64,000 bases of DNA from Halopseudomonas laoshanensis (lineage in GTDB: Bacteria; Pseudomonadota; Gammaproteobacteria; Pseudomonadales; Pseudomonadaceae): positions 62,001-126,000 of the forward strand of contig NZ_QOVF01000004.1 in NCBI RefSeq assembly GCF_008365385.1. Direction: 5' to 3'. Positions 1 to 64,000 of this stretch are shown here, in pieces. Position 1 is the first letter of the stretch, and every line of letters begins with the position of its first letter. The position numbers and the translations under genes are program-made. Below the pieces are notes generated by a model, which searched no databases, was not told the DNA's origin, and saw only the letters and a program-made list of their open reading frames with translations.

Positions 1-684
1 GGGGTGCGGGTGTATACCGTTACCGCGGGCCTGGAGGACGGTTACAGTTTCAGTCAGGTGCTTGATCAGATGTATAGCGGGCTGGCCGAAACACCGCTGC
101 CAGCCGGCGTGCGGCTGGAGCTGGGCGGTGACAGCGAGGGCTCCGGTGATGCCAACAGCGCGATCTTCACCACCGCGCCCGTGGGTATGCTGTTACTGCT
201 GTTTTTCCTGCTACTGCAGTTCAACTCCTTTCGCCGTGTCGGCATCATTTTGCTCACTGTACCCCTGGCTGCAGTGGGGGTGTTTCCGGGTCTGGTATTC
301 TCCGGTTCACCGTTCGGCTTCCAGTCGGTACTGGGAATTATCGCGCTGGTGGGGATTGTGGTGAACAATGCCATTGTGCTGATCGATGTGGTGGATCAAC
401 GTCTGGCAGAGGGTATGGATATCAAAGAAGCGGTCTACGAGGCGATAGTGCGTCGTACGCGCCCGATCCTGTTGACCACGGCTACGACCATCGCCGGGTT
501 GCTGCCGCTGGCATTCTCCTCCTCCACATTATGGCCGCCGATGGCCTGGGCAATTATTTCCGGTTTGCTGGCCTCTACGGTACTCACCTTGCTGGTTATT
601 CCGGCGGTATGCCGCCTGGTATTGAAGGCGCCCGCGAGTTCGTCATTAGCGATTGAGAGCCATGCTCAGACATCGAATGAATAA
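1..684 (+). CDS. RND-family efflux transporter, C-terminal part (5' end outside window)
   Basis: The reading frame is open from the first base, so the gene begins upstream of the window. The visible 227 residues are the end of a resistance-nodulation-division inner-membrane pump, which uses the proton gradient to export drugs, solvents or metals through a periplasmic adaptor and an outer-membrane channel. They include the last part of the porter domain and about five transmembrane helices. The segments LLFFLLLQFNSF, GIIALVGIVVNNAIVLID and RRTRPILLTTATTIAGLLP are characteristic of the C-terminal half of HAE1-type (AcrB/VexF-like) pumps. The substrate cannot be inferred because the N-terminal half and the adaptor gene are missing. 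Family assignment is safe; the subfamily is not. Confidence 0.93.
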   Translation, partial: GVRVYTVTAGLEDGYSFSQVLDQMYSGLAETPLPAGVRLELGGDSEGSGDANSAIFTTAPVGMLLLLFFLLLQFNSFRRVGIILLTVPLAAVGVFPGLVFSGSPFGFQSVLGIIALVGIVVNNAIVLIDVVDQRLAEGMDIKEAVYEAIVRRTRPILLTTATTIAGLLPLAFSSSTLWPPMAWAIISGLLASTVLTLLVIPAVCRLVLKAPASSSLAIESHAQTSNE

Positions 685-697
685 CTGCGCTAACTGC

Positions 698-725
698 TTG
701 ACTGGCTTCGCAGAATGTTTACAAT
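698..725 (+). promoter_or_regulatory. Sigma-70 promoter of tRNA-Asp
   Basis: A -35 box TTGACT (698-703) is separated by 16 bases from a -10 box TACAAT (720-725), about 70 bases before the tRNA. The boxes follow the stop codon of the RND gene, so the tRNA appears to be transcribed independently. Confidence 0.6.
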
Positions 726-803
726 GCGCGCCTGTTCAGACGGACGGGTTAGATTGAATTGGCGCTTGCGCCAGCCAATTGACCTCAGCCGCTGTACCGA
801 TGC

Positions 804-880
804 GCAGCGGTAGTTCAGTTGGTTAGAATACCGGCCTGTCACGCCGGGGGTCGCGGGTTCGAGTCCCGTCCGCTGCGCCA
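804..880 (+). tRNA. tRNA-Asp (anticodon GTC)
   Basis: The acceptor stem GCAGCGG (804-810) pairs with CCGCTGC (870-876), followed by discriminator G and an encoded CCA (878-880). The anticodon stem CCGGC/GCCGG encloses the loop CTGTCAC with anticodon GTC at 838-840. The T arm GCGGGTTCGAGTCCCGT is canonical. At 77 nt the gene is intact. It carries a promoter upstream and a terminator just downstream, so it is a single-gene transcription unit. Confidence 0.98.
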
Positions 881-890
881 TCTTGTAGAA

Positions 891-921
891 GCCCCGAGTA
901 GCGATACTCGGGGCTTTTTTT
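891..921 (+). terminator. Intrinsic terminator after tRNA-Asp
   Basis: A perfect 10-bp stem GCCCCGAGTA / TACTCGGGGC (891-900, 905-914) with a GCGA loop is followed by seven Ts. It lies 10 bases after the CCA end. Confidence 0.92.
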
Positions 922-1014
922 CGTCTTGCCATAAGCCCTCGGGACCCGCCTGGGTATGCATCCGCTAATCCGCAGGCGTAGACTCGTCTGACCTGTCCCC
1001 GTGCGAGTGATGCA

Positions 1015-1842
1015 TTGCAAAGCCTTTATATTCTTCAGCTCACAGCAGTTAGCTTCCTGTTCGCCTGGCGCCACTTGCCCGAGCCGTACTTGGGATGGTT
1101 GTTGCTGCCGGTCTGGGCGGTGGCTGGCTACTTGATCTTTGCGTCAAGCATCGAAGCCGCACGCCTGCGCCGCAGCGCCTGGTTGAACCAATACCTGATG
1201 GCTGATTCGCTATGGCATGTGCGGCTGCGTGGTGGTTGGCTGCTGAGTGGCTGGCATCTGCTGCTGTCATCGGTACTGGCGCTGTTCATGCTGGTCAAGC
1301 TGCTGTGGCTGAGCCCCTGGTTATGGCTGATGTTGCTGCTCAGCCTGCCACTGCTGTGGTGGCTGGACATCAACCTCCGACGCCGGCTGCAAAGCCATGT
1401 AAAGCCCCCGCTACTTGATGCCGTGAGTCGCCGCCTGCTGGTACCGCTGGGTGCTGCGCTGCTGTTGTGCGGTTATCTGTTGGTGTCGCTCAGTCTCTCG
1501 CAGCCGAATATGCAGGGCATGGGCTGGATTGATGCGCTGGGCAGGCATATGCAGGATACCCAGAGCAGTCTGCCGCTGCTCGCGCTCAGTGAAAGAGGCC
1601 ACCAGGTACTGGAGCTGAGCGTGCAGTGGGCGCTGCAGAATACCCTGGGTGATGCTGATAACAGCGGTATCCTGGGTGTGCTGGCGTGGAGTTTGCTGTT
1701 GATCAGTGGTAGCGCCTTCATCTGGGCCTGGATGCGTATGCTTACTGGCATTGCCACGCTTCGCAGCAAGCCCGCTGGCGTGTTGGATGCTGATAACCAA
1801 GCCAGCCATAGGCAGGCCGCAACAACGCAGGAGCGAGGGTGA
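1015..1842 (+). CDS. Unknown integral membrane protein
   Basis: This 275-residue frame encodes a leucine- and tryptophan-rich protein with about six hydrophobic segments: near residues 5-20, 25-45, 78-100, 102-120, 140-162 and 225-245. The segment between the fifth and sixth helices is hydrophilic. I recognise no family. The start is uncertain: the frame begins at a TTG with only a weak purine stretch upstream, and the nearby ATG at 1010 is out of frame. Its stop overlaps the GTG start of the next gene, so the two are probably translated together as a membrane-associated pair. The C-terminal tail is polar and rich in A, Q, R and H. Confidence 0.7.
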   Translation: MQSLYILQLTAVSFLFAWRHLPEPYLGWLLLPVWAVAGYLIFASSIEAARLRRSAWLNQYLMADSLWHVRLRGGWLLSGWHLLLSSVLALFMLVKLLWLSPWLWLMLLLSLPLLWWLDINLRRRLQSHVKPPLLDAVSRRLLVPLGAALLLCGYLLVSLSLSQPNMQGMGWIDALGRHMQDTQSSLPLLALSERGHQVLELSVQWALQNTLGDADNSGILGVLAWSLLLISGSAFIWAWMRMLTGIATLRSKPAGVLDADNQASHRQAATTQERG

Positions 1843-2999
1843 AACGTCTTTCTGCAAGCCGTTGGGTCAAACCGCTGGCCATGCTGGTGATGGTGGCGTT
1901 GCTGTTCGCCGGCTTGACTGCGGGCGTGCGTTTGCTGCAGGAGCGGGCCAGCGACAATCAGCTGTTTGCGGTGCTGATCAACGATCAGCAACTGGTCCTC
2001 GACGGTGCAACGCTGAGCCGGTTCAACGCCGACCTGTCGCGCCTCAGCACTCAGCAACGCCGCCATGCGGACAGGTATATTCAGCAGTGGCTGGACCGCT
2101 GGCTGGATGACAGTTTCGCGTTGGCACATCAGGCGTTGCCCGGTTATCTCGACTGGTATTATTCGATGCCCGGTTCCTACAGTCGTCTTTACTATGCGCT
2201 GAGTGGGGATCTGGATGACTATCTGCAACGGCGCCTGAACACTCACTTACTGAAGCAGTCGGGATTGGACGCCAGGCTAGCGGCGCTGGAGTCCGAACTC
2301 GATACCGAGCTTTCCCGGGTGTTGGCGGAGCAGGCAGACGTAGTGCGCCGACAGTTGCTGGTTATCTATGCCCAGCAGCAGCCTGCTGCGCCTGCCAGAG
2401 AAAGGGCGATTGAGTTTAATCTTAACGTCGATGCTGCGTTGCAGCGTGGCTTCAGCCCTACAGAGGCGGACCGCCAACGCTGGCGAGTCAGTTCCCAGGC
2501 GTCCATGGTGACTGGTACCGGCGCCTTTGTATTGCTGGCGCGTCGCGCGCTGGTGCCGAGGCTGATGGCGCTTTCATCCATGCAGGCGGCCCGTCGCGTA
2601 TTGGCGGGCTTTGCCGTGCGGTTGGCGCCGCGTATGGCCTTGGCGATTACGGCTGGCGGTAGCGCGGCGGCGGTTACTGCGCCTACTGGTCCCGGAGCGC
2701 TGGTGGCCGGTGGGGTGGCTTTTGTCACGGCCGCAGGCACCATTGTGATAACCGATTTTGCCCTGCTCAAGGCTGAAGAGATGCTGTTGCGCGATGAGAA
2801 GCAGCAACAGATCAGTGATGAGTTGCTCGCCAGTCAGGTAGCACTGCGTGAACAGCTGCGCGCACAACTGGAAGAGGCGGGCAGCGCTTCGCAGGCATTT
2901 ATTCAGCAGACTCTGGCGCGCAGTTACGATCAGTCCGGTGTCGAACAGCGCTTTCATATTCTCGGTCGTCCCGCCCCGGGCTCCGCCGCCGATCGCTGA
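1839..2999 (+). CDS. Unknown membrane-anchored protein with central hydrophobic Ala/Gly segment
   Basis: This is a 386-residue protein starting at a GTG that overlaps the upstream stop by four bases. An N-terminal hydrophobic helix (about residues 12-30) follows a basic start, so it is an uncleaved anchor or signal peptide. Residues 30-230 are mainly helical and polar, with many Q and R residues. Around residues 225-305 come several Ala/Gly-rich hydrophobic stretches (for example ALAITAGGSAAAV and GALVAGGVAFVTAAGTIVI) that could insert in a membrane. The C-terminal 80 residues look like a coiled coil. I do not recognise the family. The coupling to the preceding membrane protein suggests a joint role in the envelope. 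Confidence 0.75.
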   Translation: MKRLSASRWVKPLAMLVMVALLFAGLTAGVRLLQERASDNQLFAVLINDQQLVLDGATLSRFNADLSRLSTQQRRHADRYIQQWLDRWLDDSFALAHQALPGYLDWYYSMPGSYSRLYYALSGDLDDYLQRRLNTHLLKQSGLDARLAALESELDTELSRVLAEQADVVRRQLLVIYAQQQPAAPARERAIEFNLNVDAALQRGFSPTEADRQRWRVSSQASMVTGTGAFVLLARRALVPRLMALSSMQAARRVLAGFAVRLAPRMALAITAGGSAAAVTAPTGPGALVAGGVAFVTAAGTIVITDFALLKAEEMLLRDEKQQQISDELLASQVALREQLRAQLEEAGSASQAFIQQTLARSYDQSGVEQRFHILGRPAPGSAADR

Positions 3000-3106
3000 C
3001 AGACCCGAAACCGATACCTCTTCTTTTGGTCCCTTCTTCAGGCATGAAAATTGCCTTGTTTAACCTGAGGTCTTAGCAGCTTAACCGCGTCATCTGGAGG
3101 GCAGAC

Positions 3107-4378
3107 ATGGCGAGTGCGTTGGATTTCATGCTCGCCGCCCGGCGTAGCGAGATGCAGGGTCTACGCAGTCTGGAGCTGACCTGCGAACTGGTCGGCTGCA
3201 TCGGCCGTTTGATCCATGCACTGCAACGCGAGCGCGGCTTCTCGAATATTTATCTGGGCAGCCACGAGGAACGTTATCGCGCTGGCCTCGACGACCTGAC
3301 CGCAGATAGCCAGCGCATGCAGCAACAGGTAGTTGAGTGCTTCGCCCGTATTGATCTGGAGTCTGGCTGCGGGGCTGACAAGGCGCGGCTGTTCAACCAT
3401 ATCGCTTATGTACTGCACTATTTCGAGAGTTTTGCGGAATTACGCCGGCGGATTCGCTTGCAGCAGATTCTGCCCATGGACGCGACCCGCGCCTTTAGCC
3501 GGCCTATAAAGGGGCTGTTGAATGTGGTGTTCGAGGCAGCCGATACGGCCGTCGATCCGCAAATTACCCGCCATCTGGTCGCGCTATTCAACTTTATGCA
3601 GGGCAAGGAGCTGGCTGGGCAGGAGCGGGCGGCGGGGGTCGCCGGGTTCACGCTGGGCTATTTCGATCCTGCAGCGCAGGCGCATCTGGGCTTTCTGGAG
3701 GACGCGCAAAAACGCTGCTTCGAGATTTTCAATGACTATGCAGAGCCGGGTCTGCGCCGGCTATGGCGCAACTTATGCGCCGATCAGACGGTCGTCGAGC
3801 TGGGTAAGTTGAGGCAGATTGCTCTGCGCTCTTCGCAGGCTTCTCCCATTGCCCCTGCGCTGGCGGAGATCTGGTTTGAGCTGGCCAGCCAGCGCATTGA
3901 TGTGATGAAACAACTCGAAGATCAAATGACCGAGCACCTGCACAGCCAGTGTCAGCGCAAGATCCTTCAAGCCCAATCGGATCTGGATAACCATCGGGCG
4001 TTGTTGAAACGCCTGGCTAGCCTTGATGAAGACGCCAGCCTCCTGGCCACCCGGGTTTTCAACCTGCAGTCGACCGATCTGGATGCGTCAGACACTCTGG
4101 GAGGCCAGCTCAATCGCTCGGTGATGGATGTGTTGCATGCCCAGAACCTGCGTTTGCAGGCGTTAGGCGTCGAGCTAGAAGAAGCTCGCCGGTCGTTGAA
4201 CGAGCGCAAGCTGATTGATCGCGCCAAGGCGCTGTTGATGAAGCAGCACGGGCTCACCGAAGACGCGGCCTACCGCATGTTGCAGAACGCGGCCATGGAG
4301 CGCAGCCAGCGACTTGCTGATGTGGCGCAGCATCTGCTCAATTACGCCGAGCTGCTGCAGGGCAAAGCGAAGCTCTGA
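3107..4378 (+). CDS. nasR: Nitrate-responsive transcription antiterminator NasR (NIT + ANTAR)
   Basis: This is a 423-residue regulator that binds nitrate or nitrite through an all-helical NIT domain and then binds leader RNA to prevent termination before nitrate-assimilation genes. Residues about 28-270 fit the NIT domain, including an early RERGFS motif (residues 41-46) where an arginine contacts nitrate in the Klebsiella protein. Residues about 356-417 fit the ANTAR RNA-binding domain (LIDRAKALLMKQHGLTEDAAYRML region). A GGAGGG ribosome-binding site precedes the ATG. The next gene is the nitrate-binding protein of an ABC transporter, and the intervening leader has the expected hairpins, so the target is almost certainly the adjacent operon. 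Knowledge of the mechanism comes from Klebsiella NasR; its operation here is inferred. Confidence 0.93.
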   Translation: MASALDFMLAARRSEMQGLRSLELTCELVGCIGRLIHALQRERGFSNIYLGSHEERYRAGLDDLTADSQRMQQQVVECFARIDLESGCGADKARLFNHIAYVLHYFESFAELRRRIRLQQILPMDATRAFSRPIKGLLNVVFEAADTAVDPQITRHLVALFNFMQGKELAGQERAAGVAGFTLGYFDPAAQAHLGFLEDAQKRCFEIFNDYAEPGLRRLWRNLCADQTVVELGKLRQIALRSSQASPIAPALAEIWFELASQRIDVMKQLEDQMTEHLHSQCQRKILQAQSDLDNHRALLKRLASLDEDASLLATRVFNLQSTDLDASDTLGGQLNRSVMDVLHAQNLRLQALGVELEEARRSLNERKLIDRAKALLMKQHGLTEDAAYRMLQNAAMERSQRLADVAQHLLNYAELLQGKAKL

Positions 4379-4404
4379 TTGCAGGTGCTCCCCGCCACCG
4401 AAAC

Positions 4405-4419
4405 GCACCTGCTCAGCGC
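4405..4419 (+). promoter_or_regulatory. Candidate NtrC-binding site upstream of nrtA promoter
   Basis: The sequence GCAC-N7-GCGC differs by one base from the NtrC core GCAC-N7-GTGC. It is centred about 150 bases upstream of the predicted sigma-54 start, a typical enhancer distance. It overlaps the right arm of an 8-bp inverted repeat (GCAGGTGC 4381-4388, GCACCTGC 4405-4412) just after the nasR stop. Only one convincing site was found, so this is weak. Confidence 0.3.
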
Positions 4420-4429
4420 ATTCGCAACC

Positions 4430-4454
4430 CGCTCGCCCCGTTACTGTGCGAGCG
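4430..4454 (+). other. Hairpin between nasR and the nrtA promoter
   Basis: CGCTCGC (4430-4436) and GCGAGCG (4448-4454) form a perfect 7-bp inverted repeat with an 11-base loop. No T tract follows, so it may stabilise the nasR 3' end rather than terminate. Together with the inverted repeat at 4381-4412 it occupies much of the stretch between nasR and the promoter. Confidence 0.4.
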
Positions 4455-4534
4455 ACCCGGCACTTTCCGCGATTAGCCCAGGCACTAACCTCTTCGATAA
4501 CCAGAAGTCTTTGTTTTTGCAATGATTCAGTTTT

Positions 4535-4552
4535 TTGGCACGCATTCTGCTT
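4535..4552 (+). promoter_or_regulatory. Sigma-54 (-24/-12) promoter of the nrt operon
   Basis: TTGGCACG-N4-CTGCTT matches the RpoN consensus, with GG at 4537-4538 and GC at 4549-4550 separated by the required 10 bases. The predicted transcription start is about 4562. A sigma-54 promoter fits nitrogen-limitation control by NtrC, as known for the Klebsiella nasF operon. Confidence 0.8.
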
Positions 4553-4561
4553 TGTACCGGT

Positions 4562-4664
4562 AGGCCTGAGTTATCGACACTGGCCTCTACATATGAATAT
4601 GGGCAACGGCGTCCACCCGAGTTTCGAGCTATTTATCGAAACCTGCGTGTACGCCGTTTTTTTT
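4562..4664 (+). promoter_or_regulatory. NasR-responsive antitermination leader
   Basis: The leader starts at the predicted transcription start. A first hairpin is formed by AGGCC..AGT / ACT..GGCCT (4562-4586) with loop TATCGAC, which keeps an AxxG spacing. A second hairpin, TGGGC-AACGGC-GTCCA (4600-4615), has a hexaloop with A at position 1 and G at position 4, as required for ANTAR recognition. The second loop and its 3' flank are also the 5' arm of the terminator at 4605-4664, so the two structures exclude each other. Known biology: ANTAR proteins stabilise a two-hairpin element to block termination. The first hairpin is imperfect because of its 7-base loop and a 2-base bulge. Confidence 0.75.
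4605..4664 (+). terminator. Conditional intrinsic terminator before nrtA
   Basis: AACGGCGT (4605-4612) pairs with ACGCCGTT (4651-4658). An inner perfect stem GTTTCGA/TCGAAAC (4621-4627, 4636-4642) closes an 8-base loop, and eight Ts (4657-4664) follow. The nrtA ATG is 24 bases further on, so termination here would shut off the operon. Confidence 0.8.
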
Positions 4665-4688
4665 GTGCTTTTTTCAGGGGATTGAGCA

Positions 4689-6023
4689 ATGGATGACAAC
4701 ACCACCAAGGACGCCAAAGGCGCTCCGAGCATGATCAAGCGTCGGGACTTTCTCAAGTACTCCATAGCGGCTGTCAGTGGTGCTGCGCTGTTCAGTTCCT
4801 TGCCGCCGGGCATGCGCACAGCGGCTTGGGCCGCCGGCAGCGATGGGGTGGAAACCACCAAGGCGAAATTGGGCTTTATTGCTCTGACCGACGCGGCGCC
4901 GCTGTTTGTAGCCGATGAAAAAGGCTTCTTCGCCAAGCACGGCATGACCGATGTAGAGGTGCTCAAGCAGTCTTCCTGGGGTACCACGCGAGACAATCTG
5001 GTGCTGGGCTCTGCGCGTAACGGCATCGACGGCGCACACATCCTCACGCCCATGCCGTATCTGATCACCACCGGGGCGATGACCGCGAACAATATCCCCA
5101 CGCCCATGTATATTCTCGCCCGCCTGAATCTGGGCGGGCAGTGCATATCGGTAGGGCAGGAATACGCAGACCTGAAGCTGGGCGTGGACAGCCAGCCATT
5201 CAAGGCGGCTCTGGAGGCTAAGAAGGCCACCGGCAAGCCGGTCAGCGCGGCAATGACCTTCCCCGGGGGAACCCATGATCTGTGGATGCGCTATTGGCTG
5301 GCTGCCGGCGGCATCGATCCGAACAGCGACATTTCCACCATCGTCGTGCCCCCAGCGCAGATGGTCGCCAACATGAAAGTTGGCAGCATGGATACCTTCT
5401 GCGTCTGCGAGCCGTGGAACGAGCAGTTGATCAACCAGAAGATCGGCTATACCGCGCTGACCACCAGCGAGTTGTGGCATAACCACCCGGAAAAGGCGCT
5501 GGGCATGCGCGCCGACTGGGTAGATGCCAACCCCAATGCCGCCCAGGCATTGCTCAAGGCGGTCATGGAAGCGCAGATGTTCTGCGAAGACCCGGCCAAC
5601 CGCGAAGAAGTGGCGAAGATCTGCTCCAAGCGCCGCTGGATCAATGCACCGTTTAACGACGTGGTTGAACGCATGAAGGGCAACTTCGACTACGGCAACG
5701 GCAAGGTGGTCGAGAACAGCGACAACCAGATGCGTTACTGGAAAGACAACGCCTCCTATCCGTACAAGAGCCATGACAAGTGGTTCATCACTGAAGATAT
5801 CCGCTGGGGTTATCTGCCCCAGGATCTGGACATGGACGCGCTGGTCGACAAGGTCAACCGCGAAGACCTCTGGCGCGCAGCCGCGACCAGTCTGGGGGTG
5901 CCGGCGGAGCAGATTCCCACCTCGACCTCGCGCGGCGTTGAAACCTTCTTCGACGGCAAGACCTTCGACCCGGAAAACCCCATGGCCTACCTCGATAGCC
6001 TGGCTATCAAGGCCATGAGCTGA
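4689..6023 (+). CDS. nrtA: Nitrate ABC transporter, substrate-binding protein
   Basis: This 444-residue periplasmic receptor captures nitrate (possibly nitrite) and delivers it to the NrtB/NrtD importer. The N terminus carries a twin-arginine signal (KRRDFLK at residues 17-23, then a hydrophobic stretch ending near AAWAA), so export by the Tat route is likely. The rest is a type II binding-protein fold related to NrtA/CmpA, with typical segments such as GFIALTDAAPLFVADEKGFF and FPGGTHDLWMRYWLAAGGI. It is the first gene of the operon behind the NasR leader; the Klebsiella counterpart is NasF. nrtB follows at once. No nitrate reductase gene is in the window. Confidence 0.95.
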   Translation: MDDNTTKDAKGAPSMIKRRDFLKYSIAAVSGAALFSSLPPGMRTAAWAAGSDGVETTKAKLGFIALTDAAPLFVADEKGFFAKHGMTDVEVLKQSSWGTTRDNLVLGSARNGIDGAHILTPMPYLITTGAMTANNIPTPMYILARLNLGGQCISVGQEYADLKLGVDSQPFKAALEAKKATGKPVSAAMTFPGGTHDLWMRYWLAAGGIDPNSDISTIVVPPAQMVANMKVGSMDTFCVCEPWNEQLINQKIGYTALTTSELWHNHPEKALGMRADWVDANPNAAQALLKAVMEAQMFCEDPANREEVAKICSKRRWINAPFNDVVERMKGNFDYGNGKVVENSDNQMRYWKDNASYPYKSHDKWFITEDIRWGYLPQDLDMDALVDKVNREDLWRAAATSLGVPAEQIPTSTSRGVETFFDGKTFDPENPMAYLDSLAIKAMS

Positions 6024-6055
6024 ACATGACGTCAGATTCAATGAGGGGCTTGCCC

Positions 6056-6931
6056 ATGAACGCCAATGTAAAGATTGATGCTGCTAATGCGCTGGAGCTA
6101 AAGCCAGACCCGCGGCATAACGTCGAATTGCCGGCCTGGCTGCAACATTACGGTGGGATTTTCATGCGCCAGGTGTTGCCACCGCTGATCTTCACTGCGG
6201 TTCTGCTGATCATCTGGCAGATGCTTTGTTCCATGGAAGGCAGCGCGTTGCCGCCGCCCACGCAGGTGGTGACGGATACCTGGGAGCTGATCATCGACCC
6301 GTTCTATGACAATGGCGGCAACGATGTGGGCATGGCCTGGCAGATTCTCGCCAGCCTCGAGCGGGTAGCCTACGGCTATATGCTCGCGGTGGTGGTGGGC
6401 ATCAGCCTGGGTGTGCTGGTCGGGCAGTCGACCTGGGCCATGCGCGGTCTGGATCCGGTGTTCCAGGTGCTGCGTACCGTGCCGCCGCTGGCCTGGCTGC
6501 CGTTGTCATTGGCGGGTTTTCAGGATAGTAACCCCTCGGCGATCTTCGTCATCTTCATTACCGCGATCTGGCCGATCATCATCAATACCTCGGTGGGCGT
6601 GCGCAATATTCCCGAGGACTATCGCAACGTTGCGCGGGTACTGCGGCTCAACGGTGCCGAGTACTTCGCCAAGATCATGCTGCCCGCCGCTGCGCCGTAC
6701 ATCTTCTCCGGCCTGCGTATCGGCGTCGGCCTGTCCTGGCTGGCGATCGTCGCCGCGGAGATGCTGATCGGCGGTGTGGGCATTGGTTTCTTCATCTGGG
6801 ATGCGTGGAACGCGTCACTGATCAGCGACATCATCCTGGCATTGATCTACGTCGGTGTGGTGGGTTTCTTCCTGGATCGCCTGGTGGCCTGGATTGGCCG
6901 TCTGGTAACCCGTGGCACCTCTGCCGGTTAA
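6056..6931 (+). CDS. nrtB: Nitrate ABC transporter, permease
   Basis: This 291-residue inner-membrane permease forms the nitrate channel, probably as a homodimer. About six transmembrane segments are visible. The region from YRNVARVLRLNGAEYF to GLRIGVG is the EAA-type loop that contacts the ATPase. I chose the ATG at 6056 because GAGGGG lies seven bases upstream; an in-frame ATG at 6026 would add ten residues but lacks a good ribosome-binding site. The gene lies between the binding protein and the ATPase in one operon. Confidence 0.94.
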   Translation: MNANVKIDAANALELKPDPRHNVELPAWLQHYGGIFMRQVLPPLIFTAVLLIIWQMLCSMEGSALPPPTQVVTDTWELIIDPFYDNGGNDVGMAWQILASLERVAYGYMLAVVVGISLGVLVGQSTWAMRGLDPVFQVLRTVPPLAWLPLSLAGFQDSNPSAIFVIFITAIWPIIINTSVGVRNIPEDYRNVARVLRLNGAEYFAKIMLPAAAPYIFSGLRIGVGLSWLAIVAAEMLIGGVGIGFFIWDAWNASLISDIILALIYVGVVGFFLDRLVAWIGRLVTRGTSAG

Positions 6932-6941
6932 GGAGCAGCAT

Positions 6942-7742
6942 ATGAGCCGTTATCTGAATATCGAGAAAGTCTCCAAGACCTTCACCGCCGGCAAGATGTC
7001 CACGGAGGTGCTGGTGGACATCAACCTGAGTGTGGCGCGGGGCGAATACATTTCCATCATCGGCCACTCCGGCTGCGGCAAGTCGACAGTGCTGAATATC
7101 GTGGCCGGCCTGATTGATTCCACCTCTGGCGGGGTGATTCTGGATGGCAAGGAAGTCAGCGATCCAGGCCCGGACCGCAGCATGGTGTTCCAGAACCATT
7201 CGCTGCTGCCCTGGCTGACGGTGTACCAGAACGTCGCTATCGCGGTGAACAAGGTCTGGCGCAGCAAGAATGCCAAGGAGAAGGACGAGTGGGTGCGGCA
7301 CAATCTGAACATGGTGCATATGAGTCACGCGCTGGACAAACTGCCGAGCGAAATCTCCGGCGGCATGAAGCAGCGTGTGGGTATCGCCCGGGCGTTGGCC
7401 ATGGAACCCAAGGTGCTGCTGCTGGATGAGCCCTTCGGCGCACTGGATGCATTGACCCGCGCACACCTGCAGGACGAAGTCATGCGCATTCAGAACGATC
7501 TGAAAAATACCGTGATCATGATCACGCATGATGTGGACGAGGCGGTGCTGTTGTCCGACCGCATCGTGATGATGACCAACGGGCCGTCGGCAACTATCGG
7601 CGAGATTCTGGATATTGATCTGCCGCGTCCGCGGGACCGGATCGCGCTGGCAGACGATCCAAAGTACAACCAGTATCGCCAGGCAGTGCTGCGCTTTTTG
7701 TATGAAAAACAGCGCAAGGTCGAGGCGGCTGTCTCGGCTTGA
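6942..7742 (+). CDS. nrtD: Nitrate ABC transporter, ATP-binding protein
   Basis: This 266-residue cytoplasmic ATPase energises nitrate uptake. Walker A (GHSGCGKST), the signature (SGGMKQR) and Walker B with the following D-loop (LLLDEPFGALD) are intact. The protein lacks the extra C-terminal binding-protein-like domain of cyanobacterial NrtC, so it corresponds to NrtD (NasD in Klebsiella). The start at 6942 is supported by AAGGAG at 6930-6935, which overlaps the nrtB stop; an upstream in-frame codon at 6912 lies inside nrtB. It ends the nitrate operon, and 36 bases later the promoter of the cobalamin operon begins. Confidence 0.94.
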   Translation: MSRYLNIEKVSKTFTAGKMSTEVLVDINLSVARGEYISIIGHSGCGKSTVLNIVAGLIDSTSGGVILDGKEVSDPGPDRSMVFQNHSLLPWLTVYQNVAIAVNKVWRSKNAKEKDEWVRHNLNMVHMSHALDKLPSEISGGMKQRVGIARALAMEPKVLLLDEPFGALDALTRAHLQDEVMRIQNDLKNTVIMITHDVDEAVLLSDRIVMMTNGPSATIGEILDIDLPRPRDRIALADDPKYNQYRQAVLRFLYEKQRKVEAAVSA

Positions 7743-7778
7743 TCTGGCAACTGTTGGACAGATACAGGGCGAGAAACG

Positions 7779-7807
7779 TTGACGCTTTGTTACAAAATCA
7801 CTAATCT
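7779..7807 (+). promoter_or_regulatory. Sigma-70 promoter of the cobalamin operon
   Basis: A -35 box TTGACG (7779-7784), exactly 17 bases, then a -10 box TAATCT (7802-7807). Transcription would start near 7814, just before the riboswitch aptamer. Confidence 0.72.
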
Positions 7808-7814
7808 TCACCCC

Positions 7815-8034
7815 GCTTCAGGTGCCCGCTGATACCTCATCAGCGGGTGAAACTGGGAAGCCGGTGCGTCTGCCAGTTGCAGACAATTCCGGCGCTGCCC
7901 CCGCAACGGTAAGCGAGCGTCAGTCGATGTGAATCGGCTGGCACGTCACCGCCATACACCACTGTGCCAACGGCATGGGAAGGTGCGGTGACGGGATCAT
8001 TGTATCCGCTCGCAAGCCCGGAGACCGGCCTGAC
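7815..8034 (+). promoter_or_regulatory. Cobalamin (adenosylcobalamin) riboswitch
   Basis: The conserved elements of the aptamer occur in order: the 5' stem near CAGGTGCCCGCTGA with its partner TCAGCGGGTGAAACTGGGAA, then GCCGGTGC, the core GCTGCCCCCGCAACGGTAA (7894-7912 region), and finally the B12 box AGCCCGGAGACCGGCCTG (8015-8032). This RNA senses adenosylcobalamin and lowers expression of the downstream uptake and synthesis genes when the cofactor is plentiful. It precedes btuB, the usual arrangement. Confidence 0.96.
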
Positions 8035-8040
8035 GCATAT

Positions 8041-8105
8041 CACAGCAGAGCGGCGGGCTTTGCGGGTGTGCGGTCTCCTGCTGTGCCGGATCCGTCTGCC
8101 TTTTT
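8041..8105 (+). terminator. Probable expression platform of the cobalamin riboswitch
   Basis: Two alternative pairings share the same 5' bases. CACAGCAG (8041-8048) can pair with CTGCTGTG (8078-8085). GCAGAgCGG (8045-8053) can instead pair with CCGTCTGC (8092-8099), which is followed at once by CTTTTT. The second pairing looks like an intrinsic terminator. Two more perfect hairpins follow before the start codon (ACTGCTA/TAGCAGT, then GTCGTAC/GTACGAC). Which structure is the ligand-bound one cannot be decided by eye. Confidence 0.5.
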
Positions 8106-8168
8106 GCTTCGCCGACTGCTACCTCTTAGCAGTGTCGTACGGGTAGGTACGACGGAGCCAAAATTCGC

Positions 8169-10004
8169 ATGACCAGTAACCGTATCAATACCTTTTTTTC
8201 CGCTTCTGTAGCGGTGGCCTGCATGGGCCTGTCCTCGTTTTGCCTCGCCAATTCCGTCAACTTGAATGATCAGGTGGTCACCGCCACGCGCTCGTCCTTG
8301 TCTGCCAGCCAGGGCATCGCCTCGGTCAGCGTGATTGAGCGCGCGGAGATTGAGCGCTTGCAAGCGACCAGCGTGGCGCAATTGCTGCGCCGGGTGCCGG
8401 GCATCAACATCACCAATACCGGCGGCCATGGCAAGAACGAGGCGCTGGGTATTCGCGGTACCAACAGCAATCATGTGCTGGTGTTGATCGACGGCATTCG
8501 CCTGGGCTCGGCGACCACGGGCGATGTGGCCATGCAAAATCTGCCGGTGGAGCAGATCGAACGCATCGAGGTGGTGCGCGGCCCGCGCTCCAGCCTGTAT
8601 GGCTCCGAAGCCATAGGCGGGGTGATTCAGATCTTTACCCGTCGCGGTGAGCAACAGGGCGCCAAGCCCTGGGTTTCGGCAACCGCCGGTAGCCGCAATT
8701 ATCACGCGGGTAGCGCCGGGGTGTCCGGTGGGCTGGGCAACGCCTGGTACAACCTGGGCGTGACCAGCATGGGTACACGTGGAATCGACGCGCGGCCGCG
8801 CGCACCATCTCCTGAGCCGGATAACGACGGCTATCGCGAGTGGTCGGCGAACATGACCGCCGGGTATCGCTTCGATAATGGCCTGGAGCTGGACGGCCAT
8901 GTGATCGAGGTGCGCTCGCACAATGATTACGACTCCGGCTTCAAGGCCAACGCTGACAATCTGCTGCGTACCCACGGCCTGCGCGCGCGCTTTACCCCGA
9001 CTGATCCCTGGCTGGTGACCCTGCAGGCAGGCCGCAGCGAAGACAAGGTCGATACCTTCAACGGCAATGTATTCAACACGCGGATTGATACCCGCCGCGA
9101 CAGCTTCAGCTGGCAGAACGATGTTCAGCTCAAGCCCGGGCAGGTGCTGACACTGGGCTATGACCTGCTGCAGGACTCGGTCAACGGCAGCACTGACTTT
9201 GCCGAAGACAGCCGCGATAACCACGGAGCCTACGCCCAGTACCTGGCGCAAACGGGGCGGCACGAACTGCAGCTCAGCGCTCGCCATGACGACAACGAGC
9301 AGCATGGCACCTACAACACCGGCAGCATCGGCTATGGCTACAGCATCAGCGATAGCCTGCGTGCCAGTGCCAGCTATGGCAGCGCCTTCAAGGCGCCGAC
9401 CTTCAACCAGCTCTACCATCCCAGCTTTGGCAATCCGGATATTTCCGAGGAAACCTCGCGCAGCCTGGAACTGGGTCTGGATGGCGCGCACGTCTGGGGC
9501 AGCTGGGCGGTAGCGGTGTACCGCAACGAGATCGACGATCTGATCGCCTACTTCAATCAAGGCGCTGGTTTGCGTGCGCAGAATATCGACAAGGCGGTGA
9601 TCAACGGCGTCGAGCTGTCTCTGGTCAGCCAACTGCTGGGCTGGGATCTGAGCAGCAATCTCACCCTGCAGGACCCGGCCAACGAATCAAACCGAGCAGG
9701 CCAGGGCGAGCTGCTGCCGCGGCGGGCCGAGCAGATATTCAATCTGGATCTGGACCGCCGGTTCGGCCGAGTCGGCTTGGGCGCTAGCCTGCACGTGGAG
9801 GGCCGGCGCTGGGATAACGCCGCCAATACCACCGAGTTGTCCGGCTACAACACCGTCGATCTGCGCTCGGAATATCAGTTGAGTGATACCTGGCGCCTGC
9901 AGGCGCGCATCAGCAACCTGTTCGACACCGACTACGAGACCGCCGCGACGTACCAGCAACAGGGTAGGGCGGGCTATCTGACTTTGCGTTACCAGGCGCT
10001 TTAA
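8169..10004 (+). CDS. btuB: TonB-dependent vitamin B12 outer-membrane receptor
   Basis: This 611-residue outer-membrane beta-barrel imports cobalamin using TonB-ExbBD energy. A signal peptide ends near SFCLA. A TonB box-like segment (DQVVTATR) follows, then the plug domain (about residues 50-160) with the conserved IRGTNSNHVLVLIDGIR region and VEVVRGPRSSLYGSEAIGGVI-like plug end. The C-terminal barrel closes with an aromatic-rich last strand (AGYLTLRYQAL). The gene sits directly behind a cobalamin riboswitch and starts the cobalamin operon, which strongly supports the substrate. A modest GGAG lies upstream of the ATG. A 39-base gap containing AAGGAGGA leads to the next gene. Confidence 0.95.
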   Translation: MTSNRINTFFSASVAVACMGLSSFCLANSVNLNDQVVTATRSSLSASQGIASVSVIERAEIERLQATSVAQLLRRVPGINITNTGGHGKNEALGIRGTNSNHVLVLIDGIRLGSATTGDVAMQNLPVEQIERIEVVRGPRSSLYGSEAIGGVIQIFTRRGEQQGAKPWVSATAGSRNYHAGSAGVSGGLGNAWYNLGVTSMGTRGIDARPRAPSPEPDNDGYREWSANMTAGYRFDNGLELDGHVIEVRSHNDYDSGFKANADNLLRTHGLRARFTPTDPWLVTLQAGRSEDKVDTFNGNVFNTRIDTRRDSFSWQNDVQLKPGQVLTLGYDLLQDSVNGSTDFAEDSRDNHGAYAQYLAQTGRHELQLSARHDDNEQHGTYNTGSIGYGYSISDSLRASASYGSAFKAPTFNQLYHPSFGNPDISEETSRSLELGLDGAHVWGSWAVAVYRNEIDDLIAYFNQGAGLRAQNIDKAVINGVELSLVSQLLGWDLSSNLTLQDPANESNRAGQGELLPRRAEQIFNLDLDRRFGRVGLGASLHVEGRRWDNAANTTELSGYNTVDLRSEYQLSDTWRLQARISNLFDTDYETAATYQQQGRAGYLTLRYQAL

Positions 10005-10043
10005 AGCGCCTGTTTCTTAAAAACCATCCAAGGAGGATGACCC

Positions 10044-10619
10044 ATGTTAGAACTGTCCAGACGTAGCCAGGTGGCTATCGGTATCGTACTTGTGTTGCTG
10101 GTCGCCATGACCCGTGGCAGCCATTTCAGCCTGGTCAATCTGCCCAGCGCGTCCTGGGCGGTGTTCTTTCTCGCCGGTGTGTTGCTCAAGCCGCGCTGGG
10201 TCTTTCCGCTACTGTTTTTGCAAACCACCTTTATGGATATCATGAGCGTAGGCTGGACCAACGCCGGTCACCACTGCATGACCGTCGCCTATTGGATGCT
10301 GTTGCCAGCCTATGCTGCGCTGTGGTTCGGTGGCCGCCTGTACGCGCGCTGGCACCGTGAGCAGCTGAGCTCATTGCTGGTGCTGATACCGACCGTGCTG
10401 ACCAGCGCGCTGGTGTGCCAGCTGTTTTCCAGCGGCGGCTTCTATTTCTTTTCCGGCCGTTACGACAACCCGACCTTTCCCGGCATGCTTGAGCGCATCG
10501 TGACCTACTATCCGCAATACCTGAGCAGTATGGCGCTGTATGTGGGCGCGGCTACGGTGATCTATATCGTTCTGCGGGTTTATGCATTGCGTGAGGCGCA
10601 GCAAGGCCGCCAGGCATGA
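10044..10619 (+). CDS. Small polytopic membrane protein of the cobalamin operon, function unknown
   Basis: This 191-residue protein has five to six transmembrane helices and a strong ribosome-binding site (AAGGAGGA). I do not recognise it firmly. It is wedged between btuB and cobO in a riboswitch-controlled operon, and its stop overlaps the cobO start. That points to transport of cobalt, cobalamin or a corrinoid precursor across the inner membrane. Several predicted cobalt transporters (Cbt-type) and the S components of ECF vitamin transporters have this size and topology, but no ECF ATPase or T component is nearby. Histidines in NAGHHCMTVAYW and an acidic/aromatic loop near SGRYDNPTFPGM could bind a ligand or metal. 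This is inference from context. Confidence 0.8.
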   Translation: MLELSRRSQVAIGIVLVLLVAMTRGSHFSLVNLPSASWAVFFLAGVLLKPRWVFPLLFLQTTFMDIMSVGWTNAGHHCMTVAYWMLLPAYAALWFGGRLYARWHREQLSSLLVLIPTVLTSALVCQLFSSGGFYFFSGRYDNPTFPGMLERIVTYYPQYLSSMALYVGAATVIYIVLRVYALREAQQGRQA

Positions 10620-11227
10620 GCGATAGCGCTGAGCGCGACGAACGTCATCGGCTGCGTATGCAGCGCAAGAAGGCGATTGTCGACGAGAAAATTGCCCAGG
10701 CTCAGGAAGAGCACGGCTTGCTGCTGGTGCTGACTGGCAACGGCAAGGGCAAGAGCAGTTCGGCCTTCGGTATGGCGGCGCGCAGTCTGGGTCACGGCTT
10801 GCAGGTGGGCATCGTGCAGTTCATCAAGGGCGCGCGCAGCACCGGCGAGGAAACCTTCTTTCGGCGCTTTCCCGAACAGGTCCGCTACCACGTCATGGGC
10901 GCCGGTTTTACCTGGGAGACCCAGGACCGCCAGGACGATATCGCCAAGGCGCAAGCCGCCTGGGCGGTGGCGGTGGAGTTGATGAGCGATCCAGCGGTGG
11001 CGCTGGTGGTGCTGGATGAACTGAATATTGCGCTGAAATACGGGTACCTGTCGCTGGATCAGGTATTACAGGATATCGGCTCGCGGCCCATGGCCCAGCA
11101 TGTGGTGGTTACCGGGCGTGGCGCGCCACCGGCTCTGATAGACGCTGCCGATACCGTGACCGAGATGGGCGTGGTCAAGCATGCATTCAAATCCGGCATC
11201 AAGGCGCAGAAAGGAGTGGAGTTTTGA
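10616..11227 (+). CDS. cobO: Cob(I)yrinic acid a,c-diamide adenosyltransferase
   Basis: This 203-residue cytoplasmic enzyme (CobO/BtuR/CobA family) transfers the adenosyl group of ATP to the reduced cobalt of corrinoids, making the Co-adenosyl bond. The P-loop-like GNGKGKSSSAFG (about residues 41-52) and the segments VQFIKG and VVLDELNIALKYG are diagnostic. An N-terminal helical extension with many R and K residues is present, as in the family. The ATG overlaps the stop of the preceding gene by four bases, and the 3' end overlaps cobB, so translation is coupled. Confidence 0.96.
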   Translation: MSDSAERDERHRLRMQRKKAIVDEKIAQAQEEHGLLLVLTGNGKGKSSSAFGMAARSLGHGLQVGIVQFIKGARSTGEETFFRRFPEQVRYHVMGAGFTWETQDRQDDIAKAQAAWAVAVELMSDPAVALVVLDELNIALKYGYLSLDQVLQDIGSRPMAQHVVVTGRGAPPALIDAADTVTEMGVVKHAFKSGIKAQKGVEF

Positions 11228-12540
11228 CTGAGTCCAACAGCGCAGAACAGCAATGCCCGGCACTGTTGATCGCCGCCCCGGCCTCGGGCCAGGGCAAGAC
11301 CACCATCACCGCGGCCCTAGCCCGGCTGCATAGCCGGCAGGGCAAACGGGTGCAGGTATTCAAGTGCGGGCCGGACTTTCTCGATCCCATGATCTTGCAG
11401 CGCGCCAGTGGCAGACCGGTCTACCAGATTGATCTGTGGATGATTGGTGAGCAGGAGAGCCGGCGTTTGCTCAGCGCGGCGGCGGCGGAGTGCGACCTGA
11501 TTCTGATCGAAGGGGTCATGGGGCTGTTTGACGGTACGCCCTCAGCGGCGGATCTAGCGCGCTGCTTTGGCGTGCCGGTGCTGGCGGTGATCGATGGCTC
11601 TGGCATGGCCCAAACCTTTGGCGCCATGGCCCACGGCCTGGCCAGCTATCAGGCGGGCTTGCCTTTTGCGGGGGTGCTGGCCAACAAGGTTGGCAGTGCC
11701 CGGCATGGCGAGATACTGCGGGACTGCCTGCCTGAGGGTTGTGCCTGGTTCGGCGCGCTGCCGCGCAGTGAAGCCATTGGCTTGCCGAGCCGCCATCTGG
11801 GCCTGGTGCAGGCGGACGAGCTGGCGGATCTGGATGCCCGGCTGGATGCGGCGGCTGACGCGCTGCTGGCCAGTGCCGATACTCAGTTACCAGTGCCGAT
11901 TCGCTTCAGCGCGCCTGAGACTGCTTTAGTCGGCACATCAAGCGCAGCGCTGGCGGGAGTACGTATCGGTGTTGCGCGTGACGCCGCCTTTGCCTTTATC
12001 TATCAAGCCAACCTGGATCTGCTGACGCGGCTGGGTGCGGAGCTGCTGTTCTTCTCGCCGCTGAGCGATACGCAGTTGCCCGAGATCGACAGCCTGTATT
12101 TGCCGGGCGGTTATCCCGAACTGCATCTGGCCGAGTTGAGCGGCAACCAGGCGATGCAGGCTGCTATCCGCGAGCACCATGATGCTGGCAAGCCGATTCA
12201 CGCCGAATGCGGCGGCATGCTCTATCTGTGCGAATCACTGACGGATGCCGAAGGGCGGAGCGCCGAGCTGGTCGGCCTGTTGCCGGGCCGCGCGACCATG
12301 CAGAAGCGCCTGACTGCGTTAGCGTTGCAGGAAGTCGCGCTGCCGGAAGGCATCTTGCGCGGGCATACCTTTCATCATTCCTCCCTCGAATGTGAGCTGG
12401 ATCCGCTGGTGCGCGGCGAGTGCCCGAATTACAAGCGCACCGCCGAGGCAGTCTGGCGGATCGGGCGGCTGACAGCGTCTTATATCCACCTGTATCTGCC
12501 GGGCAACCCCCAGGCGGCAGCGGCCCTGTTTTGCCCATGA
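11224..12540 (+). CDS. cobB: Cobyrinate a,c-diamide synthase
   Basis: This 438-residue glutamine amidotransferase amidates the a and c side chains of (hydrogeno)cobyrinate using ATP and glutamine. The N-terminal ATPase domain has APASGQGKTT (P loop) and KCGPDFLDP. The C-terminal class I glutaminase-like domain holds the nucleophile cysteine in AECGGMLYLCE and a histidine in SYIHLYLPGN. Translation most likely begins at the TTG at 11224, which overlaps the cobO stop and follows AAGGAGTGGAG. The naming follows P. denitrificans; CbiA is the Salmonella equivalent. Its presence implies that the cell makes or salvages cobyrinate; the corrin-ring genes are not in this window. Confidence 0.95.
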   Translation: MTESNSAEQQCPALLIAAPASGQGKTTITAALARLHSRQGKRVQVFKCGPDFLDPMILQRASGRPVYQIDLWMIGEQESRRLLSAAAAECDLILIEGVMGLFDGTPSAADLARCFGVPVLAVIDGSGMAQTFGAMAHGLASYQAGLPFAGVLANKVGSARHGEILRDCLPEGCAWFGALPRSEAIGLPSRHLGLVQADELADLDARLDAAADALLASADTQLPVPIRFSAPETALVGTSSAALAGVRIGVARDAAFAFIYQANLDLLTRLGAELLFFSPLSDTQLPEIDSLYLPGGYPELHLAELSGNQAMQAAIREHHDAGKPIHAECGGMLYLCESLTDAEGRSAELVGLLPGRATMQKRLTALALQEVALPEGILRGHTFHHSSLECELDPLVRGECPNYKRTAEAVWRIGRLTASYIHLYLPGNPQAAAALFCP

Positions 12541-12553
12541 ACGGCATGCGCCC

Positions 12554-13198
12554 ATGAGTGCAGCGGATTTCTCCGACGCCGAGCGTGCGGCGGTGTACCG
12601 GGCGATTCGAGAACGGCGGGATATGCGCCATTTCAGCGGCGGTGAGGTGCCTGCTGAGCAGTTGTCACGCCTGCTGGAAGCCGCCCATCAGGCGCCCAGT
12701 GTCGGGCTGATGCAGCCCTGGCGCTTTGTACGCATTACCCAGCCGGGTTTACGCACCGCCATTCATAAGCTGGTTGAGGAAGAGCGGCAGCGCACCGCAC
12801 AAGCATTGGGTGAGCGTGCCGAGGATTTTATGCGGCTCAAGGTCGAAGGCATTCTTGACTGCGCCGAGTTGCTGGTCGCCGCCTTGCCGGAGGGCCGCGA
12901 GCAACATGTGTTTGGCCGCCGGACCCTGCCGGAAATGGATCTGGCCTCGGTCGCCTGCGCGATTCAGAATCTGTGGCTGGCTGCCCGTGCTGAAGGGCTT
13001 GGTCTGGGTTGGGTTTCGTTGTTCGATCCGCGGGCGCTGGCAGATCTGCTCGGCATGCCGGCGGATGCAAAACCGGTGGCGGTGCTGTGCTTGGGTCCAG
13101 TTGAGGCGTTCTACGCCGAGCCGATGCTGGTCGAGCAAGGCTGGACCAACCCCAGGCCACTGTCCGAACTGTTATTTACCGATCAATGGGAGCTGTGA
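12554..13198 (+). CDS. bluB: 5,6-dimethylbenzimidazole synthase
   Basis: This 214-residue flavin-destroying enzyme of the nitroreductase fold converts reduced FMN with oxygen into 5,6-dimethylbenzimidazole, the lower ligand of B12. Family features are the N-terminal RRDMRHFSG, HQAPSVGLMQPWRF, and ARAEGLGLGWVSLFDP. It supplies the base used by CobT a few genes downstream, so the operon encodes oxygen-dependent lower-ligand synthesis. It starts 13 bases after cobB and shares one base of its stop codon with the start of the next gene. Confidence 0.94.
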   Translation: MSAADFSDAERAAVYRAIRERRDMRHFSGGEVPAEQLSRLLEAAHQAPSVGLMQPWRFVRITQPGLRTAIHKLVEEERQRTAQALGERAEDFMRLKVEGILDCAELLVAALPEGREQHVFGRRTLPEMDLASVACAIQNLWLAARAEGLGLGWVSLFDPRALADLLGMPADAKPVAVLCLGPVEAFYAEPMLVEQGWTNPRPLSELLFTDQWEL

Positions 13199-13995
13199 TG
13201 AAAGGCCCGCAACGCATTGTCTGCCTGTCCACCGAAACCTGCGAAGTGCTGTATCGCTTGGGCGAACAGGATCGCATTGTGGGTATTTCCGGGTTTACCG
13301 TCCACCCGCCGCAGGCCCGCAAGGAAAAGCCCAAGGTCTCGGCCTTTATCAGTGCCAAGACCGAAAAGATTCTCGCACTCAAGCCGGACCTGGTGCTGGG
13401 CTACTGTGATCTGCAGGCCGATATGGCCGCGGAGCTGGCCCGTGAGGGGCTGGAAGTTCACCTGTTCAATCAGCGCGATATCGCCGGCATCCTGCGCATG
13501 ATCGAAACTCTGGGTGCGTTGGTGCACGCCAGTGATAAAGCCGAGGCTTTGGTAGCTGAGTTGCAGCTGGGCATGGACCGGGTGCGAAAGCAGGCAACGC
13601 AATTGTCGCGTCGACCCAAGGTGTATTTCGAGGAGTGGGATGGCCCGTTGATTTCCGGCATTCGCTGGGTCAGCGAGCTGATCGAACTGGCCGGCGGGGA
13701 AGACTGCTTTGCCGAGCTCAGCCACCACCCGAAAGCCAAACAGCGCTATATCACTGACCCGCAGGAAGTGGTGCGCCGCGCGCCGGATCTGATTATCGGC
13801 TCCTGGTGCGGCAAGCGCTTTCGGCCTGAACATCTGTTTGACCGGCCCGGCTGGCCCAAGATTCCGGCGCTAAGCAATGAGCAGCTGTTCGAAATAAAAT
13901 CGCCGGATATTCTGCAGCCCGGCATCTCCGCACTGACCATCGGGCTGGAGCAGTTGCATGAGTTGATCCGCCATTGGGATCAGCGTCAGTGCTGA
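13198..13995 (+). CDS. BtuF-like cobalamin-binding protein without a signal peptide
   Basis: This 265-residue protein belongs to the helical-backbone binding-protein family of BtuF/FepB. Typical segments are [39 protein letters not shown] and [16 protein letters not shown]. The start at 13198 overlaps the bluB stop (ATGA) and has GGGAG five bases upstream; an alternative in-frame ATG at 13186 would not add a signal sequence. The mature fold begins almost at residue 1, so nothing suggests export. No BtuC or BtuD gene is adjacent. It may bind a corrinoid in the cytoplasm or reach the periplasm by an unseen route. The family is secure; the role is not. Confidence 0.85.
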
Positions 13996-14912
13996 GCGCC
14001 GCCGTGTTGAGCGCCCCTTGGCTGATCGGTGCGCTGCTGCTTGATCACGTTCTGGGTGAACCGAAACGCTGGCACCCGCTGGTCGGCTTCGGTCGTTTTG
14101 CCGATTACCTGGAAGCCACCTTGAACCGCGATAGCGCGCGGCGTGGTCGCGGGTTGCTGGCCTGGGCCCTGGCGGTGCTGCCGCTGACGCTGGGCGCCTG
14201 GGCGCTGGCGAGCTTGCCGATCATTGGCTGGGTTTTCTCATTGCTGCTGCTGTACTTGGCCATCGGACTGCGCAGCTTGGCTGAGCATGCCGAACCGGTC
14301 AGTAAGGCGTTGCGCGAGGGTGATTTGGGGGAGGCGCGATTGCGCGTGAGCTATATCGTCAGCCGCCAGACCGATGAGCTGGACGAGGAGGGCATAGCCC
14401 GTGCCACTACCGAGTCGGTATTGGAAAACGGCAGCGACGCAGTATTTGCCGCGCTGTTCTGGTTCGCCCTGCTCGGCGCGCCGGGTGTGGTGCTGTACCG
14501 CTTGAGCAATACGCTGGACGCGATGTGGGGCTACCGCAATGCGCGGTTTCGCCAGTTTGGCTGGGCCGCGGCGCGGCTGGATGATTCGCTCAATTATCTG
14601 CCGGCCAGGCTGGTTGCTCTGACCTATGCCCTGTGCGGGCGTACACGCCAGGCATTGCATTGTTGGCGCATCCAGGCGCCGGCCTGGGACAGCCCCAACG
14701 CCGGTCCGGTGATGGCTGCCGGGGCCGGGGCGTTGAATGTCAGCCTGGGTGGGCCGGCAATTTATCAGGGCGAGCTGCACCAGCGGCCCACTTTGGGCGC
14801 CGGGCCGCAGGCAAAGGCTGAGGATATTGATCGCGCCGTAAAGCTGGTCCGCCAGGGTGTAGTGCTCTGGTTACTGACACTCGCGGTGCTCTGGGGGCTT
14901 TTGTATGCTTGA
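13989..14912 (+). CDS. cobD: Adenosylcobinamide-phosphate synthase (CobD/CbiB)
   Basis: This 307-residue inner-membrane enzyme attaches (R)-1-aminopropan-2-ol phosphate (or a related aminoalcohol) to adenosylcobyric acid, giving adenosylcobinamide phosphate. The family signature [18 protein letters not shown] is present near the N terminus, followed by several hydrophobic helices, [22 protein letters not shown]-type and DSPNAG motifs. I chose the GTG at 13989 because it overlaps the previous stop; a TTG at 13974 would add five residues. In Salmonella this protein is CbiB, while CobD there means the threonine-phosphate decarboxylase, here the next gene. Confidence 0.94.
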
Positions 14913-15912
14913 ACACGGCGGTCGGTTACGCCAGGCCGCAGCGCACTACGGTATTGCCGTCGAGGGCTGGCTCGACCTGTCCACCGGGTTGGCGCCTTAT
15001 GTATGGCCGTTGCCTGCCTTTAGCCACGCCGTCTGGGCACGGTTGCCGGAGGAGAGTGATGGCCTGGAGGCGATTGCCGCGAACTATTATGGTGCCGCCC
15101 AAGCGCTGCCGGTGGCAGGCTCACAGGCCGCGATTCAAGCGTTACCTCAGCTGTTTGCATCCGCTCGCGTGGGTTTTATCGAGCCCTGCTATGCGGAACA
15201 TCGCCACGCTTGGGAGAGAGCAGGGCACGAGACCATCGGTATGGATCAGGCTGACGTAGCCAGCCATCTGGAACGACTTGATGTGCTGGTAGTGGTCAAT
15301 CCGAATAATCCAACCGGCACTCAGATCGATGTCGAAACGCTGCTGGAGTGGCACGAGCGGTTACACCGACGCGGCGGGTGCCTGATTGTCGATGAAGCCT
15401 TTGCGGATATCTCGCCGGAATACAGTCTCGCTGCATTCAGCGACCGTCCTGGGCTGATTGTGCTGCGCTCGCTGGGTAAGTTCTTCGGCCTCGCCGGGGT
15501 GCGATTAGGCTTTGTGTTAGGCGAACCGGGAATGCTGGTTGCGTTGCAGCGGCAACTTGGGCCCTGGAGCGTCAGCGGACCCGCTCGGGCAGTTGGCAAG
15601 GCTGTGTTGGCCGATCACACAACGCAGACCTTGTGGCGGGCACGTTTGCGGCGTGACGCTCAGCGTCTGACCGATCTGCTCGCCGAGTACGGGCTAAGCC
15701 CGGCGGGCGGTTGCGCATTGTTCCAGTGGGTGCCGCATCCCCAGGCCGCGGATATTCATGCGGCGCTGGCCCGCCAGGGCATTCTGCTCAGATTGTTCGA
15801 CCAGCCAGCGGCGTTGCGTATCGGTCTGCCTGGCAGTGAATCCGCCTGGCAGCGGCTGCATACGGCATTGGCGGACATTCGTTTCAGCACGCCTGCGAGA
15901 GCTGACGCATGA
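14905..15912 (+). CDS. cobC: Threonine-phosphate decarboxylase
   Basis: This 335-residue pyridoxal-phosphate enzyme makes aminopropanol phosphate from L-threonine phosphate for the preceding enzyme. It has the fold type I aminotransferase layout: an N-terminal H-GG segment (MLEHGGRLR), [17 protein letters not shown], and the PLP-lysine motif [14 protein letters not shown]. It overlaps cobD by eight bases and cobQ by four. The name follows P. denitrificans CobC; the Salmonella name is CobD, and another gene in this operon is also called cobC in enterobacterial nomenclature. Confidence 0.95.
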
Positions 15913-17375
15913 GTACGCTGATGATTCAGGGCACCACCTCGGATGCCGGCAAGAGCACGCTGGTCACCGCCTTGTGCCGTTGGCTGCGTCATCAGGACGT
16001 CAAGGTGGCACCGTTCAAACCGCAGAATATGGCACTGAACGCAGCGGTAACGGTCGATGGCGGTGAGATCGGCCGCGCCCAGGCGGTGCAGGCCCAGGCA
16101 GCGCACCTGGAGCCGCATACCGATATGAACCCGGTGCTGCTCAAACCCAATACCGATGTGGGCGCCCAGGTGATTATTCATGGCCATGCGATTGGCTGCA
16201 TGGATGCGGTGGCCTATCACGCCTACAAGCCCACGGCGTTGCGCGCGGTGCTGGCGTCTCACCAACGTTTGCTCGCCAGCTACGACACCATAGTGGTCGA
16301 GGGTGCAGGCTCGCCGGCAGAGATCAATTTGCGGGCAGGTGATATCGCCAATATGGGCTTTGCCGAGGCGGTGGATTGCCCGGTGATTCTGATTGCCGAT
16401 ATCGACAAGGGCGGGGTGTTTGCCCACCTGGTCGGTACGCTGGCATTGCTCTCGGAGAGCGAGCAAGCGCGGATCAAGGGCTTTGTCATCAATCGTTTTC
16501 GCGGCGATATCGCTTTATTGCAGCCCGGCCTGGATTGGTTGGAGGCGCATACCGGCAAGCCGGTGTTGGGCGTATTGCCTTACTTGCATGATCTGCATCT
16601 GGAGGCCGAGGATGCGGTCAACGCCCATCAGGGCGCCAAGGCCCTTGATGCGCTGCGGGTGGTGGTGCCGGTACTGCCGCGCATCAGCAATCACACGGAT
16701 TTTGATCCATTACGTCTGCACCCGCAGGTCGACCTGCAATTCATTGGCCCGGGCCAGCCGATTCCGCCGGCGCATCTGATCATTCTGCCGGGTTCCAAAA
16801 GTGTCAGTGCTGATCTGGCTTTTTTGCGCCAGTACGGCTGGGATCAGGCAATTACCCGCCATCTGCGTTATGGCGGCAAGTTGCTGGGAATTTGTGGTGG
16901 CCTGCAGATGCTCGGTCAGCGCATTGATGACCCGTTGGGCCTGGAGGGGCCAGCGGGTAGTCAGGCGGCGTTGGGCTTGCTGAACTTTGTCACTACCCTG
17001 CAGGCACAGAAGCGGCTCACACGGGTATCGGGGCATTTGCAGCTGGATCAGGCCAGGGTCGGCGGCTATGAAATCCACGCGGGACGCAGTGCAGGGCCGG
17101 CGCTGGAGCGCCCGCTACTGTACCTAGACAGCGGCGAAGCCGACGGTGCTCTCAGTGAAGATGGGCAGATTGCCGGGACCTATCTGCACGGCCTGTTCGA
17201 ATCGCCACAGGCCAGTCAGGCACTACTGCAGTGGGCGGGGCTGGCGCAGGCGCAGGCTCTGGATTACGCTGCGCTGCGTGAACGGGATATCGAGCGTCTG
17301 GCACAGAGTGTCGAAGCCCATCTGGATACTGAATTGCTACGGCAATTGTGTGGAGTTCCTGCATGCAAGAATTGA
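15909..17375 (+). CDS. cobQ: Cobyric acid synthase
   Basis: This 488-residue enzyme amidates the b, d, e and g side chains of adenosylcobyrinate a,c-diamide, using four glutamines and four ATPs. The N-terminal ATPase domain shows [17 protein letters not shown] and [11 protein letters not shown]. The C-terminal amidotransferase domain has [13 protein letters not shown] with the active cysteine, and [11 protein letters not shown] with the histidine. It overlaps cobC by four bases and the downstream cobU by 13. Salmonella name CbiP. Confidence 0.96.
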
Positions 17376-17884
17376 TTCTGGGCGGCGCACGTTCCGGCAA
17401 GAGCCGGCTGGCCGAACAACTGGCCAAGGACAGCGGTTGGCCGGTGACCTACATTGCTACCAGTCAGGCGCTGGATGGCGAGATGAGCGAGCGCATTCGC
17501 CAACACCAGCAAAGTCGCCCGGCCGACTGGGCATTGGTAGAAGAGCCGTTGGCACTGGCTGACGTATTACGCCGCGAGGCCGCCCCCGGGCGTTGCCTGC
17601 TGGTCGATTGCCTGACGCTGTGGCTGACCAATCTGCTGCTATGTGAGGACCAATCCCGGCTGGAGACCGAGCGTGAGGCGCTGTTCGATTGCCTCGGTGC
17701 GCTGCCGGGCCGGATTATTCTGGTCAGTAATGAAACCGGACTGGGCGTAGTACCCATGGGCGAGCTGAGCCGGCGTTATGTGGACGCGGCGGGCTGGCTG
17801 CATCAGGCCCTGGCGCAGCGCTGTGAACGTGTATTGTTTTGCATCGCCGGTTTACCGATGGCCTTGAAGGGGGCCTTACCATGA
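17363..17884 (+). CDS. cobU: Adenosylcobinamide kinase / adenosylcobinamide-phosphate guanylyltransferase
   Basis: This 173-residue bifunctional enzyme phosphorylates adenosylcobinamide and activates it with GTP, giving adenosylcobinamide-GDP. The P-loop GGARSGKSR is near the N terminus, followed by [12 protein letters not shown] and the [13 protein letters not shown] segment with the guanylylated histidine. [13 protein letters not shown] and [12 protein letters not shown] are further family marks. The ATG at 17363 has TGGAG seven bases upstream and lies inside the end of cobQ. Also called cobP. Confidence 0.95.
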
Positions 17885-18933
17885 GCCGGCCATGGTGGAG
17901 CGCAGCAGTGGCGCAACTGGATCGGGACGCGATGCTCGAAGCGCAGCAACGTCAGAGCGAATTGACCAAGCCAACAGGTTCTCTCGGGCAATTGGAGGCT
18001 TTGGCTGTGCAACTGGCGGCCATGCAAGGCTCGGATCAGCCAGCCATCGAAGCGCCCTGGATCACTATTTTTGCTGCTGATCATGGCGTAATGGCCGAGA
18101 ACGTGTCTGCCTATCCGCAGTCGGTAACGGGCGAAATGTTGCGCAATTTCTCCCAGGGTGGTGCCGCTATCTGTGTGCTGGCCCGGCACCTGGGCGCGAC
18201 GCTGAAAGTCATGGATCTGGGCCTGGCAGTGCCGATTCGCTCTTTGAGCAATGTGGAACATCGCTTTATTGCGCCGGGCACCGCCAACTTCTGCCGTGCC
18301 CCGGCAATGACGACCGAGCAGTGCCTCGAGGCCATAAACGTCGGCCAGGAGGCAGTGTTGGCAATCAACAAGGCCGACCTGTTTATCGGCGGAGAAATGG
18401 GCATTGGTAACAGCACCAGCGCCTGTGCGCTGGCCAGTGCTCTGCTGGGCCGGCCTGCGGCCTTGCTGGTAGGGCCGGGGACCGGCCTGAACAAGTCGGG
18501 AATGGAACATAAACTGCGGGTCATCCAGCGTGGATTGTTACGCCACGCGGCGCATCTGCGTGATCCACTTGCGGCGCTGTCACGGCTGGGCGGGCTGGAA
18601 ATTGCCGCGCTCACGGGCGCGTACCTGGCTGCCGCGCAGCGCGGCATGCCGATGCTGATCGATGGCTATATCAGTTCAGTCGCGGCCCTCTGTGCTACCC
18701 GGCTGAATCCCGGCTGCCGCGAATGGATGCTGTTCAGTCACCGCAGTGCCGAGCCCGGGCATACGTTGGTGCTTCAAGCCTTGCAGGCATCGCCGTTACT
18801 GGACCTGGGCATGCGCCTGGGCGAGGGTAGCGGCGCAGCGGTGGCAGTACCCTTGCTACGCGCAGCCTGCGCATTGCATAACCAGATGGCGACTTTCGCG
18901 CAAGCGGACGTCTCTGATCGTCAGCCGTGCTGA
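17881..18933 (+). CDS. cobT: Nicotinate-nucleotide--dimethylbenzimidazole phosphoribosyltransferase
   Basis: This 350-residue enzyme makes alpha-ribazole phosphate from nicotinate mononucleotide and the dimethylbenzimidazole produced by BluB. Characteristic segments are [43 protein letters not shown] and the C-terminal [11 protein letters not shown] with the catalytic glutamate. The ATG overlaps the cobU stop (ATGA), and AAGGGGG stands upstream. It joins the lower-ligand branch with the assembly branch completed by CobS. Confidence 0.96.
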
Positions 18934-19493
18934 TCGAACTGCTGCGCCATGGTGAGACAGCCCTGGCCGGCAGCTTGCGCGGCAGCCTGGATGACGAACT
19001 GACGCCCGCCGGCTGGCAACAGATGCACCAGGCCTGTCAGACCCCCGGTGCCTGGCAGCACATCATCAGTTCGCCGCTGCGTCGTTGCGCGGCCTTTGCC
19101 GCCGAGCTAGGCGCGCGGCTTAACACGCCGGTAAGCCTGGAGCCCGGTCTCTGCGAGCTGCACTTCGGCGAATGGGAGGGCCAGTACCCGGCTGATCTGA
19201 TGCGGGAACATGCGGACACCCTGGCGGCTTTCTGGCGGGATCCCTATGCCTGCACACCCCCCGGCGGCGAGTCGGTATTGACGTTTGAGCAGCGGGTGCT
19301 GGCAAGTCTGGATGATCTGGCGCTGCGGCATGCCGGCGACAAGGTACTGGTGATAACCCATGGTGGCGTGATGCGGTTGTTGCTGGCCCGGGCGCAGGGC
19401 TTGCCGCGCGAACAACTGCTGCAGGTGCAGGTGGCACTGGCCGAACGAGTGCTGCTGCGCCGTCATCCTGATGGTGATTTGGAGCAGTTATGA
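18927..19493 (+). CDS. cobC: Alpha-ribazole phosphatase (histidine phosphatase family)
   Basis: This 188-residue phosphatase is expected to remove the 5' phosphate of alpha-ribazole phosphate or of adenosylcobalamin phosphate. The phosphohistidine motif LLRHGET is at residues 5-11, the second catalytic histidine is in VITHGGVMR, and ELHFGEWEG is a family mark. The GTG start overlaps the cobT stop. The enterobacterial name CobC collides with the decarboxylase name used above. Histidine phosphatases are broad, so the exact substrate rests on the operon position between cobT and cobS. Confidence 0.9.
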
Positions 19494-20242
19494 AATTCCC
19501 GCTGGCGCTGATGATTGCCCTGCAATTTCTTACACGCCTCCCGGTGCGCCTGCCTTCTCTTCCTACGGCGCAGGATAATGGCCGCTCGCTGTTGTGGTAT
19601 CCGCTGGTTGGCGCGCTGATCGGGCTGGTATTGCTATTGGTCCATTGGTTGCTGATGTCGGCTGCGCCCTTGCTGCAGGCCGCGATCATCCTCAGTCTCT
19701 GGGTCTGGATCAGCGGTGCGCTGCATCTGGATGGCCTGGCAGATAGCGCCGACGCCTGGGTCGGTGGGCATGGTGATCGCGACCGCACTCTGGCGATCAT
19801 GAAAGACCCGGCCTGCGGCCCGATCGGTGTGGTGGCTCTGGTGCTGGTGTTACTGCTCAAGTTCGCTGCGCTGGTCAGCTTGCTGGAAAATCAGGCGTGG
19901 CTGGCACTATTGCTGGCGCCCTGGATCGGCCGGTTGCTGCTGCCGGCGCTGCTGATCAGTACTCCATACGCACGTCCCGGCGGCCTGGGCGCAGAGTTGG
20001 CAACCCACGCACCCGCTTCGCTGAAACCTGCATTACTCGGTCATGCACTGGTGATTGCGCTGTTGGCCCTGCTGGCATGGGGACCAGCCGGCTTACTGCC
20101 ATTGTTCGGCGTGGTACTTTTTACCTTCTACTGGCGCCGGGTGATAATCAGGCGCCTGGGTGGCACCACCGGAGATACCGCCGGCGCCCTGCTGGAAATG
20201 GCTGAAGCCCTGCTGCTGGTCGCTCTCAGCGTAATTTTCTGA
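19490..20242 (+). CDS. cobS: Adenosylcobinamide-GDP ribazoletransferase (cobalamin synthase)
   Basis: This 250-residue inner-membrane enzyme joins adenosylcobinamide-GDP with alpha-ribazole to finish adenosylcobalamin. The motif AIILSLWVWISGALHLDGLADSADA region, GGHGDRDRTLAIMKDPACGPIGV and the many hydrophobic helices are typical. It overlaps the phosphatase by four bases and is the last gene of the operon; a weak T-rich stretch follows the stop. Also called cobV. Confidence 0.95.
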   Translation: MKFPLALMIALQFLTRLPVRLPSLPTAQDNGRSLLWYPLVGALIGLVLLLVHWLLMSAAPLLQAAIILSLWVWISGALHLDGLADSADAWVGGHGDRDRTLAIMKDPACGPIGVVALVLVLLLKFAALVSLLENQAWLALLLAPWIGRLLLPALLISTPYARPGGLGAELATHAPASLKPALLGHALVIALLALLAWGPAGLLPLFGVVLFTFYWRRVIIRRLGGTTGDTAGALLEMAEALLLVALSVIF

Positions 20243-20256
20243 ACTTTTTTATTTCT

Positions 20257-20288
20257 GCTTCATCTGACTGTCATACGCGACCTATAGC
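20257..20288 (+). promoter_or_regulatory. Candidate Pho box and -10 region before the small gene
   Basis: A perfect PhoB half-site CTGTCAT (20268-20274) is preceded, with the standard four-base spacer, by a degenerate half-site GCTTCAT (20257-20263). TATAGC (20283-20288) follows eight bases after, where the -10 box of a PhoB-dependent promoter should be. The first half-site matches poorly, so this is a candidate only. Confidence 0.3.
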
Positions 20289-20335
20289 GTCGGGTAGTGA
20301 GCCAGTTGGCTCGACAACAAAAAGAGGAAGCAACA

Positions 20336-20416
20336 ATGAACGACTATGTAGAAGAACTGATGGACAAGCGCGCCCAGGAATGGGATCAGGATGCAGAAGA
20401 CGCCGAAGAGATGTAA
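20336..20416 (+). CDS. Small acidic protein, 26 residues, function unknown
   Basis: A short frame begins MNDYVEELMDKRAQEWD and continues with an Asp/Glu/Ala-rich tail ending in EEM. It probably forms one amphipathic acidic helix. It has a convincing ribosome-binding site (AAGAGGAAG, six to eight bases before the ATG), a perfect hairpin just upstream (GAGCC-AGTT-GGCTC, 20299-20312), and a terminator overlapping its stop. The run AAC-AAA-AAG-AGG-AAG (20316-20330) is five consecutive A-R-N triplets covering the ribosome-binding site, a pattern bound by Hfq, alone or with Crc, in pseudomonads. Function is unknown. The alternative is that the transcript acts as a small RNA and the peptide is incidental. 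Confidence 0.55.
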   Translation: MNDYVEELMDKRAQEWDQDAEDAEEM

Positions 20417-20432
20417 CCGCTTCGGCTTTCTT
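20402..20432 (+). terminator. Intrinsic terminator of the small gene
   Basis: GCCGAAG (20402-20408) pairs with CTTCGGC (20420-20426), with an 11-base loop holding the stop codon, and TTTCTT follows. It closes the unit that begins near 20257. Confidence 0.65.
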
Positions 20433-20546
20433 CTGCGGTACCCCTTTCACAGTCACCTCAAGCCGCAACACTCAGCAGTAGCTATTAGCAATAACCCCCT
20501 CGCTTGGCCCTTTGGTAATTCCCTTTGCTCCTTTCAGTATTTAACT

Positions 20547-21608
20547 TCAGCTTGCCGCTCTGCGCTGCTGACGCCTGAATTGTCCCGGCGGTTGCCCGGT
20601 CCAACGCTTGAAAGCTCTCTGAAATGCCTCCGGCGACGAAAAGCCCAGCAAAAATGCAATCTCCCCCAACGCCAGCTCCGTATCGCGAATGTAACTCACG
20701 GCCAGATCCTGTCGGGTTTCATCGATGATGTCCTGAAACCGCGTCTGCTCTTCCTGCTGCAGGCGGCGGCGAAGGGTCCAGGAGGGTAAGCCCAGCTTGC
20801 GCGCGACCTCCGGCAACGAGGGTAAACGCTGGTGCAGTTGTGGCGACAATATCTCCTCGACCTTTTCCCGCAGGCCCCGGTGCCGGTTGAGGTCATGCAA
20901 CTGGGCTTTGCACAGCGATTGCAGATGAAAAAAACTCGCCGGAGCAGATTGCTCCAACGGCAGATTCAGGCTCGCCGGTTCCCAGAGTAGCTGGTTGTGC
21001 TCCTGCTCAAAGAGTACCGGGCAATCGAAGACGCTTTCGTAACGGTCTGCATACGCGGGTGCGGGAAACTCGATATGCACCGCCGAGAGTACCGCCTTGC
21101 CGCCGGTCAGGTGGCGGCCAAGTTGCGCGCGGGAGGCCAGGGCCGAGTCGACCACAAACAGGTTGAAGGCGTTGTACGGGCTGATCGAATAGAAGCGCAG
21201 CGCAGGTGCGTCAAAGCTGGAGTGGCCACGGTAGTTCTGGCTGGACAAACGCTCGAAGCGCACCAGCGTCTCGAACGCCTGACCCAGATCGGCGGCACAT
21301 TGGGCGGTCATACCGGCCAAACCCAGATGACTGGCGTGGCTACAACGCCCCATCAACAAGCCGATATCGGCACGGCCGGTCAGTTGGATGGCGGCATTGC
21401 CGAGCCGCATAAAGCGCGGAATGCTGATGCGTGCCTGCGGCGTGGCGAGCAAATCGCTGCTGATGCGAAAGCGCTGGAACAGCGGCAGCGGGTCATGACC
21501 CAGGCTGAGCAGGGCGGTTTGCAAGCTGTACAGGTAACCGACCGAGATATCGCCGAGCTTCAAGGGTTGAGCTTCATTCAAAGCACTCGCACTTATGGAG
21601 AAACACAA
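20547..21608 (-). CDS. AraC-family transcriptional regulator (Arabinose_bd / OruR-like)
   Basis: This regulator of up to 353 residues has an N-terminal effector domain (about residues 25-220) of the type found in OruR-like AraC proteins. The C-terminal AraC DNA-binding domain (about 245-345) contains two helix-turn-helix units: LPEVARKLGLPSWTLRRRLQ and ALGEIAFLLGFSSPEAFQRAF. It is transcribed away from the dienoyl-CoA reductase gene, 133 bases apart, which suggests it controls that gene. The frame opens with a TTG and no ATG occurs near the N terminus, so the start could lie at one of several TTG codons within the first 16 residues. The inducer is unknown; a fatty-acid derivative is a guess from context. 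Confidence 0.88.
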   Translation of the reverse strand: MCFSISASALNEAQPLKLGDISVGYLYSLQTALLSLGHDPLPLFQRFRISSDLLATPQARISIPRFMRLGNAAIQLTGRADIGLLMGRCSHASHLGLAGMTAQCAADLGQAFETLVRFERLSSQNYRGHSSFDAPALRFYSISPYNAFNLFVVDSALASRAQLGRHLTGGKAVLSAVHIEFPAPAYADRYESVFDCPVLFEQEHNQLLWEPASLNLPLEQSAPASFFHLQSLCKAQLHDLNRHRGLREKVEEILSPQLHQRLPSLPEVARKLGLPSWTLRRRLQQEEQTRFQDIIDETRQDLAVSYIRDTELALGEIAFLLGFSSPEAFQRAFKRWTGQPPGQFRRQQRRAAS

Positions 21609-21686
21609 CTGTAATTCAAAGTTATAAATATGTCATTTCAGGTGATTGAGCGTTGCTCGTCGCGGGCCTATTGTCTTGCCATAGCA

Positions 21687-21710
21687 TTTACCGGGCATGT
21701 ATCCGGTAAA
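21687..21710 (+). promoter_or_regulatory. Perfect 8-bp inverted repeat before fadH, candidate operator
   Basis: TTTACCGG-N8-CCGGTAAA is centred 43 bases before the fadH start in the divergent araC-fadH interval. It overlaps the expected promoter zone. A dyad of this kind usually binds a dimeric repressor; AraC-type proteins more often use direct repeats. Confidence 0.4.
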
Positions 21711-21729
21711 GACCCTGATGAAGTGATAA

Positions 21730-23775
<2,046 letters not shown>

Positions 23776-23795
23776 ATTTGCTCTGCACCAGGAGA

Positions 23796-23828
23796 GCCCG
23801 CCCCAGCCAGAGGCTGCGGCGGGCTTTT
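23796..23828 (+). terminator. Intrinsic terminator after fadH
   Basis: GCCCGCC (23796-23802) pairs with GGCGGGC (23818-23824), with an inner stem CAGCC/GGCTG around a 3-base loop, followed by TTTT. Confidence 0.85.
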
Positions 23829-23991
23829 GCGTAGTTGGGTGGTACGAAAGCGCAGCAGAGGTTGTGCCAAGTGCATCACAGTCCTCAATGGCACTTTTCT
23901 CTACACTTGCGCTCCAAAGTGCAATTGCCATAAAAAAGCGTAGGATCATGTTGATCTGGACAAGGCTGGATGGACCCGGCGGGAGCAAGTG

Positions 23992-24825
23992 ATGAATACA
24001 GTACGAAAGCCGCTGCTGACCGAAGCGGTGATGTTTTTTTCCGAGCGAGGTATCGCCAAGGAAATGCTCTATCCGGAATTCGAGGCGCTGCTCGACGGCA
24101 TGGTGTCGTCCCCGGAATTCGCCGATGAAACGGTGGAGGCGGTATTTCTGCAGATCAGCAATCGGCTGCATGTCAGAGGCGCGGTGTTTTTCACTATCGA
24201 CTTCGATCTGGATGGCAACATCAATAGCCTGTGGAATATGCCCCTGCGCACCATGGCTGAAAAGGCCGGGCGTGGTCCGGATATGGGAGGAGGGCCGATT
24301 CGCCTGGTATGTCTGGGCTTTTCCGCCAATCCGAAGTTTCGACCGCACCTGTGGAAGCCCGGCCAACGTGAGGGGCGCTCCGATCTGTTGATGATCAAGG
24401 AAGCGGTAACCCGCAACACCCTGGGTATTCTGGGGGATGACGAAGAAGCGCTGACGGTGCTGCAGACGGACCGCCTGCAGATGGCGGCGGAAGATGCCTG
24501 GTATGGCGGCAGCAACGTCGTGTCTATCGACTCGTCCAGCGCAGCAGCCAGTGAGAAATCCAGGGCCGTGGCAGAGATGGGTGAGCAGGAGCGTGCCGCA
24601 CAAGCTGCTCAAATTGCCGAACTGCACGAGCAGATTGATCAATTGGTGCAGCAAAAGCATGCCGAGCTGATCGCCTTGCGTCAGCAACACGAGGATCACC
24701 TGGCGATCATTCAAGGAGAGTTAGGCGATATCAAGAACGAGTTGGCCCAACAGCAGAAGCTCAATGCCGCGTTGAAACGGGACATGTCGAAGCTTCAGAG
24801 CCGCACGCCGACCGACGTCGAATAA
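23992..24825 (+). CDS. Conserved hypothetical protein with C-terminal coiled coil
   Basis: This 277-residue soluble protein has no signal peptide. Residues 1-180 look globular, with a hydrophobic beta-strand segment VRGAVFFTIDFDLDG and a central GGGPIRLVCLGFS loop. Residues about 185-270 are rich in E, Q, A and K with heptad spacing and should form a long coiled coil. The ATG at 23992 follows GGGAG; a GTG three bases earlier is possible. A gene for an uncharacterised protein in this place, between fadH and nadK, is recalled from other pseudomonads. Function unknown. The coiled coil suggests oligomerisation or a structural partner role. Confidence 0.8.
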   Translation: MNTVRKPLLTEAVMFFSERGIAKEMLYPEFEALLDGMVSSPEFADETVEAVFLQISNRLHVRGAVFFTIDFDLDGNINSLWNMPLRTMAEKAGRGPDMGGGPIRLVCLGFSANPKFRPHLWKPGQREGRSDLLMIKEAVTRNTLGILGDDEEALTVLQTDRLQMAAEDAWYGGSNVVSIDSSSAAASEKSRAVAEMGEQERAAQAAQIAELHEQIDQLVQQKHAELIALRQQHEDHLAIIQGELGDIKNELAQQQKLNAALKRDMSKLQSRTPTDVE

Positions 24826-24877
24826 CATCCGCCTCACAGGTTTTTACCGGCCTGACACTCCTCTTAACCTCTCCCAT

Positions 24878-24906
24878 TTGCCAGCATCGTGCTGGCTGCG
24901 GATAAT
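24878..24906 (+). promoter_or_regulatory. Sigma-70 promoter of nadK, containing a dyad
   Basis: The -35 box TTGCCA (24878-24883) and -10 box GATAAT (24901-24906) are 17 bases apart. The spacer is largely filled by the perfect palindrome GCCAGCATCGTGCTGGC (24880-24896). A second palindrome, CTATTCGAATAG, lies at 24911-24922 around the expected start of transcription. Confidence 0.55.
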
Positions 24907-24979
24907 CATGCTATTCGAATAGTTCAGCATCCGGCTGGGCGGCGTTGTCGCTGCCAGTTGGCTGCAAGAGTGAGGTGGT

Positions 24980-25864
24980 ATGGAGCAGTTCCGTAATGTT
25001 GGATTAATCGGACGTCTGGGTAGCGGCAAGGTGGTCGATACCCTCAAACGCCTCAAGCGGTTTCTGCTGGATAATGGCCATAGCGTGATCCTGGAAGATG
25101 CGGTGGCTGATCTGTTGCCGGGGCACCAGTTGCAGGTCTGTTCCCGCAAGATGATGGGCGAAATCTGCGATCTGGTCATCGTCGTCGGCGGCGACGGCAG
25201 TTTGCTGGGTGCCGCGCGCGCTCTGTGCCGCTACAACGTTCCGGTACTGGGCGTTAACCGCGGTGGGCTCGGGTTTCTTACTGATATTTCCCCTGACGAG
25301 CTGGAAAGCCGGGTGGGTGAAGTGCTGGCAGGCCAACACAGTGTAGAGAAGCGCTTCTTGCTGGACGTATTTGTGCGGCGCGGCGATGAGCAACTAGGCA
25401 CAAGTGAGGCACTGAACGACGTGGTGCTGCACCCTGGCAAATCAGCGCGGATGATCGAGTTTGAGCTGTATATCGACGGCCAGTTCGTCTACAGCCAGAA
25501 GTCCGACGGTTTGATCGTTGCTACGCCGACCGGTTCGACCGCCTACTCACTGTCTGCCGGTGGGCCGATCATGCACCCGAAGCTGGATGCCATGGTGCTG
25601 GTGCCAATGTTTCCGCACACCTTGTCCAGTCGGCCGATCGTGGTAGATGCCAACAGCGAACTGAAAATCATCATCTCCAAGCAGAACGGCATTTATCCGC
25701 AGGTCAGTTGCGATGGCCAGGTGCATATTGCCTGTGCGCCGGGTGACAGCCTGACGATTCGCAAGAAGCCGCAGAAGCTGCGTCTGCTGCACCCACTGGA
25801 TCACAATTTCTACGCGATTTGTCGCAGCAAGCTCGGCTGGTCAAGTCGTCTGACGGATCAATAA
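24980..25864 (+). CDS. nadK: NAD kinase
   Basis: This 294-residue cytoplasmic enzyme phosphorylates NAD to NADP and so sets the NADPH supply. The hallmarks are the GGDGSLLGAAR motif (near residue 71), NRGGLGFLTD, LNDVVLHPG and the glycine/threonine-rich SDGLIVATPTGSTAYSLSAGGP segment. The length is normal for the family. A GAGTGAGGTGG stretch precedes the ATG. Its stop codon overlaps the start of the phosphoesterase gene, so the two are coupled. Confidence 0.97.
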   Translation: MEQFRNVGLIGRLGSGKVVDTLKRLKRFLLDNGHSVILEDAVADLLPGHQLQVCSRKMMGEICDLVIVVGGDGSLLGAARALCRYNVPVLGVNRGGLGFLTDISPDELESRVGEVLAGQHSVEKRFLLDVFVRRGDEQLGTSEALNDVVLHPGKSARMIEFELYIDGQFVYSQKSDGLIVATPTGSTAYSLSAGGPIMHPKLDAMVLVPMFPHTLSSRPIVVDANSELKIIISKQNGIYPQVSCDGQVHIACAPGDSLTIRKKPQKLRLLHPLDHNFYAICRSKLGWSSRLTDQ

Positions 25865-26829
25865 TGCTCCCCGGCGATCTTCAAGGTTATGACGTTATTG
25901 GCGATGTGCACGGATGTGCGCAGACGCTGACGCAGCTATTGGCTCGTATGGGCTATGCAAAACAGGCAGGGGTGTGGCGGCACCCGACCCGCAAGGCGTT
26001 GTTCCTGGGCGATATCATTGATCGGGGGCCGCGTATCCGCGAGGCGCTGCACCTGGTGCATGACATGGTCGAAGCCGGCGCGGCCAGCTGCATCATGGGT
26101 AATCACGAAATCAATGCTCTGGCCTGGAGCACGCCGGCTCCGGCGGGTAGCGGCAGGCAGTATATTCGCGAACACACCGAGCGTAACCGGCGGCAGATCC
26201 AGGATACGCTCGAGCAGTTCGCCGCTTGGCCTGAAGAGTGGGAATACTTTCTTGACTGGTTTTATACGCTGCCGCTGTTTATGGATATGGGCGAGATTCG
26301 CCTGGTACACGCCTGCTGGGACGACAACCTGATCAAACCATTTGCCGCGCAGTACCAGAACGGCTGTATTGATCGGGAGTTTCTTGAAGCCGCCACTGAC
26401 CATGAGAGCTTTGCCTCCCAGGTGCTGGAACGGCTGCTGCGCGGCATCGATATGCGTTTGCCGCACGGTCAGATCATGACTGGCAGGGACGGCCTGACGC
26501 GCCGGGCCTTTCGAACCAAATTCTGGGAAGAACAACCGCAAACCTACGGCGATATTGTTTTTCAGCCCGACGCTTTACCTGATGAGGTTGCCGCTCGTCC
26601 TCTGAGTGATGATCAAAAGGCCGAGTTGCTGCTCTATGATACGGATCAGCCGATACTGTTTGTCGGGCACTATTGGCAGCAGGGCAATCCGCACCCGATC
26701 AGACCGAATCTTGCCTGCCTGGATTACAGTGCGGTGAAGTATGGCAAACTGGTCGCTTATCGCTGGGAAGGTGAGCACCGCCTGCACCGCGATCATTTTG
26801 TCTGGGTCGATGTACCCAGGCTCGCCTGA
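25864..26829 (+). CDS. Metallophosphoesterase (calcineurin-like)
   Basis: This 321-residue enzyme carries the complete dimetal motif set of the calcineurin superfamily: DVIGDVHGC (residues 8-16), LGDIIDRGP, MGNHEINAL, and a C-terminal FVGHYW. The arrangement resembles PrpE/ApaH and PP1-like bacterial phosphatases, which act on dinucleoside polyphosphates or phosphoproteins; the substrate is not known here. The start overlaps the nadK stop (TAATG), so it is translated with NAD kinase, which invites the idea of a nucleotide substrate. The next gene begins seven bases after its stop. Confidence 0.9.
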   Translation: MLPGDLQGYDVIGDVHGCAQTLTQLLARMGYAKQAGVWRHPTRKALFLGDIIDRGPRIREALHLVHDMVEAGAASCIMGNHEINALAWSTPAPAGSGRQYIREHTERNRRQIQDTLEQFAAWPEEWEYFLDWFYTLPLFMDMGEIRLVHACWDDNLIKPFAAQYQNGCIDREFLEAATDHESFASQVLERLLRGIDMRLPHGQIMTGRDGLTRRAFRTKFWEEQPQTYGDIVFQPDALPDEVAARPLSDDQKAELLLYDTDQPILFVGHYWQQGNPHPIRPNLACLDYSAVKYGKLVAYRWEGEHRLHRDHFVWVDVPRLA

Positions 26830-26836
26830 GGTAAGC

Positions 26837-27688
26837 ATGTACCGCGCATTACAATGTTCTCTGGATGAAGACCTGAGTCGCTTTACCCACTTCCTGCGCA
26901 GCCGGGGGGTAGTGCATCGCATTACCGAGGAAGACGGCAAGCAGGTGATCTGGACTCATGACGAAGCCGGAGCGCAGATCGTGCAGGCATTTTACGCCGA
27001 AGGCATTCCGGATCAGGCGTTTGACTCGGCCGAGAACGCCAGCCCAGCCGCCGGGAGTTCCAACTGGCCGTTGGTCTGGCGGCGTATCCCGGTCACCCTT
27101 ATCGTGCTGGCGCTGACCGGTGTCGTTGCGCTGCTGACCGGGATGGGCAGTCGGCCTGAGACTATTGGCCTGTTCACCTTCGTGCCGGTCGACGCCAATG
27201 GCTATTTTTCGAGCGAAATGGATCTGAGCCAGTGGTGGCGTCTGGTTGCACCTATATTCCTGCATTTCGGCCTGATGCATCTGGCCTTCAACTCCTTGTG
27301 GTACTGGGAGCTGGGGCGGCGCATTGAAATGCGTTCCGGCGGCCTCTGGCTGTTGGGCCTGACACTGCTGTTCGCACTGATTTCCAACACTGCCCAGTGG
27401 TGGGTAAGCGGCCATGCGCTCTTTGGTGGCCTTTCGGGTGTGCTTTATGGCTTGCTGGGCTATTGCTGGCTGTATCAATGGCTCGCTCCCAACGTGCATT
27501 TCGCCCTGCCCAAGGGGGTAGTGGTACTGATGCTGGTTTGGCTGGCGCTGTGTCTTTCCGGGCTGATTACCATGCTGGGATTCGGTGCCATAGCCAATAC
27601 CGCGCATGTTAGCGGCTTGCTGGCGGGGTGTGCGGTAGGCCTTGCCGCAGGTGGGCTGGAACGTGCTCGGCGCGGCCGGCAAGAGTGA
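26837..27688 (+). CDS. glpG: Rhomboid family intramembrane serine protease
   Basis: This 283-residue inner-membrane protease cleaves transmembrane substrates. The N-terminal 90 residues form a small cytoplasmic domain as in E. coli GlpG. Six helices follow. The catalytic serine is in GLSGVLYG (about residue 200) and the histidine in TAHVSGLLAG (about residue 256); HLAFNSLWYWELGRRIE is the conserved loop region. I chose the ATG at 26837, which has GAGGTAAG in front; an upstream in-frame ATG would run far into the preceding gene. Confidence 0.95.
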   Translation: MYRALQCSLDEDLSRFTHFLRSRGVVHRITEEDGKQVIWTHDEAGAQIVQAFYAEGIPDQAFDSAENASPAAGSSNWPLVWRRIPVTLIVLALTGVVALLTGMGSRPETIGLFTFVPVDANGYFSSEMDLSQWWRLVAPIFLHFGLMHLAFNSLWYWELGRRIEMRSGGLWLLGLTLLFALISNTAQWWVSGHALFGGLSGVLYGLLGYCWLYQWLAPNVHFALPKGVVVLMLVWLALCLSGLITMLGFGAIANTAHVSGLLAGCAVGLAAGGLERARRGRQE

Positions 27689-27728
27689 ATAGAATTGAAC
27701 CAATGACATCGTTTTTTCTGGAGACATC

Positions 27729-27995
27729 ATGACCAGTTTTGCCGAAATGCTGCGCAATATTACCCCCGACGTTTATGCCAGCCTGAAAACGGCGGTCGAG
27801 ATCGGCAAATGGTCCGATGGGCGCAAGTTGACCCAGGAGCAGAAAGAACTGTGTCTGCAGGCGATGATTGCCTGGGAGCAGGATAATCTGCCAGAAGAGC
27901 AGCGCACCGGCTATATGGGCCCGCAGAGCTGCAAATCCGAGGCGAAAACAGTCCCTAAGATCCTCTTTTCCACTGGCTCGGAGACCCTGCACTGA
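27729..27995 (+). CDS. YeaC-family protein (DUF1315)
   Basis: This 88-residue soluble protein matches the small YeaC family: MLRNITPDVYASLKTAVEIGKWSDGRKL is its typical start, and YMGPQSCKSE appears toward the end. Members are widespread in gammaproteobacteria but have no known function. A GGAG site lies eight bases before the ATG, and the stop overlaps the start of the next gene, so it is probably cotranscribed with glpG and the DUF2797 gene. Confidence 0.88.
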   Translation: MTSFAEMLRNITPDVYASLKTAVEIGKWSDGRKLTQEQKELCLQAMIAWEQDNLPEEQRTGYMGPQSCKSEAKTVPKILFSTGSETLH

Positions 27996-28825
27996 TGCCT
28001 TATCTGCAAGGCACAGGCAGTATCAGCAAGTTGAAAACGGCGCTGGATTCGCCGGTCAGCTACCATCTGCCGATTGGCGAATCGCGACTACCGTTGAACG
28101 AGTGCCTGGGCAAGACCCTACGCCTTGAGTCGCTCGGTCTGATTCATTGCAGCCATTGCGGTCGCCGCACGAAAAAGAGTTACAGCCAGGGCTACTGTTA
28201 TCCCTGCATGATCAAGCTGGCGTCCTGCGATACCTGTATCATGAGTCCTGAACGGTGCCACCATCACCTGGGTACCTGCCGCGAGCCGGCCTGGGGCGAG
28301 CAGTTCTGCATGACCGATCATATTGTCTATCTGGCCAATTCATCCGGCCTCAAGGTGGGGATTACGCGCGCCAGTCAGGTGCCGACTCGCTGGATAGACC
28401 AGGGTGCAAGCCAGGCGTTGCCGATCATGCGGGTTTCCACTCGGCTGCAGTCCGGGCTGGTGGAAGATCTGCTGCGCCAGCAGGTGGCAGACAAGACCAA
28501 TTGGCGCGCGCTGCTCAAGGGTGAGCCGGAACCAGTGGATATGCTCGCCGCGCGTGACCGTCTGCTGGACGGTGCCGCGACAGGCATTATGGCGCTACAG
28601 CAACAACATGGTCTGCAAGCCATTCAGCCGCTGCACGCCGACGTCACCGAAATCCGCTACCCGGTGCTGCAATACAGCGCCAAACCGCAATCCGCCAACC
28701 TGGACAAGGAACCGGTCCTTGAAGGTACCCTGCTGGGTATCAAGGGCCAGTATCTGATACTCGATACCGGCGTCATCAATATTCGTAAATATACCGCCTA
28801 TACACTGTCAGTCAGTGTGTCCTGA
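27995..28825 (+). CDS. DUF2797 protein with cysteine-rich zinc-binding region
   Basis: This 276-residue cytoplasmic protein matches the DUF2797 family of unknown function. Residues about 50-105 contain paired cysteines and histidines (CSHCGRR, GYCYPCMIKLASCDTC, CHHH and a later C) that probably bind zinc. The downstream part holds HIVYLANSSGLKVGITR, which resembles a GIY-YIG-like strand pattern; whether it is a nuclease fold is uncertain. It overlaps the DUF1315 gene by one base and ends ten bases before pepN. Confidence 0.88.
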   Translation: MPYLQGTGSISKLKTALDSPVSYHLPIGESRLPLNECLGKTLRLESLGLIHCSHCGRRTKKSYSQGYCYPCMIKLASCDTCIMSPERCHHHLGTCREPAWGEQFCMTDHIVYLANSSGLKVGITRASQVPTRWIDQGASQALPIMRVSTRLQSGLVEDLLRQQVADKTNWRALLKGEPEPVDMLAARDRLLDGAATGIMALQQQHGLQAIQPLHADVTEIRYPVLQYSAKPQSANLDKEPVLEGTLLGIKGQYLILDTGVINIRKYTAYTLSVSVS

Positions 28826-28835
28826 GGAGAACGCC

Positions 28836-31487
28836 ATGCGTACCGAACAGCCGAAGACCATTTACCTCAAGGACTATGAGCAACCCGATTACTGGATCAG
28901 CGAAACCCACCTGACCTTTGATCTGCACGACGATCATGCGCTGGTGCACAGCCGTCTGAGCGTGCAACTGAATGCCGACAAGCACGGGCAGGCGCTGCCG
29001 GCGCTGGTACTTGATGGACAGAATCTGGAATTGTTGTCGGTCGCCCTTGATGATCAGACGCTGGAAAGCAGTGATTATCAAGTCGACGCCCACAGCTTGC
29101 GCCTGCAACCCGCCTCAGCCTCATTTGACCTGGCGGTTACCACGCGGATCAAACCGCGGGAAAATACCGCACTGGAGGGCCTGTACCAGTCTGGCGCGAT
29201 GTTCTGTACCCAGTGCGAGGCCGAAGGCTTCCGCAAGATCACCTATTACCTCGACCGTCCGGATGTGATGAGCCGTTTCACCACCACGGTAATCGCCGAG
29301 CGTGGCGATTACCCGGTGCTGCTGTCCAACGGCAATCCCGTGGCGTCGGGTGAGCATGAAGGTGGACGGCATTGGGTGACCTGGGAAGATCCCTTCCCCA
29401 AACCGGCCTATCTGTTTGCGCTGGTGGCCGGTGATCTGTGTCTGATTCAGGACAGCTTCACTACCATGAGCGGGCGCGAGATTGATCTGCGCATCTATGT
29501 TGAACCGGAAAATCGCGAGCAGTGTGCGCACGCGATGGACAGCCTCAAGCGTTCAATGCGCTGGGACGAGGAGGTCTATGGTCGCGAATACGACCTGGAT
29601 ATCTTCATGATCGTTGCGGTCAACGATTTCAATATGGGCGCGATGGAAAACAAGGGGTTGAACATCTTCAACTCCAGCTGTGTGCTGGCGCATGCCGATA
29701 CCGCTACCGATCTGGCGTTCCAGCGCGTCGAGGCGGTGGTTGCACACGAATACTTTCATAACTGGTCTGGCAACCGGGTGACCTGTCGAGACTGGTTCCA
29801 GCTATCGCTCAAGGAAGGTTTCACGGTACTGCGAGACTCGCAGTTTTCCGCTGACATGAATTCAGAGACGGTCAACCGCATAGAGGGCGTGACCTTTTTA
29901 CGTGCCAATCAATTTGCTGAGGATGCGGGCCCGATGGCCCATCCGGTACGGCCGGATTCTTTTATTGAAATCAGCAACTTCTATACTTTGACTGTGTATG
30001 AGAAGGGCGCCGAGGTCGTGCGTATGCTGCATACCCTACTGGGTGCTGAGGGGTTCCGGAAGGGCACGGATCTGTATTTTGATCGACACGATGGCCAGGC
30101 GGTGACCTGCGATGATTTCGTCAAGGCTCTGGAAGATGCCAATGGCGCGGATTTCACTCAATTCAAGCGTTGGTATAGTCAGGCGGGCACCCCGCGCCTG
30201 GCCGTAGAAGGCACCTACGATGCGTCGGCTCGGACTTTCAGTCTGCTGTTCCGTCAGAGCTGCCCGCCGACGCCGGGGCAGAGCGAGAAGAAGCCGCAGG
30301 TGATTCCCGTGCGTATGGCGCTGCTGGATGCCCAGGGGCAGGAAATGCCGCTGCAGTTGTCCGATGAAAGCCGGGCGGAGGGCACCGAGCGGGTTCTGGC
30401 GGTGACTGAAGCCGAGCAGATATTTACCTTTACCGGTGTTGCCGAAGAGCCGCTGCCATCGTTGCTGCGTGGTTTTTCTGCGCCGGTGAAGATGACCTAT
30501 CCCTACAGCCGCGATGACCGGGTCTTTCTGGCCAAGCATGATCCCGACGGGTTCAACCGCTGGGAGGCTTCCCAGGCATTGGCGGTAGAGATTCTTCAAG
30601 GCTTGGTCGGGATTCATCGAGCCGGCCGGCCGTTGATGCTCGATCAACGCCTGCTTGATGTGTATCGTACGCTTTTGGCCGACAGCACGCTCGACCCGGC
30701 GATGGTCGCGGAGATGTTGCGGCTGCCGTCAGAGGCCTATCTGGTCGAGCTGGCGGATGTGGCCGATATAGACGCCATTCACTACGTGCGGGACTGGGTG
30801 CGTCAAGAGTTGGCAGTGGCTCTGGAAGCCGAGATGTGGCCGCTTTACCAAGCGCTCAATGACCAGGTGCCCTACAGCCCTTCGGCTGCCGCCGTAGCGC
30901 GCCGTAGCCTGAAAAACACCCTGCTGGGTTATTTGATGCTGTGCCCGTCGGGCAAGGCACTGGATATCTGCGTGCGCCAGTTTGTCGAAGCGAACAACAT
31001 GACTGACCGTCAGGCGGCGTTGGTCGCCTTGGTCAACTCTTCCCATGAGGAGCAGAAACGGGCTGCGCTGAGTGATTTTGCCGAACGCTGGCAGAGTTTC
31101 CCGCTGGTAATGGATCAGTGGTTCAGCATTCAAGCGGCCGCCAGCCAGCCAGGCGCGCTGCAGCGCGTGCAGGAGTTGATGCAGCATCCGGCGTTCAGCA
31201 TGCGCAACCCGAACAAGATCCGCTCACTGATAGGCGCGTTCGCCAATCAGAATCTGGTCAATTTCCATTTGGCAGACGGCTCCGGCTATCGCTTCCTGGC
31301 CGATCGTATCCTGCAGCTGGATCCGCTCAACCCGCAGATCGCTGCGCGACTGCTGACGCCGCTGACACGCTGGCGGAAATATGACGAAGCCCGCCAAGCG
31401 CTGATGAAGGCGGAGTTGTCACGCATTATCGCTGCGGAAAACCTGTCGCCTGATGTCTACGAGGTGGTGAGTAAGTCACTGGTTTGA
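28836..31487 (+). CDS. pepN: Aminopeptidase N (M1 family)
   Basis: This 883-residue cytoplasmic zinc metallopeptidase removes N-terminal amino acids from peptides. The GAMENKGLNIFN substrate motif is near residue 268. The zinc site VAHEYFHNWSGN is near residue 300, and the third zinc ligand lies in the following LKEGFT. The C-terminal superhelical domain completes the E. coli-like architecture, and the length is close to the family norm (about 870). GAGGAGA precedes the ATG at 28836. Confidence 0.97.
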   Translation: MRTEQPKTIYLKDYEQPDYWISETHLTFDLHDDHALVHSRLSVQLNADKHGQALPALVLDGQNLELLSVALDDQTLESSDYQVDAHSLRLQPASASFDLAVTTRIKPRENTALEGLYQSGAMFCTQCEAEGFRKITYYLDRPDVMSRFTTTVIAERGDYPVLLSNGNPVASGEHEGGRHWVTWEDPFPKPAYLFALVAGDLCLIQDSFTTMSGREIDLRIYVEPENREQCAHAMDSLKRSMRWDEEVYGREYDLDIFMIVAVNDFNMGAMENKGLNIFNSSCVLAHADTATDLAFQRVEAVVAHEYFHNWSGNRVTCRDWFQLSLKEGFTVLRDSQFSADMNSETVNRIEGVTFLRANQFAEDAGPMAHPVRPDSFIEISNFYTLTVYEKGAEVVRMLHTLLGAEGFRKGTDLYFDRHDGQAVTCDDFVKALEDANGADFTQFKRWYSQAGTPRLAVEGTYDASARTFSLLFRQSCPPTPGQSEKKPQVIPVRMALLDAQGQEMPLQLSDESRAEGTERVLAVTEAEQIFTFTGVAEEPLPSLLRGFSAPVKMTYPYSRDDRVFLAKHDPDGFNRWEASQALAVEILQGLVGIHRAGRPLMLDQRLLDVYRTLLADSTLDPAMVAEMLRLPSEAYLVELADVADIDAIHYVRDWVRQELAVALEAEMWPLYQALNDQVPYSPSAAAVARRSLKNTLLGYLMLCPSGKALDICVRQFVEANNMTDRQAALVALVNSSHEEQKRAALSDFAERWQSFPLVMDQWFSIQAAASQPGALQRVQELMQHPAFSMRNPNKIRSLIGAFANQNLVNFHLADGSGYRFLADRILQLDPLNPQIAARLLTPLTRWRKYDEARQALMKAELSRIIAAENLSPDVYEVVSKSLV

Positions 31488-31496
31488 TGCGAAGGG

Positions 31497-31534
31497 TTCC
31501 GCTCTGCAATATCACTGCAATGCAGAGCGGAACA
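31497..31534 (+). terminator. Strong hairpin after pepN, without T tract
   Basis: A perfect 13-bp stem GTTCCGCTCTGCA / TGCAGAGCGGAAC (31497-31509, 31522-31534) starts nine bases after the pepN stop. No run of Ts follows, so it may act as a 3'-end stabiliser or a factor-assisted terminator. Confidence 0.5.
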
Positions 31535-31937
31535 TCACCACAAGCATGCTTCACAAAAGATAACCATGAACTATTAGTCTAGAGCGTCCATCGACTGTAA
31601 TATCAGCCGATACGTCATGCGAGCATGGCGCCGAATAACAATAATAGAGGTTGATGTATGGGGACGCCATCTGTCTGGCATGCTTCGTCCGGTTGTTGTG
31701 CCAGCCCGTTTGTTCGGGCTATAAGCACTGCTCTCAAGATGTTTTCTTCGGTTTTTCTGCAACTTCCTTCAGGTAGCTATCCTGCCCTGAGTGGGATTTT
31801 GCGCCTGGTCGCACGCCCGGTTTCCGGCGCAGGTTTGACCCTTACCCCAGAGTTCTGTCCGTTGCTGGCGGGCAAAAGAAAGTCAGCGCCAAACCTAACA
31901 ATAAATGATAGATGGCTTGTAGGCCGGGAGAGTCGGG
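31535..31937 (+). other. 403-base gap before the first MMPL gene
   Basis: I see no convincing gene. A 97-codon frame at 31658-31948 has no similarity I recognise and overlaps the start of the exporter. A small hairpin AGCCCG/CGGGCT lies at 31703-31720. The 13-mer ACAAAAGATAACC (31553-31565) recurs before the YCF48 gene. The ATG context at 31658 resembles that of the YCF48 gene, so the gap could contain a decayed second YCF48 gene. Confidence 0.4.
31553..31565 (+). repeat. 13-mer ACAAAAGATAACC, copy 1
   Basis: This copy is identical to a second one at 34419-34431; both are followed by RTG. It could be a shared binding site or a remnant of duplication. Confidence 0.5.
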
Positions 31938-34316
31938 ATGTCGAATAATATTCACGAAGCCGAAACCTTTATGGAACGGCTGGTATTCAACAACCGCTTG
32001 TTGGTTGTTGCGATATTTGTAGTGATCACCATTTTTCTGGGCTGGCAGGCGTCGCAGATCCGCCCGGATACCAGCTTTGCCAAGATGATCCCGCTTGAGC
32101 ACCCCTATATTGTCAATATGATCGAACACCAGGATGACCTGGCCGGTCTGGGTAACTCGATCCGTATCGCCGTGTCGATCAAGGATGGCGATATTTTCTC
32201 CAGCGAGTACATGGAGACCCTCAAGCGTGTGAACGATGAGGTTTTCTTCCTGCCCGGCGTCAACCGGTCAGGTTTGCGCTCACTGTGGACGCCCAACGTG
32301 CGTTGGACCGAAGTAACCGAATACGGCTTTGATGGCGGCCCGGTGGCCAACCATCCTTCCTACGTCGATGAAGGTCAGCTGGAAGATTTGCGCGTCAACG
32401 TGCTTAAATCCGGCGAAATTGGTCGTCTGGTGGCCAACAACTTCAAGTCCAGCATCATTGAAGTGCCGCTGCAGGAGTTCTATCCCAACCCGGAGGATCA
32501 GTCAGAGCTGATCGCGCTGGACTACGGTGATTTTTCCACCTTGCTGGAAGAAAAAATCCGGGATCAGTTCCAAAACGAAAACCCCAATATCGAGATCCAC
32601 ATCGTCGGCTTTGCGAAAAAAGTGGGTGATCTGATCGAAGGCCTGACCGCAGTGGTTGCCTTCTTCGGTATTGCGTTGTTGATCACACTGGTTCTGCTGT
32701 ACTGGTTCACCTGGTGCATCCGCAGCACACTCTCGGTTTTGATGACCACGTTGATTGCGGTGGTCTGGCAGCTTGGCCTGATCAATCTGATCGGTTTCGG
32801 GTTAGATCCGTATTCCATGCTGGTACCGTTCCTGATTTTCGCCATCGGTATTTCCCATGGCGTGCAGAAGATCAACGGTATTGCATTGCAATCCGGTGAG
32901 GCGGACAACGCCCTGATCGCTGCCCGACGCACCTTCCGTCAGCTGTTCCTGCCGGGCATGATCGCGATTCTGGCTGACGCGGTTGGTTTTATCACCCTGC
33001 TGGTTATCGATATTGGCGTTATTCACGAACTGGCTATCGGCGCATCTGTAGGTGTAGCGGTCATCGTGTTCACCAACCTGATCATGTTGCCGGTAACCAT
33101 TTCCTACCTGGGTATCAGCAAAAAGGCTATCGAGCGTAGCAAGCGTGATGCGGTACGTGAGCATCCTTTCTGGCGCGCGCTGTCTTATACCGCGCACCCG
33201 AAGCTGGCGCCGGTGCTGGTGCTTATGGCTGTAGTAGGCGGTACAGGTGCGTTCTTCTACCAGAAAGCCAACTTGCAGGTGGGTGACCTGGATCCGGGTG
33301 CGCCGGAACTGCGTCCGGATTCGCGTTACAACCTGGACAATGACTTTATTATCTCCAACTACTCGACCAGCTCGGACGTGTTGGTGGTCATGGTCGAGAC
33401 CGGCCCGGAAATGTGCTCCTCCTATGAAACCATGGCGGCCATCGATCAGCTCGAATGGCACATGGCTAATGTACCTGGTGTGCAATCGGCGGTATCGCTG
33501 GTGACCGTGGCCAAACAGGTGTTGATGGGTAATAACGAAGGCAACCTGAAATGGCAGACCCTGTCGCGCAACCAGGACAACCTGAACAGCGCAGTGAGTC
33601 GCGCTCCTGAAGGGATGTTCAACAATACCTGTTCGTTGGCTCCGGTGATGATCTTCCTCAACGATCACAAGGCAGAGACCCTGAAGACCGCCACAGCGGC
33701 TGTTGAAGAGTTTGCTGCCGAGTACAACACCGAGGATATGAAATTCCTGCTGGCGGCCGGTAATGCCGGTATCGAAGCGGCGACCAACGAAGAGATCGCC
33801 AGCTCCGAGCTGTTGATTCTGGTGCTGGTATACACCTGGGTGGGCGTGATGTGTTACTTCACCTTCCGCTCGCTCGCCGCCACCATCTGCGTCGTGCTGC
33901 CGCTGGTATTGACGTCGGTACTGGGTAACGCGCTGATGGCCTATCTGGGGATTGGCATGAAGGTAGCAACGCTGCCGGTGATTGCGCTGGGTGTAGGTGT
34001 CGGCGTGGATTACGGCATCTATGTGTACAGCCGCCTGGAAACCTTCCTGCGCGCTGGCATGCCTCTGCAGGAAGCCTACTACGAGACGCTGCGCTCTACA
34101 GGTAAAGCGGTTCTGTTTACCGGCCTGTGTCTTGCTATCGGTGTGGCTACCTGGGTGTTCTCGGCGATCAAGTTCCAGGCCGATATGGGTCTGATGCTGA
34201 CCTTTATGTTCCTGGTTAACATGATTGGTGCATTGTTGCTGCTTCCCGCTCTGGCGCGCTTCCTGATCAATCCGGCGAAGATGGCCGACAAGCCGGCGAG
34301 CAAGCTTACCCACTGA
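31938..34316 (+). CDS. MMPL/RND-type exporter (first paralogue)
   Basis: This 792-residue inner-membrane protein has about twelve transmembrane helices in the two-repeat RND layout: one helix, a periplasmic domain, five or six helices, and then the repeat. Typical marks are FAIGISHGVQKINGIAL in the first half and LPVIALGVGVGVDYGIYVYSRL in the second. This is the lipid/sterol-type branch (HAE3/MMPL) rather than drug pumps. The substrate is unknown. It is strikingly similar along its whole length to the protein at 35721-38072, with only the N terminus and loops varying. A YCF48-type protein is encoded between the two. In other marine gammaproteobacteria such pumps often sit with DUF1302/DUF1329 and YCF48 genes; DUF1302 and DUF1329 are absent here. 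Confidence 0.9.
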   Translation: MSNNIHEAETFMERLVFNNRLLVVAIFVVITIFLGWQASQIRPDTSFAKMIPLEHPYIVNMIEHQDDLAGLGNSIRIAVSIKDGDIFSSEYMETLKRVNDEVFFLPGVNRSGLRSLWTPNVRWTEVTEYGFDGGPVANHPSYVDEGQLEDLRVNVLKSGEIGRLVANNFKSSIIEVPLQEFYPNPEDQSELIALDYGDFSTLLEEKIRDQFQNENPNIEIHIVGFAKKVGDLIEGLTAVVAFFGIALLITLVLLYWFTWCIRSTLSVLMTTLIAVVWQLGLINLIGFGLDPYSMLVPFLIFAIGISHGVQKINGIALQSGEADNALIAARRTFRQLFLPGMIAILADAVGFITLLVIDIGVIHELAIGASVGVAVIVFTNLIMLPVTISYLGISKKAIERSKRDAVREHPFWRALSYTAHPKLAPVLVLMAVVGGTGAFFYQKANLQVGDLDPGAPELRPDSRYNLDNDFIISNYSTSSDVLVVMVETGPEMCSSYETMAAIDQLEWHMANVPGVQSAVSLVTVAKQVLMGNNEGNLKWQTLSRNQDNLNSAVSRAPEGMFNNTCSLAPVMIFLNDHKAETLKTATAAVEEFAAEYNTEDMKFLLAAGNAGIEAATNEEIASSELLILVLVYTWVGVMCYFTFRSLAATICVVLPLVLTSVLGNALMAYLGIGMKVATLPVIALGVGVGVDYGIYVYSRLETFLRAGMPLQEAYYETLRSTGKAVLFTGLCLAIGVATWVFSAIKFQADMGLMLTFMFLVNMIGALLLLPALARFLINPAKMADKPASKLTH

Positions 34317-34325
34317 TGTGCAACG

Positions 34326-34354
34326 GCAAGCCAGCCGGTTTTCGGTTGGCTTGC
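34326..34354 (+). terminator. Hairpin after the first MMPL gene
   Basis: GCAAGCCAGCCG pairs with CGGTTGGCTTGC (12 bp, one G-T pair) around the loop GTTTT, ten bases after the stop. No T tract follows. Confidence 0.5.
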
Positions 34355-34418
34355 CGAGGTGGTGAAAGGGTGGTTAAAAGCAGCCTTTTCAGCCCCCTGC
34401 ATATCATTGTGGTGATTA

Positions 34419-34431
34419 ACAAAAGATAACC
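34419..34431 (+). repeat. 13-mer ACAAAAGATAACC, copy 2
   Basis: The second copy lies 123 bases before the YCF48 start; the first is at 31553-31565. Downstream of this copy come a 5-bp hairpin (34476-34490) and the palindrome GCCTGTA-CTAA-TACAGGC (34497-34514). Confidence 0.5.
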
Positions 34432-34541
34432 GTGGCCGGTTGGCAGGCTCTGTCAAAGGCCGGTACTATTGATTGACCGCTATCGGCGGTTGCCCTGCCT
34501 GTACTAATACAGGCACCTATAAGAATAAGGGGGAATGGTGT

Positions 34542-35678
34542 ATGCGTAAGCCCATCGAGCGGCGCGCTTTACTTCTTTGCCAAGCCGGTACTGAAAGCAA
34601 ACCGGCAGCCAAGAGTCGCAAACAATCTTTGTCTCGTCAGATCCTGACTGCGCTAGGGCTGTCCGCTGCCTTGACCTGTTTGCCTGTTGCTACCGCTATG
34701 GCTCAAGGCAGTATTGCTGGCGACGCAAAACCTGCAGTCATCTCCTTCAAGGCCAGCGAAGTACTGTTGCTGGATGTAGAAAAGGTCGGTGATCGGCTGG
34801 TGGCTGTCGGCAGCCGTGGCCACATCGTCTATTCCGATGATCAGGGCCTTACCTGGATTCAGGCTCCGGTTCCTACCCGTCAGTTGCTCACAGCTGTGCA
34901 CTTCGCCGATGAGAAGAATGGCTGGGCTGTGGGTCATGACTCGCTGATTCTGCACACCGCTGATGCCGGTGAGACCTGGGAGCAGCAATACCGTGATCCG
35001 GCTCTGGAAGAATCCCGAGACGAGCAGGAAGGCGGTCTTCTGGAGCGTCCGCTGATGGACGTCTGGTTCCGTGATGCCAATACCGGTTTTGCTGCAGGCG
35101 CCTATGGTTTGTTCCTGCGTACCGACGACGGTGGCAAGACCTGGGAAGATCTGACTTTCGATGTCGATAACGAAAACGGCTACCACTACAACGCGATCAC
35201 TGAAGTCGCCGATACCGGCCTGTTCATGGTTGGCGAACTCGGCACCATGTATCGCTCGCCTGATTATGGCGATACCTGGGAAACCCTGACTGACTTGCCC
35301 TATGACGGTTCCTTCTTCGGCGCTACCGGTACCGGTGAAGCCGGTGTGGTTCTGGCGTGGGGTCTGCGTGGCAACATGTTCCGTTCGGAAGACTTCGGTG
35401 ACACCTGGGAACAGGTGAGTCTGGATACGCCGAATAACGGTCCTCTGGAGTCCACCTTGTCCAGCGGTAGCCTGTCGGAAGATGGTCAGATCGTAGTGGT
35501 GGGTATCGGCGGAGTAGTGTTGACCAGCGATGATCGCGGCCGCACTTTCAATGTCGCTATTCGCTCAGATCGCGTAGCACTGTCTACCGGTACCTTCCTG
35601 GACGATGGCAGCGTTCTCCTCATTGGCCAGCGTGGCGCGGTCAAGGCGGGTGAAAACGGTCTCACAGCCGCTCCCTGA
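34542..35678 (+). CDS. YCF48-type beta-propeller protein, exported
   Basis: This 378-residue protein starts at an ATG preceded by AAGGGGGA. A signal peptide is preceded by an unusually long basic N-region of about 35 residues and appears to end at ATAMAQG. The mature part is built of repeated units with the BNR/YCF48 pattern S-x-D-x-G-x-T-W, for example YSDDQGLTW, TDDGGKTWED and SEDFGDTWEQ, giving a predicted seven-bladed propeller. YCF48/HCF136 proteins assist photosystem assembly in cyanobacteria. In bacteria without photosynthesis, relatives accompany MMPL exporters. It lies between two such exporters, 42 bases before the second, so it is probably their periplasmic partner. Confidence 0.87.
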   Translation: MRKPIERRALLLCQAGTESKPAAKSRKQSLSRQILTALGLSAALTCLPVATAMAQGSIAGDAKPAVISFKASEVLLLDVEKVGDRLVAVGSRGHIVYSDDQGLTWIQAPVPTRQLLTAVHFADEKNGWAVGHDSLILHTADAGETWEQQYRDPALEESRDEQEGGLLERPLMDVWFRDANTGFAAGAYGLFLRTDDGGKTWEDLTFDVDNENGYHYNAITEVADTGLFMVGELGTMYRSPDYGDTWETLTDLPYDGSFFGATGTGEAGVVLAWGLRGNMFRSEDFGDTWEQVSLDTPNNGPLESTLSSGSLSEDGQIVVVGIGGVVLTSDDRGRTFNVAIRSDRVALSTGTFLDDGSVLLIGQRGAVKAGENGLTAAP

Positions 35679-35720
35679 GCGGCTGTATCCGGAATAAAAT
35701 AAAGCTCCAGGAGAAACTGG

Positions 35721-38072
35721 ATGTCGAAACAGCATCAGCAAACCGCACCATTGATCGAGCGGTTGATCTTCAACAACCGCATGATTGTCTTGCTTATCTT
35801 CGCCGTGATAACCGCACTGTTGGGTTATCAGGCCGCACAGGTAAAGCCCGATACCAGCTTCGAGAAGATGATTCCTCTGAAGCATCCCTACATCGTCAAT
35901 ATGATGGAGCATCAAGACGACCTGGCCAACCTGGGTAACTCGATACGTATCGCTGTCGCTATTGAGGATGGTGATATTTTTTCTACCGAGTACATGGAAA
36001 CCCTCAAGCGCATTAACGACGAGGTGTTCTTCCTTCCTGGTGTTGACCGTTCCAACCTCCGCTCGCTGTGGACCCCAAACGTACGTTGGACTGCGGTGAC
36101 CGAGTACGGTTTTGATGGTGGGCCCGTTGCCAACCGTCCCGCCTATCTGAACGAGCAGGATCTTGAGCAGTTGCGCGAGAACGTGCTGAAGTCCGGTGAG
36201 ATCGGCCGCCTGGTGGCGAATAACTTCAAGTCGACGATCATCGAAGTTCCGCTTCAGGAGTACTACCCCAATCCGGATGATCAAGGCGAGCTGCTGCGTC
36301 TGGATTACGGGGATTTTTCCCGGCAACTGGAAGAAAAGGTCCGTTCCGAGTTTCAGGCGGAAAACCCGAATATCAGCATTCACATTGTCGGCTTCGCCAA
36401 GAAGGTAGGCGATCTGATCGAAGGCATCATGCTGGTCGTGATGTTCTTTGGCGGCGCGCTGGCGATCACTTTTGTGCTGCTGATGATCTTTACCCGCTGC
36501 CTGAAGAGCTCACTGACCACTCTGGTGTGCTCGGTCATTGCGGTCATCTGGCAGCTGGGGTTGCTGCGTAGCCTGGGCTTCGGTCTGGATCCCTATTCGA
36601 TCCTCGTCCCTTTCCTGGTCTTCGCCATTGGTATTTCCCACGGCGTACAGATCATCAATGGCATGGCCATCGAATACGCCCATGCCGATGATGCCAATAC
36701 CGCTGCCCGGCGGGCATTCCGCTCCTTGTATATTCCGGGCATTGTCGCGCTGATTTCCGACGCGGTGGGCTTCATTACGCTGCTGCTGATCGAGATCGAA
36801 GTGATTCGTGAGCTGGGTATTGCGGCTTCGATCGGTGTGGGTGTGATCATTCTCACCAACCTGATGCTGCTGCCGATCCTGATGTCTTACATTGGTATCA
36901 GCAAGCGCGCCGTTGAGCGTAACCGTGACATGTCCTCACGGCCGCAGAAGCTGTGGCTGGCTGTGGCCAAATTCGCGCATCCCAAGGTTGCACCCGTGTC
37001 GATCGTGCTCGCGGTCATTGCCTTCGGTTTCGGTATTTACCACGGCAAGAACGTCGAGATCGGCGATCTGGATCCGGGTGCTCCGGAGCTGCGGCCGGAC
37101 TCGCGTTATAACCTGGACAATGACTTCATCATCAGCAACTACTCGACCAGTTCGGACGTGCTGGTGGTGATGGTCAGCACGCCGCCGGAAATGTGTTCGG
37201 CCTACGGCACCATGGAAGCCATTGATCAGCTGGAATGGCGCATGCAGAACGTGCCGGGTGTCCAGTCGGCGGTGTCCATGGTGACGGTGGCCAAGCAGGT
37301 GATCATGGGCAACAACGAGGGTAACCTCCGTTGGCAAACCCTGTCGCGCAACCAGGATAACCTGAACAACGCGATCAGCCGCGCACCTACCGGCATGTTC
37401 AACGCCGCATGTTCCCTGGCGCCCGTCATGTTGTATCTGGAGGACCACAAAGCCGACACATTGTCCCGCGTCACCGCGGAGGTGGAGGAGTTTGCCGCCG
37501 AATACAATACTGATGAGCTGGAATTCAAGCTGGCTGCGGGTAACGCCGGTATTGAGGCCGCTACCAACGTGGTGATCGAGGCGTCGCAAACCAAGATGCT
37601 GTTGACGGTCTACGCGGTGGTGATTCTGATGTGCCTCGTCACTTTCCGGTCGATCCGCGCGGTGATGTGTATCATCATTCCGCTGGCTTTGACGTCGGTA
37701 TTGGCCAACGCGCTGATGGCCTTCCTCGGCATTGGCGTCAAGGTCGCAACCTTGCCGGTGATCGCGCTGGGTGTAGGCATCGGGGTCGACTATGGCATCT
37801 ATATCTACAGTCGGCTGGAGACTTACCTGCGTCAGGGCTTGCCGTTGCAGGAAGCCTACTATGAGACGCTGAAAACCACAGGTAAGGCAGTGACCTTCAC
37901 TGGCTTCACTCTGGCTATCGGTGTTGCCACCTGGATATTCTCGGCCATCAAGTTCCAGGCCGACATGGGTATCCTGCTGACCTTCATGTTCCTGTGGAAC
38001 ATGTTCGGTGCACTCTGGTTGCTACCGGCTCTGGCGCGCTTCCTGATTCGTCCGGAAAAGTTGCGTGAGTAA
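35721..38072 (+). CDS. MMPL/RND-type exporter (second paralogue)
   Basis: This 783-residue inner-membrane exporter is colinear with the protein at 31938-34316. Long blocks match exactly or nearly so, such as DLDPGAPELRPDSRYNLDND and TLPVIALGVGIGVDYGIYIY, and the differences concentrate in the last helices of the first repeat and at both termini. About twelve transmembrane helices are expected. AGGAG stands before the ATG. It probably shares an operon with the YCF48 gene. The first copy is preceded by its own long gap, so the two may be expressed differently. Substrate unknown; a lipid or hydrophobic compound is inferred from the family. Confidence 0.9.
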   Translation: MSKQHQQTAPLIERLIFNNRMIVLLIFAVITALLGYQAAQVKPDTSFEKMIPLKHPYIVNMMEHQDDLANLGNSIRIAVAIEDGDIFSTEYMETLKRINDEVFFLPGVDRSNLRSLWTPNVRWTAVTEYGFDGGPVANRPAYLNEQDLEQLRENVLKSGEIGRLVANNFKSTIIEVPLQEYYPNPDDQGELLRLDYGDFSRQLEEKVRSEFQAENPNISIHIVGFAKKVGDLIEGIMLVVMFFGGALAITFVLLMIFTRCLKSSLTTLVCSVIAVIWQLGLLRSLGFGLDPYSILVPFLVFAIGISHGVQIINGMAIEYAHADDANTAARRAFRSLYIPGIVALISDAVGFITLLLIEIEVIRELGIAASIGVGVIILTNLMLLPILMSYIGISKRAVERNRDMSSRPQKLWLAVAKFAHPKVAPVSIVLAVIAFGFGIYHGKNVEIGDLDPGAPELRPDSRYNLDNDFIISNYSTSSDVLVVMVSTPPEMCSAYGTMEAIDQLEWRMQNVPGVQSAVSMVTVAKQVIMGNNEGNLRWQTLSRNQDNLNNAISRAPTGMFNAACSLAPVMLYLEDHKADTLSRVTAEVEEFAAEYNTDELEFKLAAGNAGIEAATNVVIEASQTKMLLTVYAVVILMCLVTFRSIRAVMCIIIPLALTSVLANALMAFLGIGVKVATLPVIALGVGIGVDYGIYIYSRLETYLRQGLPLQEAYYETLKTTGKAVTFTGFTLAIGVATWIFSAIKFQADMGILLTFMFLWNMFGALWLLPALARFLIRPEKLRE

Positions 38073-38088
38073 GCCTGGCTGCTCTGCA

Positions 38089-38110
38089 GCTATAACGAGT
38101 CAGTTATAGC
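38089..38110 (+). other. Inverted repeat GCTATAAC/GTTATAGC
   Basis: A perfect 8-bp inverted repeat with a 6-base loop sits between the second MMPL stop and the terminator. It may be an accessory 3' hairpin. Confidence 0.4.
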
Positions 38111-38134
38111 GAACGCAGTAACAGCGATGTAATC

Positions 38135-38160
38135 AAGCCGCCCTTCGGGGCGGCTTTTTT
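38135..38160 (+). terminator. Intrinsic terminator after the second MMPL gene
   Basis: GCCGCCC-TTCG-GGGCGGC (38137-38154) with a stable tetraloop is followed by TTTTTT and preceded by AA. It can serve both strands, since batD ends nearby on the minus strand. Confidence 0.93.
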
Positions 38161-38242
38161 ATGTCAGCTAGATGAGCGTGGAAGGGGAGGATCTTGTTTG
38201 GACGCCAGACCTGTGCTCCCCCGCAGCCTTTTGTCTACCACC

Positions 38243-39922
38243 TCAGACGTGGGGGTAGAGTGACTCGAGGGTGGTGCTTTCATCCGGGGCTTGGCGTTTC
38301 TGGCTTTGCACGACCATTCGCACGGCACGCCAGAGTGGTTTGCCGCGCCAATGGCTCTCGCTTTGCCCAAAAAGGCTGGCATTAAGATCATCCAGAGCCT
38401 CGGTCAGCTCGGGGTAGCGCTGAATCACCCCGATCAGACCTTCGGGGTCCTGCTGCCTGGCCCAGCTTTCCAGCGCCTTGCGCGCTTCGGCCGGATGGTT
38501 GGCGCGGCAGGCGGTTTGCAGATCCGCCAAGGGATTGCCTTGCACTACGGTATCGAAGATCTCTTCATCGGTTTCCGGTTGGCCGAGCCGTTCCAGGCGC
38601 TGCCGCAGGCGGTAAAGCATTAGCAAGCAACCCGCCAGAGCCAAGCTCAGCAGGGCGGTTGCCAATTGCCAGGGCCAGAGCAGCGGCATATCCGCCGCAA
38701 CCAGGTCACTCGCTTCGGCTGTCTCGGTAGGGGTAGCTCCGGCAGGGAAGCTGTCGCTGCTGATGACATTCAGCGCGGTGGCTTCCAGCTCGATCTGCTG
38801 CAGCGCATCTGCCTGGGTGTCCCACCAATACAGCGTCTGCGCAGGGAGCTGGAACTCGCCGGCTTTCTGCACCAGCAACGCGGCGCTGTCCTGACGGACC
38901 CCGCGCACACCATTCTCATCAATAACGTTTTCGAGTTTGGGTTGGTCGGCATACTGGCGCAGGCCCTCCACCGGTAGGCCGTCCAGGCTGCCTAGAGCAG
39001 GCAACTGACTGGCACTCAAGCCATTCGCTTCCAGGCTTAAAGAGCGGGTCAAGGATTCACCACTGACCAATTCTGTATCCGGCTCGGGTTGCCAGGTTTG
39101 CGTCAATGTCACCGATTTGGCCGGTATCCAGGGGGCGTCAGCGGGATAAGTCTCGGGAATCGGCTGCACTTCAAGGCGGATACTCGGCGAGCGCACCTGC
39201 ACCAGGCGGCCGGTGCGGGCAGAGAAGCGCGACGAGGCGTCACGCGGCTGCAGGATGGTGGCACTGAACAATTGCGAGGGAATTTCCAGATCGCCACTGC
39301 GCTGTGGAAACAGGGCGTAGCGCACTTCTATGACGCCATGCCGGACGCCATTGATCACCCGCTCGTACTGCCTGGGGGCGCCCAGGCTCTCAACACGCGC
39401 GTCGGGAATATCCAGGCCGGTCAGGTTCGAGTCGTCATACAGCGAGACCGAATGGTAGATGCGTAACGTCATCAGCACCTGAGCCTGCACATAGGGTGTT
39501 TCGGTGTCCATTTCCGTATCAATGAACACCGGGGCCATCTGCACGTTGTTGTCACGTGCGGCTTCTTCGGCTGAGAGCACATGCAGGCTGATAGGCTCGG
39601 ACCGGGCTTCATCCAGCGCAATCGGCGGGATCACCACGTAACCTGTGCGTTTGGGTACGAGGGTGATGACCCAGCGGGTAATAGGTTGGCTGCGGCCATT
39701 GAGCTGGCTGACCAGGCTGAGCTGGCGGGTACCCTGCATGACGAAATGTTCTTCCAGCACGCCCAGTTCGGGACTGCTGAAGCGGTTCGTGGCGCCACTT
39801 TCCAGCGTCAACTCCAGCGTTTCACCCTCCACCAGTCGCGTGCGGTCTACGCTGGCTTGGATGTCCGCCAGGGCAGGGCTGCCGAGCAGCAGGCATAAAC
39901 AGATCAAAAGGCATCGCATCAT
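38243..39922 (-). CDS. batD: BatD-like protein (oxygen-tolerance type)
   Basis: This 559-residue protein has a signal peptide (LLICLCLLLGSPALA), a long periplasmic region of beta-sandwich type (about residues 20-410), one transmembrane helix (PWQLATALLSLALAGCLLMLY, about 420-440) and a cytoplasmic helical tail. This is the BatD layout. The gene is the last of a six-gene operon and overlaps the preceding gene by four bases. Bat proteins form a membrane complex with the MoxR ATPase; they were linked to aerotolerance in Bacteroides and to envelope stress elsewhere. Their biochemical task is still unclear. Confidence 0.9.
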   Translation of the reverse strand: MMRCLLICLCLLLGSPALADIQASVDRTRLVEGETLELTLESGATNRFSSPELGVLEEHFVMQGTRQLSLVSQLNGRSQPITRWVITLVPKRTGYVVIPPIALDEARSEPISLHVLSAEEAARDNNVQMAPVFIDTEMDTETPYVQAQVLMTLRIYHSVSLYDDSNLTGLDIPDARVESLGAPRQYERVINGVRHGVIEVRYALFPQRSGDLEIPSQLFSATILQPRDASSRFSARTGRLVQVRSPSIRLEVQPIPETYPADAPWIPAKSVTLTQTWQPEPDTELVSGESLTRSLSLEANGLSASQLPALGSLDGLPVEGLRQYADQPKLENVIDENGVRGVRQDSAALLVQKAGEFQLPAQTLYWWDTQADALQQIELEATALNVISSDSFPAGATPTETAEASDLVAADMPLLWPWQLATALLSLALAGCLLMLYRLRQRLERLGQPETDEEIFDTVVQGNPLADLQTACRANHPAEARKALESWARQQDPEGLIGVIQRYPELTEALDDLNASLFGQSESHWRGKPLWRAVRMVVQSQKRQAPDESTTLESLYPHV

Positions 39923-41748
39923 TGAGATAGGTCTTCCAGTTGCTGCAGACGCTGGTACAGGAACTTGCGTTTCAGCAGCTCGGCGGGGTCATCGGGGATA
40001 TCCTGTAGCCATTGCTGCAGCGCTGCTTGCTGTTCATTGTTGCGGGTCCTGGCGCTGCTGTCATCCGCATCAGAACCACCAGGTGGGTTATCTGTGACCG
40101 GCTTATCAGCATTGGCGTTAGCCTCAGCCGCCGGGTCATCGCCTTCTGCCTCGCCATCGCCGCCATCGCCAGACGTGTCGTCGTTGCGCGCAGCGGCGGC
40201 CTGCTCGCTGTTGCCTGGCGCTTCCTCCTGTCGGTCGGTGGGAGCAGTCGGGTTGGCGTTACTGTCGTCTTCTGTTCGCGAGCGGTTGCTCGAGTCGGTG
40301 GCAGATCCGCTGTCGTCATCGCTGTCGTCAGGTTCGCCGGATGCTTGCTCTTGAGCCTGTTCCTGCTGTTTGGCCAGCTCTTTCAACAAGGCTTCTATTC
40401 GCTCGCGATTGTGCCGCGCTGGTTGATGCTCCGGCGCTCTGGTCAGCGTCTGCTCGTAGGCCTCCAGGGCGGCCTGATATTCGCCCGCCATCGCCAGCGC
40501 GGTACCGTGATTGAAATGATGCTCGGGATTGTCCGGCTGGGCGCTCAGAAGCGCCTCGTAAGCTTTCACCGCAGCCGGGTAGTCACCCGCCTGATAGTAG
40601 GCCCAGGCGCGCCACTGCGGATCCTCGAAGCGTTCTGCCGCGGCTGCCGGCTGCTGACGTTGCAGTTGCTGCATGGCTTGCTGATCGGGGCGCTGCCATA
40701 GATCCTGCCAAACAGAGGCATCCGCCGGCAGAGGGAGCAGGGCTGCGCACAATACCAGCCCCAGCCAGCCACGGCGGGCACCCATAGCGGCCAGCGGCAG
40801 TAACAAAAGAATCAGCCAATGCCCATGATCGCTTCTGCTCGGGCCGGCCTCCTGCTCAGTCTCGGCCAGGCTTTGGTTAGTTGGAACCAGGCTATTGAGA
40901 TCATGATCACTGAGCCTTATTTGCTGATAACGCGCGCCAGTGCTGCGGGCGATTGCGGTCAGACTTTTGTTGTTGAGCCTGGGCAGCAGAATGCCGCCCT
41001 GGGCGTCCCGCATAAAACCACCCTCCAGCAGCGGAACCGGCGAGCCTTCGGTAGTGCCCACGCCGAGGATGGAGAGCCGGTCACCCAGGTCGCGGGCCTG
41101 TTGGCGCAATGCATCCAGCTGGGTGCCTTCAACGCCGCTGGTAATAACCAGTACCCGGCTATTGGCCGGGGGCAGATCAGCGATCATTTGGCGAGCAAGC
41201 TGCAGGCCAGCCTCCAGATTCTGACCGTCCTCGGGCATCACGCTGGGTTGTAGTGCCACCAGCAGATTGGTCAGCGTTTGCATGTCGTTACTCAATGGTG
41301 TCACCGGATGGGCGGTGCCGGCGTAAGCGATCAATGCCAGTTGGCTATCCGAGTGCAACTGCATCAAGTCACGGATTTTCAGTCGCGCCCGCTCCAGGCG
41401 GTTGGGCTGCAGGTCGGTAGCCAGCATATTGCGTGACACGTCCCAGACTATCACCAGCGCGGATTGATTGGTTTGTGTGGCGGGTAGCGGTGAATCCAGA
41501 ACCGGGCCGGCCAAAGCGAGGATGCCGGTCAGCCAGGCCCCGGCTAGAAACAGGAAGCGTCCAGCGTGCTTGCCCCCGGCCTGGCGTTGCAACAGCGCCA
41601 GACGTATTGGCGCCGGCAGCAGTTTATCCCAGACCGAGCGCTGATTGACCTGACGGTAAAGCAACCAACAGCACAGGCCGGCCACGGGTAGCAGCAGTAG
41701 CGCCCAGGGGCGTGCGAAAGCCAGACCCTGGAGCGCTTCAATCTGCAT
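39919..41748 (-). CDS. batB: BatB/BatC fusion: von Willebrand factor A domain plus TPR
   Basis: This 609-residue membrane protein has two N-terminal helices, a VWA domain (about residues 85-290), another hydrophobic pair (about 320-355), two or three TPR units (about 385-455) and a long Asp/Ser/Glu-rich tail (about 475-590). It combines BatB and BatC, which are separate in some bacteria. The metal-binding MIDAS motif reads DVSRN instead of D-x-S-x-S, so metal coordination may be weakened, whereas BatA next door keeps DLSGS. The ATG at 41748 overlaps the batA stop; a longer frame would begin eight residues earlier. Confidence 0.9.
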   Translation of the reverse strand: MQIEALQGLAFARPWALLLLPVAGLCCWLLYRQVNQRSVWDKLLPAPIRLALLQRQAGGKHAGRFLFLAGAWLTGILALAGPVLDSPLPATQTNQSALVIVWDVSRNMLATDLQPNRLERARLKIRDLMQLHSDSQLALIAYAGTAHPVTPLSNDMQTLTNLLVALQPSVMPEDGQNLEAGLQLARQMIADLPPANSRVLVITSGVEGTQLDALRQQARDLGDRLSILGVGTTEGSPVPLLEGGFMRDAQGGILLPRLNNKSLTAIARSTGARYQQIRLSDHDLNSLVPTNQSLAETEQEAGPSRSDHGHWLILLLLPLAAMGARRGWLGLVLCAALLPLPADASVWQDLWQRPDQQAMQQLQRQQPAAAAERFEDPQWRAWAYYQAGDYPAAVKAYEALLSAQPDNPEHHFNHGTALAMAGEYQAALEAYEQTLTRAPEHQPARHNRERIEALLKELAKQQEQAQEQASGEPDDSDDDSGSATDSSNRSRTEDDSNANPTAPTDRQEEAPGNSEQAAAARNDDTSGDGGDGEAEGDDPAAEANANADKPVTDNPPGGSDADDSSARTRNNEQQAALQQWLQDIPDDPAELLKRKFLYQRLQQLEDLSQ

Positions 41749-42745
41749 GGCGCGGCGCTCTGTGCAGCACATTCAAGCGCAGGCAGGTGAGCAGCAGACT
41801 GAGTAGCAGCGCTAAACCCAACGGCCAGGGATAAAGCGGCTGGGCCTGACGCTGGGGACGTCCGTCGCGCAGGGCCGGTTCGAGCTGGTCGATCCGTTGG
41901 TAGATCTGCTGAAAACTGTCTGCGTCCCGAGCGCGGAAATATTCACCTCCGGTAGCCAGCGCGACATCGGTTAGCGTGCCTTCGTCCAGTTCAACCGAGG
42001 GGTCGCGGTCCATGGCCAGAGTACCGGACAACTCCGCCTGAGTGATGCTCTCGGCACCCACGCCAATGGTGAAAATGCGGATTTTTTCCTGGGCGGCCAG
42101 CCGCGCTGCCTGTAACGGGTTGATCTCGCCAGCGTTATTTGCGCCGTCCGTAATCAGAATCAGCACGCGACTTTCCGCCGGCTCGTCGGTAAGGCGCTTT
42201 ACCGCCAGCCCGATGGCATTGCCAATGGCAGTCTGGCGGCCGGCCAAGCCGATAAAGGCTTCATCAAGCCAGACCCTGACGCTGTTCAGATCATGCGTCA
42301 GTGGTGCCTGTACATAGGCATTGGAGCCAAACAGGATGAGGCCGATCCGGTCGCCCTGACGCTGGGCGATAAACTGGCTCAGCAAGGTTTTGACCAGCGT
42401 TAGCCGATCGACAACCTCGTCTTCATGCTGCATGTCGGCATACTCCATGCTGCCTGACAGGTCCACGGCGATCATCATATCGCGACCGCTGATATTGATC
42501 GGTAAAGGTTCGCCTAGCCATTGCGGACGCATGCAGGCAAACACCAGTAACAACCAGATCAGTATGTAGCGCCAGCGGGCAGGGGCGGCCGGCTGGCCGG
42601 CACCTTCCTCCTGGAGCGTCTGCAGACGCGGCAGAAAGGCGACTTGCAGCGCAGCGGTGCGGTTGGTGGCCGGGGGTAGAAGCCGGCGTAACACCCAGGG
42701 TAGTGGGAGCAACAGAATCGCGGCGGGCCAGGCGAGATCAAACAT
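41738..42745 (-). CDS. batA: BatA-like von Willebrand factor A protein
   Basis: This 335-residue inner-membrane protein has N-terminal hydrophobic helices, a VWA domain (about residues 85-290) with a canonical MIDAS motif AVDLSGSMEYADM, and a C-terminal helix that anchors it again. LILITDGANNAGEINP and FTIGVGAESI are typical of the Bat and CoxE-type VWA proteins. It overlaps the DUF4381 gene upstream by eight bases and batB downstream by 11. It probably assembles with MoxR and the DUF58 protein. Confidence 0.93.
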   Translation of the reverse strand: MFDLAWPAAILLLPLPWVLRRLLPPATNRTAALQVAFLPRLQTLQEEGAGQPAAPARWRYILIWLLLVFACMRPQWLGEPLPINISGRDMMIAVDLSGSMEYADMQHEDEVVDRLTLVKTLLSQFIAQRQGDRIGLILFGSNAYVQAPLTHDLNSVRVWLDEAFIGLAGRQTAIGNAIGLAVKRLTDEPAESRVLILITDGANNAGEINPLQAARLAAQEKIRIFTIGVGAESITQAELSGTLAMDRDPSVELDEGTLTDVALATGGEYFRARDADSFQQIYQRIDQLEPALRDGRPQRQAQPLYPWPLGLALLLSLLLTCLRLNVLHRAPRHAD

Positions 42746-43223
42746 GGTTATGCCTTAGCCAACGGCGCAATTCACGTTGTAGTTCCCGGCGTTGTTGCGG
42801 CGTCAGTTCAGCGGTTTGCCGGTAGAGTTCAGCCGCCAGAGGCTTGAGGCTGCGCCGCTGTGGCCGGGGATAGTGAGCGCATAGATAATCCAGCCATTGC
42901 TCGCCATACAAACGGGTGGCCGCTGTGTCACCACGCTGTTTAAGCAAGCGCTTGAGCAGTGTATTGACCTCGGTGAGCCATTGCTGATCGGTCAGTGTGG
43001 TTGGAATGTCGCGCAACGCTTGCTGTGCGCGCAGCTTGATCGCCGACCTGCGCCGCCAGCGCAGCACCAGCCAGGGCGTTAACATGGCCAGCAGCAACAA
43101 TACGCCGAGCACCAGCCACCAGCCGGGTGCGGGTGGCCACCAAGGAATGGGCGGAGGCGCAGCAGGATGCACCAGCGAGGCATACAAGCCCTCGCTTAGC
43201 GCTGTGCTTGGGTCTTCGCTCAC
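42738..43223 (-). CDS. DUF4381 membrane protein of the moxR-bat operon
   Basis: This 161-residue protein has a short N-terminal segment rich in prolines and tryptophans (PPPIPWWPPAPGWW), one transmembrane helix (about residues 35-57) and a basic helical cytoplasmic part. That is the DUF4381 pattern, found almost only between DUF58 and VWA genes. Its function is unknown. It overlaps the DUF58 gene by four bases and batA by eight. Confidence 0.88.
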   Translation of the reverse strand: MSEDPSTALSEGLYASLVHPAAPPPIPWWPPAPGWWLVLGVLLLLAMLTPWLVLRWRRRSAIKLRAQQALRDIPTTLTDQQWLTEVNTLLKRLLKQRGDTAATRLYGEQWLDYLCAHYPRPQRRSLKPLAAELYRQTAELTPQQRRELQRELRRWLRHNHV

Positions 43224-44170
43224 TGGGTACTCCGATGCTTGTGGCTGCTGAGCATGTCGCGCAGCTGGTCGACCGCGCTGCTGCCCGTATGCAGGCTGAA
43301 CAGGGAACAGGAGAAGCGTCGGGAAAGGCGCTGCCAGGCCTGTTGCTGGGCGATAAACTGGTCGGCGTAGGCATTTCGCAGAGCGGCATCCGCGGTGTTA
43401 AGCGTCAGACGGTCGTCGGCCTGCATGAACGCCAGAGAGGTCTGCGCGGGTAACTGGCTTTCCATGACGTCGTACACGGGTAACAGCACCAGATCATTGT
43501 GGACGGCCAGATTGATCAGCAACGTCTGGTTCAGATGATCGATAGCCGCATGGTCACAGAGCAAGTATAGAATGCTGCCTGGCTTGACCACTTCGCGGCT
43601 GTGGCGCAAGGCGAGGTTGAGTGGCTCGGAGGGCATGTCGCTGATGGCTTTGCTGGCCGGCTGCAGGGCGTTGTTCGCCTCCTTCAACAGACTGAACAAG
43701 CGCAGGATCGCCCGGCGATTACGTTGCGGACGCACTTCATGGCATTCGGAGCCAAAGATGACCCCGCCGACACGATCATTATGGGCCAGAGCGGTCCAGG
43801 CGATCAGGCTGGCAGCATCCGCCGCCAGTACCGATTTCATGCAGGTCTGGCTACCGAAGAACATGCGGTCGCTTTGTTCGCACATCAAAAATACCGGACG
43901 CTCGCGCTCTTCATTGAATACTTTGGTGTGAACCTTGCCGCTGCGCGCCGTCACCCGCCAATCAATGCTGCGGATATCGTCACCAGGCTGATAACTGCGC
44001 ACCTGGTCGAAGTCGACGCCGCGCCCGCGCAGGCGGGTAAATTGCTGGCCCAGTTGGCGACTGGCGCGCACTGGCCCGCGAAACAGCGGCAGGCGTTGGC
44101 AATGCTGCCGGCTGTTGAGCAAATCATCCAGGCTGATATACACACGGCTCTGCGCCACCGGGGCCTTCAC
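43220..44170 (-). CDS. DUF58 domain protein of the moxR-bat operon
   Basis: This 316-residue cytoplasmic protein carries the DUF58 signature RSYQPGDDIRSIDWRVTAR and VFLMCEQSDRMFFGS. DUF58 has a VWA-like fold with a degenerate metal site and is the usual partner of MoxR ATPases. No transmembrane helix is obvious, which distinguishes it from the longer membrane-bound DUF58 proteins. It starts two bases after moxR ends. Confidence 0.92.
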   Translation of the reverse strand: MKAPVAQSRVYISLDDLLNSRQHCQRLPLFRGPVRASRQLGQQFTRLRGRGVDFDQVRSYQPGDDIRSIDWRVTARSGKVHTKVFNEERERPVFLMCEQSDRMFFGSQTCMKSVLAADAASLIAWTALAHNDRVGGVIFGSECHEVRPQRNRRAILRLFSLLKEANNALQPASKAISDMPSEPLNLALRHSREVVKPGSILYLLCDHAAIDHLNQTLLINLAVHNDLVLLPVYDVMESQLPAQTSLAFMQADDRLTLNTADAALRNAYADQFIAQQQAWQRLSRRFSCSLFSLHTGSSAVDQLRDMLSSHKHRSTQ

Positions 44171-44172
44171 CG

Positions 44173-45132
44173 TCAGACCACCGCTACCGATTCGACCAGC
44201 AGATTGATCGCCTTGTCGGCATCAATGCCGGCGGCCTCCGCTTCAAAGCTGAGCATCAGCCGATGCCGCAGCACATCATGCACAATAGCCTGCACGTCCT
44301 CGGGACTGACGAAGTCGCGGCCGGCCATCCAGGCATGCGCCCGCGCGCAGCGATCCAGTGCGATAGTGCCGCGCGGGCTGGCGCCGAGCTGCAACCACTC
44401 CGCCAACTGCGGGCTATACAGTTCCGGGCGCCGCGTCGCCATGATCAGCTGGATCATGTATTCCTCCACCGCGTCGGCCATGAACAGGCTCAATACTTCC
44501 TGGCGGGCGGCGAGAATGGATGCCTGGCTGATGCGCTGACTGATACGCGCGTTTACCCCCTGGGCTTCCCCGCGAGCAAGATGCAGAATCTGCCGCTCCA
44601 GGGCCGCATCGGGAAAGCCGATGCGAACATGCATCAGAAAGCGATCCAGCTGCGCCTCTGGCAGTGGATAGGTACCTTCCTGTTCGATCGGGTTCTGGGT
44701 AGCCATGACCATGAACAGCTCGGGCAGGTGATAGGTCTCGCGGCCGATACTCACTTGCCGCTCCGCCATCGCTTCCAGCAACGCAGATTGGACCTTGGCC
44801 GGCGCGCGGTTGATCTCGTCAGCCAGCACCAGGTGATGGAATATCGGCCCCTGCTGGAAGCTGAAACTGGCGGTTTCCGGGCGGTAGACTTCGGTACCGG
44901 TGATATCTGCGGGCAGCAGATCAGGGGTGAACTGGATGCGGTGAAAGTCGGCTTCGATGGCCTCGGAAAGTGTTTTGATCGCCTTGGTCTTGGCCAGGCC
45001 CGGAGCTCCTTCGACCAACACGTGACCGCCGGCGAGCAGGCAGATCAACATCCGATCGATCAGTTGTTCCTGACCGAAAATCTGGCTCGTCATCCAACTG
45101 CGCAGTTGTTGGATGGATTCATTGTGGGTCAT
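44173..45132 (-). CDS. moxR: MoxR-family AAA+ ATPase
   Basis: This 319-residue AAA+ protein probably acts as a chaperone that remodels the VWA-domain proteins encoded downstream. Walker A is GAPGLAKTK, Walker B LVLADEINRAP, and the sensor region MATQNPIEQEGTYPLPEAQLDRF is typical of the MoxR family. It is the first gene of the six-gene minus-strand operon and is divergent from gdhB. About 200 bases separate the two starts. Confidence 0.95.
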   Translation of the reverse strand: MTHNESIQQLRSWMTSQIFGQEQLIDRMLICLLAGGHVLVEGAPGLAKTKAIKTLSEAIEADFHRIQFTPDLLPADITGTEVYRPETASFSFQQGPIFHHLVLADEINRAPAKVQSALLEAMAERQVSIGRETYHLPELFMVMATQNPIEQEGTYPLPEAQLDRFLMHVRIGFPDAALERQILHLARGEAQGVNARISQRISQASILAARQEVLSLFMADAVEEYMIQLIMATRRPELYSPQLAEWLQLGASPRGTIALDRCARAHAWMAGRDFVSPEDVQAIVHDVLRHRLMLSFEAEAAGIDADKAINLLVESVAVV

Positions 45133-45330
45133 TTCTGTTCTATCCCTGTAGTGTCGTGCTCGGTAGTGTCGTGTCCATGCACGAAACTGTCACTGTAACG
45201 AAAGGTCTATGGTCTAGACTGATTATTATGCCTTTTTAAGGCCGGTTTTAGTGACCGGGCCGCGTGCATTTTCTTCACATTTCCATGACCCATGAAGGGT
45301 CAGCCCGCAAACGGGTCCTCCGGAGGCAGC

Positions 45331-48300
45331 ATGGCATTTATCATGGCCAGCAACAGAAAAGAATTTCTCAACATCCTGCAACAACGTTTAAGTGAATTTG
45401 TCGAGCAAAGCGAACAGGACATTCTCCTGCGCTTTACCGTGCAGTTCTTCGGCATAGTCCCTCTAGGGGAACTGCTGGCCAGGCATGACACCGACCTGTT
45501 CGGCTGCACGCTGTCCTACTGGCGTTTTTTCAAGAATTACGATGGCGAAGCTGAAAAGCTCCGCGTGTTCAATCCTGACATTCAGCAACACGGCTGGCAA
45601 TCCACGCATTCGATCGTGGAGATTGTGCATAGGGACTCACCTTTTCTGGTGGATTCGGTGCGCATGGAGTTGAACCGTGCCGGTTATGCCATTCATACAT
45701 TGCAGAACAGCGTCATGGCGGTTGAGCGCGATGAGAAGGGCCAGCTAAAGGCGCTGTATAGCCGCGACAAGGCTCCCGCCAAAGCGACCTACGAGTCGGT
45801 GATGTATATTGAGGTGGACCGCTGTTCGAGCGCTGGAGAGCTGAAGCGCTTGAGTAACCGGTTGAAAACGGTGCTGTCGCATGTGCGCGCGGCAGTCGGT
45901 GATTTTGCCGCGATGCAGGCCCAGGCTAAGGGCTTGATCGAGGCGTTGAAGAGCAAATCCAAGAGCTTCAGTTATTACCAGGACGAAGACCGCAGTGAGT
46001 GCCAGGCCTTTCTGAAATGGCTCCTGGACAACCACTTTACCTTCCTCGGTTATGAACGCTTCAGCGTGGCTACTGGCCTGAAAAACATGCAGTTGGGCAT
46101 CGATACGGATGCCTGTCTGGGCGTATTGAGCCTCACTCGGCGTGATGAATCGCTGAAGGGCTTGCCGGACAAGGTGCTTGATTATCTGCAATCCCCGGTG
46201 CTGCTGTCATTCGCCAAGGCCTCTGATTTCAGCAAGGTGCATCGGCCGGCGTACCCGGATTACGTATCCATTCGCGAGGTTGACGCCAAGGGCAAGGTGT
46301 TGGTGGAGCACCGCTTCATGGGGCTTTATACCTCACGCGTTTACTCCGACGTGGTCGAGCATATTCCGCATTTGCGCCGCAAGGTTGATGCCGTACGTGC
46401 GGCATCTGGATTTACCGCGCATAGCCATCTGGGCAAGGAACTGGATCAAGTGCTGCAGGTATTGCCGCGCGATGATCTGTTTCAGATGTCCGAGCAGCAA
46501 TTAAGTGAGACAGCACTGAGTATTGTGCAGATCCAGGAGCGCAACCAGATTCGCGTGTTCCTGCGCAGCGGCAATTACGGTCGCTTTTATTACTGCCTGG
46601 CCTATATCCCACGGGATGTTTACTCCACGGATATCCGGTTGAAGATAGAAAAGGTGCTGATGGAGCGTCTGCAGGCGACCGAATGCGAGTTCTGGACCTA
46701 TTTCTCCGAATCGGTACTGGCGCGAACACAATTTATCCTCAGTGTTGATCCGAAGAAGGACCTGGATGTGGACCCCATCAAGATCGAGCAGGATGTAATA
46801 CAGATTTGCCGCAACTGGAAGGATGATTTCCGTGATCGTCTGCTGGAGACGCTGGGTGAAGCCAAAGCCACCGAAGCGCTGGAGCAGTTTGCCGGCAGTT
46901 TTCCTGCCGGTTATGTGGAGCGTTTTACCCCTGCCAGCGGTGTGGTCGATTTGCAGCACATGCTCAGTCTGAGCAGTGAGCAGCAACTGGCAATGAGTTT
47001 CTATCAACCGCTGTCGCAGAAAACCGGGGTATTGCATTGCAAGCTTTACCACCTGCATGAGCCGCTACCGCTCTCGGACATCCTGCCGATTCTGGAAAAC
47101 CTCGGTTTGCGCGTGATGGGCGAGTTTCCGTTCTGCTTCGAGCGCAGTGACGGTACCCGCTTCTGGATCCACGACTTCGAATTTACCTATGCGCTCGACA
47201 GCAGTCTGGATATACAGGAAGTCAACGAACTGTTCCGTGATGCCTTCGTGCAGGTTTGGCGCGGACTGGCCGAAAACGACGGTTTCAACCGGCTGGTTTT
47301 GCTCGCGCGCATGTCCTGGCGCGATGTGGCGCTGCTGCGTGCTTATGCCCGTTACCTGAAGCAGATCCGTCTGGGCTTTGAGTTGCCCTACATCGCCAAT
47401 ACGCTGGTGACCCATGCGGATATCGCCCGAGAGCTGGTACGTCTGTTCAAGACGCGGTTCTATCTGGCGCGCAAACTGTCTGCCGACGATCTGGAAGACA
47501 TGCAGCAGCGCCTGGATCAGGTCATCATTGGCGCACTGGACGGGGTTGCGGTGCTGAACGAGGATCGCATCCTGCGGCGTTATCTGGACCTGGTCAAAGC
47601 GACGCTGCGAACCAACTTTTATCAGAATGACGAAAACGGTGCGGTAAAGGATTACATCAGCCTGAAGTTCAATCCTCGGGCGATTCCCGAGCTGCCTTTG
47701 CCACGGCCGATGTACGAGATATTCGTCTACTCGCCGCGTTTTGAAGGCGTTCATTTGCGTGGTGGCAAGGTCGCCCGGGGCGGCTTGCGCTGGTCTGATC
47801 GTGAGGAAGACTATCGCACCGAGGTGCTGGGTCTGGTCAAGGCCCAGCAGGTCAAAAACGCGGTTATCGTTCCGGTCGGTGCGAAAGGCGGCTTTGTTCC
47901 GCGGCGCCTGCCCTTGGGCGGCACACGCGATGAAGTGCAGCAGGAGGCAATCGCCTGTTACCGTTTATTTATCAAAGGCTTGCTAGATATTACCGATAAC
48001 CTGCATGAAGGTAATGTGCTGCCGCCGGCTCAGGTTGTACGCCACGATGAGGACGATCCTTACCTGGTTGTGGCGGCAGACAAGGGCACAGCGACCTTCT
48101 CGGATATCGCCAACGGCATTGCCGCTGAATACGATTTCTGGCTCGGCGATGCGTTCGCTTCCGGCGGTTCCGCTGGCTACGATCACAAGAAGATGGGTAT
48201 CACTGCCAAGGGTGCCTGGGTGTCAGTGCAGCGGCACTTCCGCGAGCTGGGTTTGAACGTGCAGACCGACCCGGTGACCGTGCTTGGCATCGGTGATATG

Positions 48301-50238
48301 GCCGGCGACGTATTCGGCAACGGCATGCTGCTGTCACGAAGCCTGAAGCTGGTGGCGGCGTTCAACCACCAGCATATTTTCATCGATCCTGATCCGGATC
48401 CCGAGGCCAGCTTCAATGAGCGCCAGCGTTTGTTTGATTTGCCGCGCTCGAATTGGGCCGACTATGATCAGAAGCTGATCTCGGCGGGTGGCGGACTTTT
48501 TGAGCGCAGCCTCAAACAGATCACCTTGACCCCGCAGATGCGCAAGCTGTTTGATATAGATGCCGACAAACTGACGCCCAATGAACTGATCCACCGTTTG
48601 CTCAAGGCCCCGGTTGATCTGCTGTGGAATGGCGGCATTGGGACCTATGTCAAAGGCAGCGCTGAAAGCCATGCGGACGTCGGTGACAAAGCCAATGACA
48701 TTCTCCGGGTCGATGGCCGCGACCTGCGCTGCAAGGTGATCGGCGAGGGCGGCAATCTGGGCATGACTCAGCTGGGCCGCGTGGAATTCTGCCTGAAGGG
48801 CGGCGCGCTGAATACCGACTTTATCGACAACGCCGGCGGGGTCGATTGCTCGGACCATGAAGTCAATATCAAGATTCTGCTCAACGAGGTGGTGACCGCG
48901 CAGGACATGACCGGCAAGCAGCGCAACAAGCTGTTGGCCAGCATGACCGATGCGGTGGCTGACCTGGTGCTGGCCAACAACTACAAGCAGACCCAGGCCA
49001 TCAGTCTGGCGCAGCGTCAGGCTGCGAAAACCATGACCGAATACCGGCGTTTTATTAGCGCGATGGAGGCCAGCGGCAAGCTCAGCCGTTCGTTGGAATA
49101 CATCCCCGAGGATGATCAGTTGGCCGAGCGCACAGCGCAAGGGCGCGGCCTGACCCGTCCCGAGTTGTCGGTGTTGATCTCCTACTCCAAGGGTGACCTC
49201 AAGGAAGCGCTGGTCGCTACCGATGTGCCTGAAGACCCCTATCTGGCGCGTGAGGTGGAAACCGCGTTCCCCGCCGTTCTGGCGAAAAAGTATGCGCCCG
49301 CTCTACGTAATCACCGCTTGCGTCGCGAGATTATCTCGACGCAGTTGGCCAACGATCTGGTCAACCATATGGGTATCACCTTCCTGCGGCGCCTTGAGCA
49401 ATCCACCGGCGCTTTTGCCGGCGATATTGTGCGCGCCTATGTCGTTGCGCGGGACGTGTTCAGTCTGCCCACGCATTTTGCCGCTATCGAAGCGCTGGAT
49501 TATCAGGTACCTGCCGAAGTGCAGCTCGAGCTGATGGACGACCTGATGCGCCTGGGCCGCCGGGCAACCCGCTGGTTTATTCGCAACCGTCGTGGCGAGC
49601 TGAATCCAGAGCGGGAAGTGGCGCATTTTGCGCCGCGTATCGAGGCGCTGGCTCGGCAGTTCGACAGCTTGTTTGAAGGCCCGGTACGTGCGGTATGGGA
49701 AAACAAGTTCAATGGCTATGTGGAAGCCGGCGTGCCGGACCAGATAGCCCGGCTGGTGGCCGGTACCGGGCACTTCTATACCTTGCTCGGCATCATCGAG
49801 GCGGCAGACGCTACTGGCCAGTCTTCTGAACTGGTGGCGCAACTGTTCTTCGCGCTGGGCTCTGAACTGCAGTTGCCCTGGTTCGCCCAGCAGGTGAACA
49901 ATCTGCCGGTGGAGAACCACTGGCAGGCGTTGGCGCGCGAAAGCTATCGGGATGATCTGGACTGGCAGACTCGAACCATGACCATTGCGGTGCTGCAACT
50001 GGCCAGTGAAGGCGACACGGTGGAGCAACTGGTGCAGAAGTGGACCGCGTTGAATCCCTTCCTAGTACAGCGCTGGCGTGCGATGTTGACCGACTTGAAG
50101 AGTGCCGGCGCGGGAGACTATCCGATGGTTGCTGTCGCTATGCGCGAGTTGCTGGACCTTGCCCAGGCGGCGCGACACAGCGGCGTTGAAACTGAAAACG
50201 GCAGCGCGCAAGCGGCGCCAGTGGAAGAGGAAAGCTGA
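45331..50238 (+). CDS. gdhB: NAD-dependent glutamate dehydrogenase, large (GDH-180) type
   Basis: This 1635-residue cytoplasmic enzyme deaminates glutamate to 2-oxoglutarate with NAD and serves glutamate and arginine catabolism. The size and sequence match the L_GDH2 class known from P. aeruginosa and Streptomyces. The N-terminal third has ACT-like regulatory regions. The catalytic domain contains RGGLRWSDREEDYRTEVLGL, VPVGAKGGFV and VLGIGDMAGDVFGNGMLLS, and a long C-terminal helical domain follows. I placed the start at 45331 (MAFIMAS...) because GGAGGC lies four bases upstream and the Pseudomonas homologue is recalled to start similarly; an ATG at 45292 in frame is less likely. A TTG-started DUF2835 gene follows immediately. 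Confidence 0.96.
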   Translation: MAFIMASNRKEFLNILQQRLSEFVEQSEQDILLRFTVQFFGIVPLGELLARHDTDLFGCTLSYWRFFKNYDGEAEKLRVFNPDIQQHGWQSTHSIVEIVHRDSPFLVDSVRMELNRAGYAIHTLQNSVMAVERDEKGQLKALYSRDKAPAKATYESVMYIEVDRCSSAGELKRLSNRLKTVLSHVRAAVGDFAAMQAQAKGLIEALKSKSKSFSYYQDEDRSECQAFLKWLLDNHFTFLGYERFSVATGLKNMQLGIDTDACLGVLSLTRRDESLKGLPDKVLDYLQSPVLLSFAKASDFSKVHRPAYPDYVSIREVDAKGKVLVEHRFMGLYTSRVYSDVVEHIPHLRRKVDAVRAASGFTAHSHLGKELDQVLQVLPRDDLFQMSEQQLSETALSIVQIQERNQIRVFLRSGNYGRFYYCLAYIPRDVYSTDIRLKIEKVLMERLQATECEFWTYFSESVLARTQFILSVDPKKDLDVDPIKIEQDVIQICRNWKDDFRDRLLETLGEAKATEALEQFAGSFPAGYVERFTPASGVVDLQHMLSLSSEQQLAMSFYQPLSQKTGVLHCKLYHLHEPLPLSDILPILENLGLRVMGEFPFCFERSDGTRFWIHDFEFTYALDSSLDIQEVNELFRDAFVQVWRGLAENDGFNRLVLLARMSWRDVALLRAYARYLKQIRLGFELPYIANTLVTHADIARELVRLFKTRFYLARKLSADDLEDMQQRLDQVIIGALDGVAVLNEDRILRRYLDLVKATLRTNFYQNDENGAVKDYISLKFNPRAIPELPLPRPMYEIFVYSPRFEGVHLRGGKVARGGLRWSDREEDYRTEVLGLVKAQQVKNAVIVPVGAKGGFVPRRLPLGGTRDEVQQEAIACYRLFIKGLLDITDNLHEGNVLPPAQVVRHDEDDPYLVVAADKGTATFSDIANGIAAEYDFWLGDAFASGGSAGYDHKKMGITAKGAWVSVQRHFRELGLNVQTDPVTVLGIGDMAGDVFGNGMLLSRSLKLVAAFNHQHIFIDPDPDPEASFNERQRLFDLPRSNWADYDQKLISAGGGLFERSLKQITLTPQMRKLFDIDADKLTPNELIHRLLKAPVDLLWNGGIGTYVKGSAESHADVGDKANDILRVDGRDLRCKVIGEGGNLGMTQLGRVEFCLKGGALNTDFIDNAGGVDCSDHEVNIKILLNEVVTAQDMTGKQRNKLLASMTDAVADLVLANNYKQTQAISLAQRQAAKTMTEYRRFISAMEASGKLSRSLEYIPEDDQLAERTAQGRGLTRPELSVLISYSKGDLKEALVATDVPEDPYLAREVETAFPAVLAKKYAPALRNHRLRREIISTQLANDLVNHMGITFLRRLEQSTGAFAGDIVRAYVVARDVFSLPTHFAAIEALDYQVPAEVQLELMDDLMRLGRRATRWFIRNRRGELNPEREVAHFAPRIEALARQFDSLFEGPVRAVWENKFNGYVEAGVPDQIARLVAGTGHFYTLLGIIEAADATGQSSELVAQLFFALGSELQLPWFAQQVNNLPVENHWQALARESYRDDLDWQTRTMTIAVLQLASEGDTVEQLVQKWTALNPFLVQRWRAMLTDLKSAGAGDYPMVAVAMRELLDLAQAARHSGVETENGSAQAAPVEEES

Positions 50239-50496
50239 TTGAGTCAGGAGCAGCTGATTGTTGATGTGGCGCTGCCCGCGGAACGTTATCTGGCCTGGTA
50301 TAGAGGCCAGGCGGGCAGGGTGCTGATGGTCAGCCGGGATGGCCGGAGGGTGAGTTTGCCGGCGCATCACCTACGCGCTTTTCTTACCCATGAAGGCGTC
50401 TATGGCAGCTTTCTGATGCGTTTTACCGCGGACGGCAAGCTGCTTTCACTGGAGCGTTTGGGTGGAGAAGGGCCGTGCAGTGCCCCCAGCTTCTGA
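50239..50496 (+). CDS. DUF2835 small protein
   Basis: This 85-residue protein resembles the DUF2835 family (LPAERYLAWYRGQAGRVLMVSRDGRRVSLP), whose members are small, mostly beta proteins of unknown function found in gammaproteobacteria. The start is a TTG directly after the gdhB stop, with GAGGAAAG in front; no in-frame ATG is available at the N terminus. It probably belongs to the gdhB transcript. Confidence 0.82.
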   Translation: MSQEQLIVDVALPAERYLAWYRGQAGRVLMVSRDGRRVSLPAHHLRAFLTHEGVYGSFLMRFTADGKLLSLERLGGEGPCSAPSF

Positions 50497-50547
50497 CAGA
50501 GCAGGTATACTCTGCCCCAGATTTTTCCCTCTGCAAGGTACTTGTCC

Positions 50548-51576
50548 ATGTATTCCATGATGCGCTCGCTGCTTTTTCGGCTGCCCGCCGAAACCTCCCA
50601 TGACCTGGCTCTGGACATGATAGGCGCCGCCGGCCGTACCGGGCTGGCGCGTAAGCTGGTCAGGCCGCTGGCGCCTGATCCCGTCGAGGTCATGGGGCTG
50701 ACGTTTGATAACCCGGTTGGCCTGGCAGCTGGGCTGGATAAGAACGGCCTGGCAGTTGACGGTCTCGGCGCGATGGGCTTCGGCTTTCTCGAGGTGGGTA
50801 CGGTGACGCCACTAGCCCAGCCGGGCAACCCGAAGCCGCGGATGTTTCGTCTGCCCGAGCAGAACGCGATCATCAACCGGCTGGGGTTTAATAACCTGGG
50901 AGTGGATGCGCTGCTGGCGCGCCTGGATGCGGTGCGGTATCAGGGTGTGCTGGGGATCAATATCGGCAAGAACGCAGTTACTCCGGTAGACAATGCGGTG
51001 GATGATTACCTCACCTGCCTGCGCAAGGTCTACAGCCGGGCCAGTTATGTGACGGTAAATCTGTCGTCGCCGAATACACCCGGGTTGCGGACCTTGCAGT
51101 ACGGAGATGCACTCAAGCAACTGCTGGGGCAGATCAAGACCTGCCAGGGCGAGCTGGCCACTCAATACGGCCGTTACGTGCCTATCGCTATCAAGATTGC
51201 ACCTGACATGCTGGCCGAGGATCTGGCTCTGGTTGCCGACTCGCTGGTCGAGGCGGGTATGGACGCGGTGATCGCGACCAATACCACGCTGGAACGCACC
51301 GCGGTGATCGGGCTTGAGCACGCCGATGAGGCGGGCGGGCTTTCTGGCGGGCCGCTTACCGATGTGTCTACCGAGGTCATCCGACTGCTGGCCGACGAGC
51401 TCAAAGGACGTATGCCGATCATCGGCGTAGGCGGCATCCTTCAGGGCGCTGACGCGGTAGAAAAGCTCAAGGCCGGCGCCAGTCTGGTGCAGATTTACAG
51501 TGGCTTTATTTATCGCGGTCCGGAGCTGGTCCGTGAGTGTGTAGATGCGGTGGCGGCGTACCGCGCTGCACTCTGA
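50548..51576 (+). CDS. pyrD: Dihydroorotate dehydrogenase (quinone), class 2
   Basis: This 342-residue membrane-associated flavoenzyme oxidises dihydroorotate to orotate in pyrimidine synthesis and passes electrons to ubiquinone. The N-terminal amphipathic helical hairpin ([20 protein letters not shown]) binds the membrane. The TIM barrel shows [14 protein letters not shown], the catalytic serine loop in [11 protein letters not shown], and [13 protein letters not shown] near the FMN site. The ATG at 50548 was chosen over a TTG two codons upstream. An inverted repeat that may terminate both pyrD and rmf follows. Confidence 0.97.
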
Positions 51577-51595
51577 TCAGCCCGCTGAAATGAAA

Positions 51596-51616
51596 GGCCC
51601 CCGCATTGCGGGGGCC
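51596..51616 (-). terminator. Terminator hairpin between pyrD and rmf
   Basis: GGCCCCCGC-ATT-GCGGGGGCC is a perfect 9-bp stem. Read on the minus strand it is followed by TTTCATTT, so it best fits rmf. On the plus strand a second small hairpin (GGGCC/GGCCC) follows without Ts. Confidence 0.65.
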
Positions 51617-51682
51617 GATGGGCCGTTTCAAAGGCCCGGCGCTTTAGTGAAGCGCCATGGGAAAATAAACTTGATCGGGGAG

Positions 51683-51898
51683 TTAACCTACCGCGCGCAT
51701 CTCATTAAGTCGGTGCACGCCAGAAATGCCGGTAAATCCGTCCCAGTGATCGGCCCGGCCCTCGCGCCACCCATTGATCCAGGTCTGTCGGGCGGTGGGG
51801 CTATTGAAGGGGCAAGTATCCTGGGATTTACCATGAACACCATGTTGATAACCGCGCAAAAATGCTCGTTCCATCGGGTCACGCTTGAGTCTTCTCAT
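51683..51898 (-). CDS. rmf: Ribosome modulation factor
   Basis: This 71-residue basic protein drives 70S ribosomes into inactive 100S dimers in stationary phase. The start MRRLKRDPMERAFLRGYQHG and the segments CPFNSPTARQTWINGWREGRAD match the family. It is longer than E. coli Rmf (55 residues) by a C-terminal tail of about 18 residues. It lies alone on the minus strand between pyrD and rlmL, the same placement I recall from other pseudomonads. A GAGGG lies 11 bases before the ATG, rather far. Confidence 0.94.
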   Translation of the reverse strand: MRRLKRDPMERAFLRGYQHGVHGKSQDTCPFNSPTARQTWINGWREGRADHWDGFTGISGVHRLNEMRAVG

Positions 51899-52160
51899 AA
51901 AGTAGAGCCCTCATTTGAAGTACAAACCCGGCTCGCAGTTTGCGAGGCCGGGAGCAAGGTGCACAGGGTTGTCCTGCGGCACCGTGGGGGCTTGCCGATG
52001 AGCTTGCCCCCAAATAGGTTTTCCCGTACTCAAGAGTTACTGTTGTACCCTACGGATTGCCGCCAACCCAAAGATCGATTTGGCATACCTGGGATGCCCC
52101 TTAGCCGGGTACGCAATAACCCGGCACTCATTCTGTCACTGTGTTCTGGAAATCAATTAG
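51899..52160. other. Hairpin-rich divergent interval between rmf and rlmL
   Basis: This 262-base interval must hold the promoters of rmf (minus) and rlmL (plus). It has at least five potential hairpins. The first is CCCGGCTCGC / GCGAGgCCGGG (51927-51952). The second is GTGC..CAGG / CCTG..GCAC (51961-51984). The third is GGGGGC-N14-GCCCCC (51988-52013), which resembles pseudomonad REP palindromes in its GGGGGCTTGC ... GCTTGCCCCC arms. The fourth is GGCAT/ATGCC (52082-52098) and the fifth GCCGGGT/ACCCGGC (52104-52125). The first three would be in the rmf leader if transcription starts beyond them. Confidence 0.55.
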
Positions 52161-54398
52161 ATGCGTGAAACTCTTGAATTATTTGTCACCTGCCCACGTG
52201 GTATCGAAGGCCTGCTACTCGACGAAATGAAAGCCCTCGGTGCACAGTCGCCACGGGAGACACATTCAGGCGTCAGCCTGCAGGGTGACATGCAATTGGC
52301 CTATCGCATCTGCCTCTGGTCGCGCTTGGCCAATCGCGTGCTATTAATACTCGAGCGCTTTCCGGTGGCTGACGCTCAAGGTCTTTACGAAGGTGTGGCG
52401 GGTATCGACTGGTCGCAGCATCTGTTGCCTGAAGGTAGCCTGGCGGTAGATTTCGGCGGGATTCTGCCGGGGGTCGACAACACCCACTTCGGCGCGCTGA
52501 AAGTAAAGGATGCCATCGTCGATGGTCTGCGCAAGGCCGACGGTAGTCGCCCCAGCGTTGATCGGGTCAATCCTGATCTGCGTATCAATGTGCATTGCCG
52601 CAGTAACGAAGCGCAGTTGGCGATCGATCTGTCGGGTCACAGCCTGCACCAGCGCGGCTATCGATTGCAGCAGGGCGCCGCGCCCCTGAAGGAAAATCTC
52701 GCCGCGGCGATTCTGCTTCGCGCAGGCTGGCCGCAGTTGGCTGAAACCCAGGGCGCGCTGGCGGATCCGATGTGCGGCTCTGGTACTTTTCTGGTTGAAG
52801 CGGCGATGATGGCCGCTGATATGGCACCCAATCTCCAGCGCGAGCAGTGGGGCTTCAGTCATTGGCTGCAACATGATCCGGCACTCTGGGAGACGGTCCG
52901 CGCCGAGGCTAAGCAGCGTGCGGAAGCGGGCCTGGCCCGTGAGCCGCTTTGGATACGCGGTTACGAGGCTGATCCGCGGCTGCTGCAACCGCTGCGCAAC
53001 AACATCCAGCGTGCCGGTCTGGGCAACTGGGTCAAGGTATACCAGGGCGAGCTGGCGACCTTCGCACCTAGCCCGGACAAGGGCCAGAAAGGCCTGATCG
53101 TCTGTAACCCGCCCTATGGCGAGCGGCTCGGCGAGGCGGCCAGCCTGGTGTATCTGTACCAGAAGCTGGGCGAAGTGCTGCGTCAGCAGTGTGAGGGTTG
53201 GCAGGCGGCGATCTTCACCGGCAATCCCGACCTGGGCAAGCGCATGGGCATCCGCAGCCATAAGCAATACGCTCTGTTCAACGGCGCGCTACCCTGCAAA
53301 CTGCTACTGATGGATCTGCAGCCAGAGCGCTACGTTACGGGCTCGGCCAAGCCAATGCAGGAGCGCAGCAACCAGTCAGCGGCCCAGCCTGAACAACAGG
53401 CGGATTCAAGACAGCCGTCGGCGCCGCCAGTAACTGACGCACCACAGACCAACGCCCGGCTCAGCGAGTCGGCGCAGATGTTTGCCAATCGACTGAAAAA
53501 GAATCTGAAAAATCTGGGTAAATGGGCGCGACAGCAGGACATCAGCTGTTACCGCGTTTATGACGCCGACATGCCCGAATTCGCCGTGGCCATCGATCTC
53601 TATGGTGACTGGGCCCACGTTCAGGAGTATCAGGCGCCGGAGACTATCAGTGAAGACAAGGCCCGGGCCCGCTTGCAGGATGTGCTGGTCGCTTTGCCCG
53701 GGGTGTTGGGGATTCCTCCAGCTCAAGTGGTGCTCAAGCAGCGCTTGCGCCAAAGTGGCAGTGCCCAGTACCAGCGCATGGACCGCAAGGGCGAGTTTCT
53801 TACCATTAACGAAGGCCAGGTAAAGCTGTTGGTCAATCTGACCGATTATCTGGACACCGGGGTGTTTCTCGACCACCGTCCGCTGCGTTTGCGCCTGGCC
53901 GCTGAGGCACGCAACAAGCGCTTTCTGAATCTGTTCTGCTACACCGCCAGTGCAACCGTGCACGCTGCCGTCGGCGGTGCTCGCAGCACCACCAGTGTCG
54001 ATCTGTCGCGGACTTACCTGGACTGGGCCAGACGTAATCTATCGCTCAATGGCCTGTCCGACCTGCACCAGTTGGTCCATGCCGATGTGATGCAGTGGCT
54101 GGAAGAGGATCGCGGCGAATATGATCTGATCTTTATCGATCCGCCGACATTCTCCAATTCCAAACGGCTGGACGATGTGTTTGATGTGCAGCGCGATCAC
54201 GTCCGTCTGATTGAAATGGCGATGGACCGTTTGGCTACAGGGGGTGTGGCTTACTTCTCCAACAACTTCCGGCGGTTCCGGCTGGATGCGGCATTGCAGG
54301 ACAAGTACGAGGTCAGTGATATTTCCGCGCAGACGCTGGACAAGGACTTTCAGCGCAATACACGGATTCACCGTACCTGGCGCATCAGCCGTCGCTGA
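52161..54398 (+). CDS. rlmL: 23S rRNA (guanine-N2)-methyltransferase, RlmL/RlmK fusion
   Basis: This 745-residue bifunctional enzyme makes m2G2445 and m7G2069 in 23S rRNA (E. coli numbering). The N-terminal THUMP domain (about residues 45-155) is followed by the RlmL methyltransferase with DPMCGSGTFLVEAAMMA and VCNPPYGERLG. A low-complexity linker rich in Q, S, A and P spans about residues 393-432. The C-terminal RlmK half has FLNLFCYTASATVHAA and FIDPPTFSNSKR. It is about 40 residues longer than the E. coli protein, mostly because of the linker. Confidence 0.96.
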   Translation: MRETLELFVTCPRGIEGLLLDEMKALGAQSPRETHSGVSLQGDMQLAYRICLWSRLANRVLLILERFPVADAQGLYEGVAGIDWSQHLLPEGSLAVDFGGILPGVDNTHFGALKVKDAIVDGLRKADGSRPSVDRVNPDLRINVHCRSNEAQLAIDLSGHSLHQRGYRLQQGAAPLKENLAAAILLRAGWPQLAETQGALADPMCGSGTFLVEAAMMAADMAPNLQREQWGFSHWLQHDPALWETVRAEAKQRAEAGLAREPLWIRGYEADPRLLQPLRNNIQRAGLGNWVKVYQGELATFAPSPDKGQKGLIVCNPPYGERLGEAASLVYLYQKLGEVLRQQCEGWQAAIFTGNPDLGKRMGIRSHKQYALFNGALPCKLLLMDLQPERYVTGSAKPMQERSNQSAAQPEQQADSRQPSAPPVTDAPQTNARLSESAQMFANRLKKNLKNLGKWARQQDISCYRVYDADMPEFAVAIDLYGDWAHVQEYQAPETISEDKARARLQDVLVALPGVLGIPPAQVVLKQRLRQSGSAQYQRMDRKGEFLTINEGQVKLLVNLTDYLDTGVFLDHRPLRLRLAAEARNKRFLNLFCYTASATVHAAVGGARSTTSVDLSRTYLDWARRNLSLNGLSDLHQLVHADVMQWLEEDRGEYDLIFIDPPTFSNSKRLDDVFDVQRDHVRLIEMAMDRLATGGVAYFSNNFRRFRLDAALQDKYEVSDISAQTLDKDFQRNTRIHRTWRISRR

Positions 54399-54404
54399 TG
54401 CGCC
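54379..54404 (+). terminator. Palindrome spanning the rlmL stop codon
   Basis: GGCGCATCAGC-CGTC-GCTGATGCGCC is a perfect 11-bp stem with a 4-base loop. The TGA stop lies inside the 3' arm. It sits between convergent rlmL and dacB and may stop or protect both transcripts, although no T tract is present on either side. Confidence 0.45.
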
Positions 54405-54420
54405 TTAGGGCCACCCGGAT

Positions 54421-55890
54421 TTACTGGTTAGTGGCCATTTCGGTGCTGGAGCGCCGATGCACATCGGTCAGCACGCGGTCCAGTGCCTGACGGCTTGAGC
54501 CAGCGGCAGGATGGTTAACGATGGCAGCGACGGCCCAGCTCTTGCCATTGGCATCCTGGGTAATACCGGCAATCGCGCGTACGCTGCGCAAGCTGCCGGT
54601 TTTGATGTGCGCTCGCCCGGCCACCGGGGTATTGAGCATGCGCCGGCGCATGGTGCCGTCCATCGCTGCCAGCGGCATGGAAGCGATAAACTCAGCGGCG
54701 TAAGGGCTTTTCCAGGCATGCTCCAGCAGCATTGCCAAGTCGCGTGCGGTCATGCGCTCCACTCGCGATAGCCCCGAGCCGTTCTCCAATACCAGGCCTT
54801 TGGGTCGCATTCCCTTGCGGCTCATCCATTCATCAATGCTGCGGACCGCCGCCTGGTAGTCATCCACATCGCCCGGGGCACGCTGGTCGCGGCCAATTGC
54901 CAGGAACAGCTGGCGGGCCATGGTGTTGTTGCTGAACTTGTTGATGTCGCGAATGATGCTGACCAGATCGGCAGAATCGTTATAAGCCAGTTGCTGTGCA
55001 CCGCTGGGCATGTAACCGACGCGTGTGGTGCCGCTGATCTTGCCACCCATCTCCTCCCACAACGAGCGCAACGCGCTGCCGGTATAGGTGGCCGCATTCA
55101 ACGCAGACATATAGCGCTGTACCGAACAACCTTCATGCAGGGCCCCGGTCAAGGTGACCTGCGCCTGGGTGCCCTGGTCCTTGATTGCATAGGCGATGTT
55201 GGGCCATGGGCAGGAACTGACCTTTGGCAGCAACTTGAGCTGGTTGTCGATGGTCACTTCGGGGAGCGCCGGTTCGAGATGAATGCGCACGCCACCGCGC
55301 TCGCCATAGCTGCTCAGTGTCAGCACCTTGAGGTTGGTCAGCAGTGGGTCGGGCTCCACCAGAAAGGGCTTGCTGGGGTCGTTGCCGTCATCCGGGAAGG
55401 GTTGCGCATTCAATGGCATGCGCATATCAGCCGGCTGCAGAACCAGATCACCGCGCACTTCCTTCACCCCTGCCGCGCGCAGATCACGCAGCAGTGTCCA
55501 CATGCGCTCAAGGGTTACCTTCGGATCGCCGCTGCTGCGGTACACCAGGTCGCCTTGAAGGACGCCATTTTCTATTGGCCCGGTACCGTGCAATGAGGTG
55601 CGCCACTGGTAAGTGGGGCCGAGCAGTTCCAGCGCAGCATAGGTGGTAACCAGTTTCATCGTCGAAGCCGGGTTTACTTCCTGGTCAGCGTTCACATATT
55701 GGGCTACGCCCTGACCCTCAAGCGGGATAATCGCCAGCGACATTGCGCTGGCTGGAATGCGGGCACTGTCCAGCGAGTTTCTTACTTGGTTCGGCAGGCT
55801 ACTCAAGTCGGCGGCGAGCACCGTGGTGCTCAGCAGCAGGGCAGTGGCAGGTAACAGGCGGCGCAATGAATAGCGCAGTGAAAGGCACAT
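54421..55890 (-). CDS. dacB: D-alanyl-D-alanine carboxypeptidase / endopeptidase (PBP4, S13 family)
   Basis: This 489-residue periplasmic penicillin-binding protein trims peptidoglycan. A signal peptide ends near TTVLAAD. The three active-site motifs are present: S76-TMK (in NPASTMKLV), SNN (in KFSNNTMARQ) and KTG (in HIKTGSLRSV). The insertion between the first two motifs is typical for class C PBPs. In P. aeruginosa the loss of PBP4 induces AmpC; whether that holds here is unknown. It is the last gene on this minus-strand stretch and faces rlmL. Confidence 0.95.
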   Translation of the reverse strand: MCLSLRYSLRRLLPATALLLSTTVLAADLSSLPNQVRNSLDSARIPASAMSLAIIPLEGQGVAQYVNADQEVNPASTMKLVTTYAALELLGPTYQWRTSLHGTGPIENGVLQGDLVYRSSGDPKVTLERMWTLLRDLRAAGVKEVRGDLVLQPADMRMPLNAQPFPDDGNDPSKPFLVEPDPLLTNLKVLTLSSYGERGGVRIHLEPALPEVTIDNQLKLLPKVSSCPWPNIAYAIKDQGTQAQVTLTGALHEGCSVQRYMSALNAATYTGSALRSLWEEMGGKISGTTRVGYMPSGAQQLAYNDSADLVSIIRDINKFSNNTMARQLFLAIGRDQRAPGDVDDYQAAVRSIDEWMSRKGMRPKGLVLENGSGLSRVERMTARDLAMLLEHAWKSPYAAEFIASMPLAAMDGTMRRRMLNTPVAGRAHIKTGSLRSVRAIAGITQDANGKSWAVAAIVNHPAAGSSRQALDRVLTDVHRRSSTEMATNQ

Positions 55891-56011
55891 AATTAGCGGT
55901 TACTCCAGGGTGTCATATGGCCTGCTCTAATACGCTGGCAAGGCTCAAAAAAGCAGTCTTAGCCATCATCACCCAATTGCAGACGAAGTCCAAGGGGCCC
56001 AGGTCATTTAG

Positions 56012-57136
56012 TCATACGCGCCGTCGCGTTAACCGCGTAATAAATAACCAGGCGAGAGGCAGAAGCACCAGGCTGGCGATCAAGGTGATCCATACACTGT
56101 ATCGGCGTATGCGGTAGGCCTCGGCCAATAGCTCGCGCTCGGGGACCAGGATTGCCAGGTAGGTTTCCGGTAGCCCGGCAAGGTCTATGCGGCTCTGTGA
56201 CAGGGTCCAGCGTTGGCCTTCCAGTACCATACTCGTCAGCCGTTCTTGGTTATAGCCGTCTTCGGCCAGGCGGGCCAGCAGCGTGCTGCCCAGTTCATTG
56301 AAGCCTTTGAGACGCAGCGCTGTGCCCTGGGCTACGTTGAGAATGCGGGCGACATCATGGTAAGCGATGACCGTGCCCTCTGGATCATAGAGCAACAGCT
56401 GTGAATGTGCGGTCAGCTGCAGTTTGGCCAGGGTGTGCGAAAGCTGGCCGAGCGTGAGATCCGCGCCGAGTACGCTGCCGCTGGTTGTAGGCCGGGCCAG
56501 AGTAGTGCCGAATTCGCTGGTGGAGAAGAAGATGTAGGGCGTGGTGATGATCTGCGCGCCGCTACCGCGCGCCTGGCTGTACCACAGACGTTGGCGGGGA
56601 TCGTAACCGTCGTTGAACAGCTCGCGTTGCTCTAGTACCTGCAGCTGCTGGTCATAAAACAAGTGCACCGCCTTGCTTGCTTCCGGATCCATCTGGATAT
56701 GCCATACCATCCAGACCGCGTCAGAGGGGGCGTTGAAACGCGTGCGCAAGCTCGGTGTGCGCAACGGTCTGAGCATCAGATAGTCGCCGGTCGGCCAGCC
56801 CTGGTACAGCGAATTCAGCTGAGGATTGTCTACCAGTACCTGGGCCAGCTGGGGCAAATAGTTCAGCCGCTGCTCCAGCGAAATTGTGCTTGAAAGATCG
56901 CTCAGGGCCAACAGATTGAGGGCCTGGGCCGGTGGCTGATAAAGGCGCAGAAGTTCTGTTTCAAGTTGCTGGCTGATATGGCGGAAGAGCGTCTCGCCGG
57001 TATTGAGAATGACCTTGCTCTGCTGCTGGTAGTGAAAGATCGCCAGACCAACCCCGAGAGTCAGGGCGACCAGTGTGCTGATTGCCAACAGCACCCAGGC
57101 AGAGGGAACCAACGCAGAGGAGGTATGTCGAGCCAT
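56012..57136 (-). CDS. Membrane sensor with periplasmic Cache domain and no output domain
   Basis: This 374-residue protein has a signal-anchor helix (about residues 10-33), a periplasmic region of about 310 residues and a second helix (about 345-368), then ends after RLTRRRV. The periplasmic part has the double-Cache look: a long N-terminal helix, YDPRQRLWYSQA (the D-x-R-x-R-x-W-Y signature), ITTPYIFFSTSEFGTTLARP and a membrane-distal/proximal repeat. Such domains normally precede a HAMP, kinase, GGDEF or methyl-accepting domain. Here only 121 bases separate the stop from dacB, so no output module follows. It may be a truncated receptor or may signal to a partner through its helices. Confidence 0.8.
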   Translation of the reverse strand: MARHTSSALVPSAWVLLAISTLVALTLGVGLAIFHYQQQSKVILNTGETLFRHISQQLETELLRLYQPPAQALNLLALSDLSSTISLEQRLNYLPQLAQVLVDNPQLNSLYQGWPTGDYLMLRPLRTPSLRTRFNAPSDAVWMVWHIQMDPEASKAVHLFYDQQLQVLEQRELFNDGYDPRQRLWYSQARGSGAQIITTPYIFFSTSEFGTTLARPTTSGSVLGADLTLGQLSHTLAKLQLTAHSQLLLYDPEGTVIAYHDVARILNVAQGTALRLKGFNELGSTLLARLAEDGYNQERLTSMVLEGQRWTLSQSRIDLAGLPETYLAILVPERELLAEAYRIRRYSVWITLIASLVLLPLAWLFITRLTRRRV

Positions 57137-57180
57137 CTAGGCAACCTGACCAGGAAATGCTACTCACAGCGTAGCGGACT

Positions 57181-57993
57181 TTAGCTGGTTTGCAGGTTGT
57201 TGTTCGCGGGCAAGTCGAAAAAAGTACGAGCGCACTGGGTAGTATGCTCGGCAAGTTGCTCTAGTGTCTCCCCACGGCAACTGGCCACCAGGCCGGCTAC
57301 TTCGAGAAGAAAAGCCGGTTCGTTGCGGCCCTTTTTTGGCTTGGGTCGCAGTGTGCGCGGTAACAGCCAGGGAGCGTCCGTTTCCAGCATCAGACGCCCG
57401 GCAGGGATGCTGGCGACCAACTGTTGCAGATGCGTGCCACGTCGTTCGTCACAGATCCAGCCAGTGATGCCGATGTGCAGATCCAGGTCCAGATAGGCGT
57501 GCAGTGCAGGCTTTTCGCCGGTAAAGCAGTGCACTACAGCTGCCGGCAAATGATCGCGGTAATCCTTGAGTATCTCAGCCAATACCGTGCTGGCGTCGCG
57601 CTCATGCAGGAACACCGGTAGTCGCAGCTCTACAGCTAGTTGCAGCTGCTGCTCCAATGCCTTGACCTGTTGAGGCCGTGGAGAAAAATCACGATTGTAA
57701 TCCAGGCCGCACTCGCCAATCGCTTTCATGCAGTCAGCTTGCGCCAGTCGACGTATTTCGCCGGCCAATTCGTCGGTCCAGTCGCGGGCTTGATGCGGAT
57801 GCACACCGGCTGTACAAAACAACCTTGAGGGAAGATCGTTGCAGAGTTGTTGCACCTGATGGCTGGTCGCCAGCGAAGTGGCGGTCAGTATCATCTGGCT
57901 TATATCGGCTTGCCAAGCCCTGTCCAACACGGCCTGTCGATCATGATCGAAGGTCGTGTCAGTCAGGTTGACGCCAATATCAATCCATTCCAT
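57181..57993 (-). CDS. tatD: TatD family 3'-5' exonuclease / metal-dependent DNase
   Basis: This 270-residue enzyme has a TIM-barrel metal hydrolase fold and matches E. coli TatD closely (start [19 protein letters not shown]). The metal-binding residues appear in [32 protein letters not shown] and [19 protein letters not shown]. TatD acts on single-stranded DNA or RNA and has a proposed role in DNA repair and quality control. It starts 11 bases downstream of the end of the helicase gene, so the two are likely cotranscribed. Confidence 0.94.
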
Positions 57994-58004
57994 GCCTGCG
58001 GCTA

Positions 58005-59717
58005 TCAGCTAGCCGGGCGTGGTTTGGCAGCGCGCGGCTTGCTTGGGAATTCCTTGCGCGGCTTGGGTCGGGCAGGGCGCTCGACTTCACCAGGTGGCAA
58101 GGGCCAGGCACGGATCTGCAGGGCAACGCCATTGATTTCCACGCTGGTCAGCTTGGCAATAGTTGCCTCGTTGAGCTCGGGAAGATACACGCCAGTATGC
58201 TCGGTGAACATCTTGATATGACCAATCTGTTGGCGTTGCAGGCCGCCAAAGCGGCACAGTGCATCGACCAGCGGCTTGGGCATCAGCCCATTGGAGCGGC
58301 CACCCTTGACCTTGTAACGTACCAAGCCGCTGTCGCGTTCGGCGAAACCGTCGCGAGCGCTGTTAGCTGCAGGCGCGGAAGGCAAGTCCTTGACCGGGTC
58401 GACCAGCGTCTTGGCACTGGGCATGATCGCCAGCAACGTGGCCGCCAGCTCTTCCGGTGTCAGGTTGGTAAGCTCCAACAGGTCACTGGCGAGTTTTTCA
58501 TGCAACGCGCCAGTATTTTCCCGTGCGGTGTTGATCTTGGTTGCCAGCTTGGTCAAACGACCGCTACGTACGGCATCCGCACTGGGCAGTGCCTGGGTCA
58601 GAATTTTCTGGCCGGTGGCTTTTTCCAGCTGGTGCAGCAAGCGACGCTCACGCGGCGTGGCGAACAGGATCGCGGTGCCGGAGCGACCGGCACGGCCAGT
58701 ACGGCCGATACGGTGAACGTAGGATTCGCTATCGTGCGGCACGTCGTAGTTGAGTACGTGGGAAATACGTTCCACGTCCAGACCACGCGCGGCCACATCC
58801 GTCGCGACGACGATATCCAGCAGGCCACGCTTGAGGCGGTCAACCACCTGTTCACGCAACTGTTGGCTGAGATCGCCATTCAGGGCTGCTGCAGCAAAAC
58901 CACGGGCTTCCAGACGCTCGGCAATTTCCATGCTGGCAGTCTTGGTGCGTACAAAAACGATCATCGCCTCGACCGGCTCGACTTCGAGCAGACGGGTCAT
59001 GGCATCGAGTTTGTGGTGGTTGGACACCTCCCAAACGATCTGGGTAATGGTATCCAGGCTGCTGCTCACGCCGCTGTGCAGGCGGATTTCCTTGGGCTCG
59101 CGCATATGCTTGCGGGCCACGGTACGCACGCCGGCAGGCATGGTCGCGGAGAACAGAGCTTTCTGGGTGTTCGTCGGTACTTTTTCGAATACCGCATCCA
59201 GGTCGTCGGCAAAGCCCATCTTGAGCATTTCGTCGGCTTCATCAAGCACCAGAAAACGCATGTTTTCAAACTTGATGCTGCCACGACGCATATGGTCAGT
59301 CAGGCGGCCAGGGGTCGCTACGACCACGTGGGCGCCGCGTTCCAATGCCTTGAACTGCGGGGCAAAAGCCGAGCCGCCGTACAGAGCCAGCACGGAAAAA
59401 CCGCGCATGTTCTGAGCGTAACGCTGGAAGGCTTCAGCCACCTGCAATGCCAGCTCGCGGGTGGGAGTCAGAATCAGGGCCTGAGTGGCGCGGATGCTGA
59501 CGTCAATGCCAGCAAGCACGGGCAGGGCGAATGCGGCTGTTTTGCCGGTACCCGTCTGAGCCAAGCCAAGCAGGTCGTCACCGGCCAGAAGGGTAGGGAT
59601 TGCCTCGGCTTGAATCGCGGAGGGTGTTTCATATCCGAGGCTGGTCAGAGCCTCGAGAAGCGGTGCAGGCAGGCCTAAATCGGCGAACTGCGGTGCCGCC
59701 GGAGCGGTATCGGACAT
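58005..59717 (-). CDS. deaD: DEAD-box ATP-dependent RNA helicase, DeaD/CsdA-like
   Basis: This 570-residue RNA helicase has all helicase motifs: the Q motif region ([26 protein letters not shown]), [47 protein letters not shown] and [11 protein letters not shown]. The C-terminal 200 residues include a DbpA-type RNA-binding domain ([28 protein letters not shown] region) and a basic Pro/Lys/Arg tail. The order fits DeaD/CsdA, which helps ribosome assembly and cold adaptation. The ATG at 59717 gives the expected start; an open extension of 26 residues is probably not translated. Confidence 0.93.
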
Positions 59718-59859
59718 ACTTGGAGTGAACCTTGGGGGATAAATAGATCGAATAGTATACGCGCATTTGAGGAAAATTGCCGCAAGGTTTTTCAATCACT
59801 GGCCAGGGCAGGGCGCATGCTGTCAGGCTATCGACACTTTCAGTTAAGGAGTACGCGCT

Positions 59860-60792
59860 ATGGGCAGGCTGGTAAACGGGACCTGGCATGATGAGTGGTA
59901 CGACACCAAAAGCACCGATGGTGAGTTCGTGCGTGAGGACGCCGGATTTCGCGGTGCAGTAGAAAAGGGCGGGCGCTTTGCGCCTGAATCGGGCCGTTAT
60001 CACCTGTACGTGTCGCTGGCGTGCCCCTGGGCGCACCGGACGCTGATCATGCGCAAGCTCAAGGGGTTGGAGTCGCATATCGATGTCTCCGTAGTCGAGC
60101 CGCATATGCTTGAGGAAGGCTGGACCTACAACCCCCCTGAGCCCTTGTACGGTTATACCCGCCACCATCAGCTGTATACCCACGCCAAATCCGATTACAC
60201 CGGCCGCGTTACCGTTCCGGTGCTCTGGGACAAGCAGGAAGAAACCATCGTCAATAATGAATCGGCCGAGATCATCCGCCTGTTCAACAGGGCCTTCAAT
60301 GACCTGACAGGTGACACCCAGGACTTCTATCCAGAAGCCTTGCGTGAGGAAATCGATCGGATCAACACGCGCGTCTACGACGAGATTAACAACGGCGTAT
60401 ACAAGAGCGGTTTTGCCACCACCCAGAAAGCCTATGAGAAAGCCTGCCGGACGCTGTTCGAAGCGTTGGACTGGGTGGAAGGCTTATTGGCGGAGCGGCG
60501 TTATCTGGCAGGCGAGCAGATAACCGAAGCCGATTGGCGGCTGTTTACCACGCTGGTGCGCTTTGACCCGGTGTATCACGGCCATTTCAAGTGCAATATC
60601 CGGCGGATTGAAGACTACCCGCATATGGCTGGCTACCTGCGTGAGCTCTACCAATGGCCGGGCGTTGCCGAGACGGTCGATTTCGAGCATATCAAACAGC
60701 ATTACTACTACAGCCACGAGACCATTAATCCGACGCGTATCGTGCCGCTAGGCGACGGTCTGGATTTGAATTTGCCACACGGCCGGGGTTGA
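59860..60792 (+). CDS. Glutathionyl-hydroquinone reductase (Xi-class glutathione transferase, YqjG-like)
   Basis: This 310-residue cytoplasmic enzyme reduces glutathionyl-(hydro)quinones. The active cysteine is C55 in SLACPWAHR, the hallmark of the Xi class. RVTVPVLWDKQEETIVNNESAEIIR continues the thioredoxin-like N-terminal domain, and the all-helical C-terminal domain contains ITEADWRLFTTLVRFDPVYHGHFKCN. A TTAAGGAG site precedes the ATG. It stands alone, divergent from deaD and convergent with the HNH gene, with only ten bases between the ends. Confidence 0.95.
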   Translation: MGRLVNGTWHDEWYDTKSTDGEFVREDAGFRGAVEKGGRFAPESGRYHLYVSLACPWAHRTLIMRKLKGLESHIDVSVVEPHMLEEGWTYNPPEPLYGYTRHHQLYTHAKSDYTGRVTVPVLWDKQEETIVNNESAEIIRLFNRAFNDLTGDTQDFYPEALREEIDRINTRVYDEINNGVYKSGFATTQKAYEKACRTLFEALDWVEGLLAERRYLAGEQITEADWRLFTTLVRFDPVYHGHFKCNIRRIEDYPHMAGYLRELYQWPGVAETVDFEHIKQHYYYSHETINPTRIVPLGDGLDLNLPHGRG

Positions 60793-60802
60793 TCCGAACG
60801 GC

Positions 60803-61186
60803 CTAGCTGTCGGCCTTGCGGCTGGCGAGCAGCTCGGCAAGACTGCCCAGAGCTTTGTGTGTGGCTCGGGTGGTTTTTGGCGTAGCGGTAGAGCTCTCGC
60901 CGAAATACTGTTGGTCGGTATAGCGGGCGTGTTCGTTATCGTGACAATACAGGCAGAGTAGCTCCCAGTTCGAACCGTCCTCGGGATTATTGTCGTGATT
61001 GTGGTCGCGGTGATGCACGGTCAGCTCGCTGACGCGTTTGCCACTGAACTCCCGGGCACAGCGCCCACAGACCCAGGGATACATCTTCAGCGCCTTTTCC
61101 CGGTAGCCGGTTTCACGCCGCTGTTGGGCCTCGGCGAGAATCTTGTCCAACTTGTTGGTGCTCGCGGATTTTTCGCTGCTACTCAT
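60803..61186 (-). CDS. YajD-family HNH nuclease
   Basis: This 127-residue protein has the HNH fold with zinc-binding CxxC pairs: VCGRCAREFSG and LCLYCHDNEH. Between them lies the catalytic core LTVHHRDHNHDNNPEDGSNW, which contains the His-His and Asn residues. It corresponds to the YajD family, whose biological role is not established. The C-terminal tail is polar. No partner gene or mobile element is nearby. Confidence 0.92.
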   Translation of the reverse strand: MSSSEKSASTNKLDKILAEAQQRRETGYREKALKMYPWVCGRCAREFSGKRVSELTVHHRDHNHDNNPEDGSNWELLCLYCHDNEHARYTDQQYFGESSTATPKTTRATHKALGSLAELLASRKADS

Positions 61187-61272
61187 AAGGGCATCCTGGG
61201 CATGACTGACTCGGGTGGACGAAGCGGACCCGCAATCTCACGGGCGGCTAAACTCAGAATAGTCTATTTCAT

Positions 61273-62442
61273 TCAGGCTTCGTCAGTCTGGCTGTTTACC
61301 GCACTGATGACGCGATTGCGCCCGCTTTCCTTGGCTTGATACAGCGCCTTGTCAGCCCTGGCCAGGGTGTCGTCGGTAGTCTCTCCCGCCTGAAATTCTG
61401 CCAGGCCGATGGAAACGGTAATGCTGATGTCCGCCGGCAGATCATCAAAGCGCAGCGTTTCAATGCTCGAACGGATGCGCTCGGCTTTGATCTCGGCGCC
61501 AGCCAGTGTGGTTTGCGGCAGGATTAGCAGAAACTCCTCACCACCATAGCGACCAAAACTGTCGATTACGCGTAGATCGGCAGTCACGCTGCTGGCCAGT
61601 TGTCGCAGAATCTTGTCCCCGGCCTGATGGCCATGGGTATCGTTGATCTGCTTGAAGAAGTCCACGTCGAGAATGCCCACACTGAACGCGCCTGGAGCAC
61701 GTCGGTAGCGGTTGGATTCTTCATTCAGCACCTGAAAAATGCGCCGGCGATTATAGATGCCGGTGAGCTCATCGATATTGACCAGCTCCTGTATACGGCC
61801 CATCGCATTTTTCAGCTCGCGGTTGCGCAGCCGCAACTTGCCGCGCAACCCGCTGATAAAACCGCCAATCAGCGCCACCTCGGCCAGTACCAGCACAAAG
61901 GCGAAACTCTGAATCAGCTCCAGCTCGGTGTTCATCACCTGTGGGCGATATAGCCACAGGGCGAGGTGCAGCGCGCTGTACTGAATCAGAAAGCCGATGC
62001 TGACCAGAATGAAATTTCGTACGTTCAAGGCAAGGATGCCGTAGAGCGCCGGCACTATGGTAATCAGCAGGAAGATCGCTCGGGCTTGGCCCGCTTCGAG
62101 GAAAAACATCACCCACAGAGCCGGCCATTGGCAGATGATCATCTGCAGGGCAGTCATGCTTGGGTCCCTGAAGCGCAGATTGATATTGCTGTGTATCAGC
62201 AGCCAGAGTCCGGCGTTTACAACCAGGCTGAACAGCGCGAAATGCCCAGCTACTCTAAGCGGGATCATTTGCTGATAGCAGAAGAACAACACCACGGTGA
62301 AGGTGACGGTGTACGACGCGAAAGACATGCCCAGGCGCCGCTTGCGCAGGCGTTGCTCCAGGCTGATGGTGTCGCGGTCCTTGCTGACGGTGCGTGACTG
62401 AGGTTGCTCTGTGTCGGGGAGCGAAGTCGTATCCATGGGCAT
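61273..62442 (-). CDS. Membrane-bound diguanylate cyclase (GGDEF)
   Basis: This 389-residue protein makes cyclic di-GMP. Six transmembrane helices (about residues 40-200) form an unassigned membrane sensor region, followed by a short coiled linker and a GGDEF domain (about 225-385). The active loop RYGGEEF is canonical. The inhibitory I-site RxxD (RVID) sits exactly five residues before GGEEF, so product feedback is likely. The metal-binding aspartate is in ILDVDFFKQIND. I set the start at the ATG at 62442; a second ATG two codons later or a longer frame from 62523 are possible, as no strong ribosome-binding site is visible. The signal sensed is unknown. Confidence 0.92.
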   Translation of the reverse strand: MPMDTTSLPDTEQPQSRTVSKDRDTISLEQRLRKRRLGMSFASYTVTFTVVLFFCYQQMIPLRVAGHFALFSLVVNAGLWLLIHSNINLRFRDPSMTALQMIICQWPALWVMFFLEAGQARAIFLLITIVPALYGILALNVRNFILVSIGFLIQYSALHLALWLYRPQVMNTELELIQSFAFVLVLAEVALIGGFISGLRGKLRLRNRELKNAMGRIQELVNIDELTGIYNRRRIFQVLNEESNRYRRAPGAFSVGILDVDFFKQINDTHGHQAGDKILRQLASSVTADLRVIDSFGRYGGEEFLLILPQTTLAGAEIKAERIRSSIETLRFDDLPADISITVSIGLAEFQAGETTDDTLARADKALYQAKESGRNRVISAVNSQTDEA

Positions 62443-62584
62443 ACCGTTATTATTATTTTCAGAGTCACGCAATCGGGATTGCCCGAAAGAGTGCCAGCCG
62501 ATATTAGCGGCATTTGACTGCAAAGCCAGAGCGAGTCAGGAACAAAACGAATTTCTGTGATCTGACTCTAATCTGGTAGAAAAG

Positions 62585-63094
62585 TTATGTCACTGGGCCA
62601 GTATAGTTGATGGCGGTGATCCAGTAATGTTTTTCCCCGGCGGGGGCTTGCAGACTGATTTCGTCATCCAGGGATTTGCCCAGCAGCGCGCGCGCCATGG
62701 GGCTATCGATGCTGATGTGGCGGAGCTGGGTATCTATTTCGTCGGGCCCGACTATACGCAGATGCAGCGCTTGCCCCTCATCATCCTCCAGTTCAACCCA
62801 GGCGCTGAAAAACACCTTTGAACAGTCCGATGGTTGCTGGGTAATGACCTTAAGGTTCTCCAGGCGTTTGCGCAAAAAGCGAACCCGGCTGTCTATCTCG
62901 CGTAGCATTTTTTTGCCGTAGATATACTCGGCGTTCTCCGAGCGGTCGCCGAGCGCGGCGGCTTCGCTGACCGCCTGGGTCACCGCAGGCCGTCGTACTT
63001 GCCAAAGCTCATGCAGCTCATCGCGCAGGCGTTGCGCACCCTCGGCGGTGATCAAGGGGGTGCCAGCGCTGCGCGGTGGGCGGTAGCGGCTCAT
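62585..63094 (-). CDS. greB: Transcription elongation factor GreB
   Basis: This 169-residue protein rescues backtracked RNA polymerase by stimulating cleavage of the nascent RNA. The N-terminal coiled coil (about residues 15-80) bears the tip motif ALGDRSENAEYIYGKK with the acidic residues that enter the polymerase channel. The C-terminal FKBP-like domain follows (VELEDDEGQALHLRIVGPDE, SPMARALLGKSLDDEI). The basic N-terminal tail is typical of GreB rather than GreA. It starts two bases after the end of the permease gene on the same strand, so the two are probably cotranscribed. Confidence 0.94.
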   Translation of the reverse strand: MSRYRPPRSAGTPLITAEGAQRLRDELHELWQVRRPAVTQAVSEAAALGDRSENAEYIYGKKMLREIDSRVRFLRKRLENLKVITQQPSDCSKVFFSAWVELEDDEGQALHLRIVGPDEIDTQLRHISIDSPMARALLGKSLDDEISLQAPAGEKHYWITAINYTGPVT

Positions 63095-63096
63095 GC

Positions 63097-64000
63097 TCAG
63101 GCGCCCCGGTTGATCAGGCGCATCGGGCTTTCACGCACCACGGCACGTGTGCCCAGTGCGCCAGCACAGCCGATCAGCAGGGCACCGCTCAGTGGAACCA
63201 CTAGCCACAGCAGATAGTGCGGGCTCCATTCCAGATTCAGCGCAAAGCGGTACAGCAACAGGGTGATCAGCTCGGCCGCGACGATCGCCATAACCCCGGC
63301 GAGCGCGCCAAGCAATGCGAACTCCATCAGGTTGGCCTGACGCAGCAGCGGGCGGCGAGCGCCGAGAGTGCGCAGCAGGGCGCCTTCATACAGACGATTG
63401 TCGAGCGTGGATTGCAGCGCTGCAAACAGGACGGTAAAGCCGGCCAGTAGCACGAAGGCCAATACGTACTCCACCGCGAGGGTCACCTGAGCGAGAATGT
63501 CACGTATCTGCGCGAGGATCGCTTCCACCTCGAGCAATGTCATCGCCGGAAATTCCCGTGTCAGCTCGCGTAACGCGTCCCGTTGCTCGACCGGCAGACT
63601 GAAGCTGGTAAGGATGGTGGTAGGCATGTTGTCCAACGTGCCGGGCGAAAAGATCATATAGAAATTGGGGGTAAAGTTATCCCAATTCACTTCGCGAAAA
63701 CTGCTGACGCGCGCCTCAACAATCTGCCCGCCAATCACAAAGGTCAGCAGGTCATCCAGCTCCAGGCCCAGACTCTCGGCCAGCTCCGCTTCCACCGACA
63801 CCAGGGCGGCATCGGCGGCCAGATCAGCCGGCCACCACTGGCCAGCGCTGAGGGCGTTGTCAGATGCCATTTCGGCGGATGACGTCAGGCTCAGGTCGCG
63901 ACTGATAGCCCGCTCACCTTGACTGTCCTTGGTGACGATGTCGCGCACAGGTTGATTGTTGATTTCGTTCAGGCGGCCTGGGGTCACCGGATAGAGCGGG
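63097..64000 (-). CDS. ABC transporter permease, FtsX/MacB-type (YbbP-like), 5' end outside window
   Basis: The frame stays open to the last base, so the N-terminal part lies beyond the window; about 300 C-terminal residues are visible. They contain the end of a periplasmic domain, then three transmembrane helices in the FtsX arrangement: LAFVLLAGFTVLFAALQSTLD, a helix after RTLGARRPLLRQANLMEF, and a last helix before a short tail. The segment YEGALLRTLGARR is the typical coupling region. The sequence PLYPVTPGRLNEINNQPV resembles YbbP proteins, which work with an ATPase (YbbA) and perhaps the esterase TesA. Those partner genes would lie outside the window. Confidence 0.88.
   Translation of the reverse strand, partial: PLYPVTPGRLNEINNQPVRDIVTKDSQGERAISRDLSLTSSAEMASDNALSAGQWWPADLAADAALVSVEAELAESLGLELDDLLTFVIGGQIVEARVSSFREVNWDNFTPNFYMIFSPGTLDNMPTTILTSFSLPVEQRDALRELTREFPAMTLLEVEAILAQIRDILAQVTLAVEYVLAFVLLAGFTVLFAALQSTLDNRLYEGALLRTLGARRPLLRQANLMEFALLGALAGVMAIVAAELITLLLYRFALNLEWSPHYLLWLVVPLSGALLIGCAGALGTRAVVRESPMRLINRGA

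Follow-up and report, generated by a model that had tools for sequence, protein, structure and literature searches.

The window, i.e. the whole 64,000-nt stretch of Halopseudomonas laoshanensis DNA that was analysed, contains on its plus strand the gene nasR (positions 3107-4378), followed by the genes of a nitrate ABC transporter: nrtA (4689-6023; substrate-binding protein, NMT1_2 8e-108), nrtB (6026-6931; permease) and nrtD (6912-7742; ATPase), the latter two scoring above the cut-offs of TIGR01183 and TIGR01184, respectively. The product of nasR is an antiterminator in which a NIT domain (nitrate/nitrite sensing; Pfam 8e-49) is fused to an RNA-binding ANTAR domain (2e-18), and it matches both parts of the Klebsiella NasR structure (PDB 4AKK, 2.7e-46). 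Its ANTAR residues are conserved among relatives, the nearest of which, H. pelagia, has a NasR with 91% identity. The genome from which the window was taken harbours one NasR and one NasT (NasS-NasT is present), and no further ANTAR proteins were found in it. Two other features flank these genes. Directly 3' of nasR lies an inverted repeat (GCAGGTGC...GCACCTGC, 4381-4412) without a T run, and downstream of nrtD a cobalamin riboswitch (7803-8047; Rfam RF00174, 99.6 bits) precedes a gene resembling those of TonB-dependent receptors and a cluster for cobalamin synthesis.

Four elements follow each other on the plus strand between nasR and nrtA. The sequence TGGCACGCATTCTGCT (4536-4551) is a sigma-54 promoter of the GG-N10-GC type with one mismatch to TGGCACN5TTGCW, and relatives have such a site in the corresponding position ahead of P2 (see below). 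Its GG (4537-4538) and GC (4549-4550) are spaced by exactly 10 bases, which predicts a transcription start at 4562. At the 5' end of the predicted RNA, a hairpin with an AGGCC/GGCCT stem and a non-ANTAR loop (4562-4586) occupies the position of the first hairpin (P1) of an ANTAR leader. It is followed by the putative antiterminator hairpin P2 (4600-4615, -5.0 kcal/mol) with the sequence TGGGC[AACGGC]GTCCA, in which A1 and G4 of the hexaloop are present. Finally, an intrinsic terminator (4605-4664) has its 5' arm AACGGCGT at 4605-4612, its 3' arm ACGCCGTT at 4651-4658 and a T run at 4657-4664. Since the 5' arm consists of the hexaloop plus GT, P2 and the terminator exclude each other, and with -26.0 kcal/mol for 4605-4658 the terminator is so much more stable that P2 must be helped to win. 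The promoter with its spacing and start, the hexaloop hairpin with A1 and G4 and the overlap of the terminator arm with the hexaloop and its flank had been described in an earlier note on this DNA, and all three agree with the sequence.

Folding of the whole leader yielded -35.2 kcal/mol (z -2.8). A scan of both strands of the 64-kb window for the composite element (sigma-54 site, A1/G4 hexaloop and overlapping terminator) returned this single place, and 0.025 occurrences per strand were obtained with shuffled sequence. An Rfam search of the leader gave no ANTAR-type match, only chance hits.

For comparison, 80 NasR relatives were collected and the regions downstream of their genes were inspected for leader elements. 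The sigma-54 site, P2 and the terminator were found 3' of nasR in most Pseudomonadaceae and in the Azoarcus/Polaromonas/Variovorax group, usually with nrtA as the next gene, and in Pseudomonadaceae the order nasR, sigma-54 site, P2, terminator, nrtA is conserved. Among 36 non-redundant leaders, 98.6% of the terminator cells are paired, and three of the eight pairs show compensatory changes (C-G/A-U, G-C/A-U and C-G/U-A). Positions A1, A2 and G4 of the P2 loop are invariant in these leaders. That they never change suggests that the loop letters are held beyond pairing, as expected of an ANTAR target, and their fixation while the terminator covaries with the hexaloop strongly supports antitermination of the NasR type. 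The earlier note had proposed an alignment of nasR-nrtA intervals as a check, and conservation of the sigma-54 site, the second hexaloop and the covarying terminator speaks for its reading. Covariation of the P2 stem pairs, which it had also suggested looking for, did not exceed that in shuffles; this stem scarcely varies, and covariation is thus neither for nor against P2. In four nasR-adjacent nrtA leaders of another Pseudomonas genus group (L150, L151, L153 and L154), the P2 loop is GACGGC, with G at position 1 and G4 kept. Such loops fit the contacts in a crystal structure, which are made to G4 and not to A1 (PMC8934654).

The same note had seen in this interval a two-hairpin ANTAR leader, the first hairpin being possibly a variant element with a 7-base loop. 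The AGGCC...GGCCT stem at 4562-4586 is indeed present, but the 7-base loop with its inner AGT/ACT stem differs from the minimum-energy fold and is not shared by H. pelagia, where three bases are missing in this hairpin. When one fixed rule was used to score an A1/G4 hexaloop upstream of P2 in all leaders, it was detected in 3 of 43 Pseudomonadaceae nrtA leaders (chance expectation 3.35), as against 20 of the 22 leaders from other lineages (chance expectation 3.03). The window leader itself lacks the tandem of two A1/G4 hairpins, its P1 having no such loop. A two-hairpin ANTAR leader is therefore not what Pseudomonadaceae possess upstream of nrtA, and the notion of a conserved 7-base ANTAR loop had to be given up as well, since their P1 loops differ freely in length, between about 3 and more than 10 bases, and do not share letters. 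The P1 helix was nevertheless retained, with a mean z of -2.2 and a Stouffer z of -9.4 in 19 Pseudomonadaceae representatives, values which are optimistic because of relatedness. They were obtained with per-sequence shuffles, which replaced RNAalifold; the latter found no consensus on the P1 sequence alignment because MAFFT misregisters the arms. On the NasR tree, the single-hexaloop state corresponds to one change (support 100/99). At the level of sequence, the Pseudomonadaceae nrtA leader is thus a lineage-wide single-hexaloop variant, in which P1 survives as a helix and its A1/G4 hexaloop is lost.

Among distant gammaproteobacterial NasR genes in a class-level sample, six have a P2-like loop in their vicinity, and a second, upstream A1/G4 hexaloop exists in five of these leaders (L104-L107 and L109) and is absent in L110. 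Azoarcus taiwanensis (L080) combines nrtABD genes resembling those of Pseudomonas (76-81% identical) with a distant NasR and a leader that has two hexaloops, which suggests that the P1 state tracks the NasR lineage or the host and not the transporter genes. We also considered whether loss of the P1 hexaloop served to shield the leader from NasT, and found no support for this idea: the P1 state is equal in genomes with and without NasT.

A survey blind to P1 was conducted with a covariance model built from P2 and the terminator alone, which was run on 148 Pseudomonadaceae genomes. We inspected 29 new loci, some of them from species shared with the first set. Thirteen have nasR upstream and nrtA downstream, and none of these 13 has a convincing P1 hexaloop; one of them (L142) shows a weak, G-U-closed match. 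At least one P1 hexaloop was present at each of the remaining 16 loci. Two individual leaders deserve mention. L137 (G002:C119:18859-18913) is a P2-terminator leader 5' of a gene whose product looks like an exported, porin-like protein and may likewise belong to the nitrate regulon. L125 (G003:C17:391577-391637) has the loop GGGC[AAAGGC]GTCC without a P1 hexaloop and precedes what seems to be a further substrate-binding protein gene; it is a second leader, distant from the nasR-nrtA locus of its genome.

In the window genome, the same model recognized the nirB leader with 31 bits and, weakly, the nasA leader with 19.5 bits. The latter contains two canonical hexaloops, and the nirB leader (L103:2900-3100, minus strand; G000:C1 near 821427-821469) contains three: CTGTC[AACGGC]GACAG, CCTG[ACTGAT]CAGG and GGAC[AAAGGC]GTCC. 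Three A1/G4 hexaloops before the nirB terminator, two of them 5' of P2, were seen in most pseudomonads examined, which exceeds the described dual motif. The nirB leaders of P. cichorii and P. cuatrocienegasensis also have three hexaloops, and NasR is the sole ANTAR protein found in these species. NasR therefore probably reads their nirB leaders, and one regulator would serve both single- and triple-hexaloop leaders.

Based on these observations, we consider it probable that NasR controls nrtABD by antitermination through one ANTAR hexaloop, that of P2, in a transcript with a sigma-54 start and with P1 as a non-recognition helix. RNA polymerase with sigma-54, presumably activated by NtrC in nitrogen limitation, would initiate at around 4562. 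Unless NasR intervenes, the terminator (4605-4664) would fold and transcription would halt before nrtA. Upon binding of nitrate or nitrite to NasR, its ANTAR domain could grip the A1/G4 hexaloop of P2 (4600-4615). Because the stem and loop of P2 overlap the 5' arm of the terminator, we propose that stabilisation of P2 keeps the terminator from forming and allows nrtABD to be expressed. The Pseudomonadaceae nrtA leader would thus operate with a single ANTAR hexaloop, and the upstream helix at the RNA 5' end probably prevents mispairing of the 5' RNA or spaces P2.

Alternatively, the leader could still be a functional two-site ANTAR element, in which NasR reads the altered P1 loop by a new code and P1 still serves for recruitment. 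The conserved P1 helix, its nearly constant distance to P2 and the A1/G4-like sequence ATCGAC at the P1 apex in the window are in line with this possibility. However, the closing pair of ATCGAC is absent in H. pelagia, the loops of relatives have neither length nor letters in common, the ANTAR residues show no visible change, and in genomes with no other ANTAR protein the canonical nirB leaders are probably NasR targets too. We therefore regard a second recognition site in P1 as unlikely. Even less likely is that in genomes with both proteins NasT is the main reader of the nrtA leader, NasR acting elsewhere or merely helping. NasS-NasT is present in the window genome and the AACGNC loop type is common to NasT and NasR leaders, but genomes without NasT have the same leader adjoining nasR, the order nasR-leader-nrtA is conserved, and the nasA leaders at NasT loci carry two hexaloops in the Halopseudomonas group. 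That the terminator, lying just 3' of nasR, merely closes off the nasR transcript or attenuates constitutively, free of ANTAR control, is the least credible explanation, since its arm coincides exactly with an A1/G4 hexaloop in dozens of relatives, A1, A2 and G4 are fixed though elsewhere in the loop changes go along with those in the terminator, and a sigma-54 site is located between nasR and the terminator.

The preferred reading, NasR acting through P2 alone, is itself faced with objections. According to published work, EutV depends on both hexaloops in vivo (PMC3369931; PMC8934654), selection with NasR enriched tandem stem-loops as well (PMC7496416), and a co-evolved NasR might still bind a non-canonical P1. 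In addition, P2, which scarcely varies, gives no covariation signal above that of shuffles. Both rpoN and ntrC are present in the window genome, and no convincing NtrC box was detected upstream of the window sigma-54 site by consensus matching against shuffles: the best site (4404-4420, overlapping the inverted repeat 3' of nasR) has 9 of 12 letters and was equalled in 26% of the shuffles, and its H. pelagia counterpart has 10 of 12 letters (1% of the shuffles). NtrC may nonetheless control the nrtABD promoter. In sum, the interpretation of the leader as a NasR target with a sigma-54 promoter, put forward in the earlier note, is largely supported by the NIT-ANTAR match to 4AKK, the conserved sigma-54 site, P2 and terminator, and the presence of rpoN. 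Such a two-input scheme is not new but known in kind from Klebsiella, where combined Ntr/NasR control of nas genes was described (PMC5424462).

The NasR antitermination scheme itself is established in the literature (PMC3369931, PMC7496416, PMC5424462). Like the Klebsiella oxytoca NasR-nasF system, the locus described here combines a NIT-ANTAR protein with a hexaloop hairpin overlapping an intrinsic terminator (PMC7496416, PMC5424462). Nitrate-responsive antitermination and Ntr control of nas genes are features of the K. oxytoca system, and the parts of the nrtA leader, known from sequence here, match it. The target in Halopseudomonas is nrtABD adjoining nasR, while in K. oxytoca it is the nasF operon, whose leader has the consensus two-hairpin P1P2 motif. 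The EutV leaders of eut genes in Enterococcus faecalis also use an A1/G4 hexaloop hairpin that excludes a terminator (PMC3369931, PMC8934654), but both hexaloops are reported to be required there and the Halopseudomonas nrtA leader has one. In the current EutV model both are needed and the first serves as recruitment hairpin; one dimer binds one loop, each hairpin alone is bound with similar affinity, and the authors raised the question of how far single-hexaloop sites matter (PMC8934654). The NasR structure was described as a dimer (PMC5424462), and NasR may need no recruitment hairpin. The NasS-NasT leaders, including that of nasA in the window genome, resemble the nrtA leader in their sigma-54-like site, hexaloops and overlapping terminator. 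The difference lies in the hairpins: both hexaloops of the nasA leader are canonical, its P1 being strong and its P2 3 bp long, and the nrtA leader lacks a P1 hexaloop and has a P2 of 5 bp. More tentatively, we suggest that Pseudomonadaceae NasR antiterminates nrtA via a single hexaloop while nasA and nirB in the same cell have two and three, so that a dual hexaloop would not be obligatory for ANTAR antitermination, and the number of hexaloops could adjust the order in which, or the threshold at which, nitrate induces these genes. Leaders that have lost the P1 loop but retain its helix and the loop overlapping the terminator occur in the same genomes as canonical ones; these natural variants allow the need for a dual hexaloop to be tested, and the missing P1 hexaloop is what sets the nrtA leader apart from the known Klebsiella scheme.
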